DNA of 64,000 nucleotides from Haloplanus sp. HW8-1. Its GTDB lineage: Archaea > Halobacteriota > Halobacteria > Halobacteriales > Haloferacaceae. The stretch covers positions 2,852,001 through 2,916,000 of the forward strand of contig NZ_CP098518.1 of assembly GCF_023703795.1 (NCBI RefSeq), read 5' to 3'. The position numbers were made by a program, and so were the translations under genes. Of the stretch, positions 1-64,000 are shown one piece after another (positions within the stretch are counted from its first letter, which is position 1; each line of letters begins with the position of its first letter). The notes beneath the pieces were generated by a model, which made no database searches, had not been told where the DNA came from, and was given only the letters and a program-made list of their open reading frames with translations.

Positions 1-364
1 CGAGCAACCCGACGCCCTGCTCCGATTTGGTCTTGCCCTCGACGCCGTAGTTCTGTCCGTCGGGATCGTGGGCCACCCCCTGGATGGCGATGCCCTCGGG
101 GTGGGCGGTGGCGCCGACGTACGCCCGGTCGGTGTTGGAACCGACGTCGATCGTGAGTCCGGGATCTCCCGGATCGCCGCTCCACGTCTGGGTGAGGTGG
201 TCGTGGTCGGACTGGGCGCGCGCGGTGTCGCTCGCCGCGTACGTCCCGACCCCGAGCAGCGCGAGCAACCCGAGTGCCCCACGGCGGGTGGCGCCGAGTG
301 AGCGCTCGTTCTCACCCCCGCCGTCCGTCGAGTCGTCGGAACCGTCGGACCCCGCCGACCCCAT
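1..364 (-). CDS. Secreted protein with twin-arginine-type signal (3' end beyond window)
   Basis: Only the first 121 codons are present; the gene runs off the left edge. The ATG at 364 opens an acidic, Ser/Asp/Gly-rich stretch of about 27 residues, then T-R-R-G-A-L-G-L-L and a hydrophobic segment (about residues 28-45) ending near an Ala-rich cleavage area, which looks like a Tat signal. The exported part begins with an Asp/His/Thr-rich stretch (SDHDHLTQTW). I do not recognise the family. Its position beside glycan genes suggests an exoprotein, which is inference. Confidence 0.6.
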   Translation of the reverse strand, partial: MGSAGSDGSDDSTDGGGENERSLGATRRGALGLLALLGVGTYAASDTARAQSDHDHLTQTWSGDPGDPGLTIDVGSNTDRAYVGATAHPEGIAIQGVAHDPDGQNYGVEGKTKSEQGVGLL

Positions 365-560
365 GTCAGTATCTGTCACGGCTACGCGTGTCAACGCTCT
401 TGGACAACTAAGCATTAACGGTATGAAACGTTCCGGGCAGCGATCCCCGCGACGAGACGCGCGGTGGGAGGATGAGTCAATCCATGTGAGACCCGTAGTA
501 ATCGGTGCTTACCGGTCGTTACGGCCGACCGCGATAATGTAAACAAAAGAAACAGCTAAC

Positions 561-570
561 ACTGTCGACA
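561..570. promoter_or_regulatory. ACTGTCGACA element upstream of the GT2-GT4 gene
   Basis: ACTGTCG lies 25-31 nt before the ATG at 592, just upstream of an AT-rich AATAAT stretch, inside the divergent gap 365-591. It contains the palindrome TGTCGACA. It resembles half of the perfect inverted repeat at 6628-6649, so it may be a binding site of the same regulator. Confidence 0.3.
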
Positions 571-591
571 ATAATCACAGAGTATCCATTC

Positions 592-2580
592 ATGTCAGAT
601 GGTGTCGGAACGATTCCAGGTGGGGGGGAGGGGAACCGTCCGGTCGCCGGGGCGACGGCGGACGACGTCGGACCGACCGGTGTCTCGGTCGTCGTCCCCA
701 CGTTCAACGAGGCCGAAAACGTCTGCCGGGTCGTCTCGCGCTGTTTCGCCGCGCTCGGGGACCGGCCGGCCGAGGTGATCGTCGTCGACGACGACTCGCC
801 CGACCGGACCGCCGAGCGCGCACGCGAGCGGTTCGGCGACGACGATCGGGTCCAGGTGGTGTGCCGGACGGGCAAGCGGGGGCTGTCGCGGTCGGTCGTC
901 GAAGGGTTTCGGCGGGCCAGCCACGACTGCGTGGCCGTGATCGACGCCGACCTGCAACACCCACCGGAGACGCTCCCGGCGCTCCTGGCCGAGATCGACG
1001 ACGGCGCCGCGCTCGCGATCAGCAGCCGGTACGCCGACGGCGGGAGAATCGAGAACTGGTCGCTGTGGCACCGGATCGTGAGTCGGGGCGCCACGGCGCT
1101 CGCCAGACTGGTGTTGCCGTCGGCCCGGACGGTGAGCGATCCGCTGTCGGGGTTTTTCGCCGTCCGACGCGAGGTCGTCGACCACGAGGCGATCGACGGG
1201 GACGGGTACAAGATCCTGCTGGAGATCCTCGCCAAGGGCGACTACGCGCCCGGGTCGGTCGTCGAAGTGCCGTACGTGTTCTCCGAGCGTGACCGTGGCG
1301 AGAGCAACCGGACGCTCGGCGAGTACGGCGACTTCGTCAGGCGCCTCGACCGACTCCGGCGCCACGATCCCGCCGTCGAGGGCGGCCTCGGCGACGGGGC
1401 GAGCGAGCGGTCGACCAGCCCCGACGGCGGCCGCGCCGGTCGGCCCGCGCTGGTGTCGGCGTATCCCCCCGCCACCGACGGACTGGCACACTACGCCGAC
1501 GGCCTCGCCGCCGGCTACGCCGAGACGGCGGGCGCGGTCACCGTCGTCGGATCGAGAACGGACGGCGACGACGACGTGACCGACGCCCGGATCGACCTGC
1601 GGCGGGACTGGCGGAAGGGGCGACTCAGCGGCCTGTACGGCATCCTGCACGGTCTCTGGGAGTCGGCCCACCAGTACGAGTTCGTCCACTTCAACGTCAA
1701 GCCGACGTACTTCGGGTCGGGGAACGTCCACCGGTTCCTCTCGCTGTTCGTCCCGCTTCTCGCGCGCATCGTCTGTCGCAAGCCGACGGTCGTGACGATG
1801 CACGACCTCGTCGAGGACGTCGATCCGGACGCGGTCGACGAGCGACTCGGACCCCTCCAGCGGGTCGGCGCGACGCTCGCGACGGCGGCGGTGTTGCTCG
1901 CCGGCCCGGTGACGGTGACCTCCGAGCGATACCGTCGCCTGCTCGCGGCGAAGTACCCCTTCGGCGAGGTCCACCACGTCCCACACGGGGTCCGGGGGAG
2001 CGGCGAGCCGAGCCCGGTCCAGGTCGCCCCGTTCAGGCTGCTCCTCTTCGGCTTTCTCTCGCCGTACAAGGACTACGAGACCGTCTTCGCGGCCGTCGAC
2101 GACCTCCGGGCCGAACGGGAGGACGCCGAACTCTGGATCGTCGGCGAGGCCCACCCCGACCACCCCGAGCACGCGGAGCGAATCCGCGACGAGGCCGTCG
2201 ACCGACCGGGCGTCCGCTTCTTCGGCCACGTCGAGGAGGAGATGCTGCCGACGATCTTCGAGCGCGCGAGCGTACTCGTCGTCCCGTACCGGACGGCACC
2301 GGGGGTGAGCGGCCCCTACCAGCGGGCGAAGGCCCACGGCCTCCCGGCGGTCGTGTACGACGAGGAGGACATCCGGGCGGCGACGATCGAAACGGGCGGA
2401 ACGGCGTCGCTCGTCCCCCCCGGCGATCCGGCGGCGATGCGCGCGGCGTTCGACCGCCTCGCCGAGGATCCGGACCGACTCGCGGCGATGGCCGAGACGA
2501 ACGCCGCCGCGGCCGACACCACGATGGTCGAGGTCGCCCGCGAAGTGACGCGCATCGCCACGGAGGGGGCCGATGAGTGA
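592..2580 (+). CDS. Bifunctional glycosyltransferase: GT2 (DPM1-like) fused to GT4
   Basis: 662 residues with two sugar-transfer domains. Residues about 31-265 form a GT2 domain like dolichol-phosphate mannosyltransferase: VSVVVPTFNEAEN at the start, VIVVDDDSP at 62-70, and the DAD metal/sugar site at 118-120 followed by LQHPP. No C-terminal membrane segments follow it. After a Gly/Asp linker, residues about 284-655 form a GT4-like GT-B domain, with LLLFGFLSPYKDYETV near 480 and the nucleotide-sugar site PGVSGPYQRAKAHGLP near 570. Probably cytoplasmic or membrane-associated, in surface-glycan or lipid-linked sugar synthesis. It overlaps the next gene by 8 nt, so it leads a three-gene operon. 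Substrates are unknown. Confidence 0.85.
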   Translation: MSDGVGTIPGGGEGNRPVAGATADDVGPTGVSVVVPTFNEAENVCRVVSRCFAALGDRPAEVIVVDDDSPDRTAERARERFGDDDRVQVVCRTGKRGLSRSVVEGFRRASHDCVAVIDADLQHPPETLPALLAEIDDGAALAISSRYADGGRIENWSLWHRIVSRGATALARLVLPSARTVSDPLSGFFAVRREVVDHEAIDGDGYKILLEILAKGDYAPGSVVEVPYVFSERDRGESNRTLGEYGDFVRRLDRLRRHDPAVEGGLGDGASERSTSPDGGRAGRPALVSAYPPATDGLAHYADGLAAGYAETAGAVTVVGSRTDGDDDVTDARIDLRRDWRKGRLSGLYGILHGLWESAHQYEFVHFNVKPTYFGSGNVHRFLSLFVPLLARIVCRKPTVVTMHDLVEDVDPDAVDERLGPLQRVGATLATAAVLLAGPVTVTSERYRRLLAAKYPFGEVHHVPHGVRGSGEPSPVQVAPFRLLLFGFLSPYKDYETVFAAVDDLRAEREDAELWIVGEAHPDHPEHAERIRDEAVDRPGVRFFGHVEEEMLPTIFERASVLVVPYRTAPGVSGPYQRAKAHGLPAVVYDEEDIRAATIETGGTASLVPPGDPAAMRAAFDRLAEDPDRLAAMAETNAAAADTTMVEVAREVTRIATEGADE

Positions 2581-2962
2581 CCTCCTCCTCCGGTGGGCCT
2601 CCATACTGGCGTTCTCGGTCGTCGTCTCGGGTGCGTTCGTGCTCTACGGCCTCGTGTTCGGCGACGTCGGCTCGCCGCCGAGCGGCGGCGTCGAGGTCGT
2701 CAGGTACTTCGCCCGGATCGCGACGCATCCGCTCTTTCTCGCCGGCCTCGTGCTCGCCTTCACCGGCGCGTTGCTCCGCATGTTCCTGTTCAGCTACGTC
2801 GGGATCGCCCAGACGGCGATGGTGAGCGAGTTCACCCTCGTCCTGTCGGTCGCGCTGGCGACGGTCGTCTTCGACGGGTCACCCAACCGACAGGAGTACG
2901 TCGGGATGCTCCTGATCATGGCCGGGGTGTACCTGGTGCAGTCGACCGGGAACGTCGTATGA
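2573..2962 (+). CDS. Small four-helix membrane protein, EamA/DMT-like
   Basis: 129 residues with about four hydrophobic helices (near 7-28, 50-70, 78-100, 108-125) and short loops. Size and layout match half-transporters of the drug/metabolite superfamily such as the ArnE/ArnF type. Its last segment, EYVGMLLIMAGVYLV, is typical of that fold. It overlaps the glycosyltransferase by 8 nt and the next gene by 4 nt (ATGA), which points to a role in moving a lipid-linked sugar or a substrate across the membrane. That role is inferred from context. No substrate motif is visible. Confidence 0.65.
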   Translation: MSDLLLRWASILAFSVVVSGAFVLYGLVFGDVGSPPSGGVEVVRYFARIATHPLFLAGLVLAFTGALLRMFLFSYVGIAQTAMVSEFTLVLSVALATVVFDGSPNRQEYVGMLLIMAGVYLVQSTGNVV

Positions 2963-4779
2963 ACCGGGCACGGCGACGGGTCGCCCTGGGCAGCGCGGTC
3001 GCGATACTGCTCGTGCTCCCTCGACTCGACGAACTCCTGACCGTGCCCTACGACTCGTGGACCCACGTGTTTTTCGCCTCGCATTACCTCCACGGCTGGT
3101 TCAGCGCGATCGACACACGGTGGTATCTCGGCTTCCCCGTCACCGGCTACCCGCCGCTTGCCCACCAGTTGCTCGCGCTCGGGGCCGTCCCCTTCCTCCA
3201 GTTCGGCTGGGAGCAGTCCCGCGCCCTCGGAACCTCGTACGCCCTGCTCGCGACGGTGCTGACGGGGCTGTATCCGCCCGCGACGTATCTGTACGGCCGG
3301 GTGCTGACGTCGGCGCGCGCGGCGTCGTACGGCGCGCTTGTCGGCGCCGTCTTCGGCGGCTGGTGGCTGATCCTCCTGGGCTACGGACAGCTTCCGACGG
3401 CTCTCGCCGGCGTCCTCACGCTGGTCGGCGGGTGGGCGCTGTCCCGGGCGTTGCGGACCGAGCGCCCGGCCCACGTCGGCCTGGTGGTCCTGCTCACGGC
3501 GCTCGTCCCGATGACACACCACTTCACCGCGATCTCGTTCCTGCCGGGGGTCTACGCCGTCGTGTTCGCCACACACGCCGCGGAGCGACTCCGGGCGATG
3601 GACGATCCGTGGGCCGCCCCCCGGGCGACCGCGGTGACGGTGCTCCGACCGGCGGCCGCGATCGGCGCCGCGGCCGTCGCGCTCGCGTTGCTGGCGCTCC
3701 TCCCGTTCGCGGACTTCCTGCTGACCGGGCCGGACCAGCCCGTCATCCCCCACGGTTCCCGACAGTCGTGGCTCGTCGGCGCCGTCTGGTCGCGACCGCA
3801 GTTCGCCCTCACGCTGGCGACCGGCACGCTGTTTCTCCTGCTCGTCCCCGTGTGTGCGTACGTCGTCGATCGGCGCGCGGACCGGCGTTCGGCGACGGGA
3901 CTCCGGGCCGCGATGGGCGTCGCAGCCGTCGGCGGCGCGCTCTCGCTGGGCTTCACGACACCCCTCCCGCGACTCCTCTATCCCGGCCTCGCGGAGTCGC
4001 TGACGTACTTCCGGTTCGGCGCGTGGGGCGGGTTCGTGTTGCTCCCGGTCGTGGGCTTCGTGATCGTGCAACTGCGCGAGACCCGGGTCGCCGACCGACT
4101 CGACCGCGAACGGCTCGACTGGGCGCCGGTCGTCGCCGCGGCGATCCTCCTGATTCTGGCGTCGCAGGTGCTCGTCGCCTCGCAGATGGCGACCGAGGCG
4201 TCGGCGAGCCCCGACCGGCGCGCCGAAGCGGCCCAGATCGGGGAGTTCATGGAGACCGACGAGCACTGGAAGTGGCGATACCTGACGCTCGGGATGAGCC
4301 AGGAACTGGGCCTGATCGGCGTCGAGGCGCCACACGCGCGAACGATCGACGGGAACTACAACGCCGGGAGACGCCCGGATCGGGTGCCGGTCCTCGCGCG
4401 GAGCGGGGCCGCTCAGCTGTCGAGCGCGAAGTTCTCGCCCGAGGGCCGGCGCGTCCTCGCACACTACCTCGCCGAACACGAAGCCTACGGGCTCAAGTTC
4501 GTCTTCTCGGCGGATCGAGCGTACGCGGGCCAGTTGCGCGCGGCCGGGTACGCCGTCCTCTACGAGTGGCCGTGGCTCGACGTGCGCGTCTGGTTCGATC
4601 CCGACGTTCCCCCCGTCTACACGGAGCCCGGCGATCCCGCGCAGGGCGGCGGCCCGTGGCTGTACCCCTGGGGGATCGTCCCGCTGGCGTCGCTCGTCGC
4701 GGCGGGCGGATGTGCGTGGCGGCTGTCCCGGCCGGCGGGGACCTCGAGCGGTTCGTGGTCGGCGGATGGGCACGCGTAG
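2959..4779 (+). CDS. Polytopic membrane protein, GT-C / PTPS-related family
   Basis: 606 residues starting at the ATG that overlaps the preceding stop. The first helix is followed by a loop with YDSWTHVFFASHYLHGWF and then GYPPLAHQL. This acidic/aromatic first loop is typical of GT-C-fold lipid-linked-sugar transferases and of the membrane family labelled 6-pyruvoyl-tetrahydropterin synthase-related. About ten helices follow up to residue 420, then a soluble domain of about 150 residues with an ELGLIGVEAPHARTIDG segment, then one last helix. Likely transfers or remodels surface glycans together with the two upstream genes. The reaction is not known. Convergent with the carbamoyltransferase, 14 nt away. 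Confidence 0.65.
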   Translation: MNRARRRVALGSAVAILLVLPRLDELLTVPYDSWTHVFFASHYLHGWFSAIDTRWYLGFPVTGYPPLAHQLLALGAVPFLQFGWEQSRALGTSYALLATVLTGLYPPATYLYGRVLTSARAASYGALVGAVFGGWWLILLGYGQLPTALAGVLTLVGGWALSRALRTERPAHVGLVVLLTALVPMTHHFTAISFLPGVYAVVFATHAAERLRAMDDPWAAPRATAVTVLRPAAAIGAAAVALALLALLPFADFLLTGPDQPVIPHGSRQSWLVGAVWSRPQFALTLATGTLFLLLVPVCAYVVDRRADRRSATGLRAAMGVAAVGGALSLGFTTPLPRLLYPGLAESLTYFRFGAWGGFVLLPVVGFVIVQLRETRVADRLDRERLDWAPVVAAAILLILASQVLVASQMATEASASPDRRAEAAQIGEFMETDEHWKWRYLTLGMSQELGLIGVEAPHARTIDGNYNAGRRPDRVPVLARSGAAQLSSAKFSPEGRRVLAHYLAEHEAYGLKFVFSADRAYAGQLRAAGYAVLYEWPWLDVRVWFDPDVPPVYTEPGDPAQGGGPWLYPWGIVPLASLVAAGGCAWRLSRPAGTSSGSWSADGHA

Positions 4780-4793
4780 GCGGGCCGGGCAGT

Positions 4794-6533
4794 TCACTTC
4801 GTGAGCAGGTACTCCCCGATCACCAGGGCGTCGAGGCCGGTCGAGTAGAAGGTGCTGAGCGCCTGTTCGGGCGATTCGACGATCGGCTGGCCGGAGACGT
4901 TGAACGACGTGTTCAGGACGACCGGGACGCCAGTGTGGCGGTGGAACGCCTCGATGAGGTCGTAGTACCGGGGGTTGTCCGCCTTCGAGACCGTCTGCGG
5001 TCGCGTCGTGCCGTCGACGTGTGTGACGGCGGGGACCTCCTCGCGCTTGGCCTCCGGCACCGAATCGAGGACGATCATGTACGGATACGCCGCCCCGTCG
5101 CTCAGATACTCCGAACGGTGATCGTCGAGGATGCTCGGTGCGAACGGCCGCCACGACTCCCGGTGTTTGACCCCACGATTGACCTCGTCAGCGTACGCCT
5201 GCGCCGTGGGGTTCGCCAGGATGCTCCGGTTGCCGAGCGCCCGCGGCCCGAACTCCATCCGCCCCTGGAACCATCCGATCACGTTCCCCTCCGCCAGCAA
5301 CGCGGCCGCGCGGACCGCCGGGTCGGCGACCGACTCGTAGTCGACGTTCGCCGTCGTCAGCGCCGACTCGATGGCGGCAGTGTCGTACCCCGGGCCGTAG
5401 TAGACGGTGTCGAACGTTGGGTCCGGTCGCGCCCCGGACGCCCGTGAGACGGCCTCTAACGCGGCGCCCAGACAGAGGCCCGAATCGTTCGCGGCGGGCT
5501 GGACGAACAGCGACGCCACGCGATCGAGACGGCGGATCTCCCGATTCAGTTTGCAGTTCAGCGCGACGCCGCCCGCGAGAGCTAGCCGGTCGTGGCCGAC
5601 GTCGGCCAGATGGGAGTCGACGAGGTGAGTGACGATCCGTTCGGTCGTCGACTGGAGGTGGTGTGCGAAGTCCCGGTGGCGCTGGCTGAACTCGTCCGTC
5701 GGCGGCCGGCGCGGGCCGAAGGTGTCTTCGAGGACGCCGACGGGGTCCGACGCGTCCGTGATCGCCGTCACGTCGTACTCGCCGCCGCCGACCTCGACGA
5801 GCGAGTCGAATCCGGCGTCGAACCGCTCGCGGTACTCGCCGTGGGACGCCAGCCCCATCACCTTGCCCGCGTCCCATCCCCGGGGGTAGCCCAGATAGTT
5901 GACGCCGGCGGCGTAGAACACCCCGATCGAGTTGGCCGCGGAAAAGGTCTTCACCCGTCGGAGATCCCGATCCCACAGGACGGTGCTGTCGTGTTCGCCG
6001 CGGGCGTCGACCGTCACGACGACCGGACGGTCGGCGTCCGCACAGTACGCCGCCGACGCGGCGTGACAACGGTGGTGTGAGACGGTCTCGTAGGTGCCCG
6101 TGAACGCGCCCGTCGGTGGCGACGTCGCGGGATGGCCGCGGTGGATCTCGCGGTCGACCAGATCGACGTGCACGCCGCGACGAACCGCGACCTGCGTGCT
6201 CACCTCCCTGAACAGCGAGAACAGATCGGTCGGTGAGGTCGGGACGAGATGTTCCGCCGGTGCGTCACGAAGCAGTTTCGTCCGGTTGGATCGGTCGCGG
6301 CCGATCCCGATCACGTCGATGTCGGCCAGCGAGAGATCGGCCGCGTCGAGGACATATTCGATGCTGAAGTGGGGAAACTCGTCCAGGGCGTGTTTGTTCC
6401 GCGTGAATCGCTCCTCTTCGGCCGCCGCGACGATCTCGCCGTCTCGGACGAGACAGGCGCCGGCGTCGTGTCGTCCACCCCCTTTCAACGGCGTGCCGTT
6501 CGAGAGGGAGGGTTTGATTCCGAGAACGTTCAT
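4794..6533 (-). CDS. Carbamoyltransferase, NodU/TobZ family
   Basis: 579 residues, full family length. The N-terminal Kae1-like ATPase domain begins MNVLGIKPSL and has HDAGACLVRDGE. The metal-binding motif SHHRCHAASAAY lies at 152-163. GVNYLGYPRGWDAGKVMGLA follows near 206-225. The YrdC-like C-terminal part contains GWFQGRMEFGPRALGNRSIL near 415-440 and VKHRESWRPFAPSIL. The family uses carbamoyl phosphate and ATP to carbamoylate a hydroxyl, usually on a sugar or antibiotic. Among glycosyltransferases the likely acceptor is a surface sugar (inference). It shares a 276-nt divergent promoter region with the beta-helix gene. Confidence 0.88.
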   Translation of the reverse strand: MNVLGIKPSLSNGTPLKGGGRHDAGACLVRDGEIVAAAEEERFTRNKHALDEFPHFSIEYVLDAADLSLADIDVIGIGRDRSNRTKLLRDAPAEHLVPTSPTDLFSLFREVSTQVAVRRGVHVDLVDREIHRGHPATSPPTGAFTGTYETVSHHRCHAASAAYCADADRPVVVTVDARGEHDSTVLWDRDLRRVKTFSAANSIGVFYAAGVNYLGYPRGWDAGKVMGLASHGEYRERFDAGFDSLVEVGGGEYDVTAITDASDPVGVLEDTFGPRRPPTDEFSQRHRDFAHHLQSTTERIVTHLVDSHLADVGHDRLALAGGVALNCKLNREIRRLDRVASLFVQPAANDSGLCLGAALEAVSRASGARPDPTFDTVYYGPGYDTAAIESALTTANVDYESVADPAVRAAALLAEGNVIGWFQGRMEFGPRALGNRSILANPTAQAYADEVNRGVKHRESWRPFAPSILDDHRSEYLSDGAAYPYMIVLDSVPEAKREEVPAVTHVDGTTRPQTVSKADNPRYYDLIEAFHRHTGVPVVLNTSFNVSGQPIVESPEQALSTFYSTGLDALVIGEYLLTK

Positions 6534-6627
6534 GATCGGATACTGTCAACAAGTGCCGGTTCCGGCCCGTCCCGGTCCGGACCGGGTGGCGGCTATCTCC
6601 TGCACGGTTGTTGTGAGATATCTTTCA

Positions 6628-6649
6628 CGACAGTATATTAATACTGTCG
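6628..6649. promoter_or_regulatory. Perfect 9-bp inverted repeat around a TATA-like core
   Basis: Arms CGACAGTAT and ATACTGTCG are separated by ATTA. The core ATATTAATA is itself TATA-like and could serve either direction. It sits about 95 nt before the carbamoyltransferase start and 160 nt before the beta-helix gene. A half site (ATACTGTCAA) occurs at 6540-6549, right at the carbamoyltransferase start. Probably a dimeric regulator's operator. Confidence 0.5.
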
Positions 6650-6774
6650 GTGGCGTGATGGGACGGGACTCGAAACGAGGGTTTGACACGGGAGAGCGGC
6701 TACCTCGGGGCGGACGACCGGCGTCACGTCGTGGCCACGGACGCCGGGAATCGCGCCTGATAATCGAAGCCACT

Positions 6775-6783
6775 CGTTTATCA
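6775..6783 (+). promoter_or_regulatory. TATA box of the beta-helix gene
   Basis: CGTTTATCA is centred about 31 nt before the ATG at 6810, the spacing expected for a leaderless haloarchaeal transcript. Confidence 0.5.
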
Positions 6784-6809
6784 TCACGCGTGAACGACGG
6801 TGGGGTGAC

Positions 6810-8282
6810 ATGAGTCGTGGCGACGGACCCGACGTCTCCCGGCGCGGCGTCGTCGGCGTCCTGGGCGCGCTCCTGCTGGGCCCCGGCGATGCGGCCGGTG
6901 ACCCGTCGGCAGTGGGCGTCGGGGGCGGAGCAACCGCCGCGGAGCGCGTCGAGGAGGCGTACGTCGCCCCGTCGAAGGCCGCATTACCCGTGCCCGCGTC
7001 GGCCCCGGGCGTCGGTCTCACCGACGACGGACTCTACCGCTCCCCGGGCGACAGCGACAGGTGGGAGGCGCTCGAAGGGTGGCCCACCGATGACCGACCC
7101 TCGACGGGGGGCGAGTCGCCCGTGAGCGACGACGTCCGCGTCGTCGCGCCGGGCGAGGACCTCCAGTCCGCGGTCGATAGCCTCCCCGACGGCGGCCGAA
7201 TCGTCGTCGCCAACGGCGTCCATCGCCTCTCGGCCCCGCTCGCACTCCCGAGCAACGTGACGCTCGTCGGGCGCTCCCTCGACGGGGCCATCCTGGTCCC
7301 CGACGGGCTCTCCGGCGCGGTGATCGAGAGCCGGGACGAGGACTACGTCCGGATTCGGAACCTGAAGATCGACGGCCAGAACGCCGGCGTCGACGGCGTT
7401 CGCTTCGCGAACGCGACGTCGGAACCCTCCCATCACCTCCTCGAAGACGTCCACGTCGTCAACTGTCGACACGGGATCGTCTTCGACGACGTGGAGGACT
7501 CGTGGATCCGGCGGGGGCGCGTGGGCGGTTGTGACGTCGGGATCCGACACGCGGTCGCGGGCGGGTTCGGCTCGGTCGCGGGAACGCACGTCGTCGACTG
7601 CCGGGACCACTCCGTCCGGACCGGCACGCGGATGCTCTCGCTCCGGGACGTCGTGCTGGGGTCGGCCGACGCCGACCACCACGTCGACGTGGGCGCCGAC
7701 GCGCGCCAACTCGGCTTCGACGGCTGCTGGGTGGAGAACGCGCCGCCGGTGGTCGACACCGGACGACACGTGCTCGAACAGCTCCGGGCACACGCGTGTC
7801 GGTTCCTGATCGGCGGCGGCGAAGCGGGCTTTCGCGGCGAGTACAACCACGTCGACCTCGGGTCGACGACGGTCGCGGATTCGGACGGAGGGGCCGTGGA
7901 GCTGTTCGCGTCCGAACCGGGGCGAGTCTCGGGCAACAACCTGAAACTCGCGGGCGCGGCGGAGTGGACCAACCGCGGGTTCGCGAACGCGCTGAGCGGG
8001 ATTCAAGGGGGTCGCCGCGGGACCGACGGCTTCTCGACCTCCCATCCGGTGTCGGTCCGCCAGTCGTTCGTCGAGGAACCGGTCGCCGCAGGGGCCACGT
8101 CGACGACGATCGACCTTCCCGACGGCGAACCCGACGCCGGCTACGGCGTGATGATCAGTCCGGGATGGACGACGTCGTACGCGGTCGCCGCAAAGCGTCG
8201 CGACGGCTTCGACCTCGACTTCGAGACGCCCGCCCCGTCTGACGGCGGCACCCTCGACTGCTGGGTCTATCGGGGGGACTGA
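6810..8282 (+). CDS. Tat-exported right-handed beta-helix protein
   Basis: 490 residues. The N-terminus carries S-R-R-G-V-V-G-V-L-G-A-L-L-L, a Tat-type signal. From about residue 108 (DDVRVVAPGEDLQSAVDSLPDGG) the protein follows the pectin-lyase fold pattern: first the strand that begins these solenoids, then short repeats such as VRIRNLKIDGQNAGVDGV, HHLLEDVHVVNCRHGI and DSWIRRGRVGGCDVGI. A beta-sandwich-like tail follows after residue 420. Such proteins bind, cut or modify polysaccharide, or form surface structures. No catalytic residue set is clear. It lies upstream of a GT4 gene on the same strand. Confidence 0.7.
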   Translation: MSRGDGPDVSRRGVVGVLGALLLGPGDAAGDPSAVGVGGGATAAERVEEAYVAPSKAALPVPASAPGVGLTDDGLYRSPGDSDRWEALEGWPTDDRPSTGGESPVSDDVRVVAPGEDLQSAVDSLPDGGRIVVANGVHRLSAPLALPSNVTLVGRSLDGAILVPDGLSGAVIESRDEDYVRIRNLKIDGQNAGVDGVRFANATSEPSHHLLEDVHVVNCRHGIVFDDVEDSWIRRGRVGGCDVGIRHAVAGGFGSVAGTHVVDCRDHSVRTGTRMLSLRDVVLGSADADHHVDVGADARQLGFDGCWVENAPPVVDTGRHVLEQLRAHACRFLIGGGEAGFRGEYNHVDLGSTTVADSDGGAVELFASEPGRVSGNNLKLAGAAEWTNRGFANALSGIQGGRRGTDGFSTSHPVSVRQSFVEEPVAAGATSTTIDLPDGEPDAGYGVMISPGWTTSYAVAAKRRDGFDLDFETPAPSDGGTLDCWVYRGD

Positions 8283-8295
8283 GGTCGAATCGCGG

Positions 8296-8308
8296 GACAG
8301 TTATAATG
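8296..8308 (+). promoter_or_regulatory. Promoter of the GT4 gene with GACAGTTAT element
   Basis: GACAGTTATAATG places a TATA-like TTATAAT about 30 nt before the ATG at 8334. The GACAGT part resembles one arm of the inverted repeat at 6628-6649. Confidence 0.45.
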
Positions 8309-8333
8309 CGGTCGGCCGCGCATCGGGAGGTGG

Positions 8334-9455
8334 ATGTCCGGAGCGACCGATCCGTGTCTCGTCTACAAGCCCATCACGACGGACGGCGGCCTGGAGCGGT
8401 ACGTCGCGGAACTCGCGGTCACGCTCGACGCGCCCATCTACACGCCCGTACAGACCACGTCGCTCCCGGAGGCGAGCACCGGCGACCGCCCGACGGTGGT
8501 CGAGTTCCGGGCGTCGGACTGGGTCCGGAGCCTCCTCGACCGCCTCCCCGTGGGCGCCGTCGTCGACGTCCTGGAGTACGAGGCCTTCGAGGTGCCCGAC
8601 GAACACGACCTCGTCGTCACGGTCGGCGAGGCGACGAAGGCGGTCGTCCACCGGCCACACCAGCACCGCCTCCACCTGCTCAACATGCCGCCCCGGTGGT
8701 TGTTCGACCTCGGTCCGGGCCGATACGACGGGAGTCCGGCCCCCGTCCGGTGGGGCAAGCGCCTCTACCAGTCGGCGGTCCGGGCACACGACGTGGGCAC
8801 CGTCCACCGGATCGACCAGTTCGTCGTCCCGTCCGAGACGATCGGCCGGCGCCTGCGGACGTACTACCACCGGACGCCGGAGCGGGTGATCTACCCGCCG
8901 GTCGACACGGAACGGTACTGGTTCGAGGGGACCGAGGGCTTTCTCCTCTATCTCGGCCGACTCGCGCCCGCGAAGCGTGTCGTCGAACTCGTCGAGGCGC
9001 TCTCTGCCACCGACCACCGGTTGACGATCGCCGGAACGGGGCCACGGCAGGCGGCCGTCGAGCGCGCCGCGGGGGCGAACGTCGAGGTACTCGGCTACGT
9101 CTCCGAGGAACGCAAACGTGACCTGCTGGCGACCTGTGACGCCCTCGTGTTCAACAGCGACCGGGAGGCATTCGGCATCGTCCCGATCGAGGCGATGGCG
9201 AGCGGGAAGCCGGTCGTCGGGGTCGACGAGGGGTACACTAGCCACCAGATCGAGGACGGCGTCAACGGCGTGCTATTCGACCGCGGGACGGCCAACCTTC
9301 GGGCGGCCGTCGATCGAGCGTACGCGACCGAGTGGGATCCCGAGGCCATCCAGCGCACGGCGGAGCGCTTCGACACGGCCCGCTTCCGCGAGGCGTGGCG
9401 GGACCTCCGTGGCTCGCTGGACGACGGTGGGGCGCCGACCGACCCGAAAGACTAG
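8334..9455 (+). CDS. Glycosyltransferase, family GT4
   Basis: 373 residues with a GT-B layout. The N-terminal half contains VYKPITTDGGLERYVAELA, the usual donor/acceptor loop. The C-terminal half has FLLYLGRLAPAKRVVELVEAL, then LTIAGTGPRQ, LVFNSDREAFGIVPIEAMASGKPVVGVD with the conserved E-x7-E nucleotide-sugar site, and a final helix. It transfers an activated sugar in the cytoplasm; donor and acceptor cannot be read from sequence. It has its own promoter 52 nt after the beta-helix gene and faces the Cys-rich exoprotein gene. Probably one step of surface polysaccharide or glycolipid synthesis. Confidence 0.85.
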   Translation: MSGATDPCLVYKPITTDGGLERYVAELAVTLDAPIYTPVQTTSLPEASTGDRPTVVEFRASDWVRSLLDRLPVGAVVDVLEYEAFEVPDEHDLVVTVGEATKAVVHRPHQHRLHLLNMPPRWLFDLGPGRYDGSPAPVRWGKRLYQSAVRAHDVGTVHRIDQFVVPSETIGRRLRTYYHRTPERVIYPPVDTERYWFEGTEGFLLYLGRLAPAKRVVELVEALSATDHRLTIAGTGPRQAAVERAAGANVEVLGYVSEERKRDLLATCDALVFNSDREAFGIVPIEAMASGKPVVGVDEGYTSHQIEDGVNGVLFDRGTANLRAAVDRAYATEWDPEAIQRTAERFDTARFREAWRDLRGSLDDGGAPTDPKD

Positions 9456-9488
9456 CGGGACGCGACGGCGCCGCGGACGACCGCCGGG

Positions 9489-10253
9489 TTATCCGCCGCC
9501 GCCCTTCGCGCAGTTGGTCTGGCCCGGCCGGTAGCAGTTCGGGAAGACGCAGACCTCGACGACGATGTTGCTGATCCCGTAGCGTTTCCCGTTCCTGTCG
9601 TTCGTCGGGGCGCAGGCGTCGGGGATCCGGCTGTACTCCTGGTTGCGATTCTCCTCGTCGCCGCAGTCGTACGTCGCCGTCTCGGGGCCACCCTTCACCT
9701 CGGCGCCGGACAGGTACAGGCCGTCGTCGGCACACTTGCACTTGCCGTTGTTGTCCAGGATCTCGAGTTCGACACAGGTGACCTCGCCGTCGTCCCCGCC
9801 GTCCGTCCGGAACCGCTCGCCGTCAGCGACCGTCGCGCCGTACCGCCCGTCCACGGCCTCGTCGTGGCCGCGGCCCCGATCCTCCCGCTCGTCGTCTCCC
9901 CGGCCGCGGCCACGACCGCGACCACGATCTTCCTCCTCTTCCTCCTCTTCGTCTTCTCCGCCGTCTTTGACCGCCGTCGGCGTGACCCGCACGGTCACGT
10001 CCTTGTCGCCCTGACAGGCGGCGCAGTTCTCGACGTCGCGGAGATCGCCGTCCAGCGTCAGGGTGAACTCCGAGGTGGTACCGTTCTCCAACTCGTTGAT
10101 CTCCGCCGAATCCAACTTCCCCAGCGTCACGGGGGTACACGGCCCATCGCAGTTCGCGCTCGCGGTGCCACTCAGCGCGGCGGTTCCGAGGGCGCCGGCC
10201 CCGGTCGCCTTCAGTATCTCCCGTCGTGTCAGTCGGTCTGTGATTCCGGACAT
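9489..10253 (-). CDS. Tat-exported cysteine-rich protein with acidic/RG-repeat insert
   Basis: 254 residues. The signal is TRREILKATGAGALGTAALSG, a classic haloarchaeal Tat sequence, followed by Ala-rich residues. The mature part has 12 cysteines, some paired (C-D-G-P-C, C-A-A-C, C-K-C), which suggests disulfides outside the cell. A low-complexity insert about midway has a run of Glu followed by Arg-Gly repeats and an acidic patch. The first half reads like a beta-sandwich (EFTLTLDGDLRDVE). I do not know the family or function. Abundant surface or exopolysaccharide-associated protein is a guess from the neighbourhood. Confidence 0.6.
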   Translation of the reverse strand: MSGITDRLTRREILKATGAGALGTAALSGTASANCDGPCTPVTLGKLDSAEINELENGTTSEFTLTLDGDLRDVENCAACQGDKDVTVRVTPTAVKDGGEDEEEEEEEDRGRGRGRGRGDDEREDRGRGHDEAVDGRYGATVADGERFRTDGGDDGEVTCVELEILDNNGKCKCADDGLYLSGAEVKGGPETATYDCGDEENRNQEYSRIPDACAPTNDRNGKRYGISNIVVEVCVFPNCYRPGQTNCAKGGGG

Positions 10254-10270
10254 CGTATCAATTAAACAAG

Positions 10271-10279
10271 TATTATACC
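10271..10279 (-). promoter_or_regulatory. TATA box of the Cys-rich exoprotein gene
   Basis: Read on the minus strand the site is GGTATAATA, about 22 nt before the start codon at 10253. The sequence around it is markedly AT-rich for this genome. Confidence 0.45.
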
Positions 10280-10421
10280 GTTAGTAATTGGTCCATACCG
10301 GCGTCCGGACCGGGGATCGCCGGTGTTCGCGCGGCGACGGTCGCGGGCGGCCGTCGGGAGCGCAACGGCCCTCGCGAGCGCAACGTCGCCGTACCGGGCG
10401 AAGTGGGTCGCGAACAGACCC

Positions 10422-10434
10422 ATTATTTATCTAT
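10422..10434 (+). promoter_or_regulatory. TATA box of the 281-residue membrane protein
   Basis: ATTATTTATCTAT, the most AT-rich point of the gap 10254-10461, lies about 30-35 nt before the ATG at 10462. This supports starting the gene there rather than at the more upstream in-frame ATG at 10288. Confidence 0.5.
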
Positions 10435-10461
10435 CACCTCGCCCGAAGACCGAGGCAGTGG

Positions 10462-11307
10462 ATGACCGAAGACAGGTTCGGATCTCGGCGGCGGACGATC
10501 GGGGTGGTCGTCGGGACCGCGGTGGCGTACGTCGTCGTGGCGATGCTCGGCCACGGTGCCGCCCGGGCCTCGGCGCTCGCCGTTCCCCTGACGCCCGGTC
10601 TGGTCGTCGCCCTGGGGCTGGTACTCGGTCCCGTCGTGGCCTGGGGTGCGGGCGCGGGCTACGTCGCGGTCGACCTCCTCACGGGAGCCTTCGGACCGAC
10701 GACGGCCGTCGGTTACCTCGGGCAGTTCGTCCTGGTCGTGACCGCCCACCGACTTTGGGGTGCCTTCGGACCGCTGTCGAGCGGGACGGATCCCGGCGTC
10801 CGCACGCCGCGAAACGCCCTCGAATACGGACTCGTCGTGGCGACGACCGCCCTCATTACCGCCGCGATCACCGGGTTCGGAACCGCGATGCTCGCCGAGA
10901 GTCCGTTCGCGGCGACGGTGGGCCCCCGCGTTCGCGGAACCCTGCTCTCAACCCTCGTCGTCGGGGCGCCGCTCCTCTACGCGCTGGCACCGCTCGCCGA
11001 CCGGGTGGACCGCCGCGTCTCCCGGCTGACGGTGGACGGCGGGACGGCGACCGCGTGGTGGAACGTCCCGACGGGGTGGTGGGTGGCCGCGGTCGGCCTC
11101 GCCTGGTGTGTCGCCGGCTACGGGATCAGCTTCGTGTTCCGGGACGTCGGACTCACGTCCACGCACCTCCTGATCAACCGGCTCGGCCGGGGCGTCCTGC
11201 CGATACTCGCGGTCGCCGGGCCGGACGGACGCTACCTCCAGTTGGTCGTGGGCGGCACGCTCGCTGCCGCGTACGTCGTCCTCGTCGTGGGGATCCCTTT
11301 CCGGTGA
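10462..11307 (+). CDS. Integral membrane protein of unknown function
   Basis: 281 residues from the ATG at 10462. The in-frame extension to 10288 is an Arg/Gly/Ser-rich stretch unlike a halophile protein, and the TATA box lies just before 10462. About seven to eight hydrophobic helices cover most of the chain. An Arg/Asp-rich loop (LADRVDRRVSRL) separates two halves. Small residues (Gly, Ala, Val) dominate the helices, as in substrate-binding subunits of vitamin transporters or sensor membrane domains, but no signature is visible. It precedes the dehydrogenase pair by 41 nt, though that pair has its own promoter-like site. Confidence 0.6.
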   Translation: MTEDRFGSRRRTIGVVVGTAVAYVVVAMLGHGAARASALAVPLTPGLVVALGLVLGPVVAWGAGAGYVAVDLLTGAFGPTTAVGYLGQFVLVVTAHRLWGAFGPLSSGTDPGVRTPRNALEYGLVVATTALITAAITGFGTAMLAESPFAATVGPRVRGTLLSTLVVGAPLLYALAPLADRVDRRVSRLTVDGGTATAWWNVPTGWWVAAVGLAWCVAGYGISFVFRDVGLTSTHLLINRLGRGVLPILAVAGPDGRYLQLVVGGTLAAAYVVLVVGIPFR

Positions 11308-11348
11308 CACAACGTTATAGTCTCCGAACACGTACGCCGGAAGAAGAC

Positions 11349-11885
11349 ATGGAGTTGTCACGACGTGACGCCCTCGTCGCGGTCGCGACGAGTACGGCAG
11401 GGGTCGCCACGGCCGGGGAACTCGCCGAGCGACTCCGCGACCGGGAGGAACAAGCCGGCGACCTCGACGGCGTCCTGACACGGCTCGCGGCGGTCGCGGA
11501 CGTGGTCTACCCCTCCGAGGTCGAGGTGACCGAGAGCTACCTCCGGACGTATCTCCTCGGCAACGAGTACGACCGGGCGGAGTACGTCGAGCGGACCGGG
11601 GCGGCGCTCGACGAACTCGACCGGCAGGGGCGACGGCGATACGGCGACCGGATCGTCGACCTGTCGCCGGCCGAACGCGACGGCCTCCTCCGGGAGATTG
11701 GCGTCGACCGCGTCCCGCCGGATCCGGACGGGACGGCCGTCGAGCGGGTTCGCTACTACGTCGTGAACCAACTCCTCTTTACGCTGTACACCTCGCCGAC
11801 GGGTGGGCGACTCCTGGGCAACGAGAACCCGCCCGGCTATCCCGGGGGCCGTGCCGCGTATCAGCGGGGGCCGGCGGATGAGTGA
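11349..11885 (+). CDS. Gluconate 2-dehydrogenase subunit 3-like protein (small Tat subunit)
   Basis: 178 residues, the usual length for the small (gamma) subunit of membrane gluconate, fructose and FAD-glucose dehydrogenases. It starts MELSRRDALVAVATSTAGVA, a Tat signal with an R-R-D motif. The middle holds the family's pattern around VADVVYPSEVEVTESYLRTYLLG. The end is typical: LFTLYTSPTGGRLLGNENPPGYPGG. In the characterised enzymes this subunit carries the catalytic GMC subunit across the membrane by the Tat route. It overlaps the GMC gene by 8 nt. The TATA-like CGTTATAGT at about 11311-11319 serves as promoter. Confidence 0.82.
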   Translation: MELSRRDALVAVATSTAGVATAGELAERLRDREEQAGDLDGVLTRLAAVADVVYPSEVEVTESYLRTYLLGNEYDRAEYVERTGAALDELDRQGRRRYGDRIVDLSPAERDGLLREIGVDRVPPDPDGTAVERVRYYVVNQLLFTLYTSPTGGRLLGNENPPGYPGGRAAYQRGPADE

Positions 11886-13563
11886 GGATCCGCGTCGCCC
11901 CTCGGAACGGGTCGACGTCTGCGTGATCGGGTCGGGGCCCGCCGGCGCGCTGGTGTCGGCCACCCTCGCGGACCGCGGCCACGACGTCGTCGTCCTCGAA
12001 GCCGGGCCGCGCTTCGACTTCGAGAAGCGGATCGACCGGATGGAGCAGTCCCTCCGCCCGAGCCACGATCCGAGCGACGTCTGGGACATGGGCGGCGCGC
12101 GCGACGACTACACCAACAGCGGCGAGGTCACCTACCCGCTGAACACGCGGCGGGTGAAGGGAATCGGCGGATCCAGCCTCCACTGGGGCGGGCGCCTGGA
12201 GCGGTTCAAGCGCAAGGACTTCGAGATGCAGTCGCGGTACGGCGTCGCGACGGACTGGCCCATCTCCTACGAGGACCTCCAGCCCTACTACCTGGCGGCC
12301 GAGAAGGAACTCGGCGCCGCCGGCGAGGCGCAGTTGCCGTTCGGGCCGCCCCGGGAGGAGCCGCCGCCGATGGACGCGTTCCCGCCAAGCTACACCGACA
12401 AACTGGTCGCGCCGGCCTGCGAGGAGGCCGGCATCACGCTCCACCGGGTGCTGTGGGCGATCAACTCGGAGCCGTACGACGGGCGAAGCGAGTGTCTCGG
12501 CTACGGCACGTGTTCGCCGGTCTGTCCGTCCGGGGCGAAATACTCCGCGGACGTCCACGTCGAGAAGGCAGAGGCGCGTGGCGCACGCGTCCTCGACCGC
12601 GTGCCGGTCCAGAAACTCCACCACGACGAGGCGGGTGACCGGATCGTCTCGGCCGAGTACGCGACGCCGGCCGGGGAGACACACCACCAGGAGGCCCGCG
12701 AGTTCGTCGTCGCCTGCGGCGGGGTGGAGACGCCGCGGCTTCTGTTGCTCTCGGCGTCCGAGACGTATCCCGACGGGCTGGCGAATTCGAGCGGGGCGGT
12801 GGGCAGATACTTCGAGGAACGACCGGCGGCCGTCCTGCGGGCACGGATCGACCAGCCGACCCGTCAGCATCTCATCGGGTTCGGCACGACCGAATCACAC
12901 CAGTTCTACACCGTCGACGACGTCCCGCCGGGAAGCATCAAACTCGAAATCGACAACAACGGCGGGCCGCGGCCGGTCGACCTCGCGTTGCGTCGTGAGG
13001 ACGCACTGCACGCCGCCCGGGACGTGTTGCAGAACCCGAGCGATCCGGCCGAGTGGCGCGACCTGGCCGGCCCCGGGGACGGGGTTCCCTGGGGAGACGA
13101 CCTCCTCGAGACGATGCGCGAGCAGTACGGCACCACCATCCAGTTGAGCGCGGCGGTCGAGGAGCTTCCCGATCCGGAGAACCGGATCACGCTCAACCCG
13201 GACGTGACCGACGACCACGGCAACCCCGTGCCGGACGTCTCGTGGTCGCGGAGCGACTACGCCGCGCGGACGATGGATCGCGCGTTCGAGATCATGCACG
13301 AGATCCTCGACAACCTGGACGCCGAGGTGCACGCACGGTCCGAGATCCGGTTCTGGAAGGGGATCGGCCACCACCTCGGGACGACGCGGATGGGGACGGA
13401 TCCGGCGGAGAGCGTCGTGAACCCGCGGCTCAGGACACACGATCTGGAGAACCTCTCGATCGTCTCCAGCAGCGTCTTCGTGACCGGCGGGGCGATGCAG
13501 CCGACGCTGACGATCGCGGCGCTCGCGCTCCGGGCGGCGGACCACCTCGACGAGCGGCTGTGA
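11878..13563 (+). CDS. GMC-family FAD oxidoreductase with FADGDH-type Fe-S cysteines
   Basis: 561 residues. The FAD site is VCVIGSGPAGALVSATLADR near 14-33, with E of VVLEAGP after it. Substrate/FAD loops include GIGGSSLHWGG near 100. The C-terminal GMC signature HHLGTTRMGTDPAES is followed by NPRL and the final FAD-contacting TGGAMQPTLTIAALALRAADHL. Three cysteines, C206-x5-C212-x3-C216-P, match the spacing that holds the 3Fe-4S cluster in bacterial FAD-glucose and fructose dehydrogenases. It has no signal of its own and overlaps the Tat small subunit. Probably a sugar, polyol or aldonate dehydrogenase acting outside the membrane. No cytochrome c subunit is adjacent. Substrate unknown. Confidence 0.85.
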   Translation: MSEDPRRPSERVDVCVIGSGPAGALVSATLADRGHDVVVLEAGPRFDFEKRIDRMEQSLRPSHDPSDVWDMGGARDDYTNSGEVTYPLNTRRVKGIGGSSLHWGGRLERFKRKDFEMQSRYGVATDWPISYEDLQPYYLAAEKELGAAGEAQLPFGPPREEPPPMDAFPPSYTDKLVAPACEEAGITLHRVLWAINSEPYDGRSECLGYGTCSPVCPSGAKYSADVHVEKAEARGARVLDRVPVQKLHHDEAGDRIVSAEYATPAGETHHQEAREFVVACGGVETPRLLLLSASETYPDGLANSSGAVGRYFEERPAAVLRARIDQPTRQHLIGFGTTESHQFYTVDDVPPGSIKLEIDNNGGPRPVDLALRREDALHAARDVLQNPSDPAEWRDLAGPGDGVPWGDDLLETMREQYGTTIQLSAAVEELPDPENRITLNPDVTDDHGNPVPDVSWSRSDYAARTMDRAFEIMHEILDNLDAEVHARSEIRFWKGIGHHLGTTRMGTDPAESVVNPRLRTHDLENLSIVSSSVFVTGGAMQPTLTIAALALRAADHLDERL

Positions 13564-13582
13564 GGGTCGGTCGTCGCACCCG

Positions 13583-14374
13583 TCAGGGCTTGGCCGCCCG
13601 GAGGACGTACCGCTCCCCCGGGAGGTCGGCGATCCGCGAGGTCTCGAACCCCAGGTCCGAAAGCGTCGACGCGAGGATCGGTGCGGAACCGCCGAACGCC
13701 CGGAGCCGCGCCGGATGCACCTCGCAGTAGACGAGCCGACAGGCGGGATCGCGGAGCGACTCTCGGAGTCCCTCGACGACCGAGAGTTCGTACCCCTCGA
13801 CGTCGACCTTCACGACCGTCGGGGACGGCAGGTCCGACCGGTCGAGGTAGTCGTCGCCACGGACCCGACGCACGTCGACGTCGCCGCCGTCGGTCGTGAC
13901 GGCGGAACTGCCGTGTGCGTCCGGGACCGTCATCGACACCGTTCCGGGGTCGGCGCCGAACGCGACGGTCGCGACCGTCGCGTCGACGTCGTTCAGCGCG
14001 AGGTTGCGTCGGAGTTTGTCCGCCGTCGACGGGACCGCCTCGACGGCGATCACGTGGCCGGTCTCCAGTGTCTCGCCGACGAACACGGCGTACGCGCCCA
14101 GGTTGCTCCCCACGTCGAGGAAGACGTCGTCCGGGCGGATCTCGTCGCGGAGCCGACCGATCGTTCCCGCCTCCGCCGCGATCTGGTTGAGTTCGACGTG
14201 GTCGCCGAACTCCTCGCGCAGGAAGCGGGGCCGTGCGCCGTCGACCGAGACCGTCCGTCGTTCGTCGGCGAGGCGCATGAACGCACGGCGGGCGACGTCG
14301 GTCAATCCCAGTCGACGGAGCGTGCGCCGGGCGTACGGGCGGATCGTCGCCCCCAGCCCGCCGTCCCGGATCAT
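13583..14374 (-). CDS. FkbM-family methyltransferase
   Basis: 263 residues. The S-adenosylmethionine fold begins near 95 with DDVFLDVGSNLGAYAVFVGETL, followed by VIAVEAVPSTADKLRRNLALN, the acidic motif-II residue and the N-x-A-L-N pattern of the FkbM group. VVKVDVEGYELSVVEGL marks the later strand. Family members O-methylate sugars or polyketides. The start ATG overlaps the stop of the phosphodiesterase gene (ATGA), so the two are one operon. Likely methylates a surface sugar (inference from the neighbourhood). Confidence 0.85.
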   Translation of the reverse strand: MIRDGGLGATIRPYARRTLRRLGLTDVARRAFMRLADERRTVSVDGARPRFLREEFGDHVELNQIAAEAGTIGRLRDEIRPDDVFLDVGSNLGAYAVFVGETLETGHVIAVEAVPSTADKLRRNLALNDVDATVATVAFGADPGTVSMTVPDAHGSSAVTTDGGDVDVRRVRGDDYLDRSDLPSPTVVKVDVEGYELSVVEGLRESLRDPACRLVYCEVHPARLRAFGGSAPILASTLSDLGFETSRIADLPGERYVLRAAKP

Positions 14375-15915
14375 TCGAGATACCCCAGGTTCCGAAGTTG
14401 TTCGCGGGCGGCCGCCGCACGGTCCGTGCCGGTGTCGCGCGTCCGCGGGTCGGGGACGGCCCCCGGATCGAGGACGGTCGGGGCGGCGTCCGTCCGGAGC
14501 ATCCCCGTCCGCACCTCGCCGTCGAGGTCGGGGGGGAGCGACTCGCCGAGTGCGTGGAGGATCGTCGGCAGTACGTCGACGATGGACATGCCGTCGACCG
14601 TCCCGGCGGCAAACAGCGGACCGTCGGCGGCGACGAGCCCGTCGTACCGGTGGTCGTAGTGGTCGTGCCCCGGCATGTCGATGACCGGATCGCCCGTGGG
14701 TGAGAAGGCACGGAGCGGGAGATAGCCCGGGGCCGGTCGGGCGACGAGATCCGGGAGCATGGCGTCCGGATCCGGGTCGGCATACACCTCGTCGAGTTCG
14801 TGGACGGACTGGAAGACGGGGGTGCCGTCGTCGTCGGTGAGCCCGGCGAGTCGGTCGCGTAACTCCGCACGGAGCGCGTCGGCGTCTTCGACGGTCGGCG
14901 AGTCGAACCGGTCGGCGTTCACGTACAGACAGCCGTATCGGAGCTGCCACGCCCGCGAGGCGGCGAAGTCGACGTCGGGATTGAAATCGACCACGTCGCC
15001 GAGTCGCTCGCCACCCGTGGCGCTGGTCACGCGGAGGTACGCGGTCCGCAGGAGGTCGAACAGGGTATCGAAGCGCCGGGCCACCTGCGTTGCGGTCCCC
15101 GTGGCGAGGCGCTGCAGCGACGAGCGTTCGTCGGCCGTGGCGAGATACCCCTCCCGTTCCAGCCAGGTCTGGAGGTGGATCGCCTTCGGCTTGGGTTCGA
15201 ACCCGTGATCGCTCAACAGGAGGACGTTCTCGGCCCGGTCGGCGAGGGCCGCGGCGAACTCGTCGCACGCCTCTAGGACGGTCCGATACCATCGGGAACC
15301 GGTCGCCCCGTCGGGCGCGAACTGGAGGTGGTGGCCGACCCAGTCCGGCGTCGAGAACAGGACGAACCCGACCCGGGGATCGAACCGACCGAACGCCTCG
15401 GCCGCGAAGTCGTGACGAGCCCGCGTCGTCTCGACGAGGTGTTCGAAGTACCGCTCCGGGGTCGCCTGGAGGTCCGTGTCGGCGTGAACGACGTACTCCT
15501 CGAACCCGTCGACCGACCGCAGTTCGGCCGGGACGGCATCCGCCTTGTCCGACGCGAGAAAGGACGACACGAGGCGAGTCCCGGCGGCGGCGGGCGTACG
15601 GCCGATCGACCCCGGGAGGTTGACGAAGAGCGCGTCGTCGATCAGGTCGTACGCCGCCGCGTCGGTCGTGTTGGGCCGCGAGGGCACGATATCGTAGTCA
15701 GTTCCCTGCTGGAGCATCGTGGCGACGCCGTGACTGCCCGGATCCTTCCCGGTCGCGAACGACGTCCACGCGGGGAGTGTCGTCGGCGCGTCCACGCTCC
15801 GCAGGTCGCCGGCGACGCCGTCGCGCTCGACGGCGTCGAGGAACGTCGTCTCCACGTCGAACTCACGGAGCATGTTGGGCGACACCCCATCGAGTCCGAC
15901 GACGAGCAGTTCCAT
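14371..15915 (-). CDS. Alkaline phosphatase-superfamily phosphodiesterase/pyrophosphatase
   Basis: 514 residues from the ATG at 15915; an ATG six codons upstream (15933) is possible, but the family starts directly with MELLVVGLDGVSPNML. The metal site D of GLDG, the nucleophile Thr region DAPTTLPAWTSFATG near 41-55, FSTPDWVGHHLQF and LLLSDHGFEPKPKAIH are all in order, and PGHDHYDHRYDGL supplies a further metal site. This fold (type I phosphodiesterase / nucleotide pyrophosphatase) hydrolyses phosphate esters. It ends in LRNLGYLE, as does the sulfatase-like enzyme at 20836. Upstream, at 15953-15960, is TACTGTCG. Confidence 0.8.
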   Translation of the reverse strand: MELLVVGLDGVSPNMLREFDVETTFLDAVERDGVAGDLRSVDAPTTLPAWTSFATGKDPGSHGVATMLQQGTDYDIVPSRPNTTDAAAYDLIDDALFVNLPGSIGRTPAAAGTRLVSSFLASDKADAVPAELRSVDGFEEYVVHADTDLQATPERYFEHLVETTRARHDFAAEAFGRFDPRVGFVLFSTPDWVGHHLQFAPDGATGSRWYRTVLEACDEFAAALADRAENVLLLSDHGFEPKPKAIHLQTWLEREGYLATADERSSLQRLATGTATQVARRFDTLFDLLRTAYLRVTSATGGERLGDVVDFNPDVDFAASRAWQLRYGCLYVNADRFDSPTVEDADALRAELRDRLAGLTDDDGTPVFQSVHELDEVYADPDPDAMLPDLVARPAPGYLPLRAFSPTGDPVIDMPGHDHYDHRYDGLVAADGPLFAAGTVDGMSIVDVLPTILHALGESLPPDLDGEVRTGMLRTDAAPTVLDPGAVPDPRTRDTGTDRAAAAREQLRNLGYLE

Positions 15916-15952
15916 GGTCGTGTGCCCATACATGTCGGCGCATCACAAATGT

Positions 15953-15960
15953 TACTGTCG
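15953..15960. promoter_or_regulatory. TACTGTCG element upstream of the phosphodiesterase operon
   Basis: The eight bases equal the right arm of the inverted repeat at 6628-6649 and lie about 40 nt before the start codon at 15915, next to an AT-rich ACATTTGTG on the minus strand that could be the TATA box. Confidence 0.35.
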
Positions 15961-16111
15961 CTAGATGCGGGGGACGCGGCGCCGAGACCGCTCACCCGGA
16001 GTCCGTGAGCCGCCGTCCCGAATCGGCACGGCGTCGACGCCGCCGACCGGTCGTCTCACCGGCTGGTGTGTCGGAAACGCGACCGACGCGCGCCGATCAT
16101 GTCGGCGAAGA

Positions 16112-16119
16112 ATATTTAA
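16112..16119 (+). promoter_or_regulatory. TATA box of the Tat lipoprotein gene
   Basis: ATATTTAA is a near-consensus archaeal TATA sequence about 33 nt before the ATG at 16149 and 27 nt before the GTG at 16143. Confidence 0.6.
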
Positions 16120-16148
16120 GTTGAGAGATACTTTCGTTCGTTGTGGGG

Positions 16149-16835
16149 ATGGATCGCCGAGGGGTGCTCGCCGCGTTCACGTCGTTGTTAGCCGGATGTA
16201 CGGGCGTCTCGGCCAGAGGCGTCTGGGAAGACGAGGCGCCGGGTTCGGACGGGGCGGAGACGCCGACCGCCACCCGGACGCCCGCCCCGACCGCCACGCC
16301 AACGTCGACGCCGACCGCGACGGAGGCGCCGTCACCGACGCCGACGGAGACGCCGACGCCGACCGCCACGCGAACGCCGACGCCGACCGCCACGCCGGAA
16401 CCGGAGGACATCCTCATCGGGATGGGCGAGTGGGCTGAGATGGAGACCGACGGGACGAGCCTCGAAATCCGGGTCACGCATTACGACACCGCCGAAAAGA
16501 TCCAGCGAGGTCCCGGAGAGGTCCCCATCTCGCCGGACGCGAACGACGAGACGTTCCTGGTGACACACGTCGAACTCCGGAACCTCTTCACGGTCACGAC
16601 GGTCGGGTGGTCGCAGTGGTCGATGACCGACTTCCAGGGGAACGAACACACGCCGTATCAGAAGGCGATGTACCAGGGGCAAAATACGCTGGACGAGGGA
16701 GTCGACATCGGTATATCACCGGAGTTCATCTCGACGCGGGTCGTCTTCTCCCTGAAGTACCCGCACGATCCGTCGTGGACGGTCGAACCGTACGACGACA
16801 ACGACGGGCCGACAGTCCGGATCCTCAGCGAGTGA
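16149..16835 (+). CDS. Tat lipoprotein with Thr/Pro stalk and DUF4352-like domain
   Basis: 228 residues. MDRRGVLAAFTSLLAGC is a twin-arginine signal ending in a lipobox, so Cys 17 would be lipidated and the protein anchored outside. Residues about 37-85 are almost all Thr, Pro and Ala repeats, a flexible and probably O-glycosylated stalk. The rest, from DILIGMGEWAEMETDGTSLE, resembles the beta-sandwich of DUF4352-type lipoproteins, with FLVTHVELRNL and a late TRVVFSLKY strand. A GTG two codons earlier is an alternative start. Function unknown. It is convergent with the tyrosine-tailed small gene 12 nt away. Confidence 0.7.
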   Translation: MDRRGVLAAFTSLLAGCTGVSARGVWEDEAPGSDGAETPTATRTPAPTATPTSTPTATEAPSPTPTETPTPTATRTPTPTATPEPEDILIGMGEWAEMETDGTSLEIRVTHYDTAEKIQRGPGEVPISPDANDETFLVTHVELRNLFTVTTVGWSQWSMTDFQGNEHTPYQKAMYQGQNTLDEGVDIGISPEFISTRVVFSLKYPHDPSWTVEPYDDNDGPTVRILSE

Positions 16836-16847
16836 CGGGCCGCCACG

Positions 16848-17024
16848 TCACTCCCCGTAGCCACCCGTGCCGTAGCCCTCGGCGCCGTACGTCTCCGGCC
16901 CCGCCGGCCGGGAGAGTCCCGCCATGGCGTTCGGGAGCGAATCGTCGGGAACCACCGTCGACACCACGAGGTATCCACCGAGGGTGGCGGCCGCCAGTAT
17001 CGTGAGATAGTCACGTCGGTCCAT
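16848..17024 (-). CDS. 58-residue membrane-anchored protein with Tyr-Gly tail
   Basis: Starts MDRRDYLTILAAATLGGYLV: a twin-arginine-like start and one hydrophobic helix (about 7-25). A short polar region follows. The last 13 residues contain Y46-G, Y51-G and Y56-G in a Gly/Glu context, ending GGYGE. The same kind of tail closes the P-loop protein encoded 196 nt upstream on the same strand. The in-frame ATG 24 codons earlier would add an Arg/Pro-rich stretch and is less likely. No known family. The shared tail suggests the two proteins work together or are targets of one modifying enzyme. Confidence 0.55.
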   Translation of the reverse strand: MDRRDYLTILAAATLGGYLVVSTVVPDDSLPNAMAGLSRPAGPETYGAEGYGTGGYGE

Positions 17025-17220
17025 TGGTTGGCTGTCGACCACGCCGCTCGGGGCCCGAGTTCGGGACCGTGGGGGTACACGAGCGGCGGGACACATGAGT
17101 TTTCTGAAGGATTACCGACGTTTTCGGCGGTCGCGACGGGACGGGGAAACCGGGAGACCGGTCGCTACCACCGGCGCCGGCCGGTGAACGGGGGGATGGG
17201 TCCGCGCCCGTTCGGCAGTC

Positions 17221-18453
17221 CTACACGTTCCCACCGTAGCCGCCCTCGCCGTAGCCGACCTCGCCGAAGTCGTCGTCGGACGTCGCAGTCGGCGTCGGCG
17301 TGGCAGTGGCCGTCGACGAATCACCGGCCCCGCCGCCACCACCGCCCCCGCCACCACCCGTCATTCCGGCGGACTGCTCGGAGGTAGCCGTCGCCGTCGA
17401 GTCGGGCGTGGGCGTCGGCGTGGCGGTGGGTTCGGACGTGGCGGTCGGTGTGGTCGTGGTGGCGTCGGCCGTCGTCGCCTCCGGCGTCGCGGTGGGGGTC
17501 CCGTCGTCCGTCTGCGTGGCCGTGACGACGGCCGTAGCAGTGGCTGTGGTCGCGGTGGTCCCGGGAGCGTCGGTCGTCGCGTCGGCGACGGGCGTACCGC
17601 CGTATCCGAACCCGTCGATGTCGGCGACGGCATCGGTCGGATCGTCGTCACCGGGTCCGAGGACTCCGGTCGAGACCGCACCGACGACGCCCATGACGAG
17701 CGTCAACAGGACGCGACGACTGGTCACGAGGCGGGCCGTCTCGTCGGCCGCGAACGTCGACGCGTCCGAACGGTCGCTCGAACCCGATGGTGTCGCGTCG
17801 TCGCCCGGACGGGACCGCTCGGCAACGACGGCGGCGAGTCGGCGATAGGCGACGGCGGCCGGGTGATCCGGAGCGTCACGAACGAGAGACGGTGTGTTCG
17901 CGTCGCCGACCCCCGGAACCCGTGCGATGACGGGACGGTCCGGGTCCGCGGGGTCGACGGACGCGTCGGCGCGTGTCAGAACGGAACCGAGGTGTTCGGG
18001 GTCCCGGAGGTCCGGACGGTCGCGGACGGCAGACGGGGTTCGACGACTGTGGACGGTCGAGACGGTGAGCACGCCGTCGGCCACGTCGAGGGCGGCGTCC
18101 GTGTGCGGGGCGGTCGGCGGTCCGGTGTCGATCAGGACGAGGTCGAAGGCGTCGAACGCCGCCGCACGCAGTTCCTTGGGAGCGGCGGGCGTTCCCCGCC
18201 GTCCCGGAACGACGACTTCCGTGGATCCCGCCTCCGGGGCCGAGCGGCGCGGCGCGTCGCCGGCGAGTACGTCCCGAACCGTCGGCCCGGTATCGCAGTC
18301 GTCGAACTGCTCGGCGAGTCCGGGATCCGTCGGGTCGAAGTCGACGAGCAACACGTCGTGTCCGGCGTCGACGAGGAGCGTGCCGAGCGCCGCCACGGTG
18401 ACGGTCTTGTCGACCCCATCGGTCGGACCAACGACAGTGCAAACGTACACCAT
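17221..18453 (-). CDS. MinD/BY-kinase-like P-loop protein with membrane segment and Tyr-Gly tail
   Basis: 410 residues. The N-terminal 220 follow the deviant Walker ATPase plan: VVGPTDGVDKTVTVAALG at 7-24, a Walker A whose second-to-last Gly is Asp15 although Lys16 and Thr17 remain; VLLVDFDPTDPGLAEQF at 34-50 (Walker A'); and FDLVLIDTGPPTAPHTDA at 103-120 (Walker B). A hydrophobic segment lies near 245-263, then a long Thr/Ala/Pro linker, a Gly run, and the tail GEVGYGEGGYGGNV with Y401 and Y406. Bacterial BY-kinases (CpsD, Wzc) pair such a domain with C-terminal tyrosine clusters to control capsule export. If the membrane segment is real, this tail would lie outside the cell, unlike theirs. 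ParA/MinD-like positioning is the alternative. Confidence 0.7.
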   Translation of the reverse strand: MVYVCTVVGPTDGVDKTVTVAALGTLLVDAGHDVLLVDFDPTDPGLAEQFDDCDTGPTVRDVLAGDAPRRSAPEAGSTEVVVPGRRGTPAAPKELRAAAFDAFDLVLIDTGPPTAPHTDAALDVADGVLTVSTVHSRRTPSAVRDRPDLRDPEHLGSVLTRADASVDPADPDRPVIARVPGVGDANTPSLVRDAPDHPAAVAYRRLAAVVAERSRPGDDATPSGSSDRSDASTFAADETARLVTSRRVLLTLVMGVVGAVSTGVLGPGDDDPTDAVADIDGFGYGGTPVADATTDAPGTTATTATATAVVTATQTDDGTPTATPEATTADATTTTPTATSEPTATPTPTPDSTATATSEQSAGMTGGGGGGGGGGAGDSSTATATPTPTATSDDDFGEVGYGEGGYGGNV

Positions 18454-18482
18454 GGCCGATCGGCACACGATAGATAGCCAGT

Positions 18483-18503
18483 TGATATATCAGTTGCGCG
18501 CAA
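18483..18503. promoter_or_regulatory. Two adjacent 10-bp palindromes at the P-loop gene promoter
   Basis: TGATATATCA (18483-18492) and TTGCGCGCAA (18494-18503) are each perfect palindromes, one base apart. The first is TATA-like and lies about 35 nt before the start at 18453, so a protein bound here would block or define that promoter. Confidence 0.4.
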
Positions 18504-18594
18504 ATTATCAGGAGCGATTTTCTCGGAGGAGCGGAGAGACGCCAGTCACGAGGTGGGGGGGCCCAGCGCCGTCGCGGGATTCTCCCCGTCCGGA

Positions 18595-18619
18595 ACACTT
18601 AGTGTAGTCGGTTCTACAC
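18595..18619. promoter_or_regulatory. Overlapping inverted repeats before the Ig-like membrane protein
   Basis: ACACT-T-AGTGT (18595-18605) overlaps GTGTAG-TCGGTT-CTACAC (18602-18619). They end 9 nt before the ATG at 18629 and cover the place where its TATA box and transcription start should be. TACAGTAT follows at 18623-18630 and includes the start codon. Confidence 0.4.
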
Positions 18620-18628
18620 CCGTACAGT

Positions 18629-20782
18629 ATGGGGAGACGCACACGGGGACGCGTCGTCGTGGCGATGGTCGCGCTCGTCGTCGTCTCGGGGCTGGCACCG
18701 GCGGTCGCGGCGGCCCCGAGTCTCGACGTCACGGTGGAACACACGAGCGTCGAGGGCGGGGAGACGATCACGGTCACCGACGACCCACAAGTGGATATCG
18801 AGGCATCGGGAGACGCGGCGATCGAATCGGTCGAAATTAGGGTCGACGGGGAGCGTCGACAGTCGTTCGAGCCGAACGCGGAGTCGTTCTCGGAGCGGAT
18901 CACGCTCGACCTCGACGACGGCGAACACGAGGTGACCGTCGTCGCGGAGGGTTCGGGGACCACGGAGCGAACCGCGACGGTACGGAAAGACTCCCACGGC
19001 CCGCGCGTGAGTTACACCTCGCCGTTCACCACGGAGCGAGGGCAGCCCTCGGGCACCGTCCGGGTCGAGACGGCGGACGCGACGATCGCGGGTGAGCTGT
19101 ACGATCTGAGCGGCGTCGAGCGGGTCCGCATCGAACGAAGCTACGAGTGGACGTTCGCCGGGCGGAGTGAGACTCAGGAGCGAACCAAGCGCGTCATGGA
19201 TCCGGGCGACAACTTCTCGGTTCCCATGTTGCTGGGCCTGGGCGAAAACACCCTGAACGTTCAGTTGATGGACGTCCACGGCCAGCGGCGGACCCACGAG
19301 ATCACCGTCGACGTGGTCGACGGACAGAAGCCCGCGATCCAGCTCGACCGGTTCGAGCGAAACGGGAACCAACTCGACGTCGAGGGGGTCGTCAGCGACA
19401 ACGTCAAGGTGAAGTCGCTCTCGGTGCGGGCCGGAAGCGGTGAGAAGTCCGTGCTGGTTCGGACCTCGAAGGAACCGGACCGGGAGCGCCTCTCGACCGA
19501 GTTTTCATTTTCAGTCCGGGTCGACGACGACACGGAGGAGATCACGCTCGTCGCCACCGACGTGGCCGGTAACACCCGGGAGTGGGCGGTCCCCCTCGAC
19601 TACCGAGGACACGTGGCGCCGACCGTCAGTATCGACGCCGACGGCACCCGGATCGAGGACGGCAGCGTCGCAGTCTCGGGGATGGTGACCGACGGACAGG
19701 TCCAGCGGGTCGTCGTCGAGACGGTGGGGCCGGACGGAGCCACGGTCTCGACGGCGACCGTCTACGACGGGGACGTGACCGGGGAGGTCGCCGTCCAGGC
19801 ACGCCTCCGGGCCGCCGACGGCGAGACGACCGTCGTCGTCCGCGCCGTCGACGCCGACGGCCGCGAACACGAGCAGACGCTGCGACTCGGCGGCGAACGT
19901 GCGGCGACGACCGAGGCGACCGCCGGGGCCACTACCGCCGCACCGTCGACGCCGGCGCCGACCGACGCGCCGTCGACGCCGGTGACGACGACCGTATCCG
20001 ACGGTCCCGGAGGGCTCGCCTCGCTGGGCGCCGCGTCGACTCACCTCCCGATGCCGGTGGCCCTGCCCGTCCCGCTCTCGATCCCCCTTCCCGTTCCCTT
20101 CGCCGGATCGATCGTGGTCGTGGCCGTCCTCGGTCTCGTCATGGCCGTCAGCAACGTCACCGCGATCGAGGCCGCCGACGCGACCGCGGAGACGGCAGCG
20201 GCCGGGAGCGATCGACCGGCGTCGGGCGGCGAACGGACGGGCGCCGGCGGCGGCGCCGACGCCGGAGGTCCGACGGACGCGCCGGCGCCCGGGCGGGATC
20301 CGGCCCCGCGGGATCGGGCCGGGGGCGGGACGTCCCGGGGAGCACCCGACGATACCCGCCCGGCGGCCGGGCCGGGCGGCCCCGACCGGCGAGCGGCCGA
20401 ACCGCGGGACGATCCACGGCCTGACCGGACGGCCGAGGGCCAGGCCGACGATCCCGTCGCGGCGGGCGGGGCGGCCGACGCGAGCGAGGACGTGACCGCC
20501 GATCCCGAACCGGCGTTCGACGTGACCGACCACCTCGGCGTGGCCTCGATGGCCGACGTGGGCGACGACGAGGTGGCCGACCTGGTCGCGTCGCTCGACG
20601 CGGACGGCGACGAGGCAGCCGACGCGGCCCGTGGACTGGCGGCCATCGCGGGCGAGCGGCCGGAACTGCTCGCCGGGACGGAGGCCGAGTCACGCCTGCG
20701 TGATCTCCGCCTCGATCCGGATCCAGCGGTGAGCGACGCGGCGAGTACCGCGGTACAACGACTCACCGACGCGGACGACTGA
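18629..20782 (+). CDS. Large surface protein: Ig-like domains, membrane helix, helical cytoplasmic end
   Basis: 717 residues. A Sec-type signal (about 5-30, ending in VAAAPS) leads to roughly four Ig-like beta domains up to residue 425, for example SVEIRVDGERRQSF with GEHEVTVVAEGSG, and later DVAGNTREWAVPLDY and DADGREHEQTLRL. A Thr/Pro/Ala stalk follows, then Pro-rich and hydrophobic residues about 475-510 (SIVVVAVLGLVMAV) that span the membrane. The cytoplasmic part has a Gly/Pro/Asp-rich disordered stretch and a helical end resembling HEAT repeats (AADAARGLAAIAGERPELL). Divergent from the P-loop gene across 175 nt full of palindromes. Function unknown; a surface sensor or structural protein is plausible. 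Confidence 0.65.
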   Translation: MGRRTRGRVVVAMVALVVVSGLAPAVAAAPSLDVTVEHTSVEGGETITVTDDPQVDIEASGDAAIESVEIRVDGERRQSFEPNAESFSERITLDLDDGEHEVTVVAEGSGTTERTATVRKDSHGPRVSYTSPFTTERGQPSGTVRVETADATIAGELYDLSGVERVRIERSYEWTFAGRSETQERTKRVMDPGDNFSVPMLLGLGENTLNVQLMDVHGQRRTHEITVDVVDGQKPAIQLDRFERNGNQLDVEGVVSDNVKVKSLSVRAGSGEKSVLVRTSKEPDRERLSTEFSFSVRVDDDTEEITLVATDVAGNTREWAVPLDYRGHVAPTVSIDADGTRIEDGSVAVSGMVTDGQVQRVVVETVGPDGATVSTATVYDGDVTGEVAVQARLRAADGETTVVVRAVDADGREHEQTLRLGGERAATTEATAGATTAAPSTPAPTDAPSTPVTTTVSDGPGGLASLGAASTHLPMPVALPVPLSIPLPVPFAGSIVVVAVLGLVMAVSNVTAIEAADATAETAAAGSDRPASGGERTGAGGGADAGGPTDAPAPGRDPAPRDRAGGGTSRGAPDDTRPAAGPGGPDRRAAEPRDDPRPDRTAEGQADDPVAAGGAADASEDVTADPEPAFDVTDHLGVASMADVGDDEVADLVASLDADGDEAADAARGLAAIAGERPELLAGTEAESRLRDLRLDPDPAVSDAASTAVQRLTDADD

Positions 20783-20835
20783 CGGCGACGGGCCGTCGCC
20801 ACGTTTCGGTGATGGGGACCGTGCGCCCGGAGGCG

Positions 20836-22386
20836 TCACTCCAGATAGCCCAGGTCGCGCAGGCGCTCCTGGGCCTCGTCGTCCATGTCCGCGACGGCGT
20901 CGTCGGTCACGTCGGCGTCGGCGGCGCCGGTCCACGCGCCGCCGACGTCGGATTCGAAGGCGGCGAGGACGCGTTCGACCTCGTGAACGGGCGACTCGGC
21001 GTCCGCGTCGCCGGCCACGTTCGTCGTCTCGTCGGGGTCGACGTCGAGGCGGTAGGCCTCGTCGGCGATCCGATCGATCCGGACGTACTTCGCGTCGGGG
21101 CGCCGGGCGGCGCGCATCCGCGCGTAGAACCGGGACTCCTCGGGGAGGTCGATGCCCGCGGCCGCCGCCTTCTCCTCCAGTTGCTTGAGTTCGACCACCG
21201 GCCGGGAGTACTCGACGAAGCCGACGGTCCCGTCGGGGGCGGCCGCCTGTCCGGGGTCGGGGTCGGCCGCGGCGTCGAAGGCGCGGTACTCCCCGGACAA
21301 CAGGGAGCGGGTGGGGTCGCGGGCGACGGCCGTCTCGCCGGGGGCGGAGTCGCCGCCGGGGACGTCGAGGGCGTCGAGGACGGTGTGGTAGAGATCCAGG
21401 AGTTCGACGGTGTCGGTCCGGCGGTCGGCGTCGAGGGCGGGGTGTTTGACCATGAGCGGGACGTTCACCAGCGGGTCGTAGAGACCGAACTCGTGGCCGT
21501 AGAGGTCGTGTTCCCCGTGGAGTTCGCCGTGGTCCGCACAGACGACGACGGTCGTGTCCGCCCACTCACCACGCTCCTTGAGCCAGTCGAACAGCCGAGT
21601 GAGTTGGGCGTCGATGTGGGCGATTTCGGCGTCGTAGAGGTTTCGAATATCCCGCCACTCGTCGTCGTCGATGTCGCGGGCGCCCGAATTGTACTCCTTG
21701 GAGTTCTGGCAGACGACGGTGGAGTCGACGCCGGGGGCGAACTCGTCGACGAACGCGTCGGGGGGGTGGTAGGGGAGGTGAGCGTCCATCAGGTTGATGA
21801 AGGCGAACCAGTCCTCCGAGTCGTCGACGAACTCCATGGTGCGGTCGATAACGGCGGGGGTCTTGGAGTCGGCGCCCTCGCCGCCGGCCAGATACTCGTG
21901 GGCGACGTTCCCCAGCGAGACGAGTTTGTCCGCAAGGGTTCGAAGCCGGTCGTTGTCGTTCATCGTCTTCCACGCACGGGCGAGCGGACCGGAGAGCAGG
22001 TCGCGGGGCATCACCTCGAAGAAGTTGTCCTGGGCGTCGAAGCCGTCGGTGAGGTGGGTGTAGGGCGTGATCCAGGCGTTCGAGGAGTAACAGGCGGTGT
22101 CGTAGCCGGCGGCGGAGACCGTCTCGGCGAGCGTGGTGACGCCGTCGAGATAGGGGTTCTCCTGGTCGGCGCCGTGTTGGCTGGGGTAGAGACCGGTAAA
22201 GAGGGAGGCGTGAACCGGGAGCGTCCAGGGGGCGGGGGCGACGGCCTCCTCGAACACCGTCGCCTCGGCGGCGAAGTCATCGAGGCCGGGCGTGGTCGGT
22301 CGGTCGTAGCCGTAGGGCGTCAGGTGATCCGCCCGAACCGTATCCATGACGACGAAGAGGACGTTCCCGGGGGCGTCGCTCGACAT
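20836..22386 (-). CDS. Sulfatase-fold hydrolase/transferase lacking the formylglycine cysteine
   Basis: 516 residues. NVLFVVMDTVRADHLTPYGY gives the first metal Asp (D15). The catalytic site reads T55-L-P-V-H59, where sulfatases have Cys/Ser-x-Pro-x-Arg. Later come FAFINLMDAHLPYHPPD, VVVCADHGELHGEHDLYGHEFGLYDPLVNVPLMVKHP, all typical of this group. With Thr in place of Cys it is more likely a phosphoester enzyme, such as a phosphoglycerol-transferase-like protein, than an arylsulfatase. It has no signal peptide. It ends LRDLGYLE like the phosphodiesterase at 14371. TATA-like GGGCTTTATT lies at about 22411-22420. Substrate unknown. Confidence 0.78.
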   Translation of the reverse strand: MSSDAPGNVLFVVMDTVRADHLTPYGYDRPTTPGLDDFAAEATVFEEAVAPAPWTLPVHASLFTGLYPSQHGADQENPYLDGVTTLAETVSAAGYDTACYSSNAWITPYTHLTDGFDAQDNFFEVMPRDLLSGPLARAWKTMNDNDRLRTLADKLVSLGNVAHEYLAGGEGADSKTPAVIDRTMEFVDDSEDWFAFINLMDAHLPYHPPDAFVDEFAPGVDSTVVCQNSKEYNSGARDIDDDEWRDIRNLYDAEIAHIDAQLTRLFDWLKERGEWADTTVVVCADHGELHGEHDLYGHEFGLYDPLVNVPLMVKHPALDADRRTDTVELLDLYHTVLDALDVPGGDSAPGETAVARDPTRSLLSGEYRAFDAAADPDPGQAAAPDGTVGFVEYSRPVVELKQLEEKAAAAGIDLPEESRFYARMRAARRPDAKYVRIDRIADEAYRLDVDPDETTNVAGDADAESPVHEVERVLAAFESDVGGAWTGAADADVTDDAVADMDDEAQERLRDLGYLE

Positions 22387-22485
22387 ACCTCGCAGTGCGT
22401 GGGAAGCGCGAATAAAGCCCGCGGATCCGGGGCGCTGTCGCGGGAGGGTGACGAACCGCGGCGGGCGGTCGTCGAGTCCCTGCGC

Positions 22486-22650
22486 TTACCGCCAGTCGTC
22501 GAGGCCCGGGGCGTCGGCGAGCTGGATCGATACCCAGGCGTCGTCGCGGGAGATATCTGCGATGACGAACTCCGGGAGTCCCGGCCCCTCGTCGACCGAG
22601 GCCATGACATCCGAACCCTTCCCCCTTGCTGCCGTCACGTCGGGCGCCAT
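22486..22650 (-). CDS. 54-residue conserved haloarchaeal small protein
   Basis: Too short for usual gene callers. The ATG at 22650 opens 54 codons ending TGG CGG TAA. The second half reads GLPEFVIADISRDDAWVSIQ and ends ADAPGLDDWR, an acidic, typical haloarchaeal composition; I recall similar small proteins in other haloarchaea but cannot confirm it here. A TATA box (minus strand ATTTATATG, 22673-22681) sits 27 nt upstream, and a 17-nt box shared with the gene at 50541 lies directly before the start. Function unknown. Confidence 0.7.
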   Translation of the reverse strand: MAPDVTAARGKGSDVMASVDEGPGLPEFVIADISRDDAWVSIQLADAPGLDDWR

Positions 22651-22667
22651 GTGTGGTACTTTGTGAC
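22651..22667 (-). promoter_or_regulatory. Start-site box shared with the gene at 50541
   Basis: On the plus strand the box reads GTGTGGTACTTTGTGAC, directly next to the start codon. It matches GTATGGTACTTTTTCAC at 50850-50866 in 14 of 17 positions and occupies the same place between TATA box and ATG. Confidence 0.45.
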
Positions 22668-22671
22668 AACC

Positions 22672-22681
22672 TCATATAAAT
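22672..22681 (-). promoter_or_regulatory. TATA box of the 54-residue protein gene
   Basis: Plus-strand TCATATAAAT; read on the minus strand ATTTATATGA, about 27 nt from the start codon, so the message is probably leaderless. Confidence 0.55.
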
Positions 22682-22793
22682 ACGTCGATATGACGGTCCC
22701 GAAACAGCGCCCCGATCTGGGGTCCGCCCCGCTCGTCGCGACCGTGGCCCGGCGTTCGCAGAGTATTAGAGGGTGGACGGCGGAACGGGAGGC

Positions 22794-23642
22794 ATGCACG
22801 TAGCCGACGCGATGACTCCCCGCGCGGACGTCGTGACCGTCGACCTCCCGGGAACCCGGGACGACGCCCTCGAGTATCTGCAAGAGCGGGGCTTCTCGTC
22901 GATCCCCGTCGTCAAGGCGACCGACGACGGGGAGGCGTACCGCGGTCTCGTCTCGCGGGACGATCTCATCGAGAACCCCGACGAGGACCAGTTGGCCCTC
23001 CTGATGCGGGAAGTGCCGACGACGACGGCGGACGCCGACCTCGTCGAGGTGGCCCACATGATGGTCGCGGAGGGGGCCCGCCGGGTCCCCGTCGTCGACG
23101 GCGACGGCCTCGACGGCATGCTCACCGTGACGGACGTGGTCCGGGCCATCGCCCGTGGCGATGTGGACGGCGAGACGGCGGTCGGCACGCTCGCGACGCG
23201 GGACGTGAACACCGTCTACCACGAGACGCCGCTGACGGTCGCCGAACGCGAACTCCGCTACGCGAACGTTCCCTACGCCGTGGTCCTCGACGACGACGGC
23301 CGGATGACGGGGATGCTCACCGAGGTGGATATCATCGAGGTGGCCCGGGTCGTCGAGGGTGAGGACGACACCGGCGAGAGCATCGCCAACCAGGACGACG
23401 AGTGGATGTGGGAGGGGATCAAGGCCGTCGGCAACCGGTATTATCCCACCCGGAACGTCGAGATCCCGCACGAACCCGTGTCCACGTTCATGACCGGCGA
23501 TCTGGTGACGGTCTCCGGCCGGAAGACGGCGAAGGAGGTCGCCCGCCTACTCCTCTCGAACGACATCGAACAGGTCCCCCTCGTCGACGGCGGGACGCTG
23601 GCGGGCATCGTCCGGGACGTGGATCTGCTGGAGGGCGTATGA
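22794..23642 (+). CDS. CBS-domain protein (four CBS motifs)
   Basis: 282 residues arranged as two Bateman pairs. Repeats begin with MTPRADVVTVDLPGTRDDALEYL, VPTTTADADLVEVAHMMVAEG, TRDVNTVYHETPLTVAE and FMTGDLVTVSGRKTAKEVARLL. Each is followed by a strand-helix with a Val-Pro-Val-Val-Asp-type turn (RRVPVVDGDGLDGMLTVTDV). CBS pairs bind adenosine nucleotides or S-adenosylmethionine and act as energy sensors. The start is the ATG at 22794, 28 nt after TATA-like GAGTATTAGA; the more upstream in-frame ATG is not needed. The stop overlaps glyS by 4 nt, so it is translated with the tRNA synthetase. Confidence 0.85.
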   Translation: MHVADAMTPRADVVTVDLPGTRDDALEYLQERGFSSIPVVKATDDGEAYRGLVSRDDLIENPDEDQLALLMREVPTTTADADLVEVAHMMVAEGARRVPVVDGDGLDGMLTVTDVVRAIARGDVDGETAVGTLATRDVNTVYHETPLTVAERELRYANVPYAVVLDDDGRMTGMLTEVDIIEVARVVEGEDDTGESIANQDDEWMWEGIKAVGNRYYPTRNVEIPHEPVSTFMTGDLVTVSGRKTAKEVARLLLSNDIEQVPLVDGGTLAGIVRDVDLLEGV

Positions 23643-25456
23643 GCGACGGCGCCGACATCGCGGAACTCGCAAAGCGCCGTGGCTTTTTCTTCGGTGCGAA
23701 CGAGGCGTACGGCGGCGTCGCCGGCTTCTACACCTTCGGTCCCGAGGGTGCCGCGCTCAAGCGCAACGTCGAGGCGGCCTGGCGCGACCGGTTTACCGTC
23801 CGGGAGGGCAACGACGAGATCGAGTCGCCGACCATCGCGCCCGAGGCCGTCTTCGAGGCCTCCGGTCACCTCGACGGCTTCGACGACATGCTCGTCGAGT
23901 GTGGCGAGTGCGGCGAGAGCCACCGCGCCGACCACCTGATCGAGGACGCGAGCGATATCGAGGAGGCCGAGAGTCTGCCGATCCCGGAGGTCGAGGAACT
24001 GATCGCGGCGTACGAGGTGGCCTGTCCCACCTGTGGCGCGGCGCTCGCCGGTCGCTCGATCGAGGAGTTCAACCTCATGTTCGCGACGTCGATCGGCCCC
24101 GGGTCGGGCCAGCCGGGGTACCTCCGGCCGGAGACGGCCCAGGGTATCTTCGTCGAGTTCCCGCGCCTGAAGGAGTACGCCCGCAACACGCTCCCCTTCG
24201 GGATCACACAGATCGGCCGCGCGTACCGCAACGAGATCAGTCCCCGGAAGGGAATCGTCCGCACCCGCGAGTTCACGCAGGCGGAACTGGAGCAGTTCGT
24301 CGACCCCGACACGGACGAGCCACCGCTCTCCCGGGTGGCCGACGTCCCGCTCCGCCTGTACCCCGCCGACGAACAGGAGGACCCCGACGGCGAGTACGTC
24401 GAGGCGACGGTTCGCGAGGCGGTCGCGGAGGGCATCGTCGCGAGCGACTGGGTGGCCTACTATCTGGGCGTCGCCCGCGAGTGGTACGAGCGGATCGGCG
24501 TCGACGGCGATCGGTTCCGGTTTCGCCAGCACCTGCCCGGCGAGCGCGCCCACTACGCCGCGGACTGCTGGGACGCCGAGAGCGAGGTGAGCGGCGCGGT
24601 CGAGGACCACGAGGATCCGGCCGACGGCGACTGGATCGAGATCGCCGGCTTCGCCTACCGCGGCGACTACGACCTCTCGAAACACGCCGAACACGGCGAC
24701 GACGACTTCACCGTCTTCCAGCAGTACGACGAACCGCGGACCGTCGAGCGAGCGGTCGTCGACCCCGATATGAGCGTCCTCGGCCCGGCGTTCGGCGGGC
24801 AGGCCGGCGACGTGGCCGACGCTCTGCGCGACTTGGCGGCGCGGGATCCCGACGCCTTCGAGGGCGAGACGGTGGCCGTCGAGGTGGACGGCGAGGAGGT
24901 GACCGTCGACACAGACGTGGCGAACTTCCGGATCGAGGAGCAGACGGAGGCGGGCGAACACGTCACGCCGCACGTGGTCGAGCCATCCTTCGGCGTCGAT
25001 CGCACCGTCTACACGCTGCTCGCCCACGCCTACGACGAGGACCGAATCGACGGTGAGGAGCGGACCTACCTCTCGCTGTCGCCGGAGGTGGCGCCGACGG
25101 ACGTGGCGGTCTTCCCGCTGGTGGGCGAGGCAGCACTGGAGGAACTAGCCGACGGCGTGGTGGCGGACCTGCGGGCCGCGGGCCTGTCGGTCGCCCACGA
25201 CGACTCCGGCAACATCGGCCGACGCTACCGCCGACAGGACGAGGTGGGCACGCCGCTGTCGGTAACCGTCGACCACGAGAGCGTCGAGGAGGCGCCCATG
25301 ACGGTGACGGTTCGCGATCGCGACACCACCGCACAGGTGCGCGTCCCGGTCGACGAACTCGCGACGGAGTTGGAGGGCGTCCTCGCCGCCGGCGGCTCAT
25401 TCGAACGACTCCTCGAAACGTACGACCGCGTCGACACCGACGTCACGCGCTCCTGA
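23639..25456 (+). CDS. glyS: Glycine--tRNA ligase
   Basis: 605 residues, the dimeric class II type of Archaea and Eukarya. RRGFFFGANEAYGGVAGFYTFGPEG starts the core in two parts. Zinc-type pairs C-G-E-C and C-P-T-C-G lie in the insertion near 90-140. Motif 2 is QIGRAYRNEISPRKGIVRTR, with FTQAELEQFVDP next. EPSFGVDRTVYTLL is motif 3. The C-terminal anticodon-binding domain starts near 500 (APTDVAVFPLV). It charges tRNA-Gly in the cytoplasm. It is coupled to the CBS protein by overlap and to the next gene by a 1-nt gap. Confidence 0.97.
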   Translation: MSDGADIAELAKRRGFFFGANEAYGGVAGFYTFGPEGAALKRNVEAAWRDRFTVREGNDEIESPTIAPEAVFEASGHLDGFDDMLVECGECGESHRADHLIEDASDIEEAESLPIPEVEELIAAYEVACPTCGAALAGRSIEEFNLMFATSIGPGSGQPGYLRPETAQGIFVEFPRLKEYARNTLPFGITQIGRAYRNEISPRKGIVRTREFTQAELEQFVDPDTDEPPLSRVADVPLRLYPADEQEDPDGEYVEATVREAVAEGIVASDWVAYYLGVAREWYERIGVDGDRFRFRQHLPGERAHYAADCWDAESEVSGAVEDHEDPADGDWIEIAGFAYRGDYDLSKHAEHGDDDFTVFQQYDEPRTVERAVVDPDMSVLGPAFGGQAGDVADALRDLAARDPDAFEGETVAVEVDGEEVTVDTDVANFRIEEQTEAGEHVTPHVVEPSFGVDRTVYTLLAHAYDEDRIDGEERTYLSLSPEVAPTDVAVFPLVGEAALEELADGVVADLRAAGLSVAHDDSGNIGRRYRRQDEVGTPLSVTVDHESVEEAPMTVTVRDRDTTAQVRVPVDELATELEGVLAAGGSFERLLETYDRVDTDVTRS

Positions 25457-25457
25457 G

Positions 25458-26051
25458 ATGGGCGCCGAACTCCGGCGGCGGGCCGTCCACGCCAGCGGCG
25501 TCGGCTTTCCGGCGCTGTACCTGCTGGGGCTGGTCGAGTGGCGGACGCTCGGCTACCTCCTCGTCGTCGGCTCCGCCGTCGCCGCGGGACTGGAGGTGGT
25601 GCGACTACTGGTCGGCCTCGACTGGGCCGTCTACGAGACGCTCACCCGGGAGTACGAACGGGACAACGTCGCCGGCTACGCGCTCTACATGTTCAGCATG
25701 ACCGCCGTCGCGTGGGCGTTCGATCCGCTCATCGCAGTCCCCGGGATGCTCATGCTCGTCATCGGCGACCCCGTGAGCGGTCTCCTGGGATCGAACGACG
25801 CGGGACGAGCCAAACGCGCTGGCGTCCTCGCGGCCATGTTCGTCGTCTGTTTCTCGCTGGCCACACTAGTCTTGGTGAGGGGCGCTGCGCTCCCGCGGGC
25901 GCTCCTCGCCGCGGCCGTCGGCGCGGCGGGCGCCACCGTCGCCGACGGCTACACCCCCGTCGTCCGTGGGTACGTCCTCGACGACAACCTCACCATCCCG
26001 CCGGTGGCCTGTCTGGGCATCTGGCTCGTCTTGCGTGGACTCGGGGGCTGA
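25458..26051 (+). CDS. Dolichol kinase-like membrane protein
   Basis: 197 residues with about six helices. RRRAVHASGVGFPALYLLGL at the start, LTREYERDNVAGYALYMFSM in the middle, LVIGDPVSGLLGSN (GDP-type motif) and ADGYTPVVRGYVLDDNLTIPP near the end follow the pattern of the SEC59/DGK-type CTP-dependent polyprenol kinases and phosphatidate cytidylyltransferase relatives. It would phosphorylate dolichol or another isoprenoid alcohol in the membrane, feeding N-glycosylation. Follows glyS by one base. The assignment rests on these motifs only. Confidence 0.7.
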   Translation: MGAELRRRAVHASGVGFPALYLLGLVEWRTLGYLLVVGSAVAAGLEVVRLLVGLDWAVYETLTREYERDNVAGYALYMFSMTAVAWAFDPLIAVPGMLMLVIGDPVSGLLGSNDAGRAKRAGVLAAMFVVCFSLATLVLVRGAALPRALLAAAVGAAGATVADGYTPVVRGYVLDDNLTIPPVACLGIWLVLRGLGG

Positions 26052-26064
26052 ACTCGGACAGTGC

Positions 26065-27480
26065 TCACACCGGATAACGATCCCGCCACGGACGGTGGCG
26101 CTCCAGTGCGGCACTCGCCGCGAGGACGTCGGCGTCGGCGAGCCGTCGACCGGCGAGTTGCATCCCGACCGGGAGCCCATCGACGAACCCGGCGGGGACG
26201 GACGCGGCGGGATGCCCGGTGAAGTTGTACGGCTGAGTAAGCACCCACCCTCGGAACGGTTCGACCTCGGTCCCGTCGATCGCGGTCGGCTCCTCGCCGT
26301 GCGGGAACGCGGTGGTGCCGAGGGTCGCGGACGCGATCAGATCGTACTCCGCGAACACGTCCTGCAAGCCGTCGAAGACGTCGGTGCGGACGCGATCCAC
26401 ACGCCGACGGTCGCTGGCGGTCGGGACCTCGGAGTCCATGACGAGGTCGACGAAGTACGGTCGGAGGCGGTCACGGTCCGCGCCGCGGGGATCGAGCCCC
26501 TGCGTTTCGAGGTCGTCCAGGAGCGACTGCCACAGTACGGTCGCCATCGTGTAATACGCGTCGAGGATCGTGGTCCGATCGTGGCCGAACTCGGGGTCGA
26601 CCTCGTCGACGGTCGCACCGGCCCGCTCGAAGGCCGAGACGGCGTCGTCGAGGGTTTCCCGGACCGCCGGCTCGACCGGATAGGTCCCCAGCCCGGGACT
26701 GTACGCGATGTCGAGGTCGTCGACCGGGCGGTCGACGGCGGATCGATAGTCGTCGTCCCCGGGGACGGAGAAGGGATCGCGGGGGTGTGTCCCGGCCATG
26801 ACCTCCAGAGCGAGGGCGGCGTCCTCGACGGTTCGTGCCATCGGCCCCTTGTGAAACATCGGCGTGTGGGTGACGAAGGCGTTCGGTCGCTCGACGTCCG
26901 GAACCAGTCCGTACGAGGGTTTCAGTCCGTAGACGCCACAGAGACTCGCCGGGGTTCGGATCGAGCCTCCGACGTCCGAGCCCTGTGCGAGCGGGACCAA
27001 CGAGTCACCGAGCGCCGCCGCCGACCCCCCGGACGACCCGCCGGCGACCCGCGACGGATCGAACGGGGTCCCCGTCGATCCGACGAGACGGTTGTCCGTG
27101 GTCGTCCCGAGGCCGAACTCCGGCGTGTTGGTCTTCCCGACGACGACGGCACCGGCTTCCCTGAGACGGGCCACGAACGGGTCGTCCGCGTCCGCGATAC
27201 GCTCCTCGAACAGCAGCGACCCCGACGTGGTGCGGACGCCCTCGACGTCGTCGAGGTCCTTGACCGCGACGGGGACCCCGTGGAGCGGCCCGATCGGGGC
27301 CCCGTCCTCGAGGGCTCGTTCGGCATCCGCGGCCATCTCGCGGGCGAGGTCGTCGGTGACGGTGACGAAGGCGTTCGTTCGGTCGGTGCGCTCGTGGATC
27401 CGGTCGAGATGTGCCTCGACGACCTCGCTCGGCGAGAGTGTTCGGTCGCGGACGCCCCTGGCGATCGCTGCGGCCGTCAT
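26065..27480 (-). CDS. Amidase signature-family enzyme
   Basis: 471 residues from the ATG at 27480; a GTG seven codons upstream (27501) lies 26 nt from an AT-rich CATTTTTG and may be the real start. The Ser-cis-Ser-Lys centre is visible: the Lys of VPVAVKDLDD, and AGGSSGGSAAALG with the oxyanion and nucleophile serines; QGSDVGGSIRTPASLCGVYGLKPS is the signature tail. The closing segment NFTGHPAASVPAGFVDGLPVGMQL is typical. Such enzymes hydrolyse amides. There is no gatB partner nearby, so it is probably not the GatA subunit. Divergent from argG. Confidence 0.88.
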   Translation of the reverse strand: MTAAAIARGVRDRTLSPSEVVEAHLDRIHERTDRTNAFVTVTDDLAREMAADAERALEDGAPIGPLHGVPVAVKDLDDVEGVRTTSGSLLFEERIADADDPFVARLREAGAVVVGKTNTPEFGLGTTTDNRLVGSTGTPFDPSRVAGGSSGGSAAALGDSLVPLAQGSDVGGSIRTPASLCGVYGLKPSYGLVPDVERPNAFVTHTPMFHKGPMARTVEDAALALEVMAGTHPRDPFSVPGDDDYRSAVDRPVDDLDIAYSPGLGTYPVEPAVRETLDDAVSAFERAGATVDEVDPEFGHDRTTILDAYYTMATVLWQSLLDDLETQGLDPRGADRDRLRPYFVDLVMDSEVPTASDRRRVDRVRTDVFDGLQDVFAEYDLIASATLGTTAFPHGEEPTAIDGTEVEPFRGWVLTQPYNFTGHPAASVPAGFVDGLPVGMQLAGRRLADADVLAASAALERHRPWRDRYPV

Positions 27481-27652
27481 TCGAGTGGGGTCTGTTGTCA
27501 CGAGTCGAACTCCCGAACGGGCGAACAAAAATGGTTCTCCCTCGAGGGCGGATCCGCGGGGACGTCCGTCGGGGCCTCCGGGGCGTGTCGACCGCCCACG
27601 TACCGGCCGCCGTTCGGAAGATATTTGTATCGAGATAGGCTGTGTTCGTACA

Positions 27653-27730
27653 ATGGACCGGACGACCCCCTCGTCCGCACTCGTCCGCCCCACCCTCGCA
27701 GTCCGGCGACCGCGACGACAGGGCCGTTAG
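27653..27730 (+). CDS. Possible 25-residue Arg-rich leader peptide upstream of argG
   Basis: ATG at 27653, stop TAG at 27728-27730. Seven of 25 residues are Arg, including R-R-P-R-R near the end. TATA-like ATATTTGTA is centred 28 nt upstream, the leaderless spacing. The stop lies in the loop of a perfect GGGCC-GTTA-GGCCC hairpin (27721-27734). Caution: random reading frames in this GC-rich DNA are usually Arg-rich. A regulatory leader is therefore only a hypothesis; a spurious ORF or a small RNA is as likely. Confidence 0.22.
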   Translation: MDRTTPSSALVRPTLAVRRPRRQGR

Positions 27731-27833
27731 GCCCACCTATCACTCCACTCCACCGGCAGTTTCGTTCTCCCTTTCCCACCGATCGACTCCACGAGCGTCC
27801 AGTTTTCCGTTTTATTCCAACAACGAAAGCATA

Positions 27834-27842
27834 GAATTTAAG
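27834..27842 (+). promoter_or_regulatory. TATA box of the arginine operon
   Basis: GAATTTAAG is centred 29-30 nt before the argG ATG at 27868, so transcription would start at or just before the start codon. Confidence 0.6.
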
Positions 27843-27867
27843 TCTCCGAGGGCCGGATACGTCGATA

Positions 27868-29100
27868 ATGACACGTGTGGCACTCGCGTTCTCCGGCGGA
27901 CTCGACACGACAGTATGCGTCCCGCTCCTCGAAGAGGAGTGGGGGTACGACGAGGTGGTCGGCGTGACGGTCGACGTCGGCCAGCCCGAGGCGGAGTTCG
28001 CCGAGGCCGAGGAGACGGCCGAGGCGCTGGATCTGGAACACTACGTCGTCGACGCGAAGGCGGAGTTCGCGGCGCAGTGTCTCGACTCCGTGCGCGCGAA
28101 CGCCACGTACCAGGGGTATCCGCTCGGGACGGCGCTGGCGCGGCCAGTCATCGCCGAGGCCATCCTCGACGTGGCCAAAGAGCAGGACTGCGATGCCGTC
28201 GCCCACGGCTGTACGGGCAAGGGTAACGACCAGTTGCGCTTCGAGGCCGTCTGGCGCGCGTCGGACCTCGACGTGATCGCGCCCGTGCGCGAACTCGGCC
28301 TGACCCGCGAGTGGGAGATCGAGTACGCCGACGAGAAGAATTTACCAGTTGAGGGCGGCAACGAGGGGGTCTGGAGCATCGACACGAACCTCTGGAGTCG
28401 GTCGATCGAGGGCGGCGACCTCGAACAGCCCGGTCACGTGCCGGGCGAGGAGATCTACGACTGGACGCGCTCGCCCGCGGGCGACAGCGAGGAGATCGAA
28501 CTCACCTTCGAGAACGGCTACCCCGTCGCCGTCGACGGCGAGGAGATGGCCCCGATCGCGCTCATCGAACATCTCAACGAGGTGGCCGGCGAGTACGGCG
28601 TCGGGCGCACGGACATGATGGAGGATCGGATGCTCGGGCTGAAGGTGCGGGAAAACTACGAACACCCGGCGGCGACGACGCTCCTGAACGCCCACGAGAC
28701 CCTCGAAAGCCTCGTACTCACGAAGGAGGAGCGCGACTTCAAGACACTCGTCGACGACGAGTGGTCACAGAAGGGATACGAGGGGTTGGTCGACGCGCCG
28801 CTGATGGACGCCCTGGAGGGGTTCATCGACGCGACCCAGCACCGCGTCACCGGCACGGTGACGATCCGGTTCGAGGGGGGCCAGGCCCGCCCGGTCGGCC
28901 GCGACAGCGAGTACGCGGTGTACGACGAGGCCTTCGCCTCCTTCAACACGGAGGACGTGGGCGATATCACACAGGCGGACGCGACGGGCGTGGCGAAGTA
29001 CCACGGCTTCCAGGAGCGTCTCGCCGCGAAAGTGCTCGCGAAGGCGAAGGGTGACGGAACCGAAGCGGTGACCGACGGCGCGGCCTGGAGCGAGGAGTGA
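27868..29100 (+). CDS. argG: Argininosuccinate synthase
   Basis: 410 residues. The ATP pyrophosphatase loop S9-G-G-L-D-T-T is at 9-15 (LAFSGGLDTTVCVPLL). AHGCTGKGNDQLRFE and EWEIEYADEKNLPVEGG follow, as expected, then LWSRSIEGGDLEQPG. It joins citrulline and aspartate with ATP in the penultimate step of arginine synthesis. It leads the operon. Its stop overlaps the argX ATG by one base, leaving no room for argH or the carrier-protein gene, which I recall lying between argG and argX in Haloferax volcanii. Confidence 0.97.
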   Translation: MTRVALAFSGGLDTTVCVPLLEEEWGYDEVVGVTVDVGQPEAEFAEAEETAEALDLEHYVVDAKAEFAAQCLDSVRANATYQGYPLGTALARPVIAEAILDVAKEQDCDAVAHGCTGKGNDQLRFEAVWRASDLDVIAPVRELGLTREWEIEYADEKNLPVEGGNEGVWSIDTNLWSRSIEGGDLEQPGHVPGEEIYDWTRSPAGDSEEIELTFENGYPVAVDGEEMAPIALIEHLNEVAGEYGVGRTDMMEDRMLGLKVRENYEHPAATTLLNAHETLESLVLTKEERDFKTLVDDEWSQKGYEGLVDAPLMDALEGFIDATQHRVTGTVTIRFEGGQARPVGRDSEYAVYDEAFASFNTEDVGDITQADATGVAKYHGFQERLAAKVLAKAKGDGTEAVTDGAAWSEE

Positions 29101-29963
29101 TGCACGTCGGACTGCTGTACTCGCGGATCAGGCGCGACGAAAAGCTCCTGCTCTCGGAGCTTCGGGACCGCGACCACGAGGTGACGAAAATCGACGTCCG
29201 GAAGGAGCGGTTCAACATCGGCGAGGCGCCCGCGGCGTTCGACGACATCGATCTGGCGATCGATCGCTGTCTGGCGACGAGTCGGAGCAAGTACGTGACG
29301 CGCTTTCTCGACGCCTACGGCGTGCCCGTGATCAACGCCGCGGATACCGCCGAACTGTGTGCGGACAAGGTGAAAAACAGCCTCGTACTGGAGGACGCGG
29401 GCGTGCCGACGCCGAACACCGACGTCGCCTTCACCACCGACAGCGCACTGGAGTCCATCGAGGACTTCGGGTACCCCTGTGTGCTCAAGCCCGTGATCGG
29501 GTCGTGGGGGCGGCTGATGGCCAAGGTGGACAGCCGGAGCGCCGCCGAGGCGATCCTCGAACACAAGGCCACGCTCGGCCACTACGAACACAAGGTGTTC
29601 TACATTCAGGAGTTCGTCGAGAAGCCGGGGCGTGACATCCGCGTCGTCGCCACCGACGGCGAGCCGGTCGCCGCGATGACGCGCAGTTCGGACCACTGGC
29701 TCACCAACGCTGCGAAGGGCGGCGAGGTCGACGAGTTCGAGGTCGACGACGAGGTGGCGGCGTTGGTGGAACGCGCCTCCGACGCCGTCGGGGGCGGCCT
29801 ACTGGGCGTCGACCTGATGGAGACGGGCGACTCCTACACCGTCCACGAGGTGAACCACACGGTGGAGTTCAAGGCGCTCGACTCCTGTGTCGACTTCGAC
29901 GTGCCCGCACGGATCGTCAACTGGCTGGAGACCAAAGCGGAGACGGAGGAAGCGACCGCATGA
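29100..29963 (+). CDS. argX: Glutamate--LysW/ArgW ligase (LysX/ArgX-type ATP-grasp)
   Basis: 287 residues. The ATP-grasp core shows VINAADTAELCADKVKNSLVLEDAGVP, PCVLKPVIGSWGRLMAKV, then VFYIQEFVEKPGRDIRVVATDG and the metal ligands near VDLMETGDSYTVHEVNHTVEFK. The family attaches glutamate or 2-aminoadipate to the C-terminal Glu of the small carrier LysW. The motif near GSWGR is in the LysX/ArgX group, and the arg context favours glutamate. ATG at 29100 is chosen over the GTG at 29097. Overlaps argC by 4 nt. Confidence 0.92.
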   Translation: MHVGLLYSRIRRDEKLLLSELRDRDHEVTKIDVRKERFNIGEAPAAFDDIDLAIDRCLATSRSKYVTRFLDAYGVPVINAADTAELCADKVKNSLVLEDAGVPTPNTDVAFTTDSALESIEDFGYPCVLKPVIGSWGRLMAKVDSRSAAEAILEHKATLGHYEHKVFYIQEFVEKPGRDIRVVATDGEPVAAMTRSSDHWLTNAAKGGEVDEFEVDDEVAALVERASDAVGGGLLGVDLMETGDSYTVHEVNHTVEFKALDSCVDFDVPARIVNWLETKAETEEATA

Positions 29964-30997
29964 CCCACACCGCGAGCGTCGTCGGCGCCAGCGGCTTCAC
30001 CGGCGGCGAACTCCTCCGCCTGCTCGACGGCCACCCCGAGTTCGAGGTGGTCCAGGCGACCAGTCGGAGCTACGAGCGCAAGACGATCGGTCACCAGCAT
30101 CCCAACCTCCGGGGGATGGACCTCCGCTTTACCTCGCCCGACGACCTCGACTCGGTGGACGTCCTCTTCGCCGCGACGCCCCACGGCGTCTCGATGGAGC
30201 GCATCGACGCCTTCCGGGACGCCGCGGACACCGTCGTCGATCTGAGCGCCGACTTCCGCCTCGCCACCGAGGGGCAGTACGACGAGTGGTACGACGGCCA
30301 CGACCGGCCGGAACTGCTCGCCGAGGCGGAGTACGCCCTGCCGGAGATCAACCGCGAGAACCTCCGCGGGGCGGAGCTGATCGCCTCCGGTGGCTGTAAC
30401 GCGACGGCGACGATCCTGGGGCTGAAGCCCCTCTTCGACGCCGGCATCCTCGCCGGCGACGAGCGGGTGGTCGTCGACGTGAAGGTCGGCTCCTCGGAGG
30501 GCGGCGCCGGCGGCGGCGCGGCCTCCTCACACCCCGAGCGATCGGGGATCGTCCGCCCCTACGCCCCGACCGGCCACCGCCACGAGGCCGAAATCGAGCA
30601 GTTCCTCGGGCTCTCGGTGTCCTTCACCGTCCACGCGGTGGACATGACCCGCGGCGCCGCCGCGACCTGTCACGTCTTCCCCGACGATCCGGTACGGAAG
30701 AAGGACCTGTGGAGCGCCTACCGCGAGAGCTACGGCGACGAACCGTTCATGCGCACCGTCGCCGGCGGTGGCGGCGTCTACCGCTACCCCGAACCGAAGG
30801 CGGTGGCGGGCACCAACCACGCGGAGGTGGGCTTCGAGATCGATCCCGGCAACGAGCGGGTAGTGGTGTTCTCGGCCATCGACAACATGATGAAGGGCTC
30901 GGCGGGACAGGCGGTCCACGCCGCGAACATCGCCCTCGGCATCGAGGAGACGGCCGGACTGGAGTTCCAGGGACTCCACCCGGTGGGGGCACCCTGA
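29960..30997 (+). CDS. argC: [LysW]-glutamyl-phosphate/aminoadipyl-phosphate reductase
   Basis: 345 residues. The NADPH-binding start is VVGASGFTGGELLRLL (7-22). The catalytic Cys146 lies in ELIASGGCNATATILGL. The substrate loops KVGSSEGGAGGGAASSHPER and TGHRHEAEIEQFL match the LysY/ArgC form used with carrier-bound substrates. It reduces the acyl phosphate on the carrier to a semialdehyde. Overlaps argX by 4 nt; the next real start, argB, is 39 nt downstream. Confidence 0.94.
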   Translation: MTHTASVVGASGFTGGELLRLLDGHPEFEVVQATSRSYERKTIGHQHPNLRGMDLRFTSPDDLDSVDVLFAATPHGVSMERIDAFRDAADTVVDLSADFRLATEGQYDEWYDGHDRPELLAEAEYALPEINRENLRGAELIASGGCNATATILGLKPLFDAGILAGDERVVVDVKVGSSEGGAGGGAASSHPERSGIVRPYAPTGHRHEAEIEQFLGLSVSFTVHAVDMTRGAAATCHVFPDDPVRKKDLWSAYRESYGDEPFMRTVAGGGGVYRYPEPKAVAGTNHAEVGFEIDPGNERVVVFSAIDNMMKGSAGQAVHAANIALGIEETAGLEFQGLHPVGAP

Positions 30998-31036
30998 CAT
31001 GACTTCGGGACCCCCTCGCCACCGGAGGTGGCTCGC

Positions 31037-31867
31037 GTGACCGTCGTCGTCAAGATCGGTGGCGCGAAAGCCGTCGACCCGGCGGACGCGGTCACGGACG
31101 TCGCGGACCTCGTCGCCGACGGCGAACCCGTCGTCGTCGTCCACGGCGGGTCGACCGCGGTCGACGACCTGCTGGACCGCCTCGACATCGACCCGACGTA
31201 CGTCGAGACGCCGGACGGCGTCGTCGGGCGGTTCACCGACGAGGCGACGATGGAGGCGTTCACGATGGCGATGAGCAAGGTGAACACCGACCTCGTCGCG
31301 ACGCTCCGGGCGGCCGGGGTCGACGCAGTCGGGCTCTCGGGGGTCGACGGCGGCCTCGTCACCGGCGCCCGGAAATCCGCGGTGCGAGTGATAGAGGACG
31401 GCAAGAAGAAGATCAAGCGCGGGGACCACTCGGGACGGATCGAGTCGGTGAACGCCGAACTGCTCGAAACACTGCTGGCGGACGGCTACACCCCCGTCAC
31501 CGGGCCCCCGATGCTCGCCGACGACGGCGTGCCGGTGAACACGGACGCCGACCGCGCGGCTGCGGCCGTCGCCGGTGCGCTTGGCGCGACGCTCGTCGTC
31601 CTCACGGACGTGGCGGGCGTCTACGCCGAGCCCGACGATCCGTCGACGCTGATCGACGCGGTGACGACCCCCGCGGAGTACGACGCGCTCACCGACGCCG
31701 CGGAGGGGTTCATGACCAAGAAAGTGATGGCGGCGACGGAGGCCCTGGAGACGGGCGCGTCCGAAGTGATCGTCGCCGACGCCAACGCCGAGGCGCCCGT
31801 GACGGGCGCCCTCGGCGGTGGCGGCACACACGTGTACGCGAGCGCACTGGAGAGGGAGGACACATGA
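31037..31867 (+). CDS. argB: [LysW]-glutamate/aminoadipate kinase
   Basis: 276 residues, amino acid kinase fold. TVVVKIGGAKAV at the start, VVVVHGGSTAVDDLL, GLSGVDGGLVTGARK, PVNTDADRAAAAVAGAL and TDVAGVYAEPDDP are the expected ATP and substrate sites. It phosphorylates the side chain of the carrier-bound amino acid. A GTG at 31028 is also in frame, but a strong GGAGG at 31024-31028 sits 8 nt before the GTG at 31037, which decides the start. Overlaps argD by 4 nt. Confidence 0.93.
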   Translation: MTVVVKIGGAKAVDPADAVTDVADLVADGEPVVVVHGGSTAVDDLLDRLDIDPTYVETPDGVVGRFTDEATMEAFTMAMSKVNTDLVATLRAAGVDAVGLSGVDGGLVTGARKSAVRVIEDGKKKIKRGDHSGRIESVNAELLETLLADGYTPVTGPPMLADDGVPVNTDADRAAAAVAGALGATLVVLTDVAGVYAEPDDPSTLIDAVTTPAEYDALTDAAEGFMTKKVMAATEALETGASEVIVADANAEAPVTGALGGGGTHVYASALEREDT

Positions 31868-32988
31868 GCGGATTCGTCTTTTCGGAGAAACCGATCGGCA
31901 TCGAGCGCGGCGAGGGGGCGACCCTCTACGCCGACGATGGAACCGAGTATCTGGACTTCGGCGCGAGTTACGCCGTCGCGTCCGTGGGTCACTGTCACCC
32001 GCGGGTCGTCGACGCCATCAAGTCGCAGGTCGAGGACCTGCTGTACGTACAGGCGTCCTACCCCGTCGAGGCGCGGACGGAACTGTACGAGAAACTGGCG
32101 ACGGTGTCGCCACCGGGGCTGGAGAACGTCTGGCTCTGTAACTCCGGTACCGAGGCCAACGAGGCGGCGATGAAGTTCGCCCGCAACGCCACGGGGCGGT
32201 CGAAGATCGTCGCCACCCGTCGGGGCTTCCACGGTCGCACCCTCGGCGCCCTGGCGATGACCTGGAAGGACAAGTACAAGAAGCCGTTCGAACCCCTCGC
32301 CGGCGGGATCGAGTTCGTCTCCTACGGCGACGGCGAGGAACTCGCCGAGGCAGTCGACGAGGAGACCGCCGCGGTCTTCCTCGAACCAATTCAGGGCGAG
32401 GGCGGCATCCACCCCGCCGATGAGGCGTACCTGCGTCGGGCCCGCGAGGAAACCGAGGCGGCCGGCGCGGCGCTGGTCTTCGACGAGATCCAGACCGGCG
32501 TCGGTCGGACGGGGGCGCTCTGGGCCTGTGAGCGGACGGGCGTCTCGCCGGACATCCTCACGACGGCGAAGGGGATCGCCAGCGGCCTGCCACTGGGCGC
32601 GACGGTCTGTGCGGACTGGATCGCGGACGCCGACCCCGAACACGGGTCGACGTTCAGCGGCGGGCCGGTGGTCTGTGCGGCCGCCAACGCCACGCTCGAC
32701 ACCATCGTCGAGGAGGATCTCCCGACCCACGCCGCGGACGTTGGGGACTACCTGATGGAGTCCATCGAGGACGCCGACCTCCCGATCCGAGAGGTCAGGG
32801 GGCAGGGACTGATGATCGGCGTCGAGGTGAAGCGGGGATCGAACCGTCTGCTCCGCGATCTGGCCCTCGAGGAGAGCATCCTCGCGCTGCCGGCCGGGCG
32901 GACGGTCCTTCGCCTGTTGCCGCCGCTGATCGTCGAGGAACACCACGCCGACCGGGTCGTCGACTCCCTGGAGGCGGTGCTCGGATGA
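31864..32988 (+). CDS. argD: Acetylornithine-type aminotransferase (carrier-bound)
   Basis: 374 residues, class III PLP aminotransferase. WLCNSGTEANEAAMKFAR, RRGFHGRTLGALAMTWKDKY, EPIQGEGGIHPADEAYL, VFDEIQTGVGRTGALWACE and the PLP lysine of ILTTAKGIASGLPLG are in order. It gives an amino group to carrier-bound glutamate semialdehyde to make carrier-bound ornithine (or lysine as a side activity). Overlaps argB and argE by 4 nt each. Confidence 0.95.
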   Translation: MSGFVFSEKPIGIERGEGATLYADDGTEYLDFGASYAVASVGHCHPRVVDAIKSQVEDLLYVQASYPVEARTELYEKLATVSPPGLENVWLCNSGTEANEAAMKFARNATGRSKIVATRRGFHGRTLGALAMTWKDKYKKPFEPLAGGIEFVSYGDGEELAEAVDEETAAVFLEPIQGEGGIHPADEAYLRRAREETEAAGAALVFDEIQTGVGRTGALWACERTGVSPDILTTAKGIASGLPLGATVCADWIADADPEHGSTFSGGPVVCAAANATLDTIVEEDLPTHAADVGDYLMESIEDADLPIREVRGQGLMIGVEVKRGSNRLLRDLALEESILALPAGRTVLRLLPPLIVEEHHADRVVDSLEAVLG

Positions 32989-34055
32989 CGGTGAGCGAGT
33001 CGACGGCGGCGGAGTTGACCGACGCCCAGCGACTGCTGGTCGACCTCGTCTCCACTCCCTCCCCCTCCGGCGAGGAAGGGGACGCCGCGGCGCGGCTGGT
33101 GGAGTTCTTCGAGGCCCACGACCGCGAGGTGTGGGTCGACGAGGTGGGCAACGTCCACGCGCCGGCGGACGACACCGTCCTCCTGACCTCGCATCTCGAC
33201 ACGGTTCCGGGTGACGTCCCGGTGGAGATCCGGGACGATGGGGACGACCGGACGCTGTGGGGCCGCGGGAGCGTCGACGCCACCGGGTCGCTGGCGGCGA
33301 TGGCCGTCGCCGCGGTGGCGACGGACGTGAGCTTCCTCGGCGTCGTCGGCGAGGAGGTCGACTCCCGGGGCGCACGGCACGTGATCGAGAGCGACCGTCC
33401 GGCGCCCGGCGCGGTCGTCAACGGCGAGCCGAGCGGGTGGACGGGCATCACCCTTGGCTACCGCGGCCTGCTGGCGGGGACGTACGTCGCCACCAGCGAG
33501 TCGGGACACACCTCCCGGCCGGAGAACAACGCGATCCAGGACGCGATGGACTGGTGGACGCGGGTCGAAGAGGAGTTCGACCCCGACGAGTACCTGCCCG
33601 TCTTCGAGCGGGTCACCTGCAAGCCCGTCGAGTTCGAGGGCGGCACCAGCGTCGACGGCCTCTCCGTCGAGGCGACGATGGAGGTCCAACTCCGCGTCCC
33701 GCCGAAGTACACCGTCGACGACGTGCGCGAGGTGGCCGACGGCCAACTCGACATCGGCACCGTCCACTGGTACGACCGAGTGCCACCGGTGATGGAGAGC
33801 CCGCGGACGCGCGTGGCGCGGGCGTTCCGGGCGGCCATCCGGGAGACCGGTGGCGACCCTCGCCTCCTGCGCAAGACCGGCACGGCCGATATGAACGTCT
33901 TCGCGTCGGCGTGGGACTGTCCCATGATCACCTACGGCCCCGGCGACTCGGACCTGGATCACGCGCCCGACGAACGCCTCTCGCTCTCGGAGTACGACCG
34001 CGCCGTCGACGTGTTGGTCGACGCCTGCGAGCGCCTCGTGGGGGTGGAGGGATGA
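32985..34055 (+). CDS. argE: [LysW]-ornithine/lysine hydrolase, M20 family
   Basis: 356 residues. The dinuclear zinc sites of the M20 peptidases are visible: VLLTSHLDTVPGDVPV (His, Asp), WGRGSVDATGSLAAMA (Asp), FLGVVGEEVDSRGARH (catalytic Glu), and GEPSGWTGITLGYRGLLAG for the lid. It releases ornithine from the carrier. The sequence matches the LysK type rather than acetylornithine deacetylase. Overlaps argD and argF by 4 nt. Confidence 0.93.
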   Translation: MTVSESTAAELTDAQRLLVDLVSTPSPSGEEGDAAARLVEFFEAHDREVWVDEVGNVHAPADDTVLLTSHLDTVPGDVPVEIRDDGDDRTLWGRGSVDATGSLAAMAVAAVATDVSFLGVVGEEVDSRGARHVIESDRPAPGAVVNGEPSGWTGITLGYRGLLAGTYVATSESGHTSRPENNAIQDAMDWWTRVEEEFDPDEYLPVFERVTCKPVEFEGGTSVDGLSVEATMEVQLRVPPKYTVDDVREVADGQLDIGTVHWYDRVPPVMESPRTRVARAFRAAIRETGGDPRLLRKTGTADMNVFASAWDCPMITYGPGDSDLDHAPDERLSLSEYDRAVDVLVDACERLVGVEG

Positions 34056-34951
34056 GTGTCGAAACGACGGACCTACTCGACGTGGACGACCTGACGGCCG
34101 CCGAACTGGAGACGGTTCTCTCCCGGGCCGCGGCGATCAAGGCCGGGGAGGACGGGACCGACCTGACGCGGCAGACGCTCGCGATGGTGTTCGAGAAGCC
34201 GAGCACACGCACCCGCACCTCCTTCGAGACGGCGATGACGCAACTCGGCGGCCACGCCATCTTCCTCGGACCGGACGACATCCACCTCGGCAGCGGGGAG
34301 CCGGTGAAAGACACCGCCCGGGCGCTCGCGGGCTACGTCGACGCCATCATGGCGCGGCTGTTCGACCACGCGGACGCCGAGGAACTGGCCGCCTACGCCG
34401 ACGTCCCGGTCGTCAACGGCCTGACCGACGACGCCCACCCCTGCCAGACGCTCGCGGACCTGCTGACGATCCGCGAGACGTTCGGCGGGTTCGACGACGT
34501 GACAGTCGCGTGGATCGGCGACGGCAACAACGTCGCCCAATCGTTCGTCCTGGGCGCGGCGCTGGCGGATCTGGAGGTCACGGTCACCACCCCACCGACC
34601 TACGGTGTCGACGGATCGGTGATGGACCGCGCGGCCGAACTGGGGCGGGCCCCTACGGTCGTCGAGGAACCTCACGACGCCGTCGCCGACGCCGACGTCG
34701 TCTACACCGACGTGTGGGTGTCGATGGGCGAGGAGGGCGTTCGCGAGGAGAAACTGGCGGCGTTCGAGGGCTACCAAGTGAACGCCGACCTACTCTCGGG
34801 GACCGACGCCAAGGTGATGCACTGTCTGCCCGCCCACCGCGGGGAGGAGATCACCGACGACGTCGTCGAGAGCGACCGGGCGATCGTCTGGCAACAGGCC
34901 GAGAACCGCCTGCACGCCCAGGCCGGCCTGCTCGTGGAACTGCTGGGGTAA
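34052..34951 (+). CDS. argF: Ornithine carbamoyltransferase
   Basis: 299 residues. Carbamoyl-phosphate site S51-T-R-T in FEKPSTRTRTSFE, DDAHPCQTLADL near 127 and HCLPAHRGEEI near 255 identify the enzyme. WIGDGNNVAQSFVLGAAL lies in the ornithine domain. It makes citrulline for argG, so the operon holds both sides of the pathway. Last gene of the operon; a GC-rich palindromic stretch and a short T-run lie about 15-50 nt after its stop. Confidence 0.96.
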   Translation: MSVETTDLLDVDDLTAAELETVLSRAAAIKAGEDGTDLTRQTLAMVFEKPSTRTRTSFETAMTQLGGHAIFLGPDDIHLGSGEPVKDTARALAGYVDAIMARLFDHADAEELAAYADVPVVNGLTDDAHPCQTLADLLTIRETFGGFDDVTVAWIGDGNNVAQSFVLGAALADLEVTVTTPPTYGVDGSVMDRAAELGRAPTVVEEPHDAVADADVVYTDVWVSMGEEGVREEKLAAFEGYQVNADLLSGTDAKVMHCLPAHRGEEITDDVVESDRAIVWQQAENRLHAQAGLLVELLG

Positions 34952-34956
34952 GAGTA

Positions 34957-35002
34957 CCCGCCCGGGACCCGGGTGGCGCCCCCGAACGAGCGCCGACCAA
35001 CT
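34957..35002 (+). terminator. Possible arginine operon terminator
   Basis: A GC-rich region with the 8-bp palindrome ACCCGGGT and complementary CGCC/GGCG flanks is followed by TTTT at about 34999-35002. The stem is imperfect and the T-run short, so the call is tentative. Confidence 0.2.
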
Positions 35003-35101
35003 TTTGTCAATAGTCCAACTAGTACTTCACTCTTTCGACGTCGTGTGTCCGTCGCGTCAGACCCCCGAACGGGGTTGTAGTCACCCGTCCTCCGAACGGC
35101 C

Positions 35102-35575
35102 ATGGCGACGACGACACAGTCAGCCCACGAGACCGGGGAACCGAGCGGCAACTGGCGGGCGGGCGTCGTCGGCGGGAGCGTCGGCGCACTCGTCATGGGT
35201 GCGCTCGTCCTGGCGATGAACCCGCCGACGCTAGCGGTGGCGATCCCGTCGCTCTATACGCTCGCACCGCCCCCGAACCCGGGGCTCGGGATGGTCGTCC
35301 ACGTCTCGCACGGCGCGGTGCTTGGCGTGGTCTTCGCGGCGCTGGTCGGGGCACTGGACGTAGAACGGCCGACACGGCTCGTCGGCGCCGGCATCGCCTG
35401 GGGCGTCGCGACGTGGATCGGTCTCGCGGCGCTGCTCATGCCCCTCTGGCTGAGCGCTGTGGGATCGCCGGCGTCGCCCCCGTTTCCCAACTTCGCGCCG
35501 CCGTCGCTCCTGTGGCACGGCGCCTACGGCGCCGTGCTGGGCGCCGTCTACGTCGCGACCGAGGACGCACTCTGA
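35102..35575 (+). CDS. Small membrane protein, about four helices
   Basis: 157 residues. A polar, Thr/Ser/Glu-rich start is followed by four hydrophobic helices (about 19-40, 58-83, 92-117, 132-152), with a Pro-rich loop SPASPPFPNFAPP before the last. Helix two contains HVSHGAVLGVVFA. No domain recognised. It stands alone, 150 nt after argF, and 40 nt before the helicase gene, which has its own TATA box. Confidence 0.65.
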   Translation: MATTTQSAHETGEPSGNWRAGVVGGSVGALVMGALVLAMNPPTLAVAIPSLYTLAPPPNPGLGMVVHVSHGAVLGVVFAALVGALDVERPTRLVGAGIAWGVATWIGLAALLMPLWLSAVGSPASPPFPNFAPPSLLWHGAYGAVLGAVYVATEDAL

Positions 35576-35585
35576 CTGCCGAGGG

Positions 35586-35592
35586 TTTTAAT
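35586..35592 (+). promoter_or_regulatory. TATA box of the helicase gene
   Basis: TTTTAAT is centred 27 nt before the GTG at 35616, which fixes that start for a leaderless message. Confidence 0.6.
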
Positions 35593-35615
35593 CCCGGCGC
35601 GCGCTACCCGGTGTC

Positions 35616-37778
35616 GTGGCAGACACCGCGGGACACGAGCGGTTCTTTCCGTACGAATCGCCGTATCCGAACCAGCGCGAGGCGATGGACCGCATCACCA
35701 ACGCGCTGGCTCGCGGCCAGGACGTGCTGCTCGAAGGCGCGCCGGGGACGGGCAAGACGCTGTCCGCGCTGGTGCCGGCCCTCGCCCACGCCCGCGAGGA
35801 GGACCGGACGGTCGTCATCACGACGAACGTCCACCAGCAGATGCGGCAGTTCGTCGAGGACGCCCGCGCCATCCGGACACAAGAGCCCATCCGGGCGGTC
35901 GTCTTCAAGGGCAAGGCCTCGATGTGCCACCTCGACGTGGGATACGAGGAGTGCCGGAGCCTCAAGGAGACCACCCGTTCGCTGGTCGACGCCGAGCGTG
36001 ACCGCCGGGAACTCGCCGAGCGGAGCGAGGTCCTCCTCGACGAGGTACGAGCGGGCGAGGACGGGGCCGCCGAGGCCCGCTCGGCCGTCGTCGACGAACT
36101 CGAAGGGGTAGAAGAAGAGATCGCGGAGCTGGAGGCGGCCAACGTCTGTGAGCATTACCGCGCGAACCTCACGCGGGACACCGACGCGTTCCACGACTGG
36201 CTGTTCGAGGACGTGCGCACGCCCGATGAGATCTACGCCTACGCCGACGAGCGGGGGCTCTGTGGCTACGAACTCCTCAAGGAGGGGATGGAGGGGATCG
36301 ACCTCGCAGTCTGTAACTACCACCACCTGCTCGATCCCTCGATCCGCGAGCATTTCTTCCGGTGGCTCGGGCGGGACCCCGCCGAGGTGATCACGGTCTT
36401 CGACGAGGCCCACAACGTCGAATCCGCGGCACGAGAGCACGCGACGCGGACGTGCTCGGCGCGCACCCTCGAGGGGGCGCTCGCCGAACTCGACGAGGCC
36501 GACGACTCCCGGGCCGGGCGGGCGAAGAACGTGCTCTCGGCGTTCCTGACCGGGCTCGAGACGGCGGTGGACGACGCCCTCGGCTTCGGGGAACGCGAAC
36601 AGGTCGGCGAGAACTGGCACGAACTCGGGATCGCCAACGACGACCGGCGGGACGACCTCACGCTCGCCTTTCTCGACGCCTACGAGGGCGAGGGGATCGA
36701 CGCGGAGATCGATCTCGCGCGACAGGTGGGGGAGGCGCTCGACGAGGCGTACGAGGAGGCCTATCGTCGGGGCGAGACGACCACCCGAAAGGAGTCCGCG
36801 ACCCTGCAGGCGGCCGGCTTCGTCGCCGACTGGATGGGCCAGGGGACGAGTCTGGGGCGCCACCCGATGGCCGCGGTGCGTCGCGACGCGGGCACCGACG
36901 AGGTGTACGGCCGGGCGGAACTCTACACCGCGATCCCGCGACAGGTGACCGAGGGGCTGTTCGACGAGGTGGCCGCGAGCGTGCTAATGAGCGCGACGCT
37001 CCGGCCGTTCGACGTACTCGCGGACGTCCTGGGGCTGTCGGACCCGGCGACGCTCGCCTACGGCCTGGAGTACCCCGAGGAGCGCCGGCGGACCTTCGCC
37101 GTCGAGGGGCCGGCCCTGTTCGCCAGCGACCGGGACGACCCCGAGACGCAGGCGACGGTGGCCGAGACGCTCGGCGACGTCGTCCGCATGACTCCGGGGA
37201 ACGCGCTCCTGTTTTTCCCCTCCTACGGCGAGGCCGAACGGTACCACGACCTGGTCGACGCCCCGAACGCCTACCTCGACGAGGCGGGGACGCCCACGGA
37301 GGACCTCCGACAACGGTTCGTCGACGACGACGGGGCCGCCCTGTTCACGTCGCTGTGGGGCACCCTCGGCGAGGGGGTGAGTTTCGACGGCGACGACGCC
37401 CGGAGCGTCGTCGTCGTCGGCGTCCCCTACCCGAATCTCTCGGAGCGACTTGGGGCAGTCCAGGACGCCTACGACCGGGCGTACGACGACCGGCGGGACC
37501 CGGGGTGGCGCTACGCCGTCGAGATTCCGACGATCCGCAAGACGCGACAGGCGCTCGGGCGGGTGATCCGCTCGCCGGACGACTACGGGGTGCGGGTCCT
37601 GCTCGACAAGCGCTACACGCGCGCCGGTCGTGACATGGGGAAGTACGGCGTCCGCGACGCGTTCCCGCCGGAGGAGCGGGACGAACTCATCGACGTGACG
37701 CCCGAGAAACTCAAGTTCGCGACGCTGAACTTCTTCGCGGACCTCGACGCCTACGACGGCGACCCGCCGGCGCCGTGA
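35616..37778 (+). CDS. XPD/DinG-like superfamily 2 helicase with Fe-S cysteines
   Basis: 720 residues from a GTG start. Walker A is GAPGTGKTL at 41-49, DEAH near 262-266 (VFDEAHNVESAA). Four cysteines, C104, C113, C178 and C216, have the order that holds the 4Fe-4S cluster in XPD, FANCJ and DinG helicases. Later motifs: LMSATLRPF, NALLFFPSYGEAERY, LFTSLWGTLGEGVSF and RQALGRVIRSPDDYG. A coiled-coil-like region lies between C113 and C178. It unwinds DNA 5'-3' with ATP, probably in repair. Archaeal XPD is the closest namesake, but the DinG-like alternative is open. Confidence 0.88.
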   Translation: MADTAGHERFFPYESPYPNQREAMDRITNALARGQDVLLEGAPGTGKTLSALVPALAHAREEDRTVVITTNVHQQMRQFVEDARAIRTQEPIRAVVFKGKASMCHLDVGYEECRSLKETTRSLVDAERDRRELAERSEVLLDEVRAGEDGAAEARSAVVDELEGVEEEIAELEAANVCEHYRANLTRDTDAFHDWLFEDVRTPDEIYAYADERGLCGYELLKEGMEGIDLAVCNYHHLLDPSIREHFFRWLGRDPAEVITVFDEAHNVESAAREHATRTCSARTLEGALAELDEADDSRAGRAKNVLSAFLTGLETAVDDALGFGEREQVGENWHELGIANDDRRDDLTLAFLDAYEGEGIDAEIDLARQVGEALDEAYEEAYRRGETTTRKESATLQAAGFVADWMGQGTSLGRHPMAAVRRDAGTDEVYGRAELYTAIPRQVTEGLFDEVAASVLMSATLRPFDVLADVLGLSDPATLAYGLEYPEERRRTFAVEGPALFASDRDDPETQATVAETLGDVVRMTPGNALLFFPSYGEAERYHDLVDAPNAYLDEAGTPTEDLRQRFVDDDGAALFTSLWGTLGEGVSFDGDDARSVVVVGVPYPNLSERLGAVQDAYDRAYDDRRDPGWRYAVEIPTIRKTRQALGRVIRSPDDYGVRVLLDKRYTRAGRDMGKYGVRDAFPPEERDELIDVTPEKLKFATLNFFADLDAYDGDPPAP

Positions 37779-37859
37779 GACGCCACGCCCCGCTACGGAT
37801 GCCTCAACGCGCCGATATCGTCCGAAAAGCATTTGTCAGCCAAACCGCTGGCCCCGCGT

Positions 37860-38468
37860 ATGCGACGAGGTATCCCCGCCCTCGTTGTCGCCCTCTCGCT
37901 GGTCCTCGCCGGCTGTGCGGGACTGGCCCCCGAGGCATCGCCGACGAACACGCCCACGGTGACGCCCACGACGACGAACACGCCCACGGCCACGTCGGCG
38001 CCCGTCGACGTCGAGTACGTCGTCCGCGCGGGTGCGATTCCCGACGACGTCCGCTCGGTGACCGTGACGCTGCAGGTCGTCTTCGTCGAGCGGTCCGAGG
38101 ATATGGGACCGTGCTGGCGCGAGACGTTCACCGGGCCGTACAAGCCGACACCGACGCCCATCGCCCCGCCGGTCGGTGACTGCCACCGCTCGGAGTCGGT
38201 TACCCTCGATCTGACCGAGGTGGACGACGGGCGCTCGCTGGGACGGATCACCGCGCCCGGGCGGTTCGACGCCGGCCACGCCCTGATCGTCACGAACGTG
38301 ACGGCGACCCACCGGAACGGGACGGCCGTGACCGGGATCCGGGGCGCGAGCGGCAAGCGCGCCGCCGTCGTGTCCGGGCGTCCCGCGGGACGCCACCGGG
38401 TGACGCTCGCGCTCGAGTCGTACACGGACCGGGACTACGACCACTGGCTCGTCGCATCGACGGAGTAG
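37860..38468 (+). CDS. Lipoprotein with Thr/Pro stalk
   Basis: 202 residues from the ATG at 37860, which lies 28 nt after the TATA-like GCATTTGTC. MRRGIPALVVALSLVLAGC is a signal ending in a lipobox; the two arginines could make it Sec or Tat. After the Cys comes a short Thr/Pro repeat, then a beta-rich domain (VEYVVRAGAIPDDVRSVTV, late TLALESYTDRDYDHW). Cys pairs G-P-C-W and D-C-H could form a disulfide. No known family. Confidence 0.7.
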   Translation: MRRGIPALVVALSLVLAGCAGLAPEASPTNTPTVTPTTTNTPTATSAPVDVEYVVRAGAIPDDVRSVTVTLQVVFVERSEDMGPCWRETFTGPYKPTPTPIAPPVGDCHRSESVTLDLTEVDDGRSLGRITAPGRFDAGHALIVTNVTATHRNGTAVTGIRGASGKRAAVVSGRPAGRHRVTLALESYTDRDYDHWLVASTE

Positions 38469-38542
38469 CGGAACATCGCGGAGTCCCGGGCGGAGAGACG
38501 GACACCTAAACTCTTTACCCGGGGCTGGTCCAACGGGTCCCC

Positions 38543-39466
38543 ATGACCGCAATCGAACTCGACGGCGTGACCAAACGGTTCGGCGACGTCACCGCCGTCG
38601 CCGACCTCGACCTCACGGTCCCCGAGGGCGAGGTGTTCGGCTTCCTCGGACCGAACGGGGCGGGGAAGTCGACGACCATCAACATGTTGCTCGATTTCGT
38701 CCGCCCGACGTCCGGCGAAGTGCGCGTCCTCGATATGGACGCCGGGCAGGAGAGTGTCGCAGTGCGACGGCGGACGGGCGTCCTCCCGGAGGGGTACGAC
38801 GTCTACGACCGTCTCACGGGGCGCAAGCACGTCGAATTCGCCATGCGGTCGAAGGAAACCGCGGACGATCCCGAGGCGGTGCTCGAACGGGTGGGCATCG
38901 CGGACGCGGCCGACCGCAAGGCCGGTGACTACTCCAAGGGGATGCGCCAGCGACTCGTCCTCGGGATGGCGCTGGTGGGCGAGCCCGACCTGCTGATCCT
39001 CGACGAACCGTCCTCCGGACTGGATCCGGGCGGCGCCCGCGAGATGCGCGACATCGTCCGCTCGGAGGCCGACCGCGGCACGACGGTCTTTTTCTCCAGT
39101 CACGTGTTGGGACAGGTCGAGGCCGTCTGTGACCGCGTGGGGATCATGCGCGCGGGCGAACTCGTCGCCGAGGACAGCATCGAGGGGCTCCGCGAGGCCG
39201 TCGACGAGGGCGAGACCCTGTCGATCACCGTCGACGCGGCGAACGAGTCGGAACTCGACGGCGTGCGGGCACTCGGCGGCGTGAGCAGTGCGACCGCCGA
39301 CGGCGAGACGGTGACCGTCGCCTGCGATCCCGACGCGAAGACGGCGGTCATCGCCGCACTGGAGGAGGCTGGCGTGACGGTCAAGGACTTCCAAACCGAG
39401 GAGACCTCCCTGGAGGACCTGTTTCTCGCGTACACCGAGGGCGAGAAAGGGGAGGTGTCGGCATGA
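38543..39466 (+). CDS. ABC transporter ATP-binding protein
   Basis: 307 residues. Walker A GPNGAGKST (about 37-45), signature YSKGMRQRLVLGMAL, Walker B LLILDEPSSGLDP, and the switch His in FFSSHVLGQVEAVCD are all intact. A C-terminal domain of about 90 residues follows, as in ABC-2 exporter ATPases. It powers the permease encoded next, which it overlaps by 4 nt. Substrate is unknown. TATA-like CTTTACCC lies 27 nt before the ATG. Confidence 0.93.
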   Translation: MTAIELDGVTKRFGDVTAVADLDLTVPEGEVFGFLGPNGAGKSTTINMLLDFVRPTSGEVRVLDMDAGQESVAVRRRTGVLPEGYDVYDRLTGRKHVEFAMRSKETADDPEAVLERVGIADAADRKAGDYSKGMRQRLVLGMALVGEPDLLILDEPSSGLDPGGAREMRDIVRSEADRGTTVFFSSHVLGQVEAVCDRVGIMRAGELVAEDSIEGLREAVDEGETLSITVDAANESELDGVRALGGVSSATADGETVTVACDPDAKTAVIAALEEAGVTVKDFQTEETSLEDLFLAYTEGEKGEVSA

Positions 39467-40287
39467 CCTGGTCCGCCGTCGCGCGCAAGGACTTCGAGGA
39501 CGCCATCCGGTCGCGGTGGGTGGCGGGCCTGTCGGCGCTGTTCGTGCTGCTGGTGTCGCTGGCGGCGTATCTCGTCCGGCCAGAGCCGGGTGAGACGATC
39601 AGTTCGAACGCCGTCCTCAACTCGCTGGTCGTCCGCGACGCACTGGTGACGACGCTCGTCCCGTTGCTGGCGCTCGTCGTCGCGTACAAGGCCGTCGTGG
39701 GCGAGCGGGAATCGGGGTCGCTGAAGCTCCTGCTCTCCCTGCCCCACTCGCGGGCCGACGTGGTGTTCGGGAAGGTGATCGGGCGGGCGGGCGCCATCGC
39801 TGGGCCCATCGCGGTCGGGTTTCTCCTGCCCGCGGTGATCCTCCTCGTCGCCCCACCCATCACCTTCGACGCGATCTCCTATGTCGGCTACACGCTGTTG
39901 ACGGCGATCCTCGGTGTCGTCTTCGTCAGCATCGCGGTCGGCTTCTCGGCGGCCGCGTCGTCCAGTCGACGGGCCGTCGCCGGCGCCATCGGCATCTACT
40001 TCCTCTTCGTCCCGCTGTGGGGGGCCGTCAGATTCCCGCTCCAACTCTATCTCGGCATGGGCGGCGGGCCGTCGTGGCTCCCCCTGACGGGACAGCAGGT
40101 GTTGCGGATGCTGACGCTCATCAACCCGACGGGGTCGTTCAAGACCGTCTCGAACGCGTTCCTGCAGGGTGGCCTGTTCACCCAGGGCGACGTGAACATG
40201 CAGGTGTCGGCGACGCTGATGCTGGTACTGTGGATCCTCGTCCCGCCCCTGCTCGGCCTCCTGTGGTTCCGCGAGGCCGACCTGTAG
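39463..40287 (+). CDS. ABC-2 type transporter permease
   Basis: 274 residues with six helices: one near 20-40, then a segment with YKAVVGERESGSLKLLLSLPHSRADVVFGK, the hallmark cytoplasmic loop of NosY-type ABC-2 permeases, and five more to the end. Partner of the overlapping ATPase; together they export a compound or a lipid. The copper/NosY-like loop alone does not define the cargo. Confidence 0.87.
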   Translation: MTWSAVARKDFEDAIRSRWVAGLSALFVLLVSLAAYLVRPEPGETISSNAVLNSLVVRDALVTTLVPLLALVVAYKAVVGERESGSLKLLLSLPHSRADVVFGKVIGRAGAIAGPIAVGFLLPAVILLVAPPITFDAISYVGYTLLTAILGVVFVSIAVGFSAAASSSRRAVAGAIGIYFLFVPLWGAVRFPLQLYLGMGGGPSWLPLTGQQVLRMLTLINPTGSFKTVSNAFLQGGLFTQGDVNMQVSATLMLVLWILVPPLLGLLWFREADL

Positions 40288-40304
40288 GCGGGGCGTGAGC
40301 GCCG

Positions 40305-41414
40305 TCAGAGGCCGGCGACGTCCTCGATGGCGTCGGTCAGCGCCCGGATGCTCTCGACGGTGTGTTCGCCCATGTGACCGATCCGGAACGTCTCCTCGCC
40401 GATCGCCCCGTAGCCGTTGGAGAAGACCATGTCGTACCGCTCGGCGACGGCGTCGATGGTCGCCGCGACGTCGATGCCCCGCGTGTTCTCGATGCAGCTC
40501 ACCGTCAGCGACTCGTAGCCCGCCTCGGGGAAGAGGTCGAAGTGCTCGCGCGCCCAGTCGCGGGTGTACTCGGCCATCTCGCGGTGGCGGCGGGCCCGCT
40601 CGCGGTGGCCCTCCTCCAGCATGTGTGTCATCTGCTCGCGGTAAGCCAGCATGACGGGGATGGCCGGCGTCGAGTGGGTCTGACCCTTCCGGTCGTAGTA
40701 GTCCAGACAGCGCTGGAACCCGCCGTACCACGACGCCGAATCGGTGGCGAGTTCGCGCTCGTAGGCGTCCTCGCTGACGACACAGACCGCGAGGCCGGGG
40801 GGCATCGCGAAGGCCTTCTGGGTCGAGGCGAAGATGACGTCGATCCCGTGGGCGTCGATGTCGACGTAGTCGCCGCCCAGCGCCGATACCGCGTCCACGA
40901 CGAAGTAGGTGTCCGGATACTCGGCGACGACGTCGCCGATCTCCTCGATCGGGTTCCGGACGCCGGTCGAACTCTCGTTCATCACGCAGGTGACGACGTC
41001 GTAGTCGGCGTCGGCCGACTCGATCGCCGCGCGGACGTCGTCGGGTTTGACGGCCGCCCCCCACTCGTACTCCAGTCGATCGACGTCCTTGCCGAGTCGC
41101 TCGGCCACGTTGGCGTGACGCTCGCTGAAACTGCCACACGTTGGGACCAGCATCCGGTCCTCGACGAGGTTGAGCGTCGACGCCTCCCAGAACGCCGTCC
41201 CGGAGGCGGTGAGGACGATCACGTCGTTGTCGGTGCCGAGGAAGTCCTTCGTGTCCTCGACGATGGTCGTGTAGAGATCGGTCATCCGGTCCATGCGGTG
41301 GCCGAACATCGGCTGGCTCATCGCCTCGGTGACGTCCTCGCGCACCTCGGTCGGGCCGGGAATGTACAGGGTCTTGTCGGGGTAGTCGTCCGTGTATTCG
41401 CGTTGCTTCGTCAT
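40305..41414 (-). CDS. Class V PLP aminotransferase (serine/alanine-glyoxylate type)
   Basis: 369 residues from the ATG at 41414. YIPGPTEVREDVTEAMSQP starts the fold. VIVLTASGTAFWEAST binds the cofactor phosphate, FVVDAVSALGGDYVDID holds the Asp that pairs with the ring N, and the PLP lysine is in ASTQKAFAMPPGLAV. Relatives act as alanine-glyoxylate, serine-pyruvate or phosphoserine aminotransferases. Because serB and serA lie within 10 kb and no separate SerC is seen, it may perform the phosphoserine step. That assignment is inferred. Confidence 0.85.
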   Translation of the reverse strand: MTKQREYTDDYPDKTLYIPGPTEVREDVTEAMSQPMFGHRMDRMTDLYTTIVEDTKDFLGTDNDVIVLTASGTAFWEASTLNLVEDRMLVPTCGSFSERHANVAERLGKDVDRLEYEWGAAVKPDDVRAAIESADADYDVVTCVMNESSTGVRNPIEEIGDVVAEYPDTYFVVDAVSALGGDYVDIDAHGIDVIFASTQKAFAMPPGLAVCVVSEDAYERELATDSASWYGGFQRCLDYYDRKGQTHSTPAIPVMLAYREQMTHMLEEGHRERARRHREMAEYTRDWAREHFDLFPEAGYESLTVSCIENTRGIDVAATIDAVAERYDMVFSNGYGAIGEETFRIGHMGEHTVESIRALTDAIEDVAGL

Positions 41415-41480
41415 GGGCACCACTCGGGTACGGTATAGCGTGGTGCGGGACGGCATGGTCCTTTTGATGCCGATCGGGGC

Positions 41481-42092
41481 TCAGTCGGCCACCGCCGCGA
41501 GGTTGGCGGCGAGACCACTGAAAAGCAGGAGGACCGTCACGCCGAGGTTCGCCGCGTCGTTGGCGAACAGGAGGGGGATCAGCGCAATCTCGTCGGCGAA
41601 CCCGTAGAGCACGCCGCCGACGATGAGCGTGACGCCGACGAGGCCGAGAATGAGGCTACCGATGGTCCCGAGTCGGTGCGGTGTGTCGTCGCCGACCGTC
41701 GCTTCCGAAACGGCCTCCCGGACCGTCTCGCGGATGCCGTCGTCGACGTACTCCTGGAGCGTCCGTTCTTTTTCGTCGAGTTCGTCGGCACGGGTCGCGA
41801 GTTCGCGCTCGCGGTTCTCGATCGTGACCTCCCGATCGTCGAGGTTCGACTCGCGTTCCTCGATCCGCCGTTCCCTGTCGTCGAGTTCGGTCTCCCGCTC
41901 GTCCAACTCCTCGTGTCGGCTCCGGAGGGTGCGCTCGCGTTCGTCGAGTTCCGCCTCGCGCTCGTCGAGTTCGTCGGCGAAGTCCGCGAGGCCGCGTTTG
42001 CGTTGCTCCAGTTCCCGTCGCTCGGCTTCGAGGCGGTCGTCGTCCGCCGGATCGACCGGGTCGACCTCGGAGAAGGGATCGTCGCCGCTCAT
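41481..42092 (-). CDS. Coiled-coil protein with two C-terminal membrane helices
   Basis: 203 residues from the ATG at 42092. An acidic start is followed by a coiled coil (about 20-115) built from 14-residue Leu-Asp-Glu-Arg-Glu repeats such as ELDERERTL, ELDERETEL and NLDDREVTI. A short helix and then hydrophobic segments near 148-170 and 178-200 anchor it in the membrane. The N-terminus would face the cytoplasm. Function unknown; an architecture like this suits a scaffold or membrane-stress protein. Confidence 0.7.
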   Translation of the reverse strand: MSGDDPFSEVDPVDPADDDRLEAERRELEQRKRGLADFADELDEREAELDERERTLRSRHEELDERETELDDRERRIEERESNLDDREVTIENRERELATRADELDEKERTLQEYVDDGIRETVREAVSEATVGDDTPHRLGTIGSLILGLVGVTLIVGGVLYGFADEIALIPLLFANDAANLGVTVLLLFSGLAANLAAVAD

Positions 42093-42115
42093 GGGTGAAC
42101 GTCTCACTCGATCGT

Positions 42116-42124
42116 CTAAATATT
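42116..42124 (-). promoter_or_regulatory. TATA box of the coiled-coil gene
   Basis: Plus-strand CTAAATATT, i.e. AATATTTAG on the minus strand, 28 nt before the ATG at 42092, which supports that start over the longer ORF. Confidence 0.6.
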
Positions 42125-42201
42125 GTCGAGAGTACACTTTATCCACGGTCGGTCCGGGAGCCAGGCCTGGCGGCGACGTCGTCCCCGGTGACGTAACTAC
42201 C

Positions 42202-42210
42202 GGTTATAAG
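42202..42210 (+). promoter_or_regulatory. TATA box of the first metY
   Basis: GGTTATAAG centred 31 nt before the ATG at 42237; a strong haloarchaeal promoter sequence. Confidence 0.6.
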
Positions 42211-42236
42211 TTCTTCCAGGAATATGCGCTGTACAC

Positions 42237-43505
42237 ATGACCGACGGCTTTCACACCCGAAGCCTCCACGCCGGGGGGGAGCCGGATCCGGCGACGGGCG
42301 CGCGTGCGCTGCCCATCTACCAGACCACGTCGTACGTCTTCGACGACGCCGACGACGCCGCGGCGCGGTTCAGCCTCGACGTCGAGGACGACATCTACTC
42401 GCGGTTCTCGAACCCGACGGTGCGGGCCCTCGAACGCCGACTGGCCTCGCTCTCGGGCGGGACCGACGCCGTCGCCACCGCGTCGGGGATGGCCGCTCTC
42501 GACGCCGCGACGAGCATCCTCGCCGAGGCGGGCGACAACGTCGTCGCCTCGGCGGACATGTACGGCGGGACCAGCACGTACTTCTCGAAGATGGCCTCGC
42601 GCCGGGGAATCGAGTTCCGCCCCGTCGAGACGCTCGACTACGACGCGTACGCCGAGGCCGTCGACGACGACACCGCGTTCGTCCACGTCGAGACGCTCGC
42701 CAATCCGTCGCTGGTGACGCCGGACTTCGAGCGACTGGCCGACATCGCCCACGAGCACGGCGCCCCGCTTTTCGTCGACAACACCTTCGCCACGCCGTAC
42801 CTGTGTCGGCCGCTCGAACACGGCGCCGACGTCGTCTGGGAGTCGACGACCAAGTGGATCCACGGCTCCGGCACCACGCTCGGGGGGATCCTCGTCGACG
42901 GCGGCACGTTCCCCTGGGACCACCCCGATGCCGAGTACCCCGAACTCGCGGGGGAGAACCCCGCCTACGGCTTCGATTTCACCGAGCGGTTCGGCGACCG
43001 GGCCTTCGCGGCCGCCGCGCGCTACCGCTCGCTGCGGAGCCTCGGCAACGGCCAGTCCCCGTTCGACGCCTGGGTCACGATGCAGGGTCTGGAGACGCTC
43101 CCGCTCCGGATGGAGCGCCACTGCGAGAACGCCGAGGCCGTCGCCGCGTTCCTCGACGACCACCCCGCGGTCGAGTGGGTGGCCTACCCCGGTCTCGACA
43201 CACACGAGACCCACGAGAACGCGAGCGAGTATCTCGACGGCGGCTACGGCGGCATGATCACCTTCGGCCCCGCCGACGGCTTCGACGCCGCGAAGGGACT
43301 GTGTGAGACCGTCGAGTTGGCGAGTTTCCTCGCGAACATCGGCGACGCGAAGACGCTGGTGATCCACCCCGCATCGACCACCCACTCGCAGTTGAGCGAG
43401 GCCGAACAGCGGGCGGCGGGCGTCACGCCCGACATGGTCCGCCTCTCCGTAGGCTTAGAGGACGCCGAGGACATCACCGCCGACCTGGATCGAGGGCTGC
43501 GATGA
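42237..43505 (+). CDS. metY: O-acetylhomoserine sulfhydrylase-type enzyme, copy 1
   Basis: 422 residues, Cys/Met metabolism PLP family. [50 protein letters not shown], the cofactor-binding [32 protein letters not shown] and the PLP lysine in [16 protein letters not shown] are intact. The length and the extra loop ([17 protein letters not shown]) favour O-acetylhomoserine sulfhydrylase over cystathionine gamma-synthase. It makes homocysteine from acetylhomoserine. Overlaps metX by 4 nt, a clear pathway pair. A paralogue lies at 45807. Confidence 0.9.
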
Positions 43506-44725
43506 CGTCGGTCGAGAGCGGCACGCGGGCCCTCGGGGAGTTCACCTTCGAATGCGGGGAGTCCATCGACGACCTGCAGGTCGCCTACGAGGCCTACGGC
43601 GACTTCGAGGCGACGGAGGAGGGGAGCAACGCCGTCCTGATCTGTCACGCGCTCACCGGCAGCCAGAACGTCGCCAGCGCCGGGGTAGCCGACACCGCGG
43701 GCCAGGCGCGGGCGTGGTGGAACGACATCGTCGGCCCCGGCAAGGCCATCGACACCACGGAGTATTACGTCGTCTGTGCGAACGTCCCCGGGTCCTGTTA
43801 TGGCTCGTCGGGGCCGCCCGCGGAGAACCCCGAGACGGGCGAGCCGTGGGGCACCGACTTCCCGCCCGTGACGATCGGCGACTGGACACGGGCCCAGCGA
43901 CGCCTGCTCGACGACCTGGGCGTGGGGCGTCTGCACGCCGTCGTCGGCGGGAGCGCCGGCGGCATGAACGTCCTCGACTGGGCGGTGCAGTTCCCCGACG
44001 ACGTGGCGCGGATCGTCCCCGTCGCCGCGGCGGCGCGTCTCGACGCCCAGTGTCTCGCCCTCGACGCCATCGCCCGCCGGGCCATCACCACCGACGACGA
44101 CTGGCAGGGCGGGGATTACTACGGCGGCGAGACGCCGACGGAGGGCCTCGCGCTCGCCAGACAGATCGGCCACGTGATGTACCTCTCGAAGACGTCGATG
44201 CGCGAGAAGTTCGGCCGCCGGGCGGCCGGCCGGGACGCCGTGCGCTCCTTCCCCGCCGATCGCGCCGCCGCCTTCTTCCCGTATCGAGAGGTCGAGTCCT
44301 ACCTCGACTACCAGGCCGAGAAGTTCGTCGATCGGTTCGATCCCAACACCTACCTCTACCTCACCCGCGCGATGGACGACTACGACCTCAGCGAGGGGTA
44401 CGAGGGGGACGCCGACGCCCTCGCCGCCTTCGAGGGCGAGACGCTGCTCGTGTCCTTCACCGGCGACTGGCATTTCACCGTCGCCCAGTCCGAGTCGCTG
44501 GCCGAGGCCTGCCGGACGGCGGGGGTCCCCGTCGCCCACCACGTGATCGAGTCGGACCACGGCCACGACGCCTTCCTCGTCGAACCCGAGAAGGTCGGCC
44601 CGCCGCTCCGTGACTTCCTCGCGGACGGCCTGACGGGGCGTGCCATCCACGACACCGCCGAGGACGACGAGGACGACGACGAGGAGGACTTCGCGCCCGT
44701 CCACAACTCGCTGTTCGGCGGGTGA
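43502..44725 (+). CDS. metX: Homoserine O-acetyltransferase
   Basis: 407 residues, alpha/beta-hydrolase fold. [28 protein letters not shown], the nucleophile elbow [15 protein letters not shown] (Gly-Gly-Ser-Ala-Gly-Gly), the Asp in [11 protein letters not shown], and the His in [14 protein letters not shown] form the triad. It acetylates homoserine to feed metY, which overlaps it upstream. The C-terminus ends in a run of Asp/Glu typical of halophiles. Homoserine O-succinyltransferase activity cannot be excluded from sequence. Confidence 0.93.
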
Positions 44726-44752
44726 GGGTCGCGGATCGCCCACCCCGGTCGA

Positions 44753-45649
44753 TCACCGAAACAGGAACTCCGCGGCGTGGGCCAACGCGACGACCGAGAG
44801 GGAGCCGAGGAGTAACAGCAGCATGCCGAGGAGGAGTTTCGAACCGAGAAGGGCGGCCCGTCTGCACTCCGCGAGCAGAACCGACGCCCCGCAGTGCAGA
44901 ACACGGTTGACGCGGCGGTATCGGTAATACGAGATCCGATTCCGTAGCCCGAGGACGAACGGGACCGAGGGGATACCGATGGCGACGAGAAAGACCGCCA
45001 CGTCGGGGGAGAGATAGACCGAAAACCGGAGTTCGTGGACCATATTGGCAAAGAGGATCGGTACGCCGACGAGCGCGAACAGCAACTGGGACGACGTACT
45101 GCGCTCGAACACCGTCCCGACGTGGGCGACGACGGCGGCTTCGCCGATCGCCGAGACGGCGACCTTGACGGCGGCGTACGCGACCAGCGAATAGCCGAAG
45201 AGGGCACGCGAGCGAGCGGCCATGATTTCGAGTTCGGCGTCGCGTATCTTCGACTCCGGGAGGTATCCCTCCGTGAACAGCGACCGCTCGTCGTACGTTC
45301 GCTCCATCCCGGCGTGTCCCTCGTATCTCGGCACCAAGACGTTCCAGACCGTCTCCAGTTCGACCTTCAGGCGTACCGAGGCCTTCACGAACAACACGAG
45401 CAGTGTCGAGAACACTCCCAACTTGAGCAGGTCGACGGCGATTCCCACGACGACGGCCTCGACGAACCCCCTCGTGACCCGCGCGCCGAACAGGGACGCG
45501 GCGCCGATAACGAGATACCACACGACCACGACGAGCAGCGGAACGAGGAGAACACTCTCGAACGCACGAAGCCACGCCCCGACCCAAATCAGCGTTCGAT
45601 AGGCGAGATTTCGTGTGATTTCGGCGGTGTTCGCGACGTTGTTGGGCAT
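44753..45649 (-). CDS. Membrane protein of unknown function
   Basis: 298 residues from the ATG at 45649. Helices lie near 35-60, 68-95, 155-180, 190-210, 218-240 and 270-295. A long cytoplasmic or external loop (about 95-145) contains VPRYEGHAGMERTYDERSLF. Composition is less acidic than neighbours, with more Tyr and Arg. No HExxH or other catalytic motif was seen. It is inserted, on the opposite strand, between metX and the second metY. Acquisition from elsewhere is possible but not shown. Confidence 0.6.
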   Translation of the reverse strand: MPNNVANTAEITRNLAYRTLIWVGAWLRAFESVLLVPLLVVVVWYLVIGAASLFGARVTRGFVEAVVVGIAVDLLKLGVFSTLLVLFVKASVRLKVELETVWNVLVPRYEGHAGMERTYDERSLFTEGYLPESKIRDAELEIMAARSRALFGYSLVAYAAVKVAVSAIGEAAVVAHVGTVFERSTSSQLLFALVGVPILFANMVHELRFSVYLSPDVAVFLVAIGIPSVPFVLGLRNRISYYRYRRVNRVLHCGASVLLAECRRAALLGSKLLLGMLLLLLGSLSVVALAHAAEFLFR

Positions 45650-45774
45650 TCGCGTTCGCGTTCGACGGTGAATAGATGTCAACTCACATTATTTTTTCGT
45701 CGGGAGCTACGAAGGGCGGGGGCAGGCGGGATGATTCCGGTCACAGACACCGGCAGGACCTGCACCTGCCCGTC

Positions 45775-45783
45775 GGTTTTACG
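45775..45783 (+). promoter_or_regulatory. TATA box of the second metY
   Basis: GGTTTTACG centred 28 nt before the ATG at 45807. Confidence 0.5.
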
Positions 45784-45806
45784 CCGCGGGAACCGAATCA
45801 CCGAGC

Positions 45807-47102
45807 ATGGCAGACGACGAAGATGGACCCGGATTCCACACGCGAAGTTTGCACGCCGGCCAGGAGCCAGACCCCTCGACCGGTGCGCGCGCGCCGCCGA
45901 TCTTCCAGACCACGTCGTACGTCTTCGACGACGCCGACGACGCCGCCGGGCAGTTCGCCCTCGAGAAGGAGGGTCACATCTACTCGCGGCTGATGAACCC
46001 CACCGTGGGCACCCTCCAGGAGCGGCTGGCCTCGCTGGAGGGTGGCGTCGGCGCCGCCGCCACCGCCTCGGGCATGGCCGCACTCGACCTCGCGACCTTC
46101 CTGCTCGCCGAGGCGGGGGACAACATCGTCACCGCGTCGGCGCTGTACGGGGGGACCTACACGTATCTGACCCACTCCGTCGAGCGCCGCGGAATCACGA
46201 CCCGGTTCGTCGACACCCTCGATTACGACGCCTACGCCGAGGCCATCGACGAGGACACCGCGTACGTCCACCTCGAAACGATCGGCAACCCCGCCCTGAT
46301 CACGCCGGACATCGAACGGATCGCGGACATCGCCCACGAGAACGGCGTCCCGCTGTTCGTCGACAACACGTTCGCCACGCCGTACCTGTGTCGGCCGCTC
46401 GAACACGGCGCGGATCTCGTCTGGGACTCGACGACCAAGTGGCTCCACGGGTCAGGGTCGACCGTCGGCGGCGTCCTCGTCGACGGCGGCACCTTCGACT
46501 GGGGCGAGTACGCCGAGGACTACCCCGAAATCGGGCAGTCGAACCCCGCCTACCACGGCGTCAACTTCCACGAGACGTTCGCCCCCGCGGGCTTCACCTA
46601 CGCGGCCATCGCCCGCGGCCTGCGCGACCTCGGCAACACCCAGTCGCCGTTCGACGCCTGGGTCACCCTCCAGAAACTCGAATCGTTCCCGATGCGGATG
46701 GACCGCCACTGCGAGAACGCGATGGCCGTCGCGGAGTTCCTCGACGACCATCCCGCGGTCGCGTGGGTGAACTACCCCGGCCTCGAATCGCACGAGACCC
46801 ACGCGACGGCGAGCGAGTACCTCGACGGCGGCTACGGTGGCATGATCACGTTCGGTCTCTCGGCCGGCTACGAGGCCGCGAAGGGCACCGTGAACAACGT
46901 CGAACTCGCCTCCCTGCTGGCGAACGTGGGCGACGCGAAGACGCTCGTCATCCACCCCGCCTCGACCACCCACCAGCAGTTGACCGACGAGGAACAGGAA
47001 GCGGCGGGTGTCACGCCCGACATGGTCCGCCTCTCGGTGGGCCTGGAGGACGTCGAGGACATCGTCGCCGACCTGGATCGGGCCATCGACGCCGCGACGT
47101 AG
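45807..47102 (+). CDS. metY: O-acetylhomoserine sulfhydrylase-type enzyme, copy 2
   Basis: 431 residues, colinear with the first copy along its length ([52 protein letters not shown] shared). The PLP lysine is in DSTTKWLHGSGSTVGG. It differs in the substrate region (YLTHSVERRGITTRFVDTL versus [19 protein letters not shown]) and in the insert NPAYHGVNFHETFAPAGF. One copy may prefer acetylhomoserine and the other acetylserine or act in the reverse direction. That split is inferred. Confidence 0.88.
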   Translation: MADDEDGPGFHTRSLHAGQEPDPSTGARAPPIFQTTSYVFDDADDAAGQFALEKEGHIYSRLMNPTVGTLQERLASLEGGVGAAATASGMAALDLATFLLAEAGDNIVTASALYGGTYTYLTHSVERRGITTRFVDTLDYDAYAEAIDEDTAYVHLETIGNPALITPDIERIADIAHENGVPLFVDNTFATPYLCRPLEHGADLVWDSTTKWLHGSGSTVGGVLVDGGTFDWGEYAEDYPEIGQSNPAYHGVNFHETFAPAGFTYAAIARGLRDLGNTQSPFDAWVTLQKLESFPMRMDRHCENAMAVAEFLDDHPAVAWVNYPGLESHETHATASEYLDGGYGGMITFGLSAGYEAAKGTVNNVELASLLANVGDAKTLVIHPASTTHQQLTDEEQEAAGVTPDMVRLSVGLEDVEDIVADLDRAIDAAT

Positions 47103-47103
47103 C

Positions 47104-47742
47104 TCACCCGAGCAGGCCGCGCTCCTCGAACACCCGTTCCAGCCGATCCATCGACGCCACCACCACGTCGCAGGCCGGCCGCACCGCGGGCTTGGGGAGG
47201 AAGCCGACGGCGAGGCCGGCGACTTCGAGCATCGGGAGGTCGTTGGCGCCGTCGCCGACGGCGACGGTCCGCGACAGCGGCAGGTCACGGTCGGCGGCCA
47301 GCGTCTCCAGTGCCTCGTCTTTCGTGCCCTCGATCAGCGGCCCCTCGACAGCGCCGGTGAGGCGATCACCGCTCGCGGGGAGTCGGTTGGCGACGACGGT
47401 GTCCACCTCAACTCCCTCCCGCGCGAGGGCGCGCTCGACGCCGCGTTCGAACCCGCCGGTGAGGATGGCCGTGTGGTGGCCGGCGTCGTTCAGACGGGCG
47501 AGCAGGTCGGCCGCGCCCGAGCGGAGGCGCACCCGACCGAACGCCTCGTCGGCGCGGTCGATCGCCAACCCCTCCAGCAGCGCGGCGCGTTCGCGCAGGC
47601 TCTCCGCGTAGCTGAGTTCGTCGTTCATCGCTCGTTCGGTAACGTCAGCCATGCGGTCGGCCACGCCACACTGCTCGCCGAGCAGGACCGTCATCTCGGA
47701 GTCCGAGAGCGTGCCGTCGAAGTCGAAGGCGACGAGTCGCAT
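47104..47742 (-). CDS. serB: Phosphoserine phosphatase
   Basis: 212 residues, HAD fold. Motif I is VAFDFDGTLSDSE with the two aspartates at the start, motif II TAILTGG, motif III the Lys region KDEALETLA, and motif IV VAVGDGANDLPMLEVAG. The cap contains YAESLRERAALLEGL, as in SerB. It produces serine. The ATG at 47742 begins directly at the family start; the longer in-frame ATG at 47799 would add an Arg-rich stretch. Faces the sensor kinase-like gene. Confidence 0.9.
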   Translation of the reverse strand: MRLVAFDFDGTLSDSEMTVLLGEQCGVADRMADVTERAMNDELSYAESLRERAALLEGLAIDRADEAFGRVRLRSGAADLLARLNDAGHHTAILTGGFERGVERALAREGVEVDTVVANRLPASGDRLTGAVEGPLIEGTKDEALETLAADRDLPLSRTVAVGDGANDLPMLEVAGLAVGFLPKPAVRPACDVVVASMDRLERVFEERGLLG

Positions 47743-47800
47743 ATCGGCCCGTCGCCGGCCGGAGGTTTGAATCCCCCGACCCCGATCTGGTCGCGACAAC

Positions 47801-47810
47801 GTTTATAAGC
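47801..47810 (+). promoter_or_regulatory. TATA box of the sensor-kinase-like gene
   Basis: GTTTATAAGC, about 42 nt before the ATG at 47847. It suggests a short leader of about 15 nt rather than a leaderless message. Confidence 0.55.
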
Positions 47811-47846
47811 GTGCCGTCGGGGGATACGAAGTGAATCACCCTGGCC

Positions 47847-48887
47847 ATGTTCGACATCCCCGGCCCGCTGAAGCGCTGGTCGCTCGCGATGACCGGCCTC
47901 GGCCTCGGCTCCGTCCCGGCCTTGCGCCTACTCGTCGCGACCGACCGGGCGGCGGCGCTGCTGGAGGGGGCCGTTCCCATCCTCCTGTTTACCGGCGTTA
48001 CCTACGCCGGGGTAGCGTACGCGCGCCGACGGCCGCCACGGTTCACGGCCGTGGTGACGGCGTGGACGCTCTCGGTCGTCGCGGGCATGGTCGTGGTCGC
48101 CCTGTGGATCGTGACGCTCGTCCACCTCGCCGCCGCGACCCTCGCGTTCGGGGCGGTCGTGCCCATCCTCACCTCCGTCGGCGCGCTCGCGGGGCTGTGG
48201 CTGGGGACGAGCAACGCGCGGTGGCGGGAGGGCGAGCGGACGCTGCGGCGTGAGCGCGAACGGATCGACTTCCTGAACGAACTGTTGCGCCACTACGTGT
48301 TGAACGCCGCCCAGGTGATCGTCGGCCGGGCGGACCTGCTGGCGGAGCGCACCGACGACGAGAACGCGGCGATGATCGGTGACACGGGGCGGCGGATGGC
48401 ACGCCACGTCCAGCAGTTGGGGGCGCTGCTCTCGAGCGAGGGATCGTGCTGGCCGGTCGATCTCGCGACCGCAGTCCGGAAGGCACGTGCGAACCTGAAC
48501 GCGGACGTCCGTCTCGTGGATCAGGTGCCCGAACCCTGTCCGGTGCTCGCGGACGACGCGCTGGACGTGCTGATCGAGGGACTGCTCGTGCAGGCGGTCG
48601 ACCGGGCGGGCGAGGACGGCGTGACGATCCGGATCGGCGCGACCCGCACCGACGGGAGCGTGGTCCTGACCGTCGACGACGACGCCGACGAGCCACCCGT
48701 CGAGGCGGTCGATCCGGAGGCCATCGACACCGACAGCGGCGTCCTCCGGTTCCAGCAGTATCTCGTGGTGACACTGACCCAGCGGTACGACGGCGAGGTA
48801 ACGGTGACGGACCGCGAGGACGGCGCCCGGATCGATATCCGGCTGCCGGCACCACGCCGAACCGAAGACGCGTTTGGAAACCCTTAA
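47847..48887 (+). CDS. Membrane histidine kinase-like protein with degenerate ATPase domain
   Basis: 346 residues. Four hydrophobic helices fill the first 125 residues. The phospho-acceptor helix reads FLNELLRHYVLNAAQVI with His149, the haloarchaeal form of the HisKA H-box. The ATPase region has a VLIEGLLVQAVDRAGED segment where the N-box (usually Asn-Ala-x-Lys-His) should be, and no clear Gly-rich G-boxes. It may be an inactive or phosphate-accepting partner rather than a kinase. No response regulator is nearby. Confidence 0.7.
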   Translation: MFDIPGPLKRWSLAMTGLGLGSVPALRLLVATDRAAALLEGAVPILLFTGVTYAGVAYARRRPPRFTAVVTAWTLSVVAGMVVVALWIVTLVHLAAATLAFGAVVPILTSVGALAGLWLGTSNARWREGERTLRRERERIDFLNELLRHYVLNAAQVIVGRADLLAERTDDENAAMIGDTGRRMARHVQQLGALLSSEGSCWPVDLATAVRKARANLNADVRLVDQVPEPCPVLADDALDVLIEGLLVQAVDRAGEDGVTIRIGATRTDGSVVLTVDDDADEPPVEAVDPEAIDTDSGVLRFQQYLVVTLTQRYDGEVTVTDREDGARIDIRLPAPRRTEDAFGNP

Positions 48888-48912
48888 CAGCCGTCCTCGG
48901 GTCGATTCGAGT

Positions 48913-50544
48913 ATGAAGGTACTCGTCACGGACCCGATCGCCGACGCAGGGCTGGACCGCCTTCGCGAGGCGGGCCACGAGGTGGTGACCGCGTACGACA
49001 TCGCGGGGGACGACCTGCTGGACGCCGTCGCCGACGCCAACGCCCTCGTGGTGCGGTCGGGGACGGACGTGACCGAGGCGGTGTTCGAGGCGGCGCCGAA
49101 CCTGATCATCGTCGGACGGGCGGGCATCGGCGTCGACAACATCGACATCGACGCCGCGACCGACCACGGCGTCATCGTCGCCAACGCGCCCGAGGGGAAC
49201 GTCCGGGCGGCGGCGGAACACACCGTCGGGATGGCCTTCGCCACCGCCCGCTCCATCCCACAGGCACACGTCCGGTTGCGGGCCGGCGAGTGGGCGAAAA
49301 GCGACTACCTCGGAACGGAGCTCAACGGCAAGACGCTCGGCATCGTGGGGCTCGGGCGGGTCGGCCAGGAGGTCGCAAAGCGCCTGGGCTCGCTCGGCAT
49401 GGAACTCGTCGCGTACGACCCATATATCGGACAGGAACGCGCCGACCAACTCGGCGCCGAACTCGTCGAGTTCGAGGCCTGCGTGGAGCGGGCGGACTTC
49501 CTGACGGTCCACACGCCACTGACCCCGGAGACGGAAGGGATGATCGGCGCGGACGAACTCGCGCTGATGGGTGGCGGCTACGTCGTCAACTGCGCGCGCG
49601 GCGGCGTCGTCGACGAGACGGCGCTCGCGGCGGCGGTGGAAGACGGCACCCTCGACGGGGCGGCCATCGACGTGTTCGCCGACGAGCCCATCTCGCCGGA
49701 CAACCCGCTGTTGGCCGTCGACGACGTGGTCGTCACGCCCCACCTCGGCGCCTCGACGGAGGCCGCCCAGGAACACGTCGCCACGAGCATCGCGGATCAG
49801 ATGGTCGCGGCGTTCAACGACGAACCCGTCGTGAACGCGTTGAACGCCCCCTCGATCGATGAGAGCGCCTTCCCCCGCGTTCAGCCGTACGTCGAACTCG
49901 CGGAAACCGCGGGCAAGGTGGCGGCACAGATGTTCGACGGCCGCATCTCTGAGGTTCGGGTGCGCTACGAGGGCGACATCGCCGACGAGGACGTCGAGTT
50001 CGTCACCGCGAGCGGCCTCAAGGGTGTGTTCGAGCCCCTGGAGTGGCAGGTGAACGCGGTCAACGCCCCGAAGATCGCCGAGGAACGGGGGATCGAGGTG
50101 ACCGAGGAGAAGACCCGCCGGAGCGAGGACTTCCAGAGCCTCGTGACCGTCGTCGTCGGCGACGGCACCGACGAGATCGGCGTGTGTGGCACCCTCTTCA
50201 CCGGCGACGATCCCCGGATCGTCCGCATCGACGGCTACCGCGTCGACGCCGTCCCCCACGGACAGATGCTCGTCGTCAGGAACTACGACCGACCCGGCGT
50301 GCTCGGCCTGATCGGGACCGTCCTCGGCGACAACGACATCAACATCGCGGGGATGTTCAACGGCCGCGAGACACTCGGCGGCGAGGCGATGACGGTGTAC
50401 AACCTCGACGAACCGGTCCCGGAGGACGTCGCAGCAGAGATCCGTGCCGACGAGCGCATCATCGAGGTGAAGGGCATCACGCTCGGGGACGGCGAGGACG
50501 AGGAGGAGACGGCCGAGGCGGACACCGGGACTGCGGACGACTAG
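48913..50544 (+). CDS. serA: D-3-phosphoglycerate dehydrogenase
   Basis: 543 residues, with NAD domain, ASB domain and C-terminal ACT domain. MKVLVTDPIADAGLDRLREAG begins the fold. GIVGLGRVGQEVAKRLGSLG is the nucleotide loop. Catalytic Arg in NCARGGVVDE, Glu in DEPISPDNPL and His in TPHLGASTEAAQEH are in place. The ACT end, near 470, reads LVVRNYDRPGVLGLIGTVLGDNDINIAGM and probably binds serine for feedback. First step of serine synthesis. Its stop TAG overlaps the minus-strand stop of the next gene in CTAG. Confidence 0.94.
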   Translation: MKVLVTDPIADAGLDRLREAGHEVVTAYDIAGDDLLDAVADANALVVRSGTDVTEAVFEAAPNLIIVGRAGIGVDNIDIDAATDHGVIVANAPEGNVRAAAEHTVGMAFATARSIPQAHVRLRAGEWAKSDYLGTELNGKTLGIVGLGRVGQEVAKRLGSLGMELVAYDPYIGQERADQLGAELVEFEACVERADFLTVHTPLTPETEGMIGADELALMGGGYVVNCARGGVVDETALAAAVEDGTLDGAAIDVFADEPISPDNPLLAVDDVVVTPHLGASTEAAQEHVATSIADQMVAAFNDEPVVNALNAPSIDESAFPRVQPYVELAETAGKVAAQMFDGRISEVRVRYEGDIADEDVEFVTASGLKGVFEPLEWQVNAVNAPKIAEERGIEVTEEKTRRSEDFQSLVTVVVGDGTDEIGVCGTLFTGDDPRIVRIDGYRVDAVPHGQMLVVRNYDRPGVLGLIGTVLGDNDINIAGMFNGRETLGGEAMTVYNLDEPVPEDVAAEIRADERIIEVKGITLGDGEDEEETAEADTGTADD

Positions 50545-50849
50545 AGCCCGAGGAAGCCGGCGATCCGCCGGAGGGCGCCGGGCGTCGTCTCGGGCGGCGA
50601 CACCGCGTCGTCGTCGTCGGTCGACTCCTCGGCGTCCCGCTGTTGTTCGAGCAAACGCTCGTAGCGCTCGACGATCCGCTCGTTCTCGCGGCGCTGTTTC
50701 TCGACCGCGGCACGGAGCGCCTCGTTTTCCCGCTCCAGTTCGGCGATGCGCGTACGGGCGTCAGGGTCGGCGTCGGTGGCGTCACGCGACGCCGACGGCC
50801 CGTCGCGACCGCTACTCACCGTCCCGGTCGGAAGGCCGCTCGGAACCAT
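50541..50849 (-). CDS. Small coiled-coil protein
   Basis: 102 residues. A Ser/Asp-rich start is followed by a coiled coil (about 33-75) with the heptad-like IAELERENEALRAAVEKQR and ERIVERYERLLEQQ. An acidic linker and a short hydrophobic end (LRRIAGFLGL) close it; the end could insert in or bind to a membrane. Promoter elements: TATA-like GTTTTTACTG (minus strand) at 50871-50880, and the box shared with the gene at 22486 just before the ATG. Function unknown. Confidence 0.65.
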   Translation of the reverse strand: MVPSGLPTGTVSSGRDGPSASRDATDADPDARTRIAELERENEALRAAVEKQRRENERIVERYERLLEQQRDAEESTDDDDAVSPPETTPGALRRIAGFLGL

Positions 50850-50866
50850 GTATGGTACTTTTTCAC
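50850..50866 (-). promoter_or_regulatory. Start-site box shared with the gene at 22486
   Basis: Plus-strand GTATGGTACTTTTTCAC touching the start codon of the coiled-coil gene; same place and 14/17 identity with 22651-22667. Confidence 0.45.
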
Positions 50867-50870
50867 ATGG

Positions 50871-50880
50871 CAGTAAAAAC
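50871..50880 (-). promoter_or_regulatory. TATA box of the small coiled-coil gene
   Basis: Plus-strand CAGTAAAAAC; minus strand GTTTTTACTG, about 27 nt from the start at 50849. Confidence 0.45.
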
Positions 50881-51024
50881 CCCCGTCAGACGGTCGTCCG
50901 ACCGGCACCGCGACGCACGGAGCGGCGTCCGGAATCGTTCTCACACCGGATCGCGGGGCCGCGCGCGCTCGGACGGAAAGTGACTTGGAAAGGTTCCTAT
51001 AGGTAGCGGACCGACCATCCGACC

Positions 51025-51330
51025 ATGAGCGACGACGACTTCCAGTCGACGGTCGCCGAGGGGTTCCAGTCACGGTTCGGCGCCGACGCCGAGACGGCCG
51101 CCGCGGCCGCGGAGAAGGCGGCGACGTTCCGCGAGGCGGTAGCCACGGACCTGACCGCCGACGAACTGCTCGACGCCGTCGCGAACGCCGACGACTACGA
51201 GGACTTCGTCCACCGGTACGATCTGGCGATCGGAGACCTGGCGGCCGCCCACGAGGACTGCACCGACTCGCGCCCGTATCGGCTCGCCGGCTTCGACGAC
51301 CCGGCGGCCGATCCCGAGATCGGCGCCTGA
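51025..51330 (+). CDS. Conserved-looking acidic small protein
   Basis: 101 residues, very acidic and mostly helical: FQSTVAEGFQSRFGADAETAAAAAEKA then FREAVATDLTADELLDAVANADDYEDF. The composition fits a cytoplasmic haloarchaeal protein. No domain or motif recognised. A TATA-like CCTATAGG lies at 50996-51003, 25 nt before the start. The pair of helical segments around a DYEDF turn might bind another protein, but nothing supports a specific job. Confidence 0.65.
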   Translation: MSDDDFQSTVAEGFQSRFGADAETAAAAAEKAATFREAVATDLTADELLDAVANADDYEDFVHRYDLAIGDLAAAHEDCTDSRPYRLAGFDDPAADPEIGA

Positions 51331-51391
51331 AGACGCGGCCCCGGTGTCCGGCGTGATCGGTTGTCGACGCACCGCCGGACCGACGGGTCCC

Positions 51392-51529
51392 TCAGGCGAA
51401 GGTCACGAACAGGACGCCGCCGAAGCCGAAGAGAATGAGAAGGAATCCCGGGACCTGATACACCCAGTCCGGGAACAGCCGTTCGTACTCGGCGTCGGCC
51501 GTCGGAGTCCGTCTGGTTTTCTGTGCCAT
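51392..51529 (-). CDS. 45-residue single-helix membrane protein
   Basis: The ATG at 51529 opens 45 codons that end GVLFVTFA and a stop. The first half is polar (MAQKTRRTPTADAEYERLFP) and the second is one membrane helix (about 26-45, GFLLILFGFGGVLFV). The start is preceded 26 nt earlier by TATA-like TGTTATCGC on the minus strand. It is below the usual gene-calling size but has haloarchaeal composition and a believable promoter. Function unknown. Confidence 0.6.
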   Translation of the reverse strand: MAQKTRRTPTADAEYERLFPDWVYQVPGFLLILFGFGGVLFVTFA

Positions 51530-51649
51530 GTATGTTATTGCCTACTACAGCGATAACACCGTCGGTGGGTCGGGGTCCAGCCACGACCGGACGGGCGCCA
51601 CCGTTCGGGGCGGCGGCGTAAAACGGTCGGCGGTCGATGCCCGAACGAC

Positions 51650-52909
51650 CTACTCGGCGATGTGTTCGAGGACGGCGTCGGTGTCGTTCGGGACGGGTTC
51701 GGGATCGTTGCCGGCGGCGAAGGCGGCGTCCGGGTCCTTCAGCAGGTGACCCGTGGTGAGACAGACCACCTGCTCGTCGTCCTCGACGACGCCGCGTTCG
51801 CGGAGTTTGCGGAGCCCCGCGATGGAGGTCGCCGAGGCGGGTTCGACGCCGACGCCCTCGGCCGCGAGCGCTCGCTGGGCGTCGGTGATCGCCTCGTCGG
51901 CGACGGCGACGGCGGTCCCGCCCGTCGCCCGGATCCCCGGCAGCGCCTTCGGCGCGTTCACCGGGTTGCCGATGCGGATGGCGGTGGCGATGGTCTCGAC
52001 CTCGGGCCACCGACGGATCCCGTCGGTGCCCTCCTCGATGGCCTCGACCATCGGGGCCGCCCCCTCGGCCTGCACGCCGGTCAGTTTCGGCACGTCCGCC
52101 GGGGCGAGCGCCCCGCTCTGGACGAGTTCGCGGAAGCATTTGTAGAGCGCCGAGGTGTTGCCGGCGTTGCCGACCGGGAGGACGATCCGGTCCGGATACG
52201 TGCCGTGGTCGTCGTGGAACTCCTCGAGGATCTCCAGCCCGATGGTCTTCTGTCCCTCCAGCCGGAAGGGGTTGAGCGAGTTGAGCAGGTACGCCTCACC
52301 CTTGGCGGCGAGGTCCTGTACGATGTCGAGGCAGTCGTCGAAGTTTCCGTCGACCTCGAGGATGCGGGCGTCGTGGAGGGCGGCCTGGGCGATCTTGCCG
52401 GCAGCGACCTTGCCCGCCGGGAGGAGCACGAGCGTCTGCATCCCGCCGCGGGCGCCGTAGGCCGCGAGCGCCGCACTGGTGTTGCCGGTCGAGGCACAGG
52501 CGAGGCGGCCGACGCCGAGTTCCTTCGCGACGCGGACGCCGACGGTCATGCCGCGATCCTTGAAACTCCCCGTGGGGTTCATCCCCTCGTGTTTGATTCG
52601 GAGGCGCTCGACGCCCACCGCCTCCTCCAGCCGAGGGACGTGGTGGAGCGGCGTCGCGCCTTCGGGGAGGGACACCCCTTCCTCGAAGGGGAGCGCGGCG
52701 GCGTAGCGCCAGACGCCGCGACCCTCGAAGTCGTCGAAGGTCGGTGGATCGGCGTAGCGGACTTCGAGGAGCCCGTCGCAGTGATCGCACGTGTACCGGA
52801 TCGACGAGAAGGGAGCGAACGTCTCGCCACACTCGATGCAGGCGAGCCAGACGCCGTCGGCGGCTGCCGTCGGTGCCGCCGGGGTGGCCGCGGTCAGGTC
52901 GAGACTCAT
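51650..52909 (-). CDS. thrC: Threonine synthase
   Basis: 419 residues. The zinc-ribbon-like N-terminal pair C-I-E-C and C-D-H-C, also found in archaeal threonine synthases, is followed by LRIKHEGMNPTGSFKDRGM with the PLP lysine, then ACASTGNTSAALAAYGARGG and VLPVGNAGNTSALYKCF. Q-A-E-G-A-A-P-M-V-E-A-I and the end VVCLTTGHLLKDPDA are typical. It converts O-phosphohomoserine to threonine. The shorter start at 52909 is preferred; a weak GTTTTTGCC box lies 29 nt before it. Follows the HTH gene on the same strand. Confidence 0.93.
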   Translation of the reverse strand: MSLDLTAATPAAPTAAADGVWLACIECGETFAPFSSIRYTCDHCDGLLEVRYADPPTFDDFEGRGVWRYAAALPFEEGVSLPEGATPLHHVPRLEEAVGVERLRIKHEGMNPTGSFKDRGMTVGVRVAKELGVGRLACASTGNTSAALAAYGARGGMQTLVLLPAGKVAAGKIAQAALHDARILEVDGNFDDCLDIVQDLAAKGEAYLLNSLNPFRLEGQKTIGLEILEEFHDDHGTYPDRIVLPVGNAGNTSALYKCFRELVQSGALAPADVPKLTGVQAEGAAPMVEAIEEGTDGIRRWPEVETIATAIRIGNPVNAPKALPGIRATGGTAVAVADEAITDAQRALAAEGVGVEPASATSIAGLRKLRERGVVEDDEQVVCLTTGHLLKDPDAAFAAGNDPEPVPNDTDAVLEHIAE

Positions 52910-52949
52910 TGGCGAGTGAACGGACCGCGGAGGCAAAAACGGGGCGGGT

Positions 52950-53327
52950 TCAGGCCGACTCCGTCCCGAAGTCGTCGATGGCGTCGTGGACGTGCTCGAC
53001 CCACCCGTCGAGGGTGCGGTGCATCAGCTCTTTGGCTTCTGGGAGCGGCGTCGCGGTGTACTGGTAGACGTACCCCCCGGGATCGAGCAGGCGCCGTTCC
53101 CGCTCGACCAGTTGCTTCTCGAGGAGCGTCGTCAGCGACCGATTGACGTTGCTCCGGTCGCGGTCGAGTTCCGCCGCGAGTTCCGCGACCGTACTCCCGG
53201 GGTTGTCGAGCAAGACCAGGTACGTCCGACTCTCGTGGTCCTGAATGCCGAAAACACAGGAGAGGACGTGCTGGAAGCTCGGCTCCTCGACGCCGACGAG
53301 CTCCTCGATGTCGGGGGCGTCGGACAT
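52950..53327 (-). CDS. TrmB/MarR-like winged-helix regulator
   Basis: 125 residues. The DNA-binding part is TYLVLLDNPGSTVAELAAEL with the recognition helix DRSNVNRSLTTLLEKQL, followed by the wing LVERERRLLDPGGYVYQYTATP. No C-terminal effector domain; the last helix (EAKELMHRTLDGWVEHV) may dimerise. TATA box GTTTTAACG (minus strand) 28 nt before the start. It sits 40 nt before thrC on the same strand and may control it or itself, an inference. Confidence 0.8.
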   Translation of the reverse strand: MSDAPDIEELVGVEEPSFQHVLSCVFGIQDHESRTYLVLLDNPGSTVAELAAELDRDRSNVNRSLTTLLEKQLVERERRLLDPGGYVYQYTATPLPEAKELMHRTLDGWVEHVHDAIDDFGTESA

Positions 53328-53350
53328 ACCGTCCGTTGACCGCGGGCGAC

Positions 53351-53359
53351 GTTAAAACT
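53351..53359 (-). promoter_or_regulatory. TATA box of the HTH regulator gene
   Basis: Plus-strand GTTAAAACT; AGTTTTAAC on the minus strand, about 28 nt from the ATG at 53327. Confidence 0.55.
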
Positions 53360-53385
53360 GCGGGGCTGCCGTCGCGTGTCACCGT

Positions 53386-53619
53386 TCAGGCCCGGCCGTA
53401 CCCCATCCGCTCGATGCAGGTCCGCATCTCGTCGACCGAGCCGTGCTTGTGGAGCGTCGTCGGGGTATCACAGTAGTAGGTGGTGCCGTCGTGACGGAGC
53501 GTCACCTCGTGGACGCCGCCGAGCATCTCGACGCTGACGACGACCCGTTGTCCGTCTTCGAGGGCGTCGAGAATCTCGCTGACCGTCAGTTCGCCGGCCT
53601 CGATCGTGAGCGTGGACAT
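53386..53619 (-). CDS. 77-residue conserved haloarchaeal protein
   Basis: The ATG at 53619 opens MSTLTIEAGELTVSEILDAL. A beta-rich middle (RVVVSVEMLGGVHEVTLRHDG) is followed by TTYYCDTPTTLHKH and a helix RTCIERMGY. The Cys/His cluster suggests a possible metal site. I recall close small homologues in other haloarchaea but no function. The much longer in-frame ORF upstream is an Arg/Val/Asp-rich shadow of the hel308 gene. Confidence 0.7.
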   Translation of the reverse strand: MSTLTIEAGELTVSEILDALEDGQRVVVSVEMLGGVHEVTLRHDGTTYYCDTPTTLHKHGSVDEMRTCIERMGYGRA

Positions 53620-53787
53620 CGGTGACACGTCGAACGGCCAGGGACAAAGCGTCCACGAACAGGGACGGGGTCGACTCGGCAGCCGAGAGGTGGTACCCGC
53701 CGAGTGCGGGGGATGACTGGGGCGGTGGGGGTGCCCCGACCCGACCCGAAAGCCTAACCGCCGGGCCGCGCCAAGAGCCACCGACCG

Positions 53788-56076
53788 ATGAACCCCACGG
53801 ACGTGCCCGGTCTGCCGCCGGGCGTTCCCGAGTTCCTCGTCGACTCGGGGATCGAGGAGCTCTACCCACCACAGGCCGCGGCCGTCGAGGCCGGCGTCAC
53901 CGAGGGAGCGAGCGTCGTCGCGAGCGTGCCGACGGCCAGCGGCAAGACCCTCGTGGCGGAACTCGCCATGCTGTCGAGCGTCGAGCGCGGCGGCAAAGCC
54001 CTCTATGTCGTCCCGCTGCGCGCGCTCGCCAGCGAAAAAAAGGCCGAGTTCGAGCGCTGGAGCGACTTCGACGTCGACGTGGGCATCTCGACGGGCAACT
54101 ACGAGTCCAGCGAGGAGTGGCTGGCCTCGCGGGACATCGTCGTCGCGACGAGCGAGAAGGTGGACTCGCTGGTGCGCAACGGCGCGCCGTGGATCGACGA
54201 CCTCACCTGCGTCGTCGCCGACGAGGTCCACCTCGTCGACGACCCGAACCGGGGGCCGACCCTGGAGGTGACGCTGGCGAAACTTCGGCGCGTCAACCCC
54301 GACCTGCAGGTGGTCGCCCTCTCGGCGACCGTCGACAACGCCGACGAGGTGGCCGACTGGCTGGACGCCGGACTCGTCGCGTCGGACTGGCGGCCGGTCG
54401 ACCTCCGGACCGGCGTTCACTACGGCGACGCCCTCACCTTCGACGACGGCGACAAACGCGAGGTGCCCGTGGGGCGGGGCGAGCGGCCGACGGCCGCACT
54501 CGTCGACGATGCCCTCGACGAGGGCGGTTCGTCGCTCGTCTTCGTCAACTCCCGCCGGAACGCGGAGGCCGCGGCTCGGCGACAGGCCGACGTGACCGAA
54601 CGCCACCTCACCGACGAGGAACGCGACGAACTCGCGGAACTGGCCGACGAAGTGGCGGGCGTCTCGGACACCGAGACCAGTGAGGACCTCGCGGCGGTGG
54701 TCCGGAAGGGGGCGGCCTTCCATCACGCCGGCCTCTCCGCGGAGCACCGATCGCTCGTCGAGGACGCCTTTCGCGATCGGTTGCTGAAGGCCATCTGTGC
54801 GACGCCCACCCTCGCGGCGGGGGTCAACACCCCCAGCCGCCGGGTGATCGTCCGCGACTGGCGCCGGTACGACGGCGAGTTCGGCGGCATGAAACCCCTC
54901 GACGTACTGGAGGTCCACCAGATGTTCGGCCGCGCTGGACGGCCGGGGCTCGACCCCTACGGCGAAGCGGTCCTACTCGCGAAGGACCACGACACCATGG
55001 ACGAACTGTTCGACCGGTACGTTCACGCCGACCCGGAGCCGGTGCAGTCGAAACTCGCCCGGGAGCCGGCGATGCGGACCCACCTCTTGGCGACGGTCGC
55101 CTCCGGGTTCGCCCGCAGCCGCGACGGCCTCCTCGACTTTCTCGACCGGACGCTGTACGCGGCCCAGAGCGACACGACCGAGCGCTTGGAGTCGGTCGTC
55201 GACAGCGTGATCGAGTATCTCGTCGCCAACGACTTCGTCGAGCGGTCGGGTGACGAACTCGCGGCGACGAGTCTGGGTCACACCGTCTCGCGGCTCTACC
55301 TCGACCCGATGAGCGCGGCCGAAATCGTCGACGGCCTGCGCGCGGCCGACGAGGCGGGCGACGACCCCACGGCGCTCGGCCTCTATCACCTCGTCTGCCG
55401 GACGCCCGACATGTACGAACTCTACCTGAAGTCGGGGGACCGCGAGACCTACACCGAACTCTGCTACGAACGCGAGTCCGAGTTCCTCGGCCGCGTCCCC
55501 TCGGAGTTCGAGGACGTGCGCTTCGAGGAGTGGCTGTCGGCGCTCAAGACGGCCAAACTGTTGGAGGACTGGGCAAGCGAACTCGACGAGGACCGCATCA
55601 CGGAGCGGTACGGCGTCGGCCCCGGTGACGTTCGTGGGAAAGTCGACACCGCGGAGTGGTTGCTCGGTGCGGCCGAACGGCTCGCAGTCGAACTGGAACT
55701 CGACTCGGTCGTGGCGGTGCGCGAGGCGAAAAAGCGCGTCGCCGACGGCGTGCGCGAGGAACTGCTGGATCTGACGGACGTGCGCGGCGTGGGTCGTAAG
55801 CGTGCCCGCCGGCTGTTCGAGGCGGGCGTCGAGTCGCGGGCCGACCTCCGCGAGGCGGAGAAGTCGGTCGTCCTCGGCGCGCTCCGGGGCCGCGAAGGGA
55901 CGGCCGAGCGCGTGTTGGAGAACGCCGGCCGCCAGGACGCCTCGATGGAGGGCGTGAGCGCCGCCGAAGGGTCGGTCGACGGCGGGCGCGAGGGCGAGGA
56001 CGGCGCTGGAAACGCCGATGCGACCGGCGGCACGGGCGGCGCCGACCAGCAGGCCAGCCTGGGTGATTTCGAGTGA
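53788..56076 (+). CDS. hel308: ATP-dependent DNA helicase Hel308
   Basis: 762 residues. Walker A is PTASGKT at 48-54; the DEVH box near 143-147 ([15 protein letters not shown]). Other motifs: [64 protein letters not shown] and [11 protein letters not shown] winged helix and ratchet follow, then a helix-hairpin-helix near 650-690 ([19 protein letters not shown]). It ends QASLGDFE, where Q755-x-x-L758-x-x-F761 fits a PCNA-interacting peptide. It acts at stalled replication forks. Overlaps cgi121 by 4 nt. Confidence 0.95.
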
Positions 56077-56600
56077 TCGTGATCGAGGGGGTCGCCGTGG
56101 TCGACGACCTCGACGACCTCCTGGCGACCCTCGACGCCGTCGCCGAGGAGTACGGCGTCACGATCCAGGCGTTCGACGCGCGCTACCTGGTCGGCCGGCG
56201 TCACCTGGAGCGTGCGGTCGAACTGGCCGACCGGGCGTTCGACCGCGGCGAGAACGTCGCCCGCGAACGGAGCGTCGAGATCCTCCTGTACGCCGCGGGG
56301 CGCCGCCAGATCGACGACGCGCTGGCGATGGGCGTGAGCGAGGGGCGGACGCCAGTCGCCGTGGTGGTCGACGCCGGGGAAGGGGGCGAAGGCAGGGACG
56401 CGGCGGACGGGACAGAGACGAAGGCAGCGGCCGCCCTCCGTGACCGCCTGCCTCTCGATCCGACGCCGACGCTGTCGTCGATCGACGCCGAACGGGTACG
56501 GTCCTTCTTCGACGTGACGGATGCGGAACTCGACGCCGTCGAGGGCGACATCGCCGACCTAGTGTGCGAGCGCGTGGCGCTGCTGGACGTAGAGAAGTGA
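56073..56600 (+). CDS. cgi121: KEOPS complex subunit Cgi121
   Basis: 175 residues from a GTG that overlaps the hel308 stop. The core fits Cgi121: [28 protein letters not shown], then [25 protein letters not shown], the latter being the family's best conserved stretch. A Gly/Asp/Glu/Ala-rich insertion (about 118-140) is not usual. The protein helps the Kae1-Bud32 complex make t6A at tRNA position 37. Co-translation with a repair helicase is unexplained. Confidence 0.88.
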
Positions 56601-56616
56601 CGCCGTGACGGATAGC

Positions 56617-56626
56617 GTATAAAAAA
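56617..56626 (+). promoter_or_regulatory. TATA box of the formate-tetrahydrofolate ligase gene
   Basis: GTATAAAAAA is the strongest TATA-like sequence in this part. A start of transcription near 56648 would leave 20-35 nt of leader before the likely start codons. Confidence 0.55.
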
Positions 56627-56682
56627 CGGTGAGACAATCGCCCCCGCCGCTTACATGGTGAGGTGCCGTGTATCTCCGCAGG

Positions 56683-58401
56683 ATGACTGGTGATGAATCC
56701 GACGACGACGACGGAGCACCGACGGACATGGAGATCGCGCGAGCGACGGAGACGCGGCCGATCGCGGACGTCGCCGGCGACCTCGGTCTCTCGCGGGACG
56801 ACCTCGACCCGCAGGGGGACGGGATCGCGAAGATCGAACAGGACGCGATCCAGCGGACGCTGTCGGACGCCGACGAGGGGAAACTGATCCTCGTGACGGG
56901 GACGACCGCGACGCCCAAGGGGGCGGGCAAGACCGTCACGACGGTCGGCCTGGGCCAGGGGATCGACCACATCGGTGAGAACGGCGTCGTCGCCGTACGC
57001 GAACCGTCGCTCGGACCCGTCTTCGGCATCAAGGGCGGCGCCGCGGGCGGCGGCCACTCGCAGGTGCTTCCGATGGAGGACATCAACCTCCACTTCACGG
57101 GCGACCTGCACGCGCTGACGACGGCACACAACCTCGTCTCCGCGACGCTCGACACCAAGATCCACTACGGCAACGACCTCGACGTGGACGTCGACGAGGT
57201 GAGCTGGGAGCGCGCGCTGGACATGAACGACCGCGCGCTCCGCGACGTCGTCGTCGGCCTCGGCGGGTCGAGCAACGGCCCGCCCCGCGAGGAGGGATTC
57301 CAGATCACGGCCGCCTCCGAGGTGATGGCGGTGCTCTGTCTGGCCGACTCGCTGGCCGACCTGAAAGAGCGCCTCTCGCGGACCATCGTCGCCTACGACT
57401 CGACGGGTGAGCCCGTCACGGTCGCCGACCTCGGCATCGAGGGGGCGATGGCGATGCTGCTGAAAGACGCCCTGCGACCGAACCTCGTCCAGACCATCGA
57501 GGGGACGCCCGCGTTCGTCCACGGCGGACCGTTCGCCAACATCGCCCACGGGACGAACTCCCTCGTGGCGGACAAACTCGGCCTCGCGCTCGGCGACTAC
57601 CTCGTCACCGAGGCGGGCTTTGCCGCCGACCTCGGCTTCGAGAAGTTCGGCAACATCGTCTCGCGTCACGGCGTCGCGCCCGACGCCACCGTCCTGACCA
57701 CCGCCGTGCGATCCATGAAATACCACGGCAAGGACATGTGGCCGGTCGACTACGACGAACTGAAAGAGCCGGATCCGGACGCGGTGCGAGCGGGGATGAC
57801 GAACCTCGATCACCACGCCGGCATCATCGAGCAGTTTGGCGTTCCCTTCGTCGTCGCGGTCAACCGCTTCCCGACCGACACCGACGCGGAGATCCAAGCC
57901 ATCGTCGACCACTGTGAGCGGGAGGGTTACCCCGTCGTCGTCTCGAACGCCTTCGCCGAGGGTGGCGCGGGCGCCGCGGAACTCGCCGAGACGGCGACGG
58001 ACCTCGCGGACAGCGATCGGGGGAACTTCCAACCCCTGTACGACACCGACGAATCGCTGACCGAGAAGATCCGGACGGTCGCCACCGAGGTGTACGGTGC
58101 CGCCGACGTCCACTTCACCGACGACGCCCGAGACGACCTGGAACGCCTCGACGAACAGGGCTACGGCGACATGCCGGTCTGTCTCTCGAAGACCCAACAC
58201 TCGACGACCGACGACCCGACCCGGAAGGGCGCCCCGGCGCTCGACTGGACGCTGACGGTGCGCGAGTGTTATCCCGACGCCGGCGCCGGCTTCGTCGTCG
58301 TCCTCACGGGCGACGTACTCACGATGCCCGGCCTGCCCGAGACGCCCGCTGCGGAGGGGATGGACGTAGACGAGGACGGTAACATCAGCGGGCTGTTCTA
58401 G
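56683..58401 (+). CDS. fhs: Formate--tetrahydrofolate ligase
   Basis: 572 residues from the ATG at 56683; a GTG at 56668 and an ATG at 56728 are also in frame. The P-loop is TATPKGAGKTVTTVGLGQG. FGIKGGAAGGGHSQVLPMEDINLHF in the middle, FVHGGPFANIAHGTNSL, VTEAGFAADLGFEKFGNI and the end LTGDVLTMPGLPETPAAEGMDVDEDGNISGLF are typical of the whole family. It makes 10-formyl-tetrahydrofolate from formate and ATP. Monogene unit. The first 20 residues are acidic and poorly conserved. Confidence 0.94.
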   Translation: MTGDESDDDDGAPTDMEIARATETRPIADVAGDLGLSRDDLDPQGDGIAKIEQDAIQRTLSDADEGKLILVTGTTATPKGAGKTVTTVGLGQGIDHIGENGVVAVREPSLGPVFGIKGGAAGGGHSQVLPMEDINLHFTGDLHALTTAHNLVSATLDTKIHYGNDLDVDVDEVSWERALDMNDRALRDVVVGLGGSSNGPPREEGFQITAASEVMAVLCLADSLADLKERLSRTIVAYDSTGEPVTVADLGIEGAMAMLLKDALRPNLVQTIEGTPAFVHGGPFANIAHGTNSLVADKLGLALGDYLVTEAGFAADLGFEKFGNIVSRHGVAPDATVLTTAVRSMKYHGKDMWPVDYDELKEPDPDAVRAGMTNLDHHAGIIEQFGVPFVVAVNRFPTDTDAEIQAIVDHCEREGYPVVVSNAFAEGGAGAAELAETATDLADSDRGNFQPLYDTDESLTEKIRTVATEVYGAADVHFTDDARDDLERLDEQGYGDMPVCLSKTQHSTTDDPTRKGAPALDWTLTVRECYPDAGAGFVVVLTGDVLTMPGLPETPAAEGMDVDEDGNISGLF

Positions 58402-58601
58402 ATCCGCGGTCCCGGCCGTCCGAAGGAAAAAGATTACCTCAGCCCGACCCCAGTGTTATCATGTCCGCCGGACAGTGGAGGCACCCATACGCCGGTCGTT
58501 CGATCGTCGTACCGGTGGACATCCGACCGCGACGGCCGTCGCGATCGCTCTCCCCCTTCCCTTTCGGATCGTTCAAGAGCGTCGGCCACGTACGTGGGCG
58601 C

Positions 58602-58928
58602 GTGTCAGACCGGATCGACGACGCTCCCACGGTCTCCTGTGAACGGTGTGGTCGGGAGTGGGACCTGTCCTACGAACTCGACGAACTGATGGCCGGGAAC
58701 CGCGCCGTCGAGCAGTTCGCACTCGATCACGAACGCCACACCGGCCACTACCCCGACGGCGTGGCGACCTGGCGGGCGGTCTGTCGGCGCTGTCCGGACG
58801 GCGTCGAACGGCTCTCGGAGTCCGCCGCGCGTCGCTGGGCACGAACCCACGCCCGCCACACGCGCCACGACGTGACGCTCCGTCACGCCGAGGACGGCGA
58901 GACGACGCTGATCGAGGGCACGGAGTGA
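58602..58928 (+). CDS. Small zinc-ribbon protein
   Basis: 108 residues from a GTG at 58602. C-E-R-C-G near 14-18 and C-R-R-C-P near 63-67 form a zinc site; a His/Arg-rich end (THARHTRHDVTLRH) could bind nucleic acid. The sequence between them is helical. The in-frame ATG at 58461 would add 47 Arg/Ser/Pro-rich residues that look non-coding, although an AT-rich stretch lies 29 nt before that ATG. No family recognised. Confidence 0.55.
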   Translation: MSDRIDDAPTVSCERCGREWDLSYELDELMAGNRAVEQFALDHERHTGHYPDGVATWRAVCRRCPDGVERLSESAARRWARTHARHTRHDVTLRHAEDGETTLIEGTE

Positions 58929-58932
58929 GCCC

Positions 58933-59286
58933 TCACCGCGGATCGCTCTCCCACCGGTAGCCACACGCCCCGCAGTCGGCGAACTCGGTGTCCCGGCGCG
59001 TCTCCGGGTAGAACGCGGCGTCGTCGATGCGTGCCTCACACGCCGGACAGATCGCGTGGTCCGGGACGAGGGTTCGCTTATAGACCGTCCCGCAGTCCGG
59101 ACACTCGATCTGGCGGTCGGGGCCGTCGCCCTCGACGGTCGCACCACACTCCATGCAGGTGTAACGACGGCGCGGTCCGTCGCCGCCGTACTCGGTGCTC
59201 GGGGCGGACCAATCCAGGTCGGCGTCGTCGTTAGCGTCGGCGTCGGCGTCCCCCAGTCCGAGCCATCCAAATACCCGTCCGAGCAT
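58933..59286 (-). CDS. Multi-zinc-ribbon protein
   Basis: 117 residues. A short amphipathic start (MLGRVFGWLGLG) leads through an acidic linker to C-M-E-C-G, C-P-D-C-G, C-P-A-C and C-G-A-C-G pairs, enough for two zinc ribbons. Such small proteins often accompany RNA polymerase or ribosome assembly, but nothing here assigns a role. It faces the preceding plus-strand zinc-ribbon gene, 4 nt apart, and diverges from the precorrin-2 dehydrogenase. Confidence 0.65.
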   Translation of the reverse strand: MLGRVFGWLGLGDADADANDDADLDWSAPSTEYGGDGPRRRYTCMECGATVEGDGPDRQIECPDCGTVYKRTLVPDHAICPACEARIDDAAFYPETRRDTEFADCGACGYRWESDPR

Positions 59287-59364
59287 GGGTTCGGATACGA
59301 AGTCGAGCGCAAAACGGTTCGGGTGTGGGGGACGACTTTTCACCGCCGACCACGAGGATCGACC

Positions 59365-60024
59365 GTGATCCCGCTCGTCCACGACTTCGACGACGCGGTG
59401 GTGGTGGTGTTCGGCGGCGGTCCCGTCGGCGCCCGGAAGGCTCGCCGCTTCGCCCGCGAGGCCCGGGTCGTCGTCGTCAGTCCCGCCTTCGTGGACGCCG
59501 ACTTCGGGGGAAGCGAGTTCGTCCGCGCCACGCCCGATCCGGAGGACGTGCCGGCGTGGATCACTCGGGCCGACCCCGCGCTGGTCGTCGCAGCGACGGA
59601 CGACGACGCGTTCAACGCCGCCGTCGAGCGGTACGCCCACGAGGCGGGCGTCCTCGTCAACCGCGCCGACCGCGCCGGCGCCCGGGAGCCCGGAAGCGTC
59701 GTCGTCCCCGCGACCGTCGAGGACGACCCCGTGGGCGTCGCGGTCACGACGAGTGGCACCAGCCCGGCGGTGAGCCGCCACCTGCGACGGGAACTGGAGG
59801 GCGTCGTCGACGGAGCGGGGACGGTGGCGACCGTCGTGAGCGAGCTACGGGACGAACTGAAAGGACGGGAAATCGAACCGGACGCCCGGCGCGACGCGGT
59901 TCGGGCCGTCGCGAACGAGCCGGCGGTGTGGTCGGCTGCCAGGGAGGGAGACAGCGAGGAACGCGTCCGTGAGGTCGCGACACGGGCGGTCGACGGGGTT
60001 CTCGACGACTGGCGCTCGCCGTAA
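59365..60024 (+). CDS. Precorrin-2 dehydrogenase / siroheme synthase-type
   Basis: 219 residues from a GTG at 59365, with GAGG about 7 nt upstream. VVVVFGGGPVGARKARRF is the NAD loop, followed by VVVVSPAFVDADF. ADPALVVAATDDDAFNAAVERYA and EPGSVVVPATVEDDPVGVAVTTSGTSPAVSRHLRRELE match the CysG-B/Met8 family. It oxidises precorrin-2 to sirohydrochlorin with NAD. It faces the siroheme operon and its stop directly adjoins the ferredoxin stop. Confidence 0.9.
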   Translation: MIPLVHDFDDAVVVVFGGGPVGARKARRFAREARVVVVSPAFVDADFGGSEFVRATPDPEDVPAWITRADPALVVAATDDDAFNAAVERYAHEAGVLVNRADRAGAREPGSVVVPATVEDDPVGVAVTTSGTSPAVSRHLRRELEGVVDGAGTVATVVSELRDELKGREIEPDARRDAVRAVANEPAVWSAAREGDSEERVREVATRAVDGVLDDWRSP

Positions 60025-60360
60025 CTACCAGTCGACGCTGAGCGTCCCGTCGCCCTCGGGATCGGGTGCGATCTCCTCGTCGGTGCGGCGGTCGATCACG
60101 TGGATGACGCCGCTGCCCTTCTTCGCCGGACAGACCTCGGCGGCGCGGACGTTGTGATCTAGCGCCGTCGCGTCGACGTAGTACGTCTTCGGGCGCGCCA
60201 GTCCGGTGTCGAGGTCGAGGTCCCAGTTCGCGGACACCTCGGCGCACTTCCCGGTGCCGATGCACTTGTTCGCCTCGAAGATGATCTTGTACGGTTTCTC
60301 GTCGACCGGCGGCGCGTCGGCGTCGCCGACGTCGCTCGGGCGGAGGACGTCGTCGCTCAT
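60025..60360 (-). CDS. Small ferredoxin with one cluster
   Basis: 111 residues. An acidic linker is followed by KIIFEANKCIGTGKCAEVSANW and later VRAAEVCPAKKGSGVIHVID. Only three cysteines, in the pattern C-x5-C...C-P, suit a 3Fe-4S or an incomplete 4Fe-4S cluster. It overlaps the TrpD-like gene by 4 nt, so it belongs to the siroheme operon. It could give electrons to a siroheme enzyme or to the chelatase. Cluster type is inferred. Confidence 0.75.
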   Translation of the reverse strand: MSDDVLRPSDVGDADAPPVDEKPYKIIFEANKCIGTGKCAEVSANWDLDLDTGLARPKTYYVDATALDHNVRAAEVCPAKKGSGVIHVIDRRTDEEIAPDPEGDGTLSVDW

Positions 60361-61409
60361 CCCCACTCCCGCAGGTCGGCCAGCACGGCCGCGGCCGACC
60401 CGTCCGAAATGGCGGCGCGGGCGGCGTCGAGGGCCGCCGAAAGCGAGTCGGCGTCGTCGCCGGCGTAGATCCGGACGGCGGCGTTGAGCGCGACGGCGTC
60501 GGCCCAGTGGTCCGTGCGGTCGCCCGCGACCACCTCGCGGGTGAGCCGAGCACTGTCTTCGGCCACGTCGGGCACCTGCAGGTCCTCCGTCTCGAAGTCC
60601 ATGCCGTACTCGGCGGTCTCGATCTCGTAATCCTCGAAGGCGCCGTCCGCCCGCCAGTCCGCGACCTTCGTGTAGCCCGGGCGGATGTCGTCGTACCCCT
60701 CCATCCCCTGGAACATGACGACGCGATCGAGGTCGTGAAACGCACTCTCTTCGAACGTCTCGACGACCTTCTTCGCGAAGGCGAGGTGATAGAAGGAGCC
60801 GAGGTGGACGCTCGCGCCGGCGGGGTTGGCGAGCGTCTCGACGGTGTTGACGAAGGTACGGACGCCCATCTGCTCCCGGCGGTCGAACAGGGCGTCGACG
60901 GCGGGGTTGAACGCGGGCTGGTAGTAGAAGCCGAAGCCGACGTCGTCGACGGCGTCGGCCGACTCGGCCGGCGTGAGGTCGGTCGCGACGCCGAGTTCGT
61001 CGAGGACGTGCTTGTACGTGTCCTGCTTCTGCGTGGGGACCCGGTCGCCGGAGTGGGCGACGACGGGCGTCCCCGCGGCGGCGGCGACGACGCCGGCGGC
61101 GACGCCCAGGATGGCCGACCGGCCCTTGCCGTCGTAGTTGGCGCCGCAGTCGACGGGGTCGGCGTCGGGGGTCGCGTACTCGACGCGGTCGCACATCCGG
61201 TCGACGAACGCGGCGAGTTCGGTTCCAGTGTTGTGCTTCCAGCGGTTGGCGAGCCAGAAGGCGCCGAGCGTCGTCGGGTCCGGGTCACCGTCGAGAATGC
61301 GCTCCATCGCCTCGCTCGCCTGGGCGCGGGTCATGTCCTCCGCGGACTTCGTCCCGGAGCCGACCACCTCGGTCATCAGACGCTTGAGCGGCCAGTCGCC
61401 GTCAGTCAC
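60357..61409 (-). CDS. TrpD-like family GT3 protein with altered substrate motifs
   Basis: 350 residues with the fold order of anthranilate phosphoribosyltransferase: FWLANRWKHNTGTELAAFVDRM in the helical domain, then DCGANYDGKGRSAILGVAAGVVAAAAG and VVAHSGDRVPTQKQDTYKHVLDELGV. In TrpD these positions read GTGGD and [20 protein letters not shown]. Here GTGGD is replaced and the Lys/Asn/Ser set is lost, so it is not tryptophan's TrpD. Overlaps SUMT by 8 nt and the ferredoxin by 4 nt. Its job in siroheme metabolism is unknown. Confidence 0.7.
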   Translation of the reverse strand: MTDGDWPLKRLMTEVVGSGTKSAEDMTRAQASEAMERILDGDPDPTTLGAFWLANRWKHNTGTELAAFVDRMCDRVEYATPDADPVDCGANYDGKGRSAILGVAAGVVAAAAGTPVVAHSGDRVPTQKQDTYKHVLDELGVATDLTPAESADAVDDVGFGFYYQPAFNPAVDALFDRREQMGVRTFVNTVETLANPAGASVHLGSFYHLAFAKKVVETFEESAFHDLDRVVMFQGMEGYDDIRPGYTKVADWRADGAFEDYEIETAEYGMDFETEDLQVPDVAEDSARLTREVVAGDRTDHWADAVALNAAVRIYAGDDADSLSAALDAARAAISDGSAAAVLADLREWG

Positions 61410-62253
61410 CGTCGGTTACCTCCACCTCGACGATCCGCTCGTCGGGGGCGGCGAGGGGCGTCCCCTCGGCCATCGCGTCGCTGCCGCCGAGGCAGTGGGC
61501 GACCGTCTCGCGAACGCCCACGACGTCGCCGACGACGGTGACGGCAGGAGGTTCGATCGCCGCCTCGTCGACACGGGAGACGATGGTGTCGAGGGTGCCG
61601 GTGACGACCCGTTCCGCCGGGAGCGTGGCCCGTTCGACCATCGCGACGGGCGTGTCGGCCTCGGCCGCCCCCGCGCGAAGGGCGGTGACGTTGTCCGGCA
61701 GGCGACCGACGCCCATCAGGATCACCAGGGTCCCGCCGGCGTCGACGAGCGTCGACAGGGCGTTCCAGTCGAGGGCGCTGTCGGCCTTGGTGGGGTCCTC
61801 GTGACCCGTGACGACCGTCAGGCTGGACGCGTGGTCGCGGTGGGTCGCCGGAATGCCGGCGACGTCGGGAGCGGCGACGGCGCTCGTGATCCCCGGCACC
61901 ACCTCGAAGGCGACGCCGTGGCGCGCGAGGTGTTCCGCCTCCTCGCCGCCGCGGGCGAACACGCAGGGGTCGCCCCCCTTGAGGCGGACCACGTCGTTGC
62001 CGGCCGTGGCCTCGCGGATCAGCCGGTCGTTGATCTCGGCCTGGGGCGTTCGCTCGCCGTCGGCGCGCTTGCCGACGTTCGCGACCCGCGTCGGGTCGGG
62101 GATCGATTCGATCACGCCGTCGCCCACGAGCGAATCGTGGAGGACGACGTCTGCCTCGTCGAGCAGACGCCGGGCTTTCACCGTCATGAGTTCGGGATCA
62201 CCCGGGCCGGCGCCGACGAGATACACCGTACCGGTTGTCGTCGTGGTGTTCAT
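61402..62253 (-). CDS. cobA: Uroporphyrinogen-III C-methyltransferase
   Basis: 283 residues. VYLVGAGPGDPELMTVKARRLL starts the fold; ADVVLHDSLVGDGVIESIP, VRLKGGDPCVFARGGEEAEHL and FEVVPGITSAVAAPDVAGIP are the signature SAM and substrate sites; TLVILMGVGRLPDNVTAL follows. It methylates uroporphyrinogen III to precorrin-2. Start ATG overlaps the chelatase stop by 4 nt. Products go to the facing dehydrogenase, then to the chelatase. Confidence 0.95.
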   Translation of the reverse strand: MNTTTTTGTVYLVGAGPGDPELMTVKARRLLDEADVVLHDSLVGDGVIESIPDPTRVANVGKRADGERTPQAEINDRLIREATAGNDVVRLKGGDPCVFARGGEEAEHLARHGVAFEVVPGITSAVAAPDVAGIPATHRDHASSLTVVTGHEDPTKADSALDWNALSTLVDAGGTLVILMGVGRLPDNVTALRAGAAEADTPVAMVERATLPAERVVTGTLDTIVSRVDEAAIEPPAVTVVGDVVGVRETVAHCLGGSDAMAEGTPLAAPDERIVEVEVTDGD

Positions 62254-63770
62254 CGGTGAGTGGTTGGGTTGCCGCCGGCCCGCCGGTACCGGACCCGGTA
62301 GCGGTTGGCCGGATCGGTCAGGTCGCCCGGCGGTACGTCGGCTGCTGGCTGTTCCGGTGGCTGTTCGTCCGGCGGTTCGTCGACAAGCACCTCGCGGGCC
62401 GCGGCGACGAGGAACGAACACGGCTCGCGGCAGGGGAGGTCCCCCGCGCCCCGATCGACGGGCAGCGTGTCGTCGGCCGTCTCGTCCCACGTGCGCCGCT
62501 TGGCACAGTTGCCACAGACCGCCGCGGTCACGTCGGTCAGTTCCGCACGCGAGAGGTTCGCGACGCGCTCGTAGATGCCGGTCTGTCTGGCGGCCACCTC
62601 GCGGTAGGGGACGGGGTCGGCGTCGTCGGCCCACTCCTCGATCCCGGCGGGGTACGCCGACGCGACGGCACGGAGCAGGATCGGGTCGTCAAGCCCCGGC
62701 ATCACCCACCCCGTCGGCAGCGATCGCTCGCCGGCGAAGGGGCGGTAGCGGCCGTCGTCGTCGCTGCGGACGAACCCGCGGAACGTCGCGGGGTCGCGGT
62801 CGACGAGGTCGGCACGCGGGCGCCCCCGGTCGGCGCGGTGGCGGAGTTCGTACGCCTCGCCGTCGGCGACGACGAGGAGATCACCCCACTCGCGGGCCCG
62901 GCGACCGTCCGCGACGGGCGCATCGTCGACCCACGACAGGAAGGCGTCGCCGGCGTCGGGGCGGACGGGCGTCTCCGCCCCGACCGTCCGGTCCACGTCG
63001 GCGCCGGCGTCGGCCGCACGTTCCAACAGCACCTCGGGCATGAGCGGGTCGGTCCCGACGGCGGAGGTGTACCAGATCCGGCGGCCGTCGACCTCGCCGG
63101 GGACGGGGTAGCCCGAACGCGGGTCGTCCGTCACTCCGAGGAGTTCCGGAATCTCGTCTTGTGTGTGGAAGCCGTCGGCGATAAAGAGGGGGACGACCGC
63201 GACGTCGGCGGCGTCGAACCGATCGAGGACGTCGTCGACGTAGGGTTCCTCGTCCATGAACAGGGCGCCGACCTCGGCGAAGTCGGTCGTCTCGCGCAGG
63301 GCGTCGACGTGGTCGTAGATGGCGTCGGCGCTGTTGGGGTTGCGCTCGGTGCCGTGGCCGATCACCGCGAGCGCCGTCTCGGCCTCGGCGACGTCGTCGT
63401 CGAGGTAGCGACGGGCGCGTTCGGCGACCACCTCGGTCATGGCGGAGTGGGTGCCGACGGGATCGGTGTAGACGATCCGGGGTTCGTGTGACGTCCCGGT
63501 CACGTCGGCGACGCCGAGACCGAACTCCCGAGGGAGCACCCGATCGACGAAGTAGCCCTGACTCACGAACAGCGGGACGACGTAGGCCACGTCGGCGTCG
63601 ACGGTTCGGATCGACGACCGGAAGGACGGGGACTCCTTCCAGAAGGCCTCCCGGACCTGCTCGAAGCAGCCACGCTCGCGGATCGCGTCGGCGTGGGCGT
63701 ACGTCGGCGTCGCGGAGTCGGGGTTGCGGTGGGAGCCGTGGGCCGCGACGATCAGGGCTTGGTCGCTCAT
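62250..63770 (-). CDS. Double CbiX chelatase fused to DR2241-like Fe-S domain
   Basis: 506 residues. Two CbiX-like halves: LIVAAHGSHRNPDSATPTYAHAD with VVPLFVSQGYFVDRVLP, and LAVIGHGTERNPNSADAIYDHV with VVPLFIADGFHTQDEIPELL, each with the chelating histidines. After residue 265 a domain like DR2241 follows, containing C-G-N-C and C-R-E-P-C, a possible 4Fe-4S site, and a Pro-rich tail. It inserts iron or cobalt into sirohydrochlorin. It is translated between the truncated upstream gene and SUMT. Metal choice is not decided by sequence. Confidence 0.85.
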   Translation of the reverse strand: MSDQALIVAAHGSHRNPDSATPTYAHADAIRERGCFEQVREAFWKESPSFRSSIRTVDADVAYVVPLFVSQGYFVDRVLPREFGLGVADVTGTSHEPRIVYTDPVGTHSAMTEVVAERARRYLDDDVAEAETALAVIGHGTERNPNSADAIYDHVDALRETTDFAEVGALFMDEEPYVDDVLDRFDAADVAVVPLFIADGFHTQDEIPELLGVTDDPRSGYPVPGEVDGRRIWYTSAVGTDPLMPEVLLERAADAGADVDRTVGAETPVRPDAGDAFLSWVDDAPVADGRRAREWGDLLVVADGEAYELRHRADRGRPRADLVDRDPATFRGFVRSDDDGRYRPFAGERSLPTGWVMPGLDDPILLRAVASAYPAGIEEWADDADPVPYREVAARQTGIYERVANLSRAELTDVTAAVCGNCAKRRTWDETADDTLPVDRGAGDLPCREPCSFLVAAAREVLVDEPPDEQPPEQPAADVPPGDLTDPANRYRVRYRRAGGNPTTHR

Positions 63771-64000
63771 GACTCGTCGGCCCCGTCCACTCGGTCCGCG
63801 GCCTCCTGTAGTTCGGTCGCGAGGGTGCGTGCCTCCTCGGCCGAGAGCGTCACGTGATCGGCGTGCGGGGGAACCGACTCCAGTTGGGTGTTGTCGAGTT
63901 CGAGGTCGAGCGACACTGTCTCGGGATCGTTCCGGGCCGTCCGCACGTTCAGCGTGGCGAAGGCCTCCTCTTCGAACCCGTGCCCCTCGACGCTGGCGTC
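63767..64000 (-). CDS. Protein of the siroheme operon (5' part beyond window)
   Basis: The last 77 codons and stop are present. The visible part contains EEEAFATLNVRTARNDPETVSLDLELDN in a beta-like pattern and ends with a helix (SAEEARTLATELQEAADR). The stop overlaps the chelatase ATG by 4 nt, so it heads or precedes this operon. I recall an uncharacterised haloarchaeal family at this place, but cannot name it with confidence. Confidence 0.6.
   Translation of the reverse strand, partial: DASVEGHGFEEEAFATLNVRTARNDPETVSLDLELDNTQLESVPPHADHVTLSAEEARTLATELQEAADRVDGADES

Follow-up and report, generated by a model that had tools for sequence, protein, structure and literature searches.

A conserved tyrosine-glycine tag of haloarchaeal proteins and its linkage to NENF-domain proteins in exopolysaccharide loci

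Very little is known about what keeps proteins and polysaccharide together on archaeal cell surfaces. In the haloarchaeal surface tags of the PGF-CTERM/ArtA type, a short conserved C-terminal element follows a Thr-rich stalk on exported proteins. The tyrosine-glycine (YG) tag described here is likewise a short conserved C-terminal element behind a Thr-rich stalk on exported proteins, but it has neither a C-terminal hydrophobic helix nor a basic end, it also occurs at mature N-termini, and it is mostly found on proteins with a Tat signal and frequently a lipobox.

The larger of two proteins with this tag encoded in the window (the whole stretch of 64,000 nucleotides of Haloplanus sp. HW8-1 DNA that was analyzed) resembles two described families. 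Bacterial BY-kinases (CpsD, Wzc, EpsG) are similar in being P-loop proteins near glycan genes with a Tyr-rich C-terminal tail; in the window protein, however, the tail is predicted to lie on the opposite side of the membrane, the catalytic motifs are not conserved and the domain is nearer to MinD. Archaeal MinD ATPases include MinD1-MinD4 of H. volcanii (PMC11588486). The N-terminal domain of the window protein shares fold and family with the archaeal MinD/ParA-Soj proteins, whereas its own group is long-branched, has an eroded Walker A motif and is fused to an RR membrane segment, a stalk and a tag predicted to be outside.

The tag is associated with proteins that begin with a conserved domain, here called NENF. 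Phage tail fibres and spikes (Mtd_N, PF18454; phage hyaluronidase 2c3f) are similar to NENF proteins by weak Mtd_N and weak fold matches, by C-terminal parts of tail-spike, depolymerase and beta-helix type, and by the first ~30 residues, which recur in viral contigs. Unlike phage fibres, NENF genes are cellular and lie beside tagged lipoproteins in glycan loci, and their relatives in named genomes are haloarchaeal but for one. A constant tag, a constant adaptor and variable cargo recall dockerin-cohesin, and a signal-less partner beside a Tat-signalled protein recalls Tat hitchhiker pairs; tag and NENF have no sequence relation to either system, and their binding is a proposed one. Tat hitchhiking is established for redox enzymes (PMC10924467).

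Two window genes with YG tails

The first-pass annotation of this DNA had reported two neighbouring genes with YG tails, and both were found at the positions it gave, on the minus strand. Their features and the flanking genes are listed below.

17221..18453, minus strand: P-loop YG protein gene, 410 aa, ATG start; orthologues in genomes G010, G067 and G387
17779..18453, minus strand: MinD/ParA-like domain of the P-loop protein, residues 1-225 (Pfam, NCBIfam, AlphaFold2 fold)
18403..18429, minus strand: degenerate Walker A, GPTDGVDKT (alignment with three orthologues and 14 MinD-like proteins)
17656..17718, minus strand: internal twin-arginine-like membrane segment SRRVLLTLVMGVVGAVSTGVLG of the P-loop protein (hydropathy scan and alignment)
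17594..17613, minus strand: GFGYGGT(P) element (GFGYGGTPV) of the P-loop protein, predicted just outside the membrane
17221..17268, minus strand: C-terminal YG tag FGEVGYGEGGYGGNV and stop of the P-loop gene (pattern search, codon test)
16848..17024, minus strand: 58-aa YG mini-protein gene (RR and one membrane segment, then a short spacer and the YG tag)
16950..17006, minus strand: membrane segment LTILAAATLGGYLVVSTVV of the mini-protein, directly after MDRRDY
16848..16889, minus strand: YG tag YGAEGYGTGGYGE and stop of the mini-protein gene (pattern search, codon test)
14371..15933, minus strand: type I phosphodiesterase/nucleotide pyrophosphatase family protein (Pfam PF01663)
20836..22386, minus strand: sulfatase-family protein (Pfam PF00884)

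From the N- to the C-terminus the P-loop protein consists of a MinD/ParA-like domain, predicted to be cytosolic, the internal RR membrane segment, the FGYGGTP element, a Thr/Pro/Gly-rich stalk and the YG tag. A GTG lying 15 bases before the ATG is an unlikely alternative, since the start point is shared with two of the three orthologues. For the 58-aa gene, in-frame upstream GTG/ATG starts would give proteins of 64 or 82 aa; no lipobox was found in the 58-aa product. The P-loop protein ends in ...DDFGEVGYGEGGYGGNV (...DDDFGEVGYGEGGYGGNV) and the mini-protein in ...TYGAEGYGTGGYGE (...ETYGAEGYGTGGYGE). Both tails contain three aromatic-Gly units at a spacing of 5, with the aromatic residues F, Y, Y in the P-loop protein and Y, Y, Y in the mini-protein. 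Both tails are real; the first-pass annotation had listed two Y-G units for the P-loop protein and three for its small neighbour. The GFGYGGTPV element behind the membrane segment is an additional YG element that had not been noted before.

Both flanking genes listed above encode proteins with the shared ending LR(D/N)LGYLE, and homologues at other glycan loci also end in LGYL. A homologue of the sulfatase-family protein was found by neighbour clustering near the P-loop YG gene in G010 too. The gene at 16149-16835, oriented away from the YG genes, is predicted to encode a lipoprotein with a TPTPT stalk; its C-terminal domain has no match in Pfam, and the protein lacks the YG tag.

A hydropathy scan of the P-loop protein revealed one clear membrane segment, directly behind a twin arginine (TSRR-VLLTLVMGVVGAVSTGVLG). 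Three basic residues precede it and none follows; in the orthologues basic residues also stand before the segment and none just after it, except one in G387. The FGYGGTP element, stalk and tag follow the segment in the order in which they follow the signal of tailed lipoproteins. From the charges and this lipoprotein-like layout the tail is predicted to lie outside the membrane, as the first-pass annotation had it, and signals and charge together indicate that the tag is very probably outside the cell. A twin arginine with a hydrophobic segment is present in both window genes and in 37 of 45 tailed proteins, a count that stopped short of the RR of the P-loop class and may include proteins with truncated predicted starts. 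The tails have no C-terminal helix of PGF-CTERM type and end within about 8 residues of the last YG.

It had been suggested by analogy with CpsD that the P-loop protein could be a bacterial-type tyrosine kinase, the P-loop domain phosphorylating the tail tyrosines and regulating glycan synthesis. Such a role would fit a P-loop and a Tyr tail in one protein of a glycan region, and the EpsG and Wzc models did give weak, sub-threshold matches. These models, however, scored far below cut-off and lower than minD_arch (TIGR01969), the best NCBIfam model (31 bits against a cut-off of 202); Pfam CbiA and AAA_31 were just over their cut-offs. An AlphaFold2 model of the domain (pLDDT 78, pTM 0.80; 18-row alignment) has a P-loop fold of the MinD/ParA group. 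Its best PDB folds were A. fulgidus MinD and Soj (Foldseek E 3e-10 and TM 0.72 to A. fulgidus MinD), and no BY-kinase appeared among its top 50 PDB fold matches.

The unusual Walker A with Asp in place of Gly was confirmed as GPTDGVDKT. The three orthologues have KRGVGKT, TSGVGAT and TQGEGKA at this position, so that the BY-kinase Walker A, (K)GGxGKT, is not conserved across the four. Both lysines of the deviant Walker A (KGGxGKT) are kept only by the G010 orthologue; the motif is eroded in three of the four, and one lacks both lysines. In addition, the tagged P-loop domains of the four genomes group together on a long branch, separate from ordinary haloarchaeal MinD-like proteins (support 100/100). 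From the family models, the modelled fold, the separate long branch and the altered Walker A we conclude that the domain is an eroding MinD relative and no tyrosine kinase. A BY-kinase has its Tyr cluster on the domain's side of the membrane, whereas here, as predicted from the segment and its charges, the membrane separates the two. Furthermore, the same tail occurs on dozens of Tat-exported proteins without an ATPase, and most tails are found in such company. BY-kinase identity was rejected on motif, family, fold and topology; the CpsD analogy is not supported, and phosphorylation of the tail by the P-loop domain is very improbable.

Among the sampled relatives of the same genus, the small protein and the P-loop protein occur together only in G010. 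There the small protein (L051:17999-18178) is 52% identical to that of the window (E 1.4e-4), both tails (GYGTGGYGE and DYGEFGYGEGGYGGTV) and the FGYGGTP element are kept, and the Thr/Pro stalk of the P-loop protein is far longer. G067 and G387 have further P-loop orthologues with the FGYGGTP element and the tail. Comparison of window and G010 by the Nei-Gojobori method gave pN/pS values of 0.06/0.47 for the last 14 codons of the 58-aa gene and 0.10/0.50 for the last 15 codons of the P-loop gene, compared with 0.35/0.60 for the P-loop domain. The tail codons are the most conserved part of these genes, under purifying selection much stronger than that on the rest. Because its tag is retained in the orthologue despite synonymous changes, the 58-aa protein is no chance ORF. 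Absence of the tails from orthologues and of any glycan link had been named as evidence that would count against the first-pass annotation; both points were looked at, the tails were found to be kept and the genes to lie in glycan regions, and this check was passed.

The tag in Halobacteria and its NENF neighbours

Among 391 Halobacteria genomes, which are related by shared ancestry, the pattern GYGxGGYGG had matches in 24 and the pattern [FY]GxxG[FY]GxxG[FY]G in 85; exact patterns undercount divergent tags, and the genes were called with a home-made hexamer caller. By our own tally the forward pattern gave ~121 matches in the 391 genomes and its reverse ~37. The window genome (3.84 Mb) has only three occurrences of the three-unit motif, all within 52 kb (simulated chance 0.0006); the third belongs to a CBM6/35 protein (G000:C1:2816797-2817909) about 52 kb from the window pair. 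The YG tails, taken at first for a peculiarity of two genes, belong to a module found throughout the class, and the partner is a different one, the NENF proteins. The tag itself had no Pfam, NCBIfam or PDB match, and no paper on such a tag was found in the open-access literature.

Reading of about 55 loci defined the general motif as about three [FY]GxxG units, located at the extreme C-terminus or directly after the signal, and distinguished three classes. The first comprises C-terminal tags on Tat proteins, mostly lipoproteins, with the layout RR signal, lipobox Cys, [FY]GYGGxP, variable domain or none, T/P-rich stalk, and DD[FY]GEQGYGEYGYGG followed by a few residues. The middle domains by Pfam are LamG, CBM6/35, PPC-like or none, and some of these proteins (95-109 aa; L145, L146) are almost nothing but signal, stalk and tags. 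In the second class the tag stands right behind the Tat signal of Fn3-like secreted proteins, with no NENF gene next door. The third consists of the P-loop class of the window and mini-proteins of 48-64 aa with RR, one membrane segment and the tag; analogous mini-genes of 48-62 aa occur in genus g43, identified by its named contigs as Haloarcula, and pair there with a large tagged protein encoded at a distance of about 7 kb. In tailed proteins the tag is preceded by the T/P stalk and lies 0-8 residues from the C-terminus. Most tailed lipoproteins also have an FGYGG-type element after the signal or lipobox, as the P-loop protein has after its membrane segment.

NENF is a conserved N-terminal domain of ~72 residues, usually ahead of a beta-helix, with the consensus MTxNHxYxTPxxGTxDWHxPLNxNFExLDxDVExRD...YxPKxGAKFLATDTGxVYxGDGSxW (alignment A1). 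With at most one exception in 58, NENF proteins have no signal peptide or membrane segment. Their C-terminal parts vary (beta-helix, GH28, phage-depolymerase-like, tail-spike, or nothing). No Pfam or NCBIfam family matched the domain above cut-off, and there was no credible PDB sequence match. Mtd_N (PF18454) matched residues 35-66 weakly (18.3 bits against a cut-off of 26.3), and Foldseek gave weak matches (E 0.2-1.4) to Mtd, phage hyaluronidase tail fibres and the trimerisation domains of collagen XV/XVIII. Judging from these modelled folds, it is a reasonable guess that NENF is a trimeric attachment domain like those of tail fibres. Its first ~30 residues (W[HD]xPLNxNF) are also found in viral contigs (L319-L345), suggesting that the domain originated in tail fibres; L318, which may be a halovirus or provirus, has a match over the full domain at 62% identity. 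Of the 72 NENF loci in named genomes, 71 belong to haloarchaea, among them Haloarcula, Halorubrum, Haloferax, Natronomonas and Halarchaeum. The sole other match is a NENF-like one in a Planctomycetaceae MAG (L316; 48% over 29 residues).

Of 37 tailed stalk genes, 25 are directly followed on the same strand by a NENF gene, usually with an overlap (often 4 bases) or a gap of less than 60 bp. A NENF gene was present within about 10 kb at 34 examined tagged loci and at none of 20 control loci from the same genomes. Pattern and profile searches, on which the co-occurrence counts rest, detected NENF in 104 of the 391 genomes: in 67 of the 70 with a Tyr-containing motif against 37 of the 321 others (odds ratio 171). 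At genus level, by hand count, NENF occurs in 26 of the 28 genera with the tag and in 18 of the other 58; within genus g14, tag and NENF are found in exactly the same five of 46 genomes. Three genomes with the Tyr motif had no detected NENF, and several with NENF only carry slightly different tails (YGSQAYGEYGYGG, YGNQAYGEYGYGG, YGQQKYGELGYGG), mostly adjoining the NENF gene. Viewed from the NENF side, a tagged protein is encoded upstream at 36 of 73 scanned loci, the one strong viral match included, and nearly always ends at the NENF start; about half of the NENF loci in named genomes have no upstream tail by the strict pattern. Named species of Haloarcula and Haloferax carry the pair.

In the window genome, two beta-helix genes that match only the first half of the NENF domain (G000:C1:2839416-2842700) lie about 26 kb from the window pair, in the same island as the third tagged protein; the window YG genes adjoin no NENF gene. 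Overall, we have little doubt that tag and NENF are functionally linked in exopolysaccharide loci. Computation shows the motif and its layout, the conservation of the tag, the export signals, the order of the genes, the co-occurrence with NENF, the glycan setting and the MinD-type fold.

These data also bear on whether the tails are coincidental low-complexity sequence, as Gly-rich tails in GC-rich genomes might be. Phe-only tandem repeats do match the pattern by chance: genomes with Phe-only matches have NENF in one of 15 cases, and these matches look like chance repeats. Such an origin is scarcely credible for the Tyr-containing tails, given residues kept in spite of synonymous divergence, a fixed C-terminal position, constant gene order and co-occurrence across genomes. 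That the tag forms a real conserved class is virtually certain.

Possible roles of the tag

The YG tail is common to exported surface proteins, belongs to sugar-coat clusters and co-occurs with NENF, and for these reasons we read it as an external docking tag for NENF spikes in exopolysaccharide loci and not as a kinase tail (probability about 0.45). Exported Tat proteins, mostly lipoproteins on Thr/Pro stalks, would carry about three [FY]GxxG units at the distal end. As a rule the partner would be the signal-less product of the next gene, with a NENF domain resembling the trimerising attachment end of phage tail fibres and a variable C-terminal part, most often a beta-helix of the polysaccharide-lyase or depolymerase kind. 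The tag may in this way fix NENF spikes, and perhaps further matrix proteins, to the surface of exopolysaccharide-producing cells. We consider docking likeliest; the constant parts of the two proteins would touch while everything else varies. Direct binding of tag and NENF has somewhat less than an even chance. Against it, an AlphaFold2 prediction of tail and NENF as one read-through chain gave a well-predicted NENF and a disordered tail with no sign of docking, although this is a weak test, a single chain with a forced linker having been modelled from a shallow alignment. Docking is also opposed by the distance of the window pair from the nearest NENF genes, the class with the tag behind the signal and no NENF neighbour, the three Tyr-motif genomes with no detected NENF, and the NENF loci with no upstream tail by the strict pattern.

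The neighbourhood of the tagged genes supports the glycan setting proposed earlier. Glycosyltransferases recur (GT4-like at 27 loci, GT2-like at 26), as do epimerases, Gfo/Idh-like enzymes, nucleotidyltransferases, flippase-like and sulfatase-like proteins, all named by sequence appearance. When 20 tagged loci were matched with 20 random loci of the same genomes, the beta-helix family was counted 11:0, GT4 and GT2 7:1 each, Gfo/Idh 6:0 and flippases 4:0; for sulfatase-like proteins (2:3) there was no enrichment. An exopolysaccharide cluster of similar make-up (glycosyltransferases, a polysaccharide biosynthesis protein and an arylsulfatase) is found in Haloarcula hispanica (PMC5467301). These enzymes and the lectin-like middle domains (LamG, CBM6/35) would also suit a tag that binds polysaccharide or the S-layer itself as an aromatic-glycine adhesive for sugar or matrix, with NENF spikes sharing the EPS cassette and binding sugar independently, and this would also account for the motif on Fn3-type proteins without an adjacent NENF. 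However, tag and NENF go together almost one to one from genome to genome, it is NENF in particular that follows as the next gene while the glycosyltransferase neighbours vary, and a peptide of 13 residues is short for a sugar-binding module. We regard a sugar-binding tag as rather unlikely.

The tag tyrosines could instead be substrates of an extracellular covalent modification (dityrosine cross-link, O-glycan acceptor or similar) that anchors the protein to the matrix. In 38 distinct tails Tyr prevails over Phe at position 2 (35:3) and position 3 (34:4), which together with the EPS context agrees with such a role. No position is free of Phe, however, which is frequent at position 1 (11 of 38), and neighbour clustering yielded no modifying enzyme common to the loci; covalent modification is accordingly quite unlikely. 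A sorting enzyme next to all tagged genes was likewise not found by this clustering, which gave only glycan enzymes and NENF.

Docking of NENF spikes agrees with the alternative offered in the first-pass annotation, surface anchoring or sorting, which is the better branch; the tag is on exported stalk proteins and is predicted to be outside. The window variants would be membrane-anchored forms, one a bare 58-aa mini-tag and the other a tag with an eroded MinD-like cytosolic domain on its N-terminal side. That domain, we guess, probably couples surface assembly to the cell inside or positions the assembly in the membrane. NENF proteins might leave the cell carried through Tat by the tagged partner; by analogy with known pairs such hitchhiking is conceivable, if doubtful. 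Also unlikely is a complete tag-and-adaptor system in which the (YGxxG)n tag binds the NENF of domesticated phage-tail-spike-like proteins, carries them folded through Tat and displays interchangeable polysaccharide-acting spikes, the MinD-like variant linking display to the cytoplasm.

With a short, searchable tag and a co-inherited partner domain, many hypothetical secreted proteins of haloarchaeal exopolysaccharide clusters could be named and given roles that can be tested. The linkage would further suggest that cells have reused phage tail-spike parts. Should NENF proteins leave the cell on the back of their tagged partners, Tat hitchhiking would reach beyond redox enzymes and include surface spikes.

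Several other gene groups were seen near tagged genes. In three genomes the YG genes are bordered by a membrane block (L051:14938-L052:5134 in G010, L092:738-9765 in G030, L093:13047-19777 in G067) comprising, with names given by eye, a MoxR-type ATPase, DUF58-, DUF4350- and DUF1616-like proteins and a 91-aa membrane protein. This MoxR/DUF1616-type block was rejected as the tag partner, being present at a minority of loci only. A membrane protein of ~91 aa (neighbour cluster 21) lies beside tagged genes in different genera (L052, L092, L093, L148, L167). Finally, what appears by eye to be an archaeal lasso-peptide-type set adjoins the P-loop YG gene in G387 (L094:11953-19901) and G010 (L052:5286-6425), with asparagine-synthase-like, PqqD-like, HprK-like, nucleotidyltransferase-like and ABC transporter genes and short precursor-like ORFs (MSKNSSSRYEAPEVNKHGAVESITQ...; MKQYESPEVVELGDIDEVT...).
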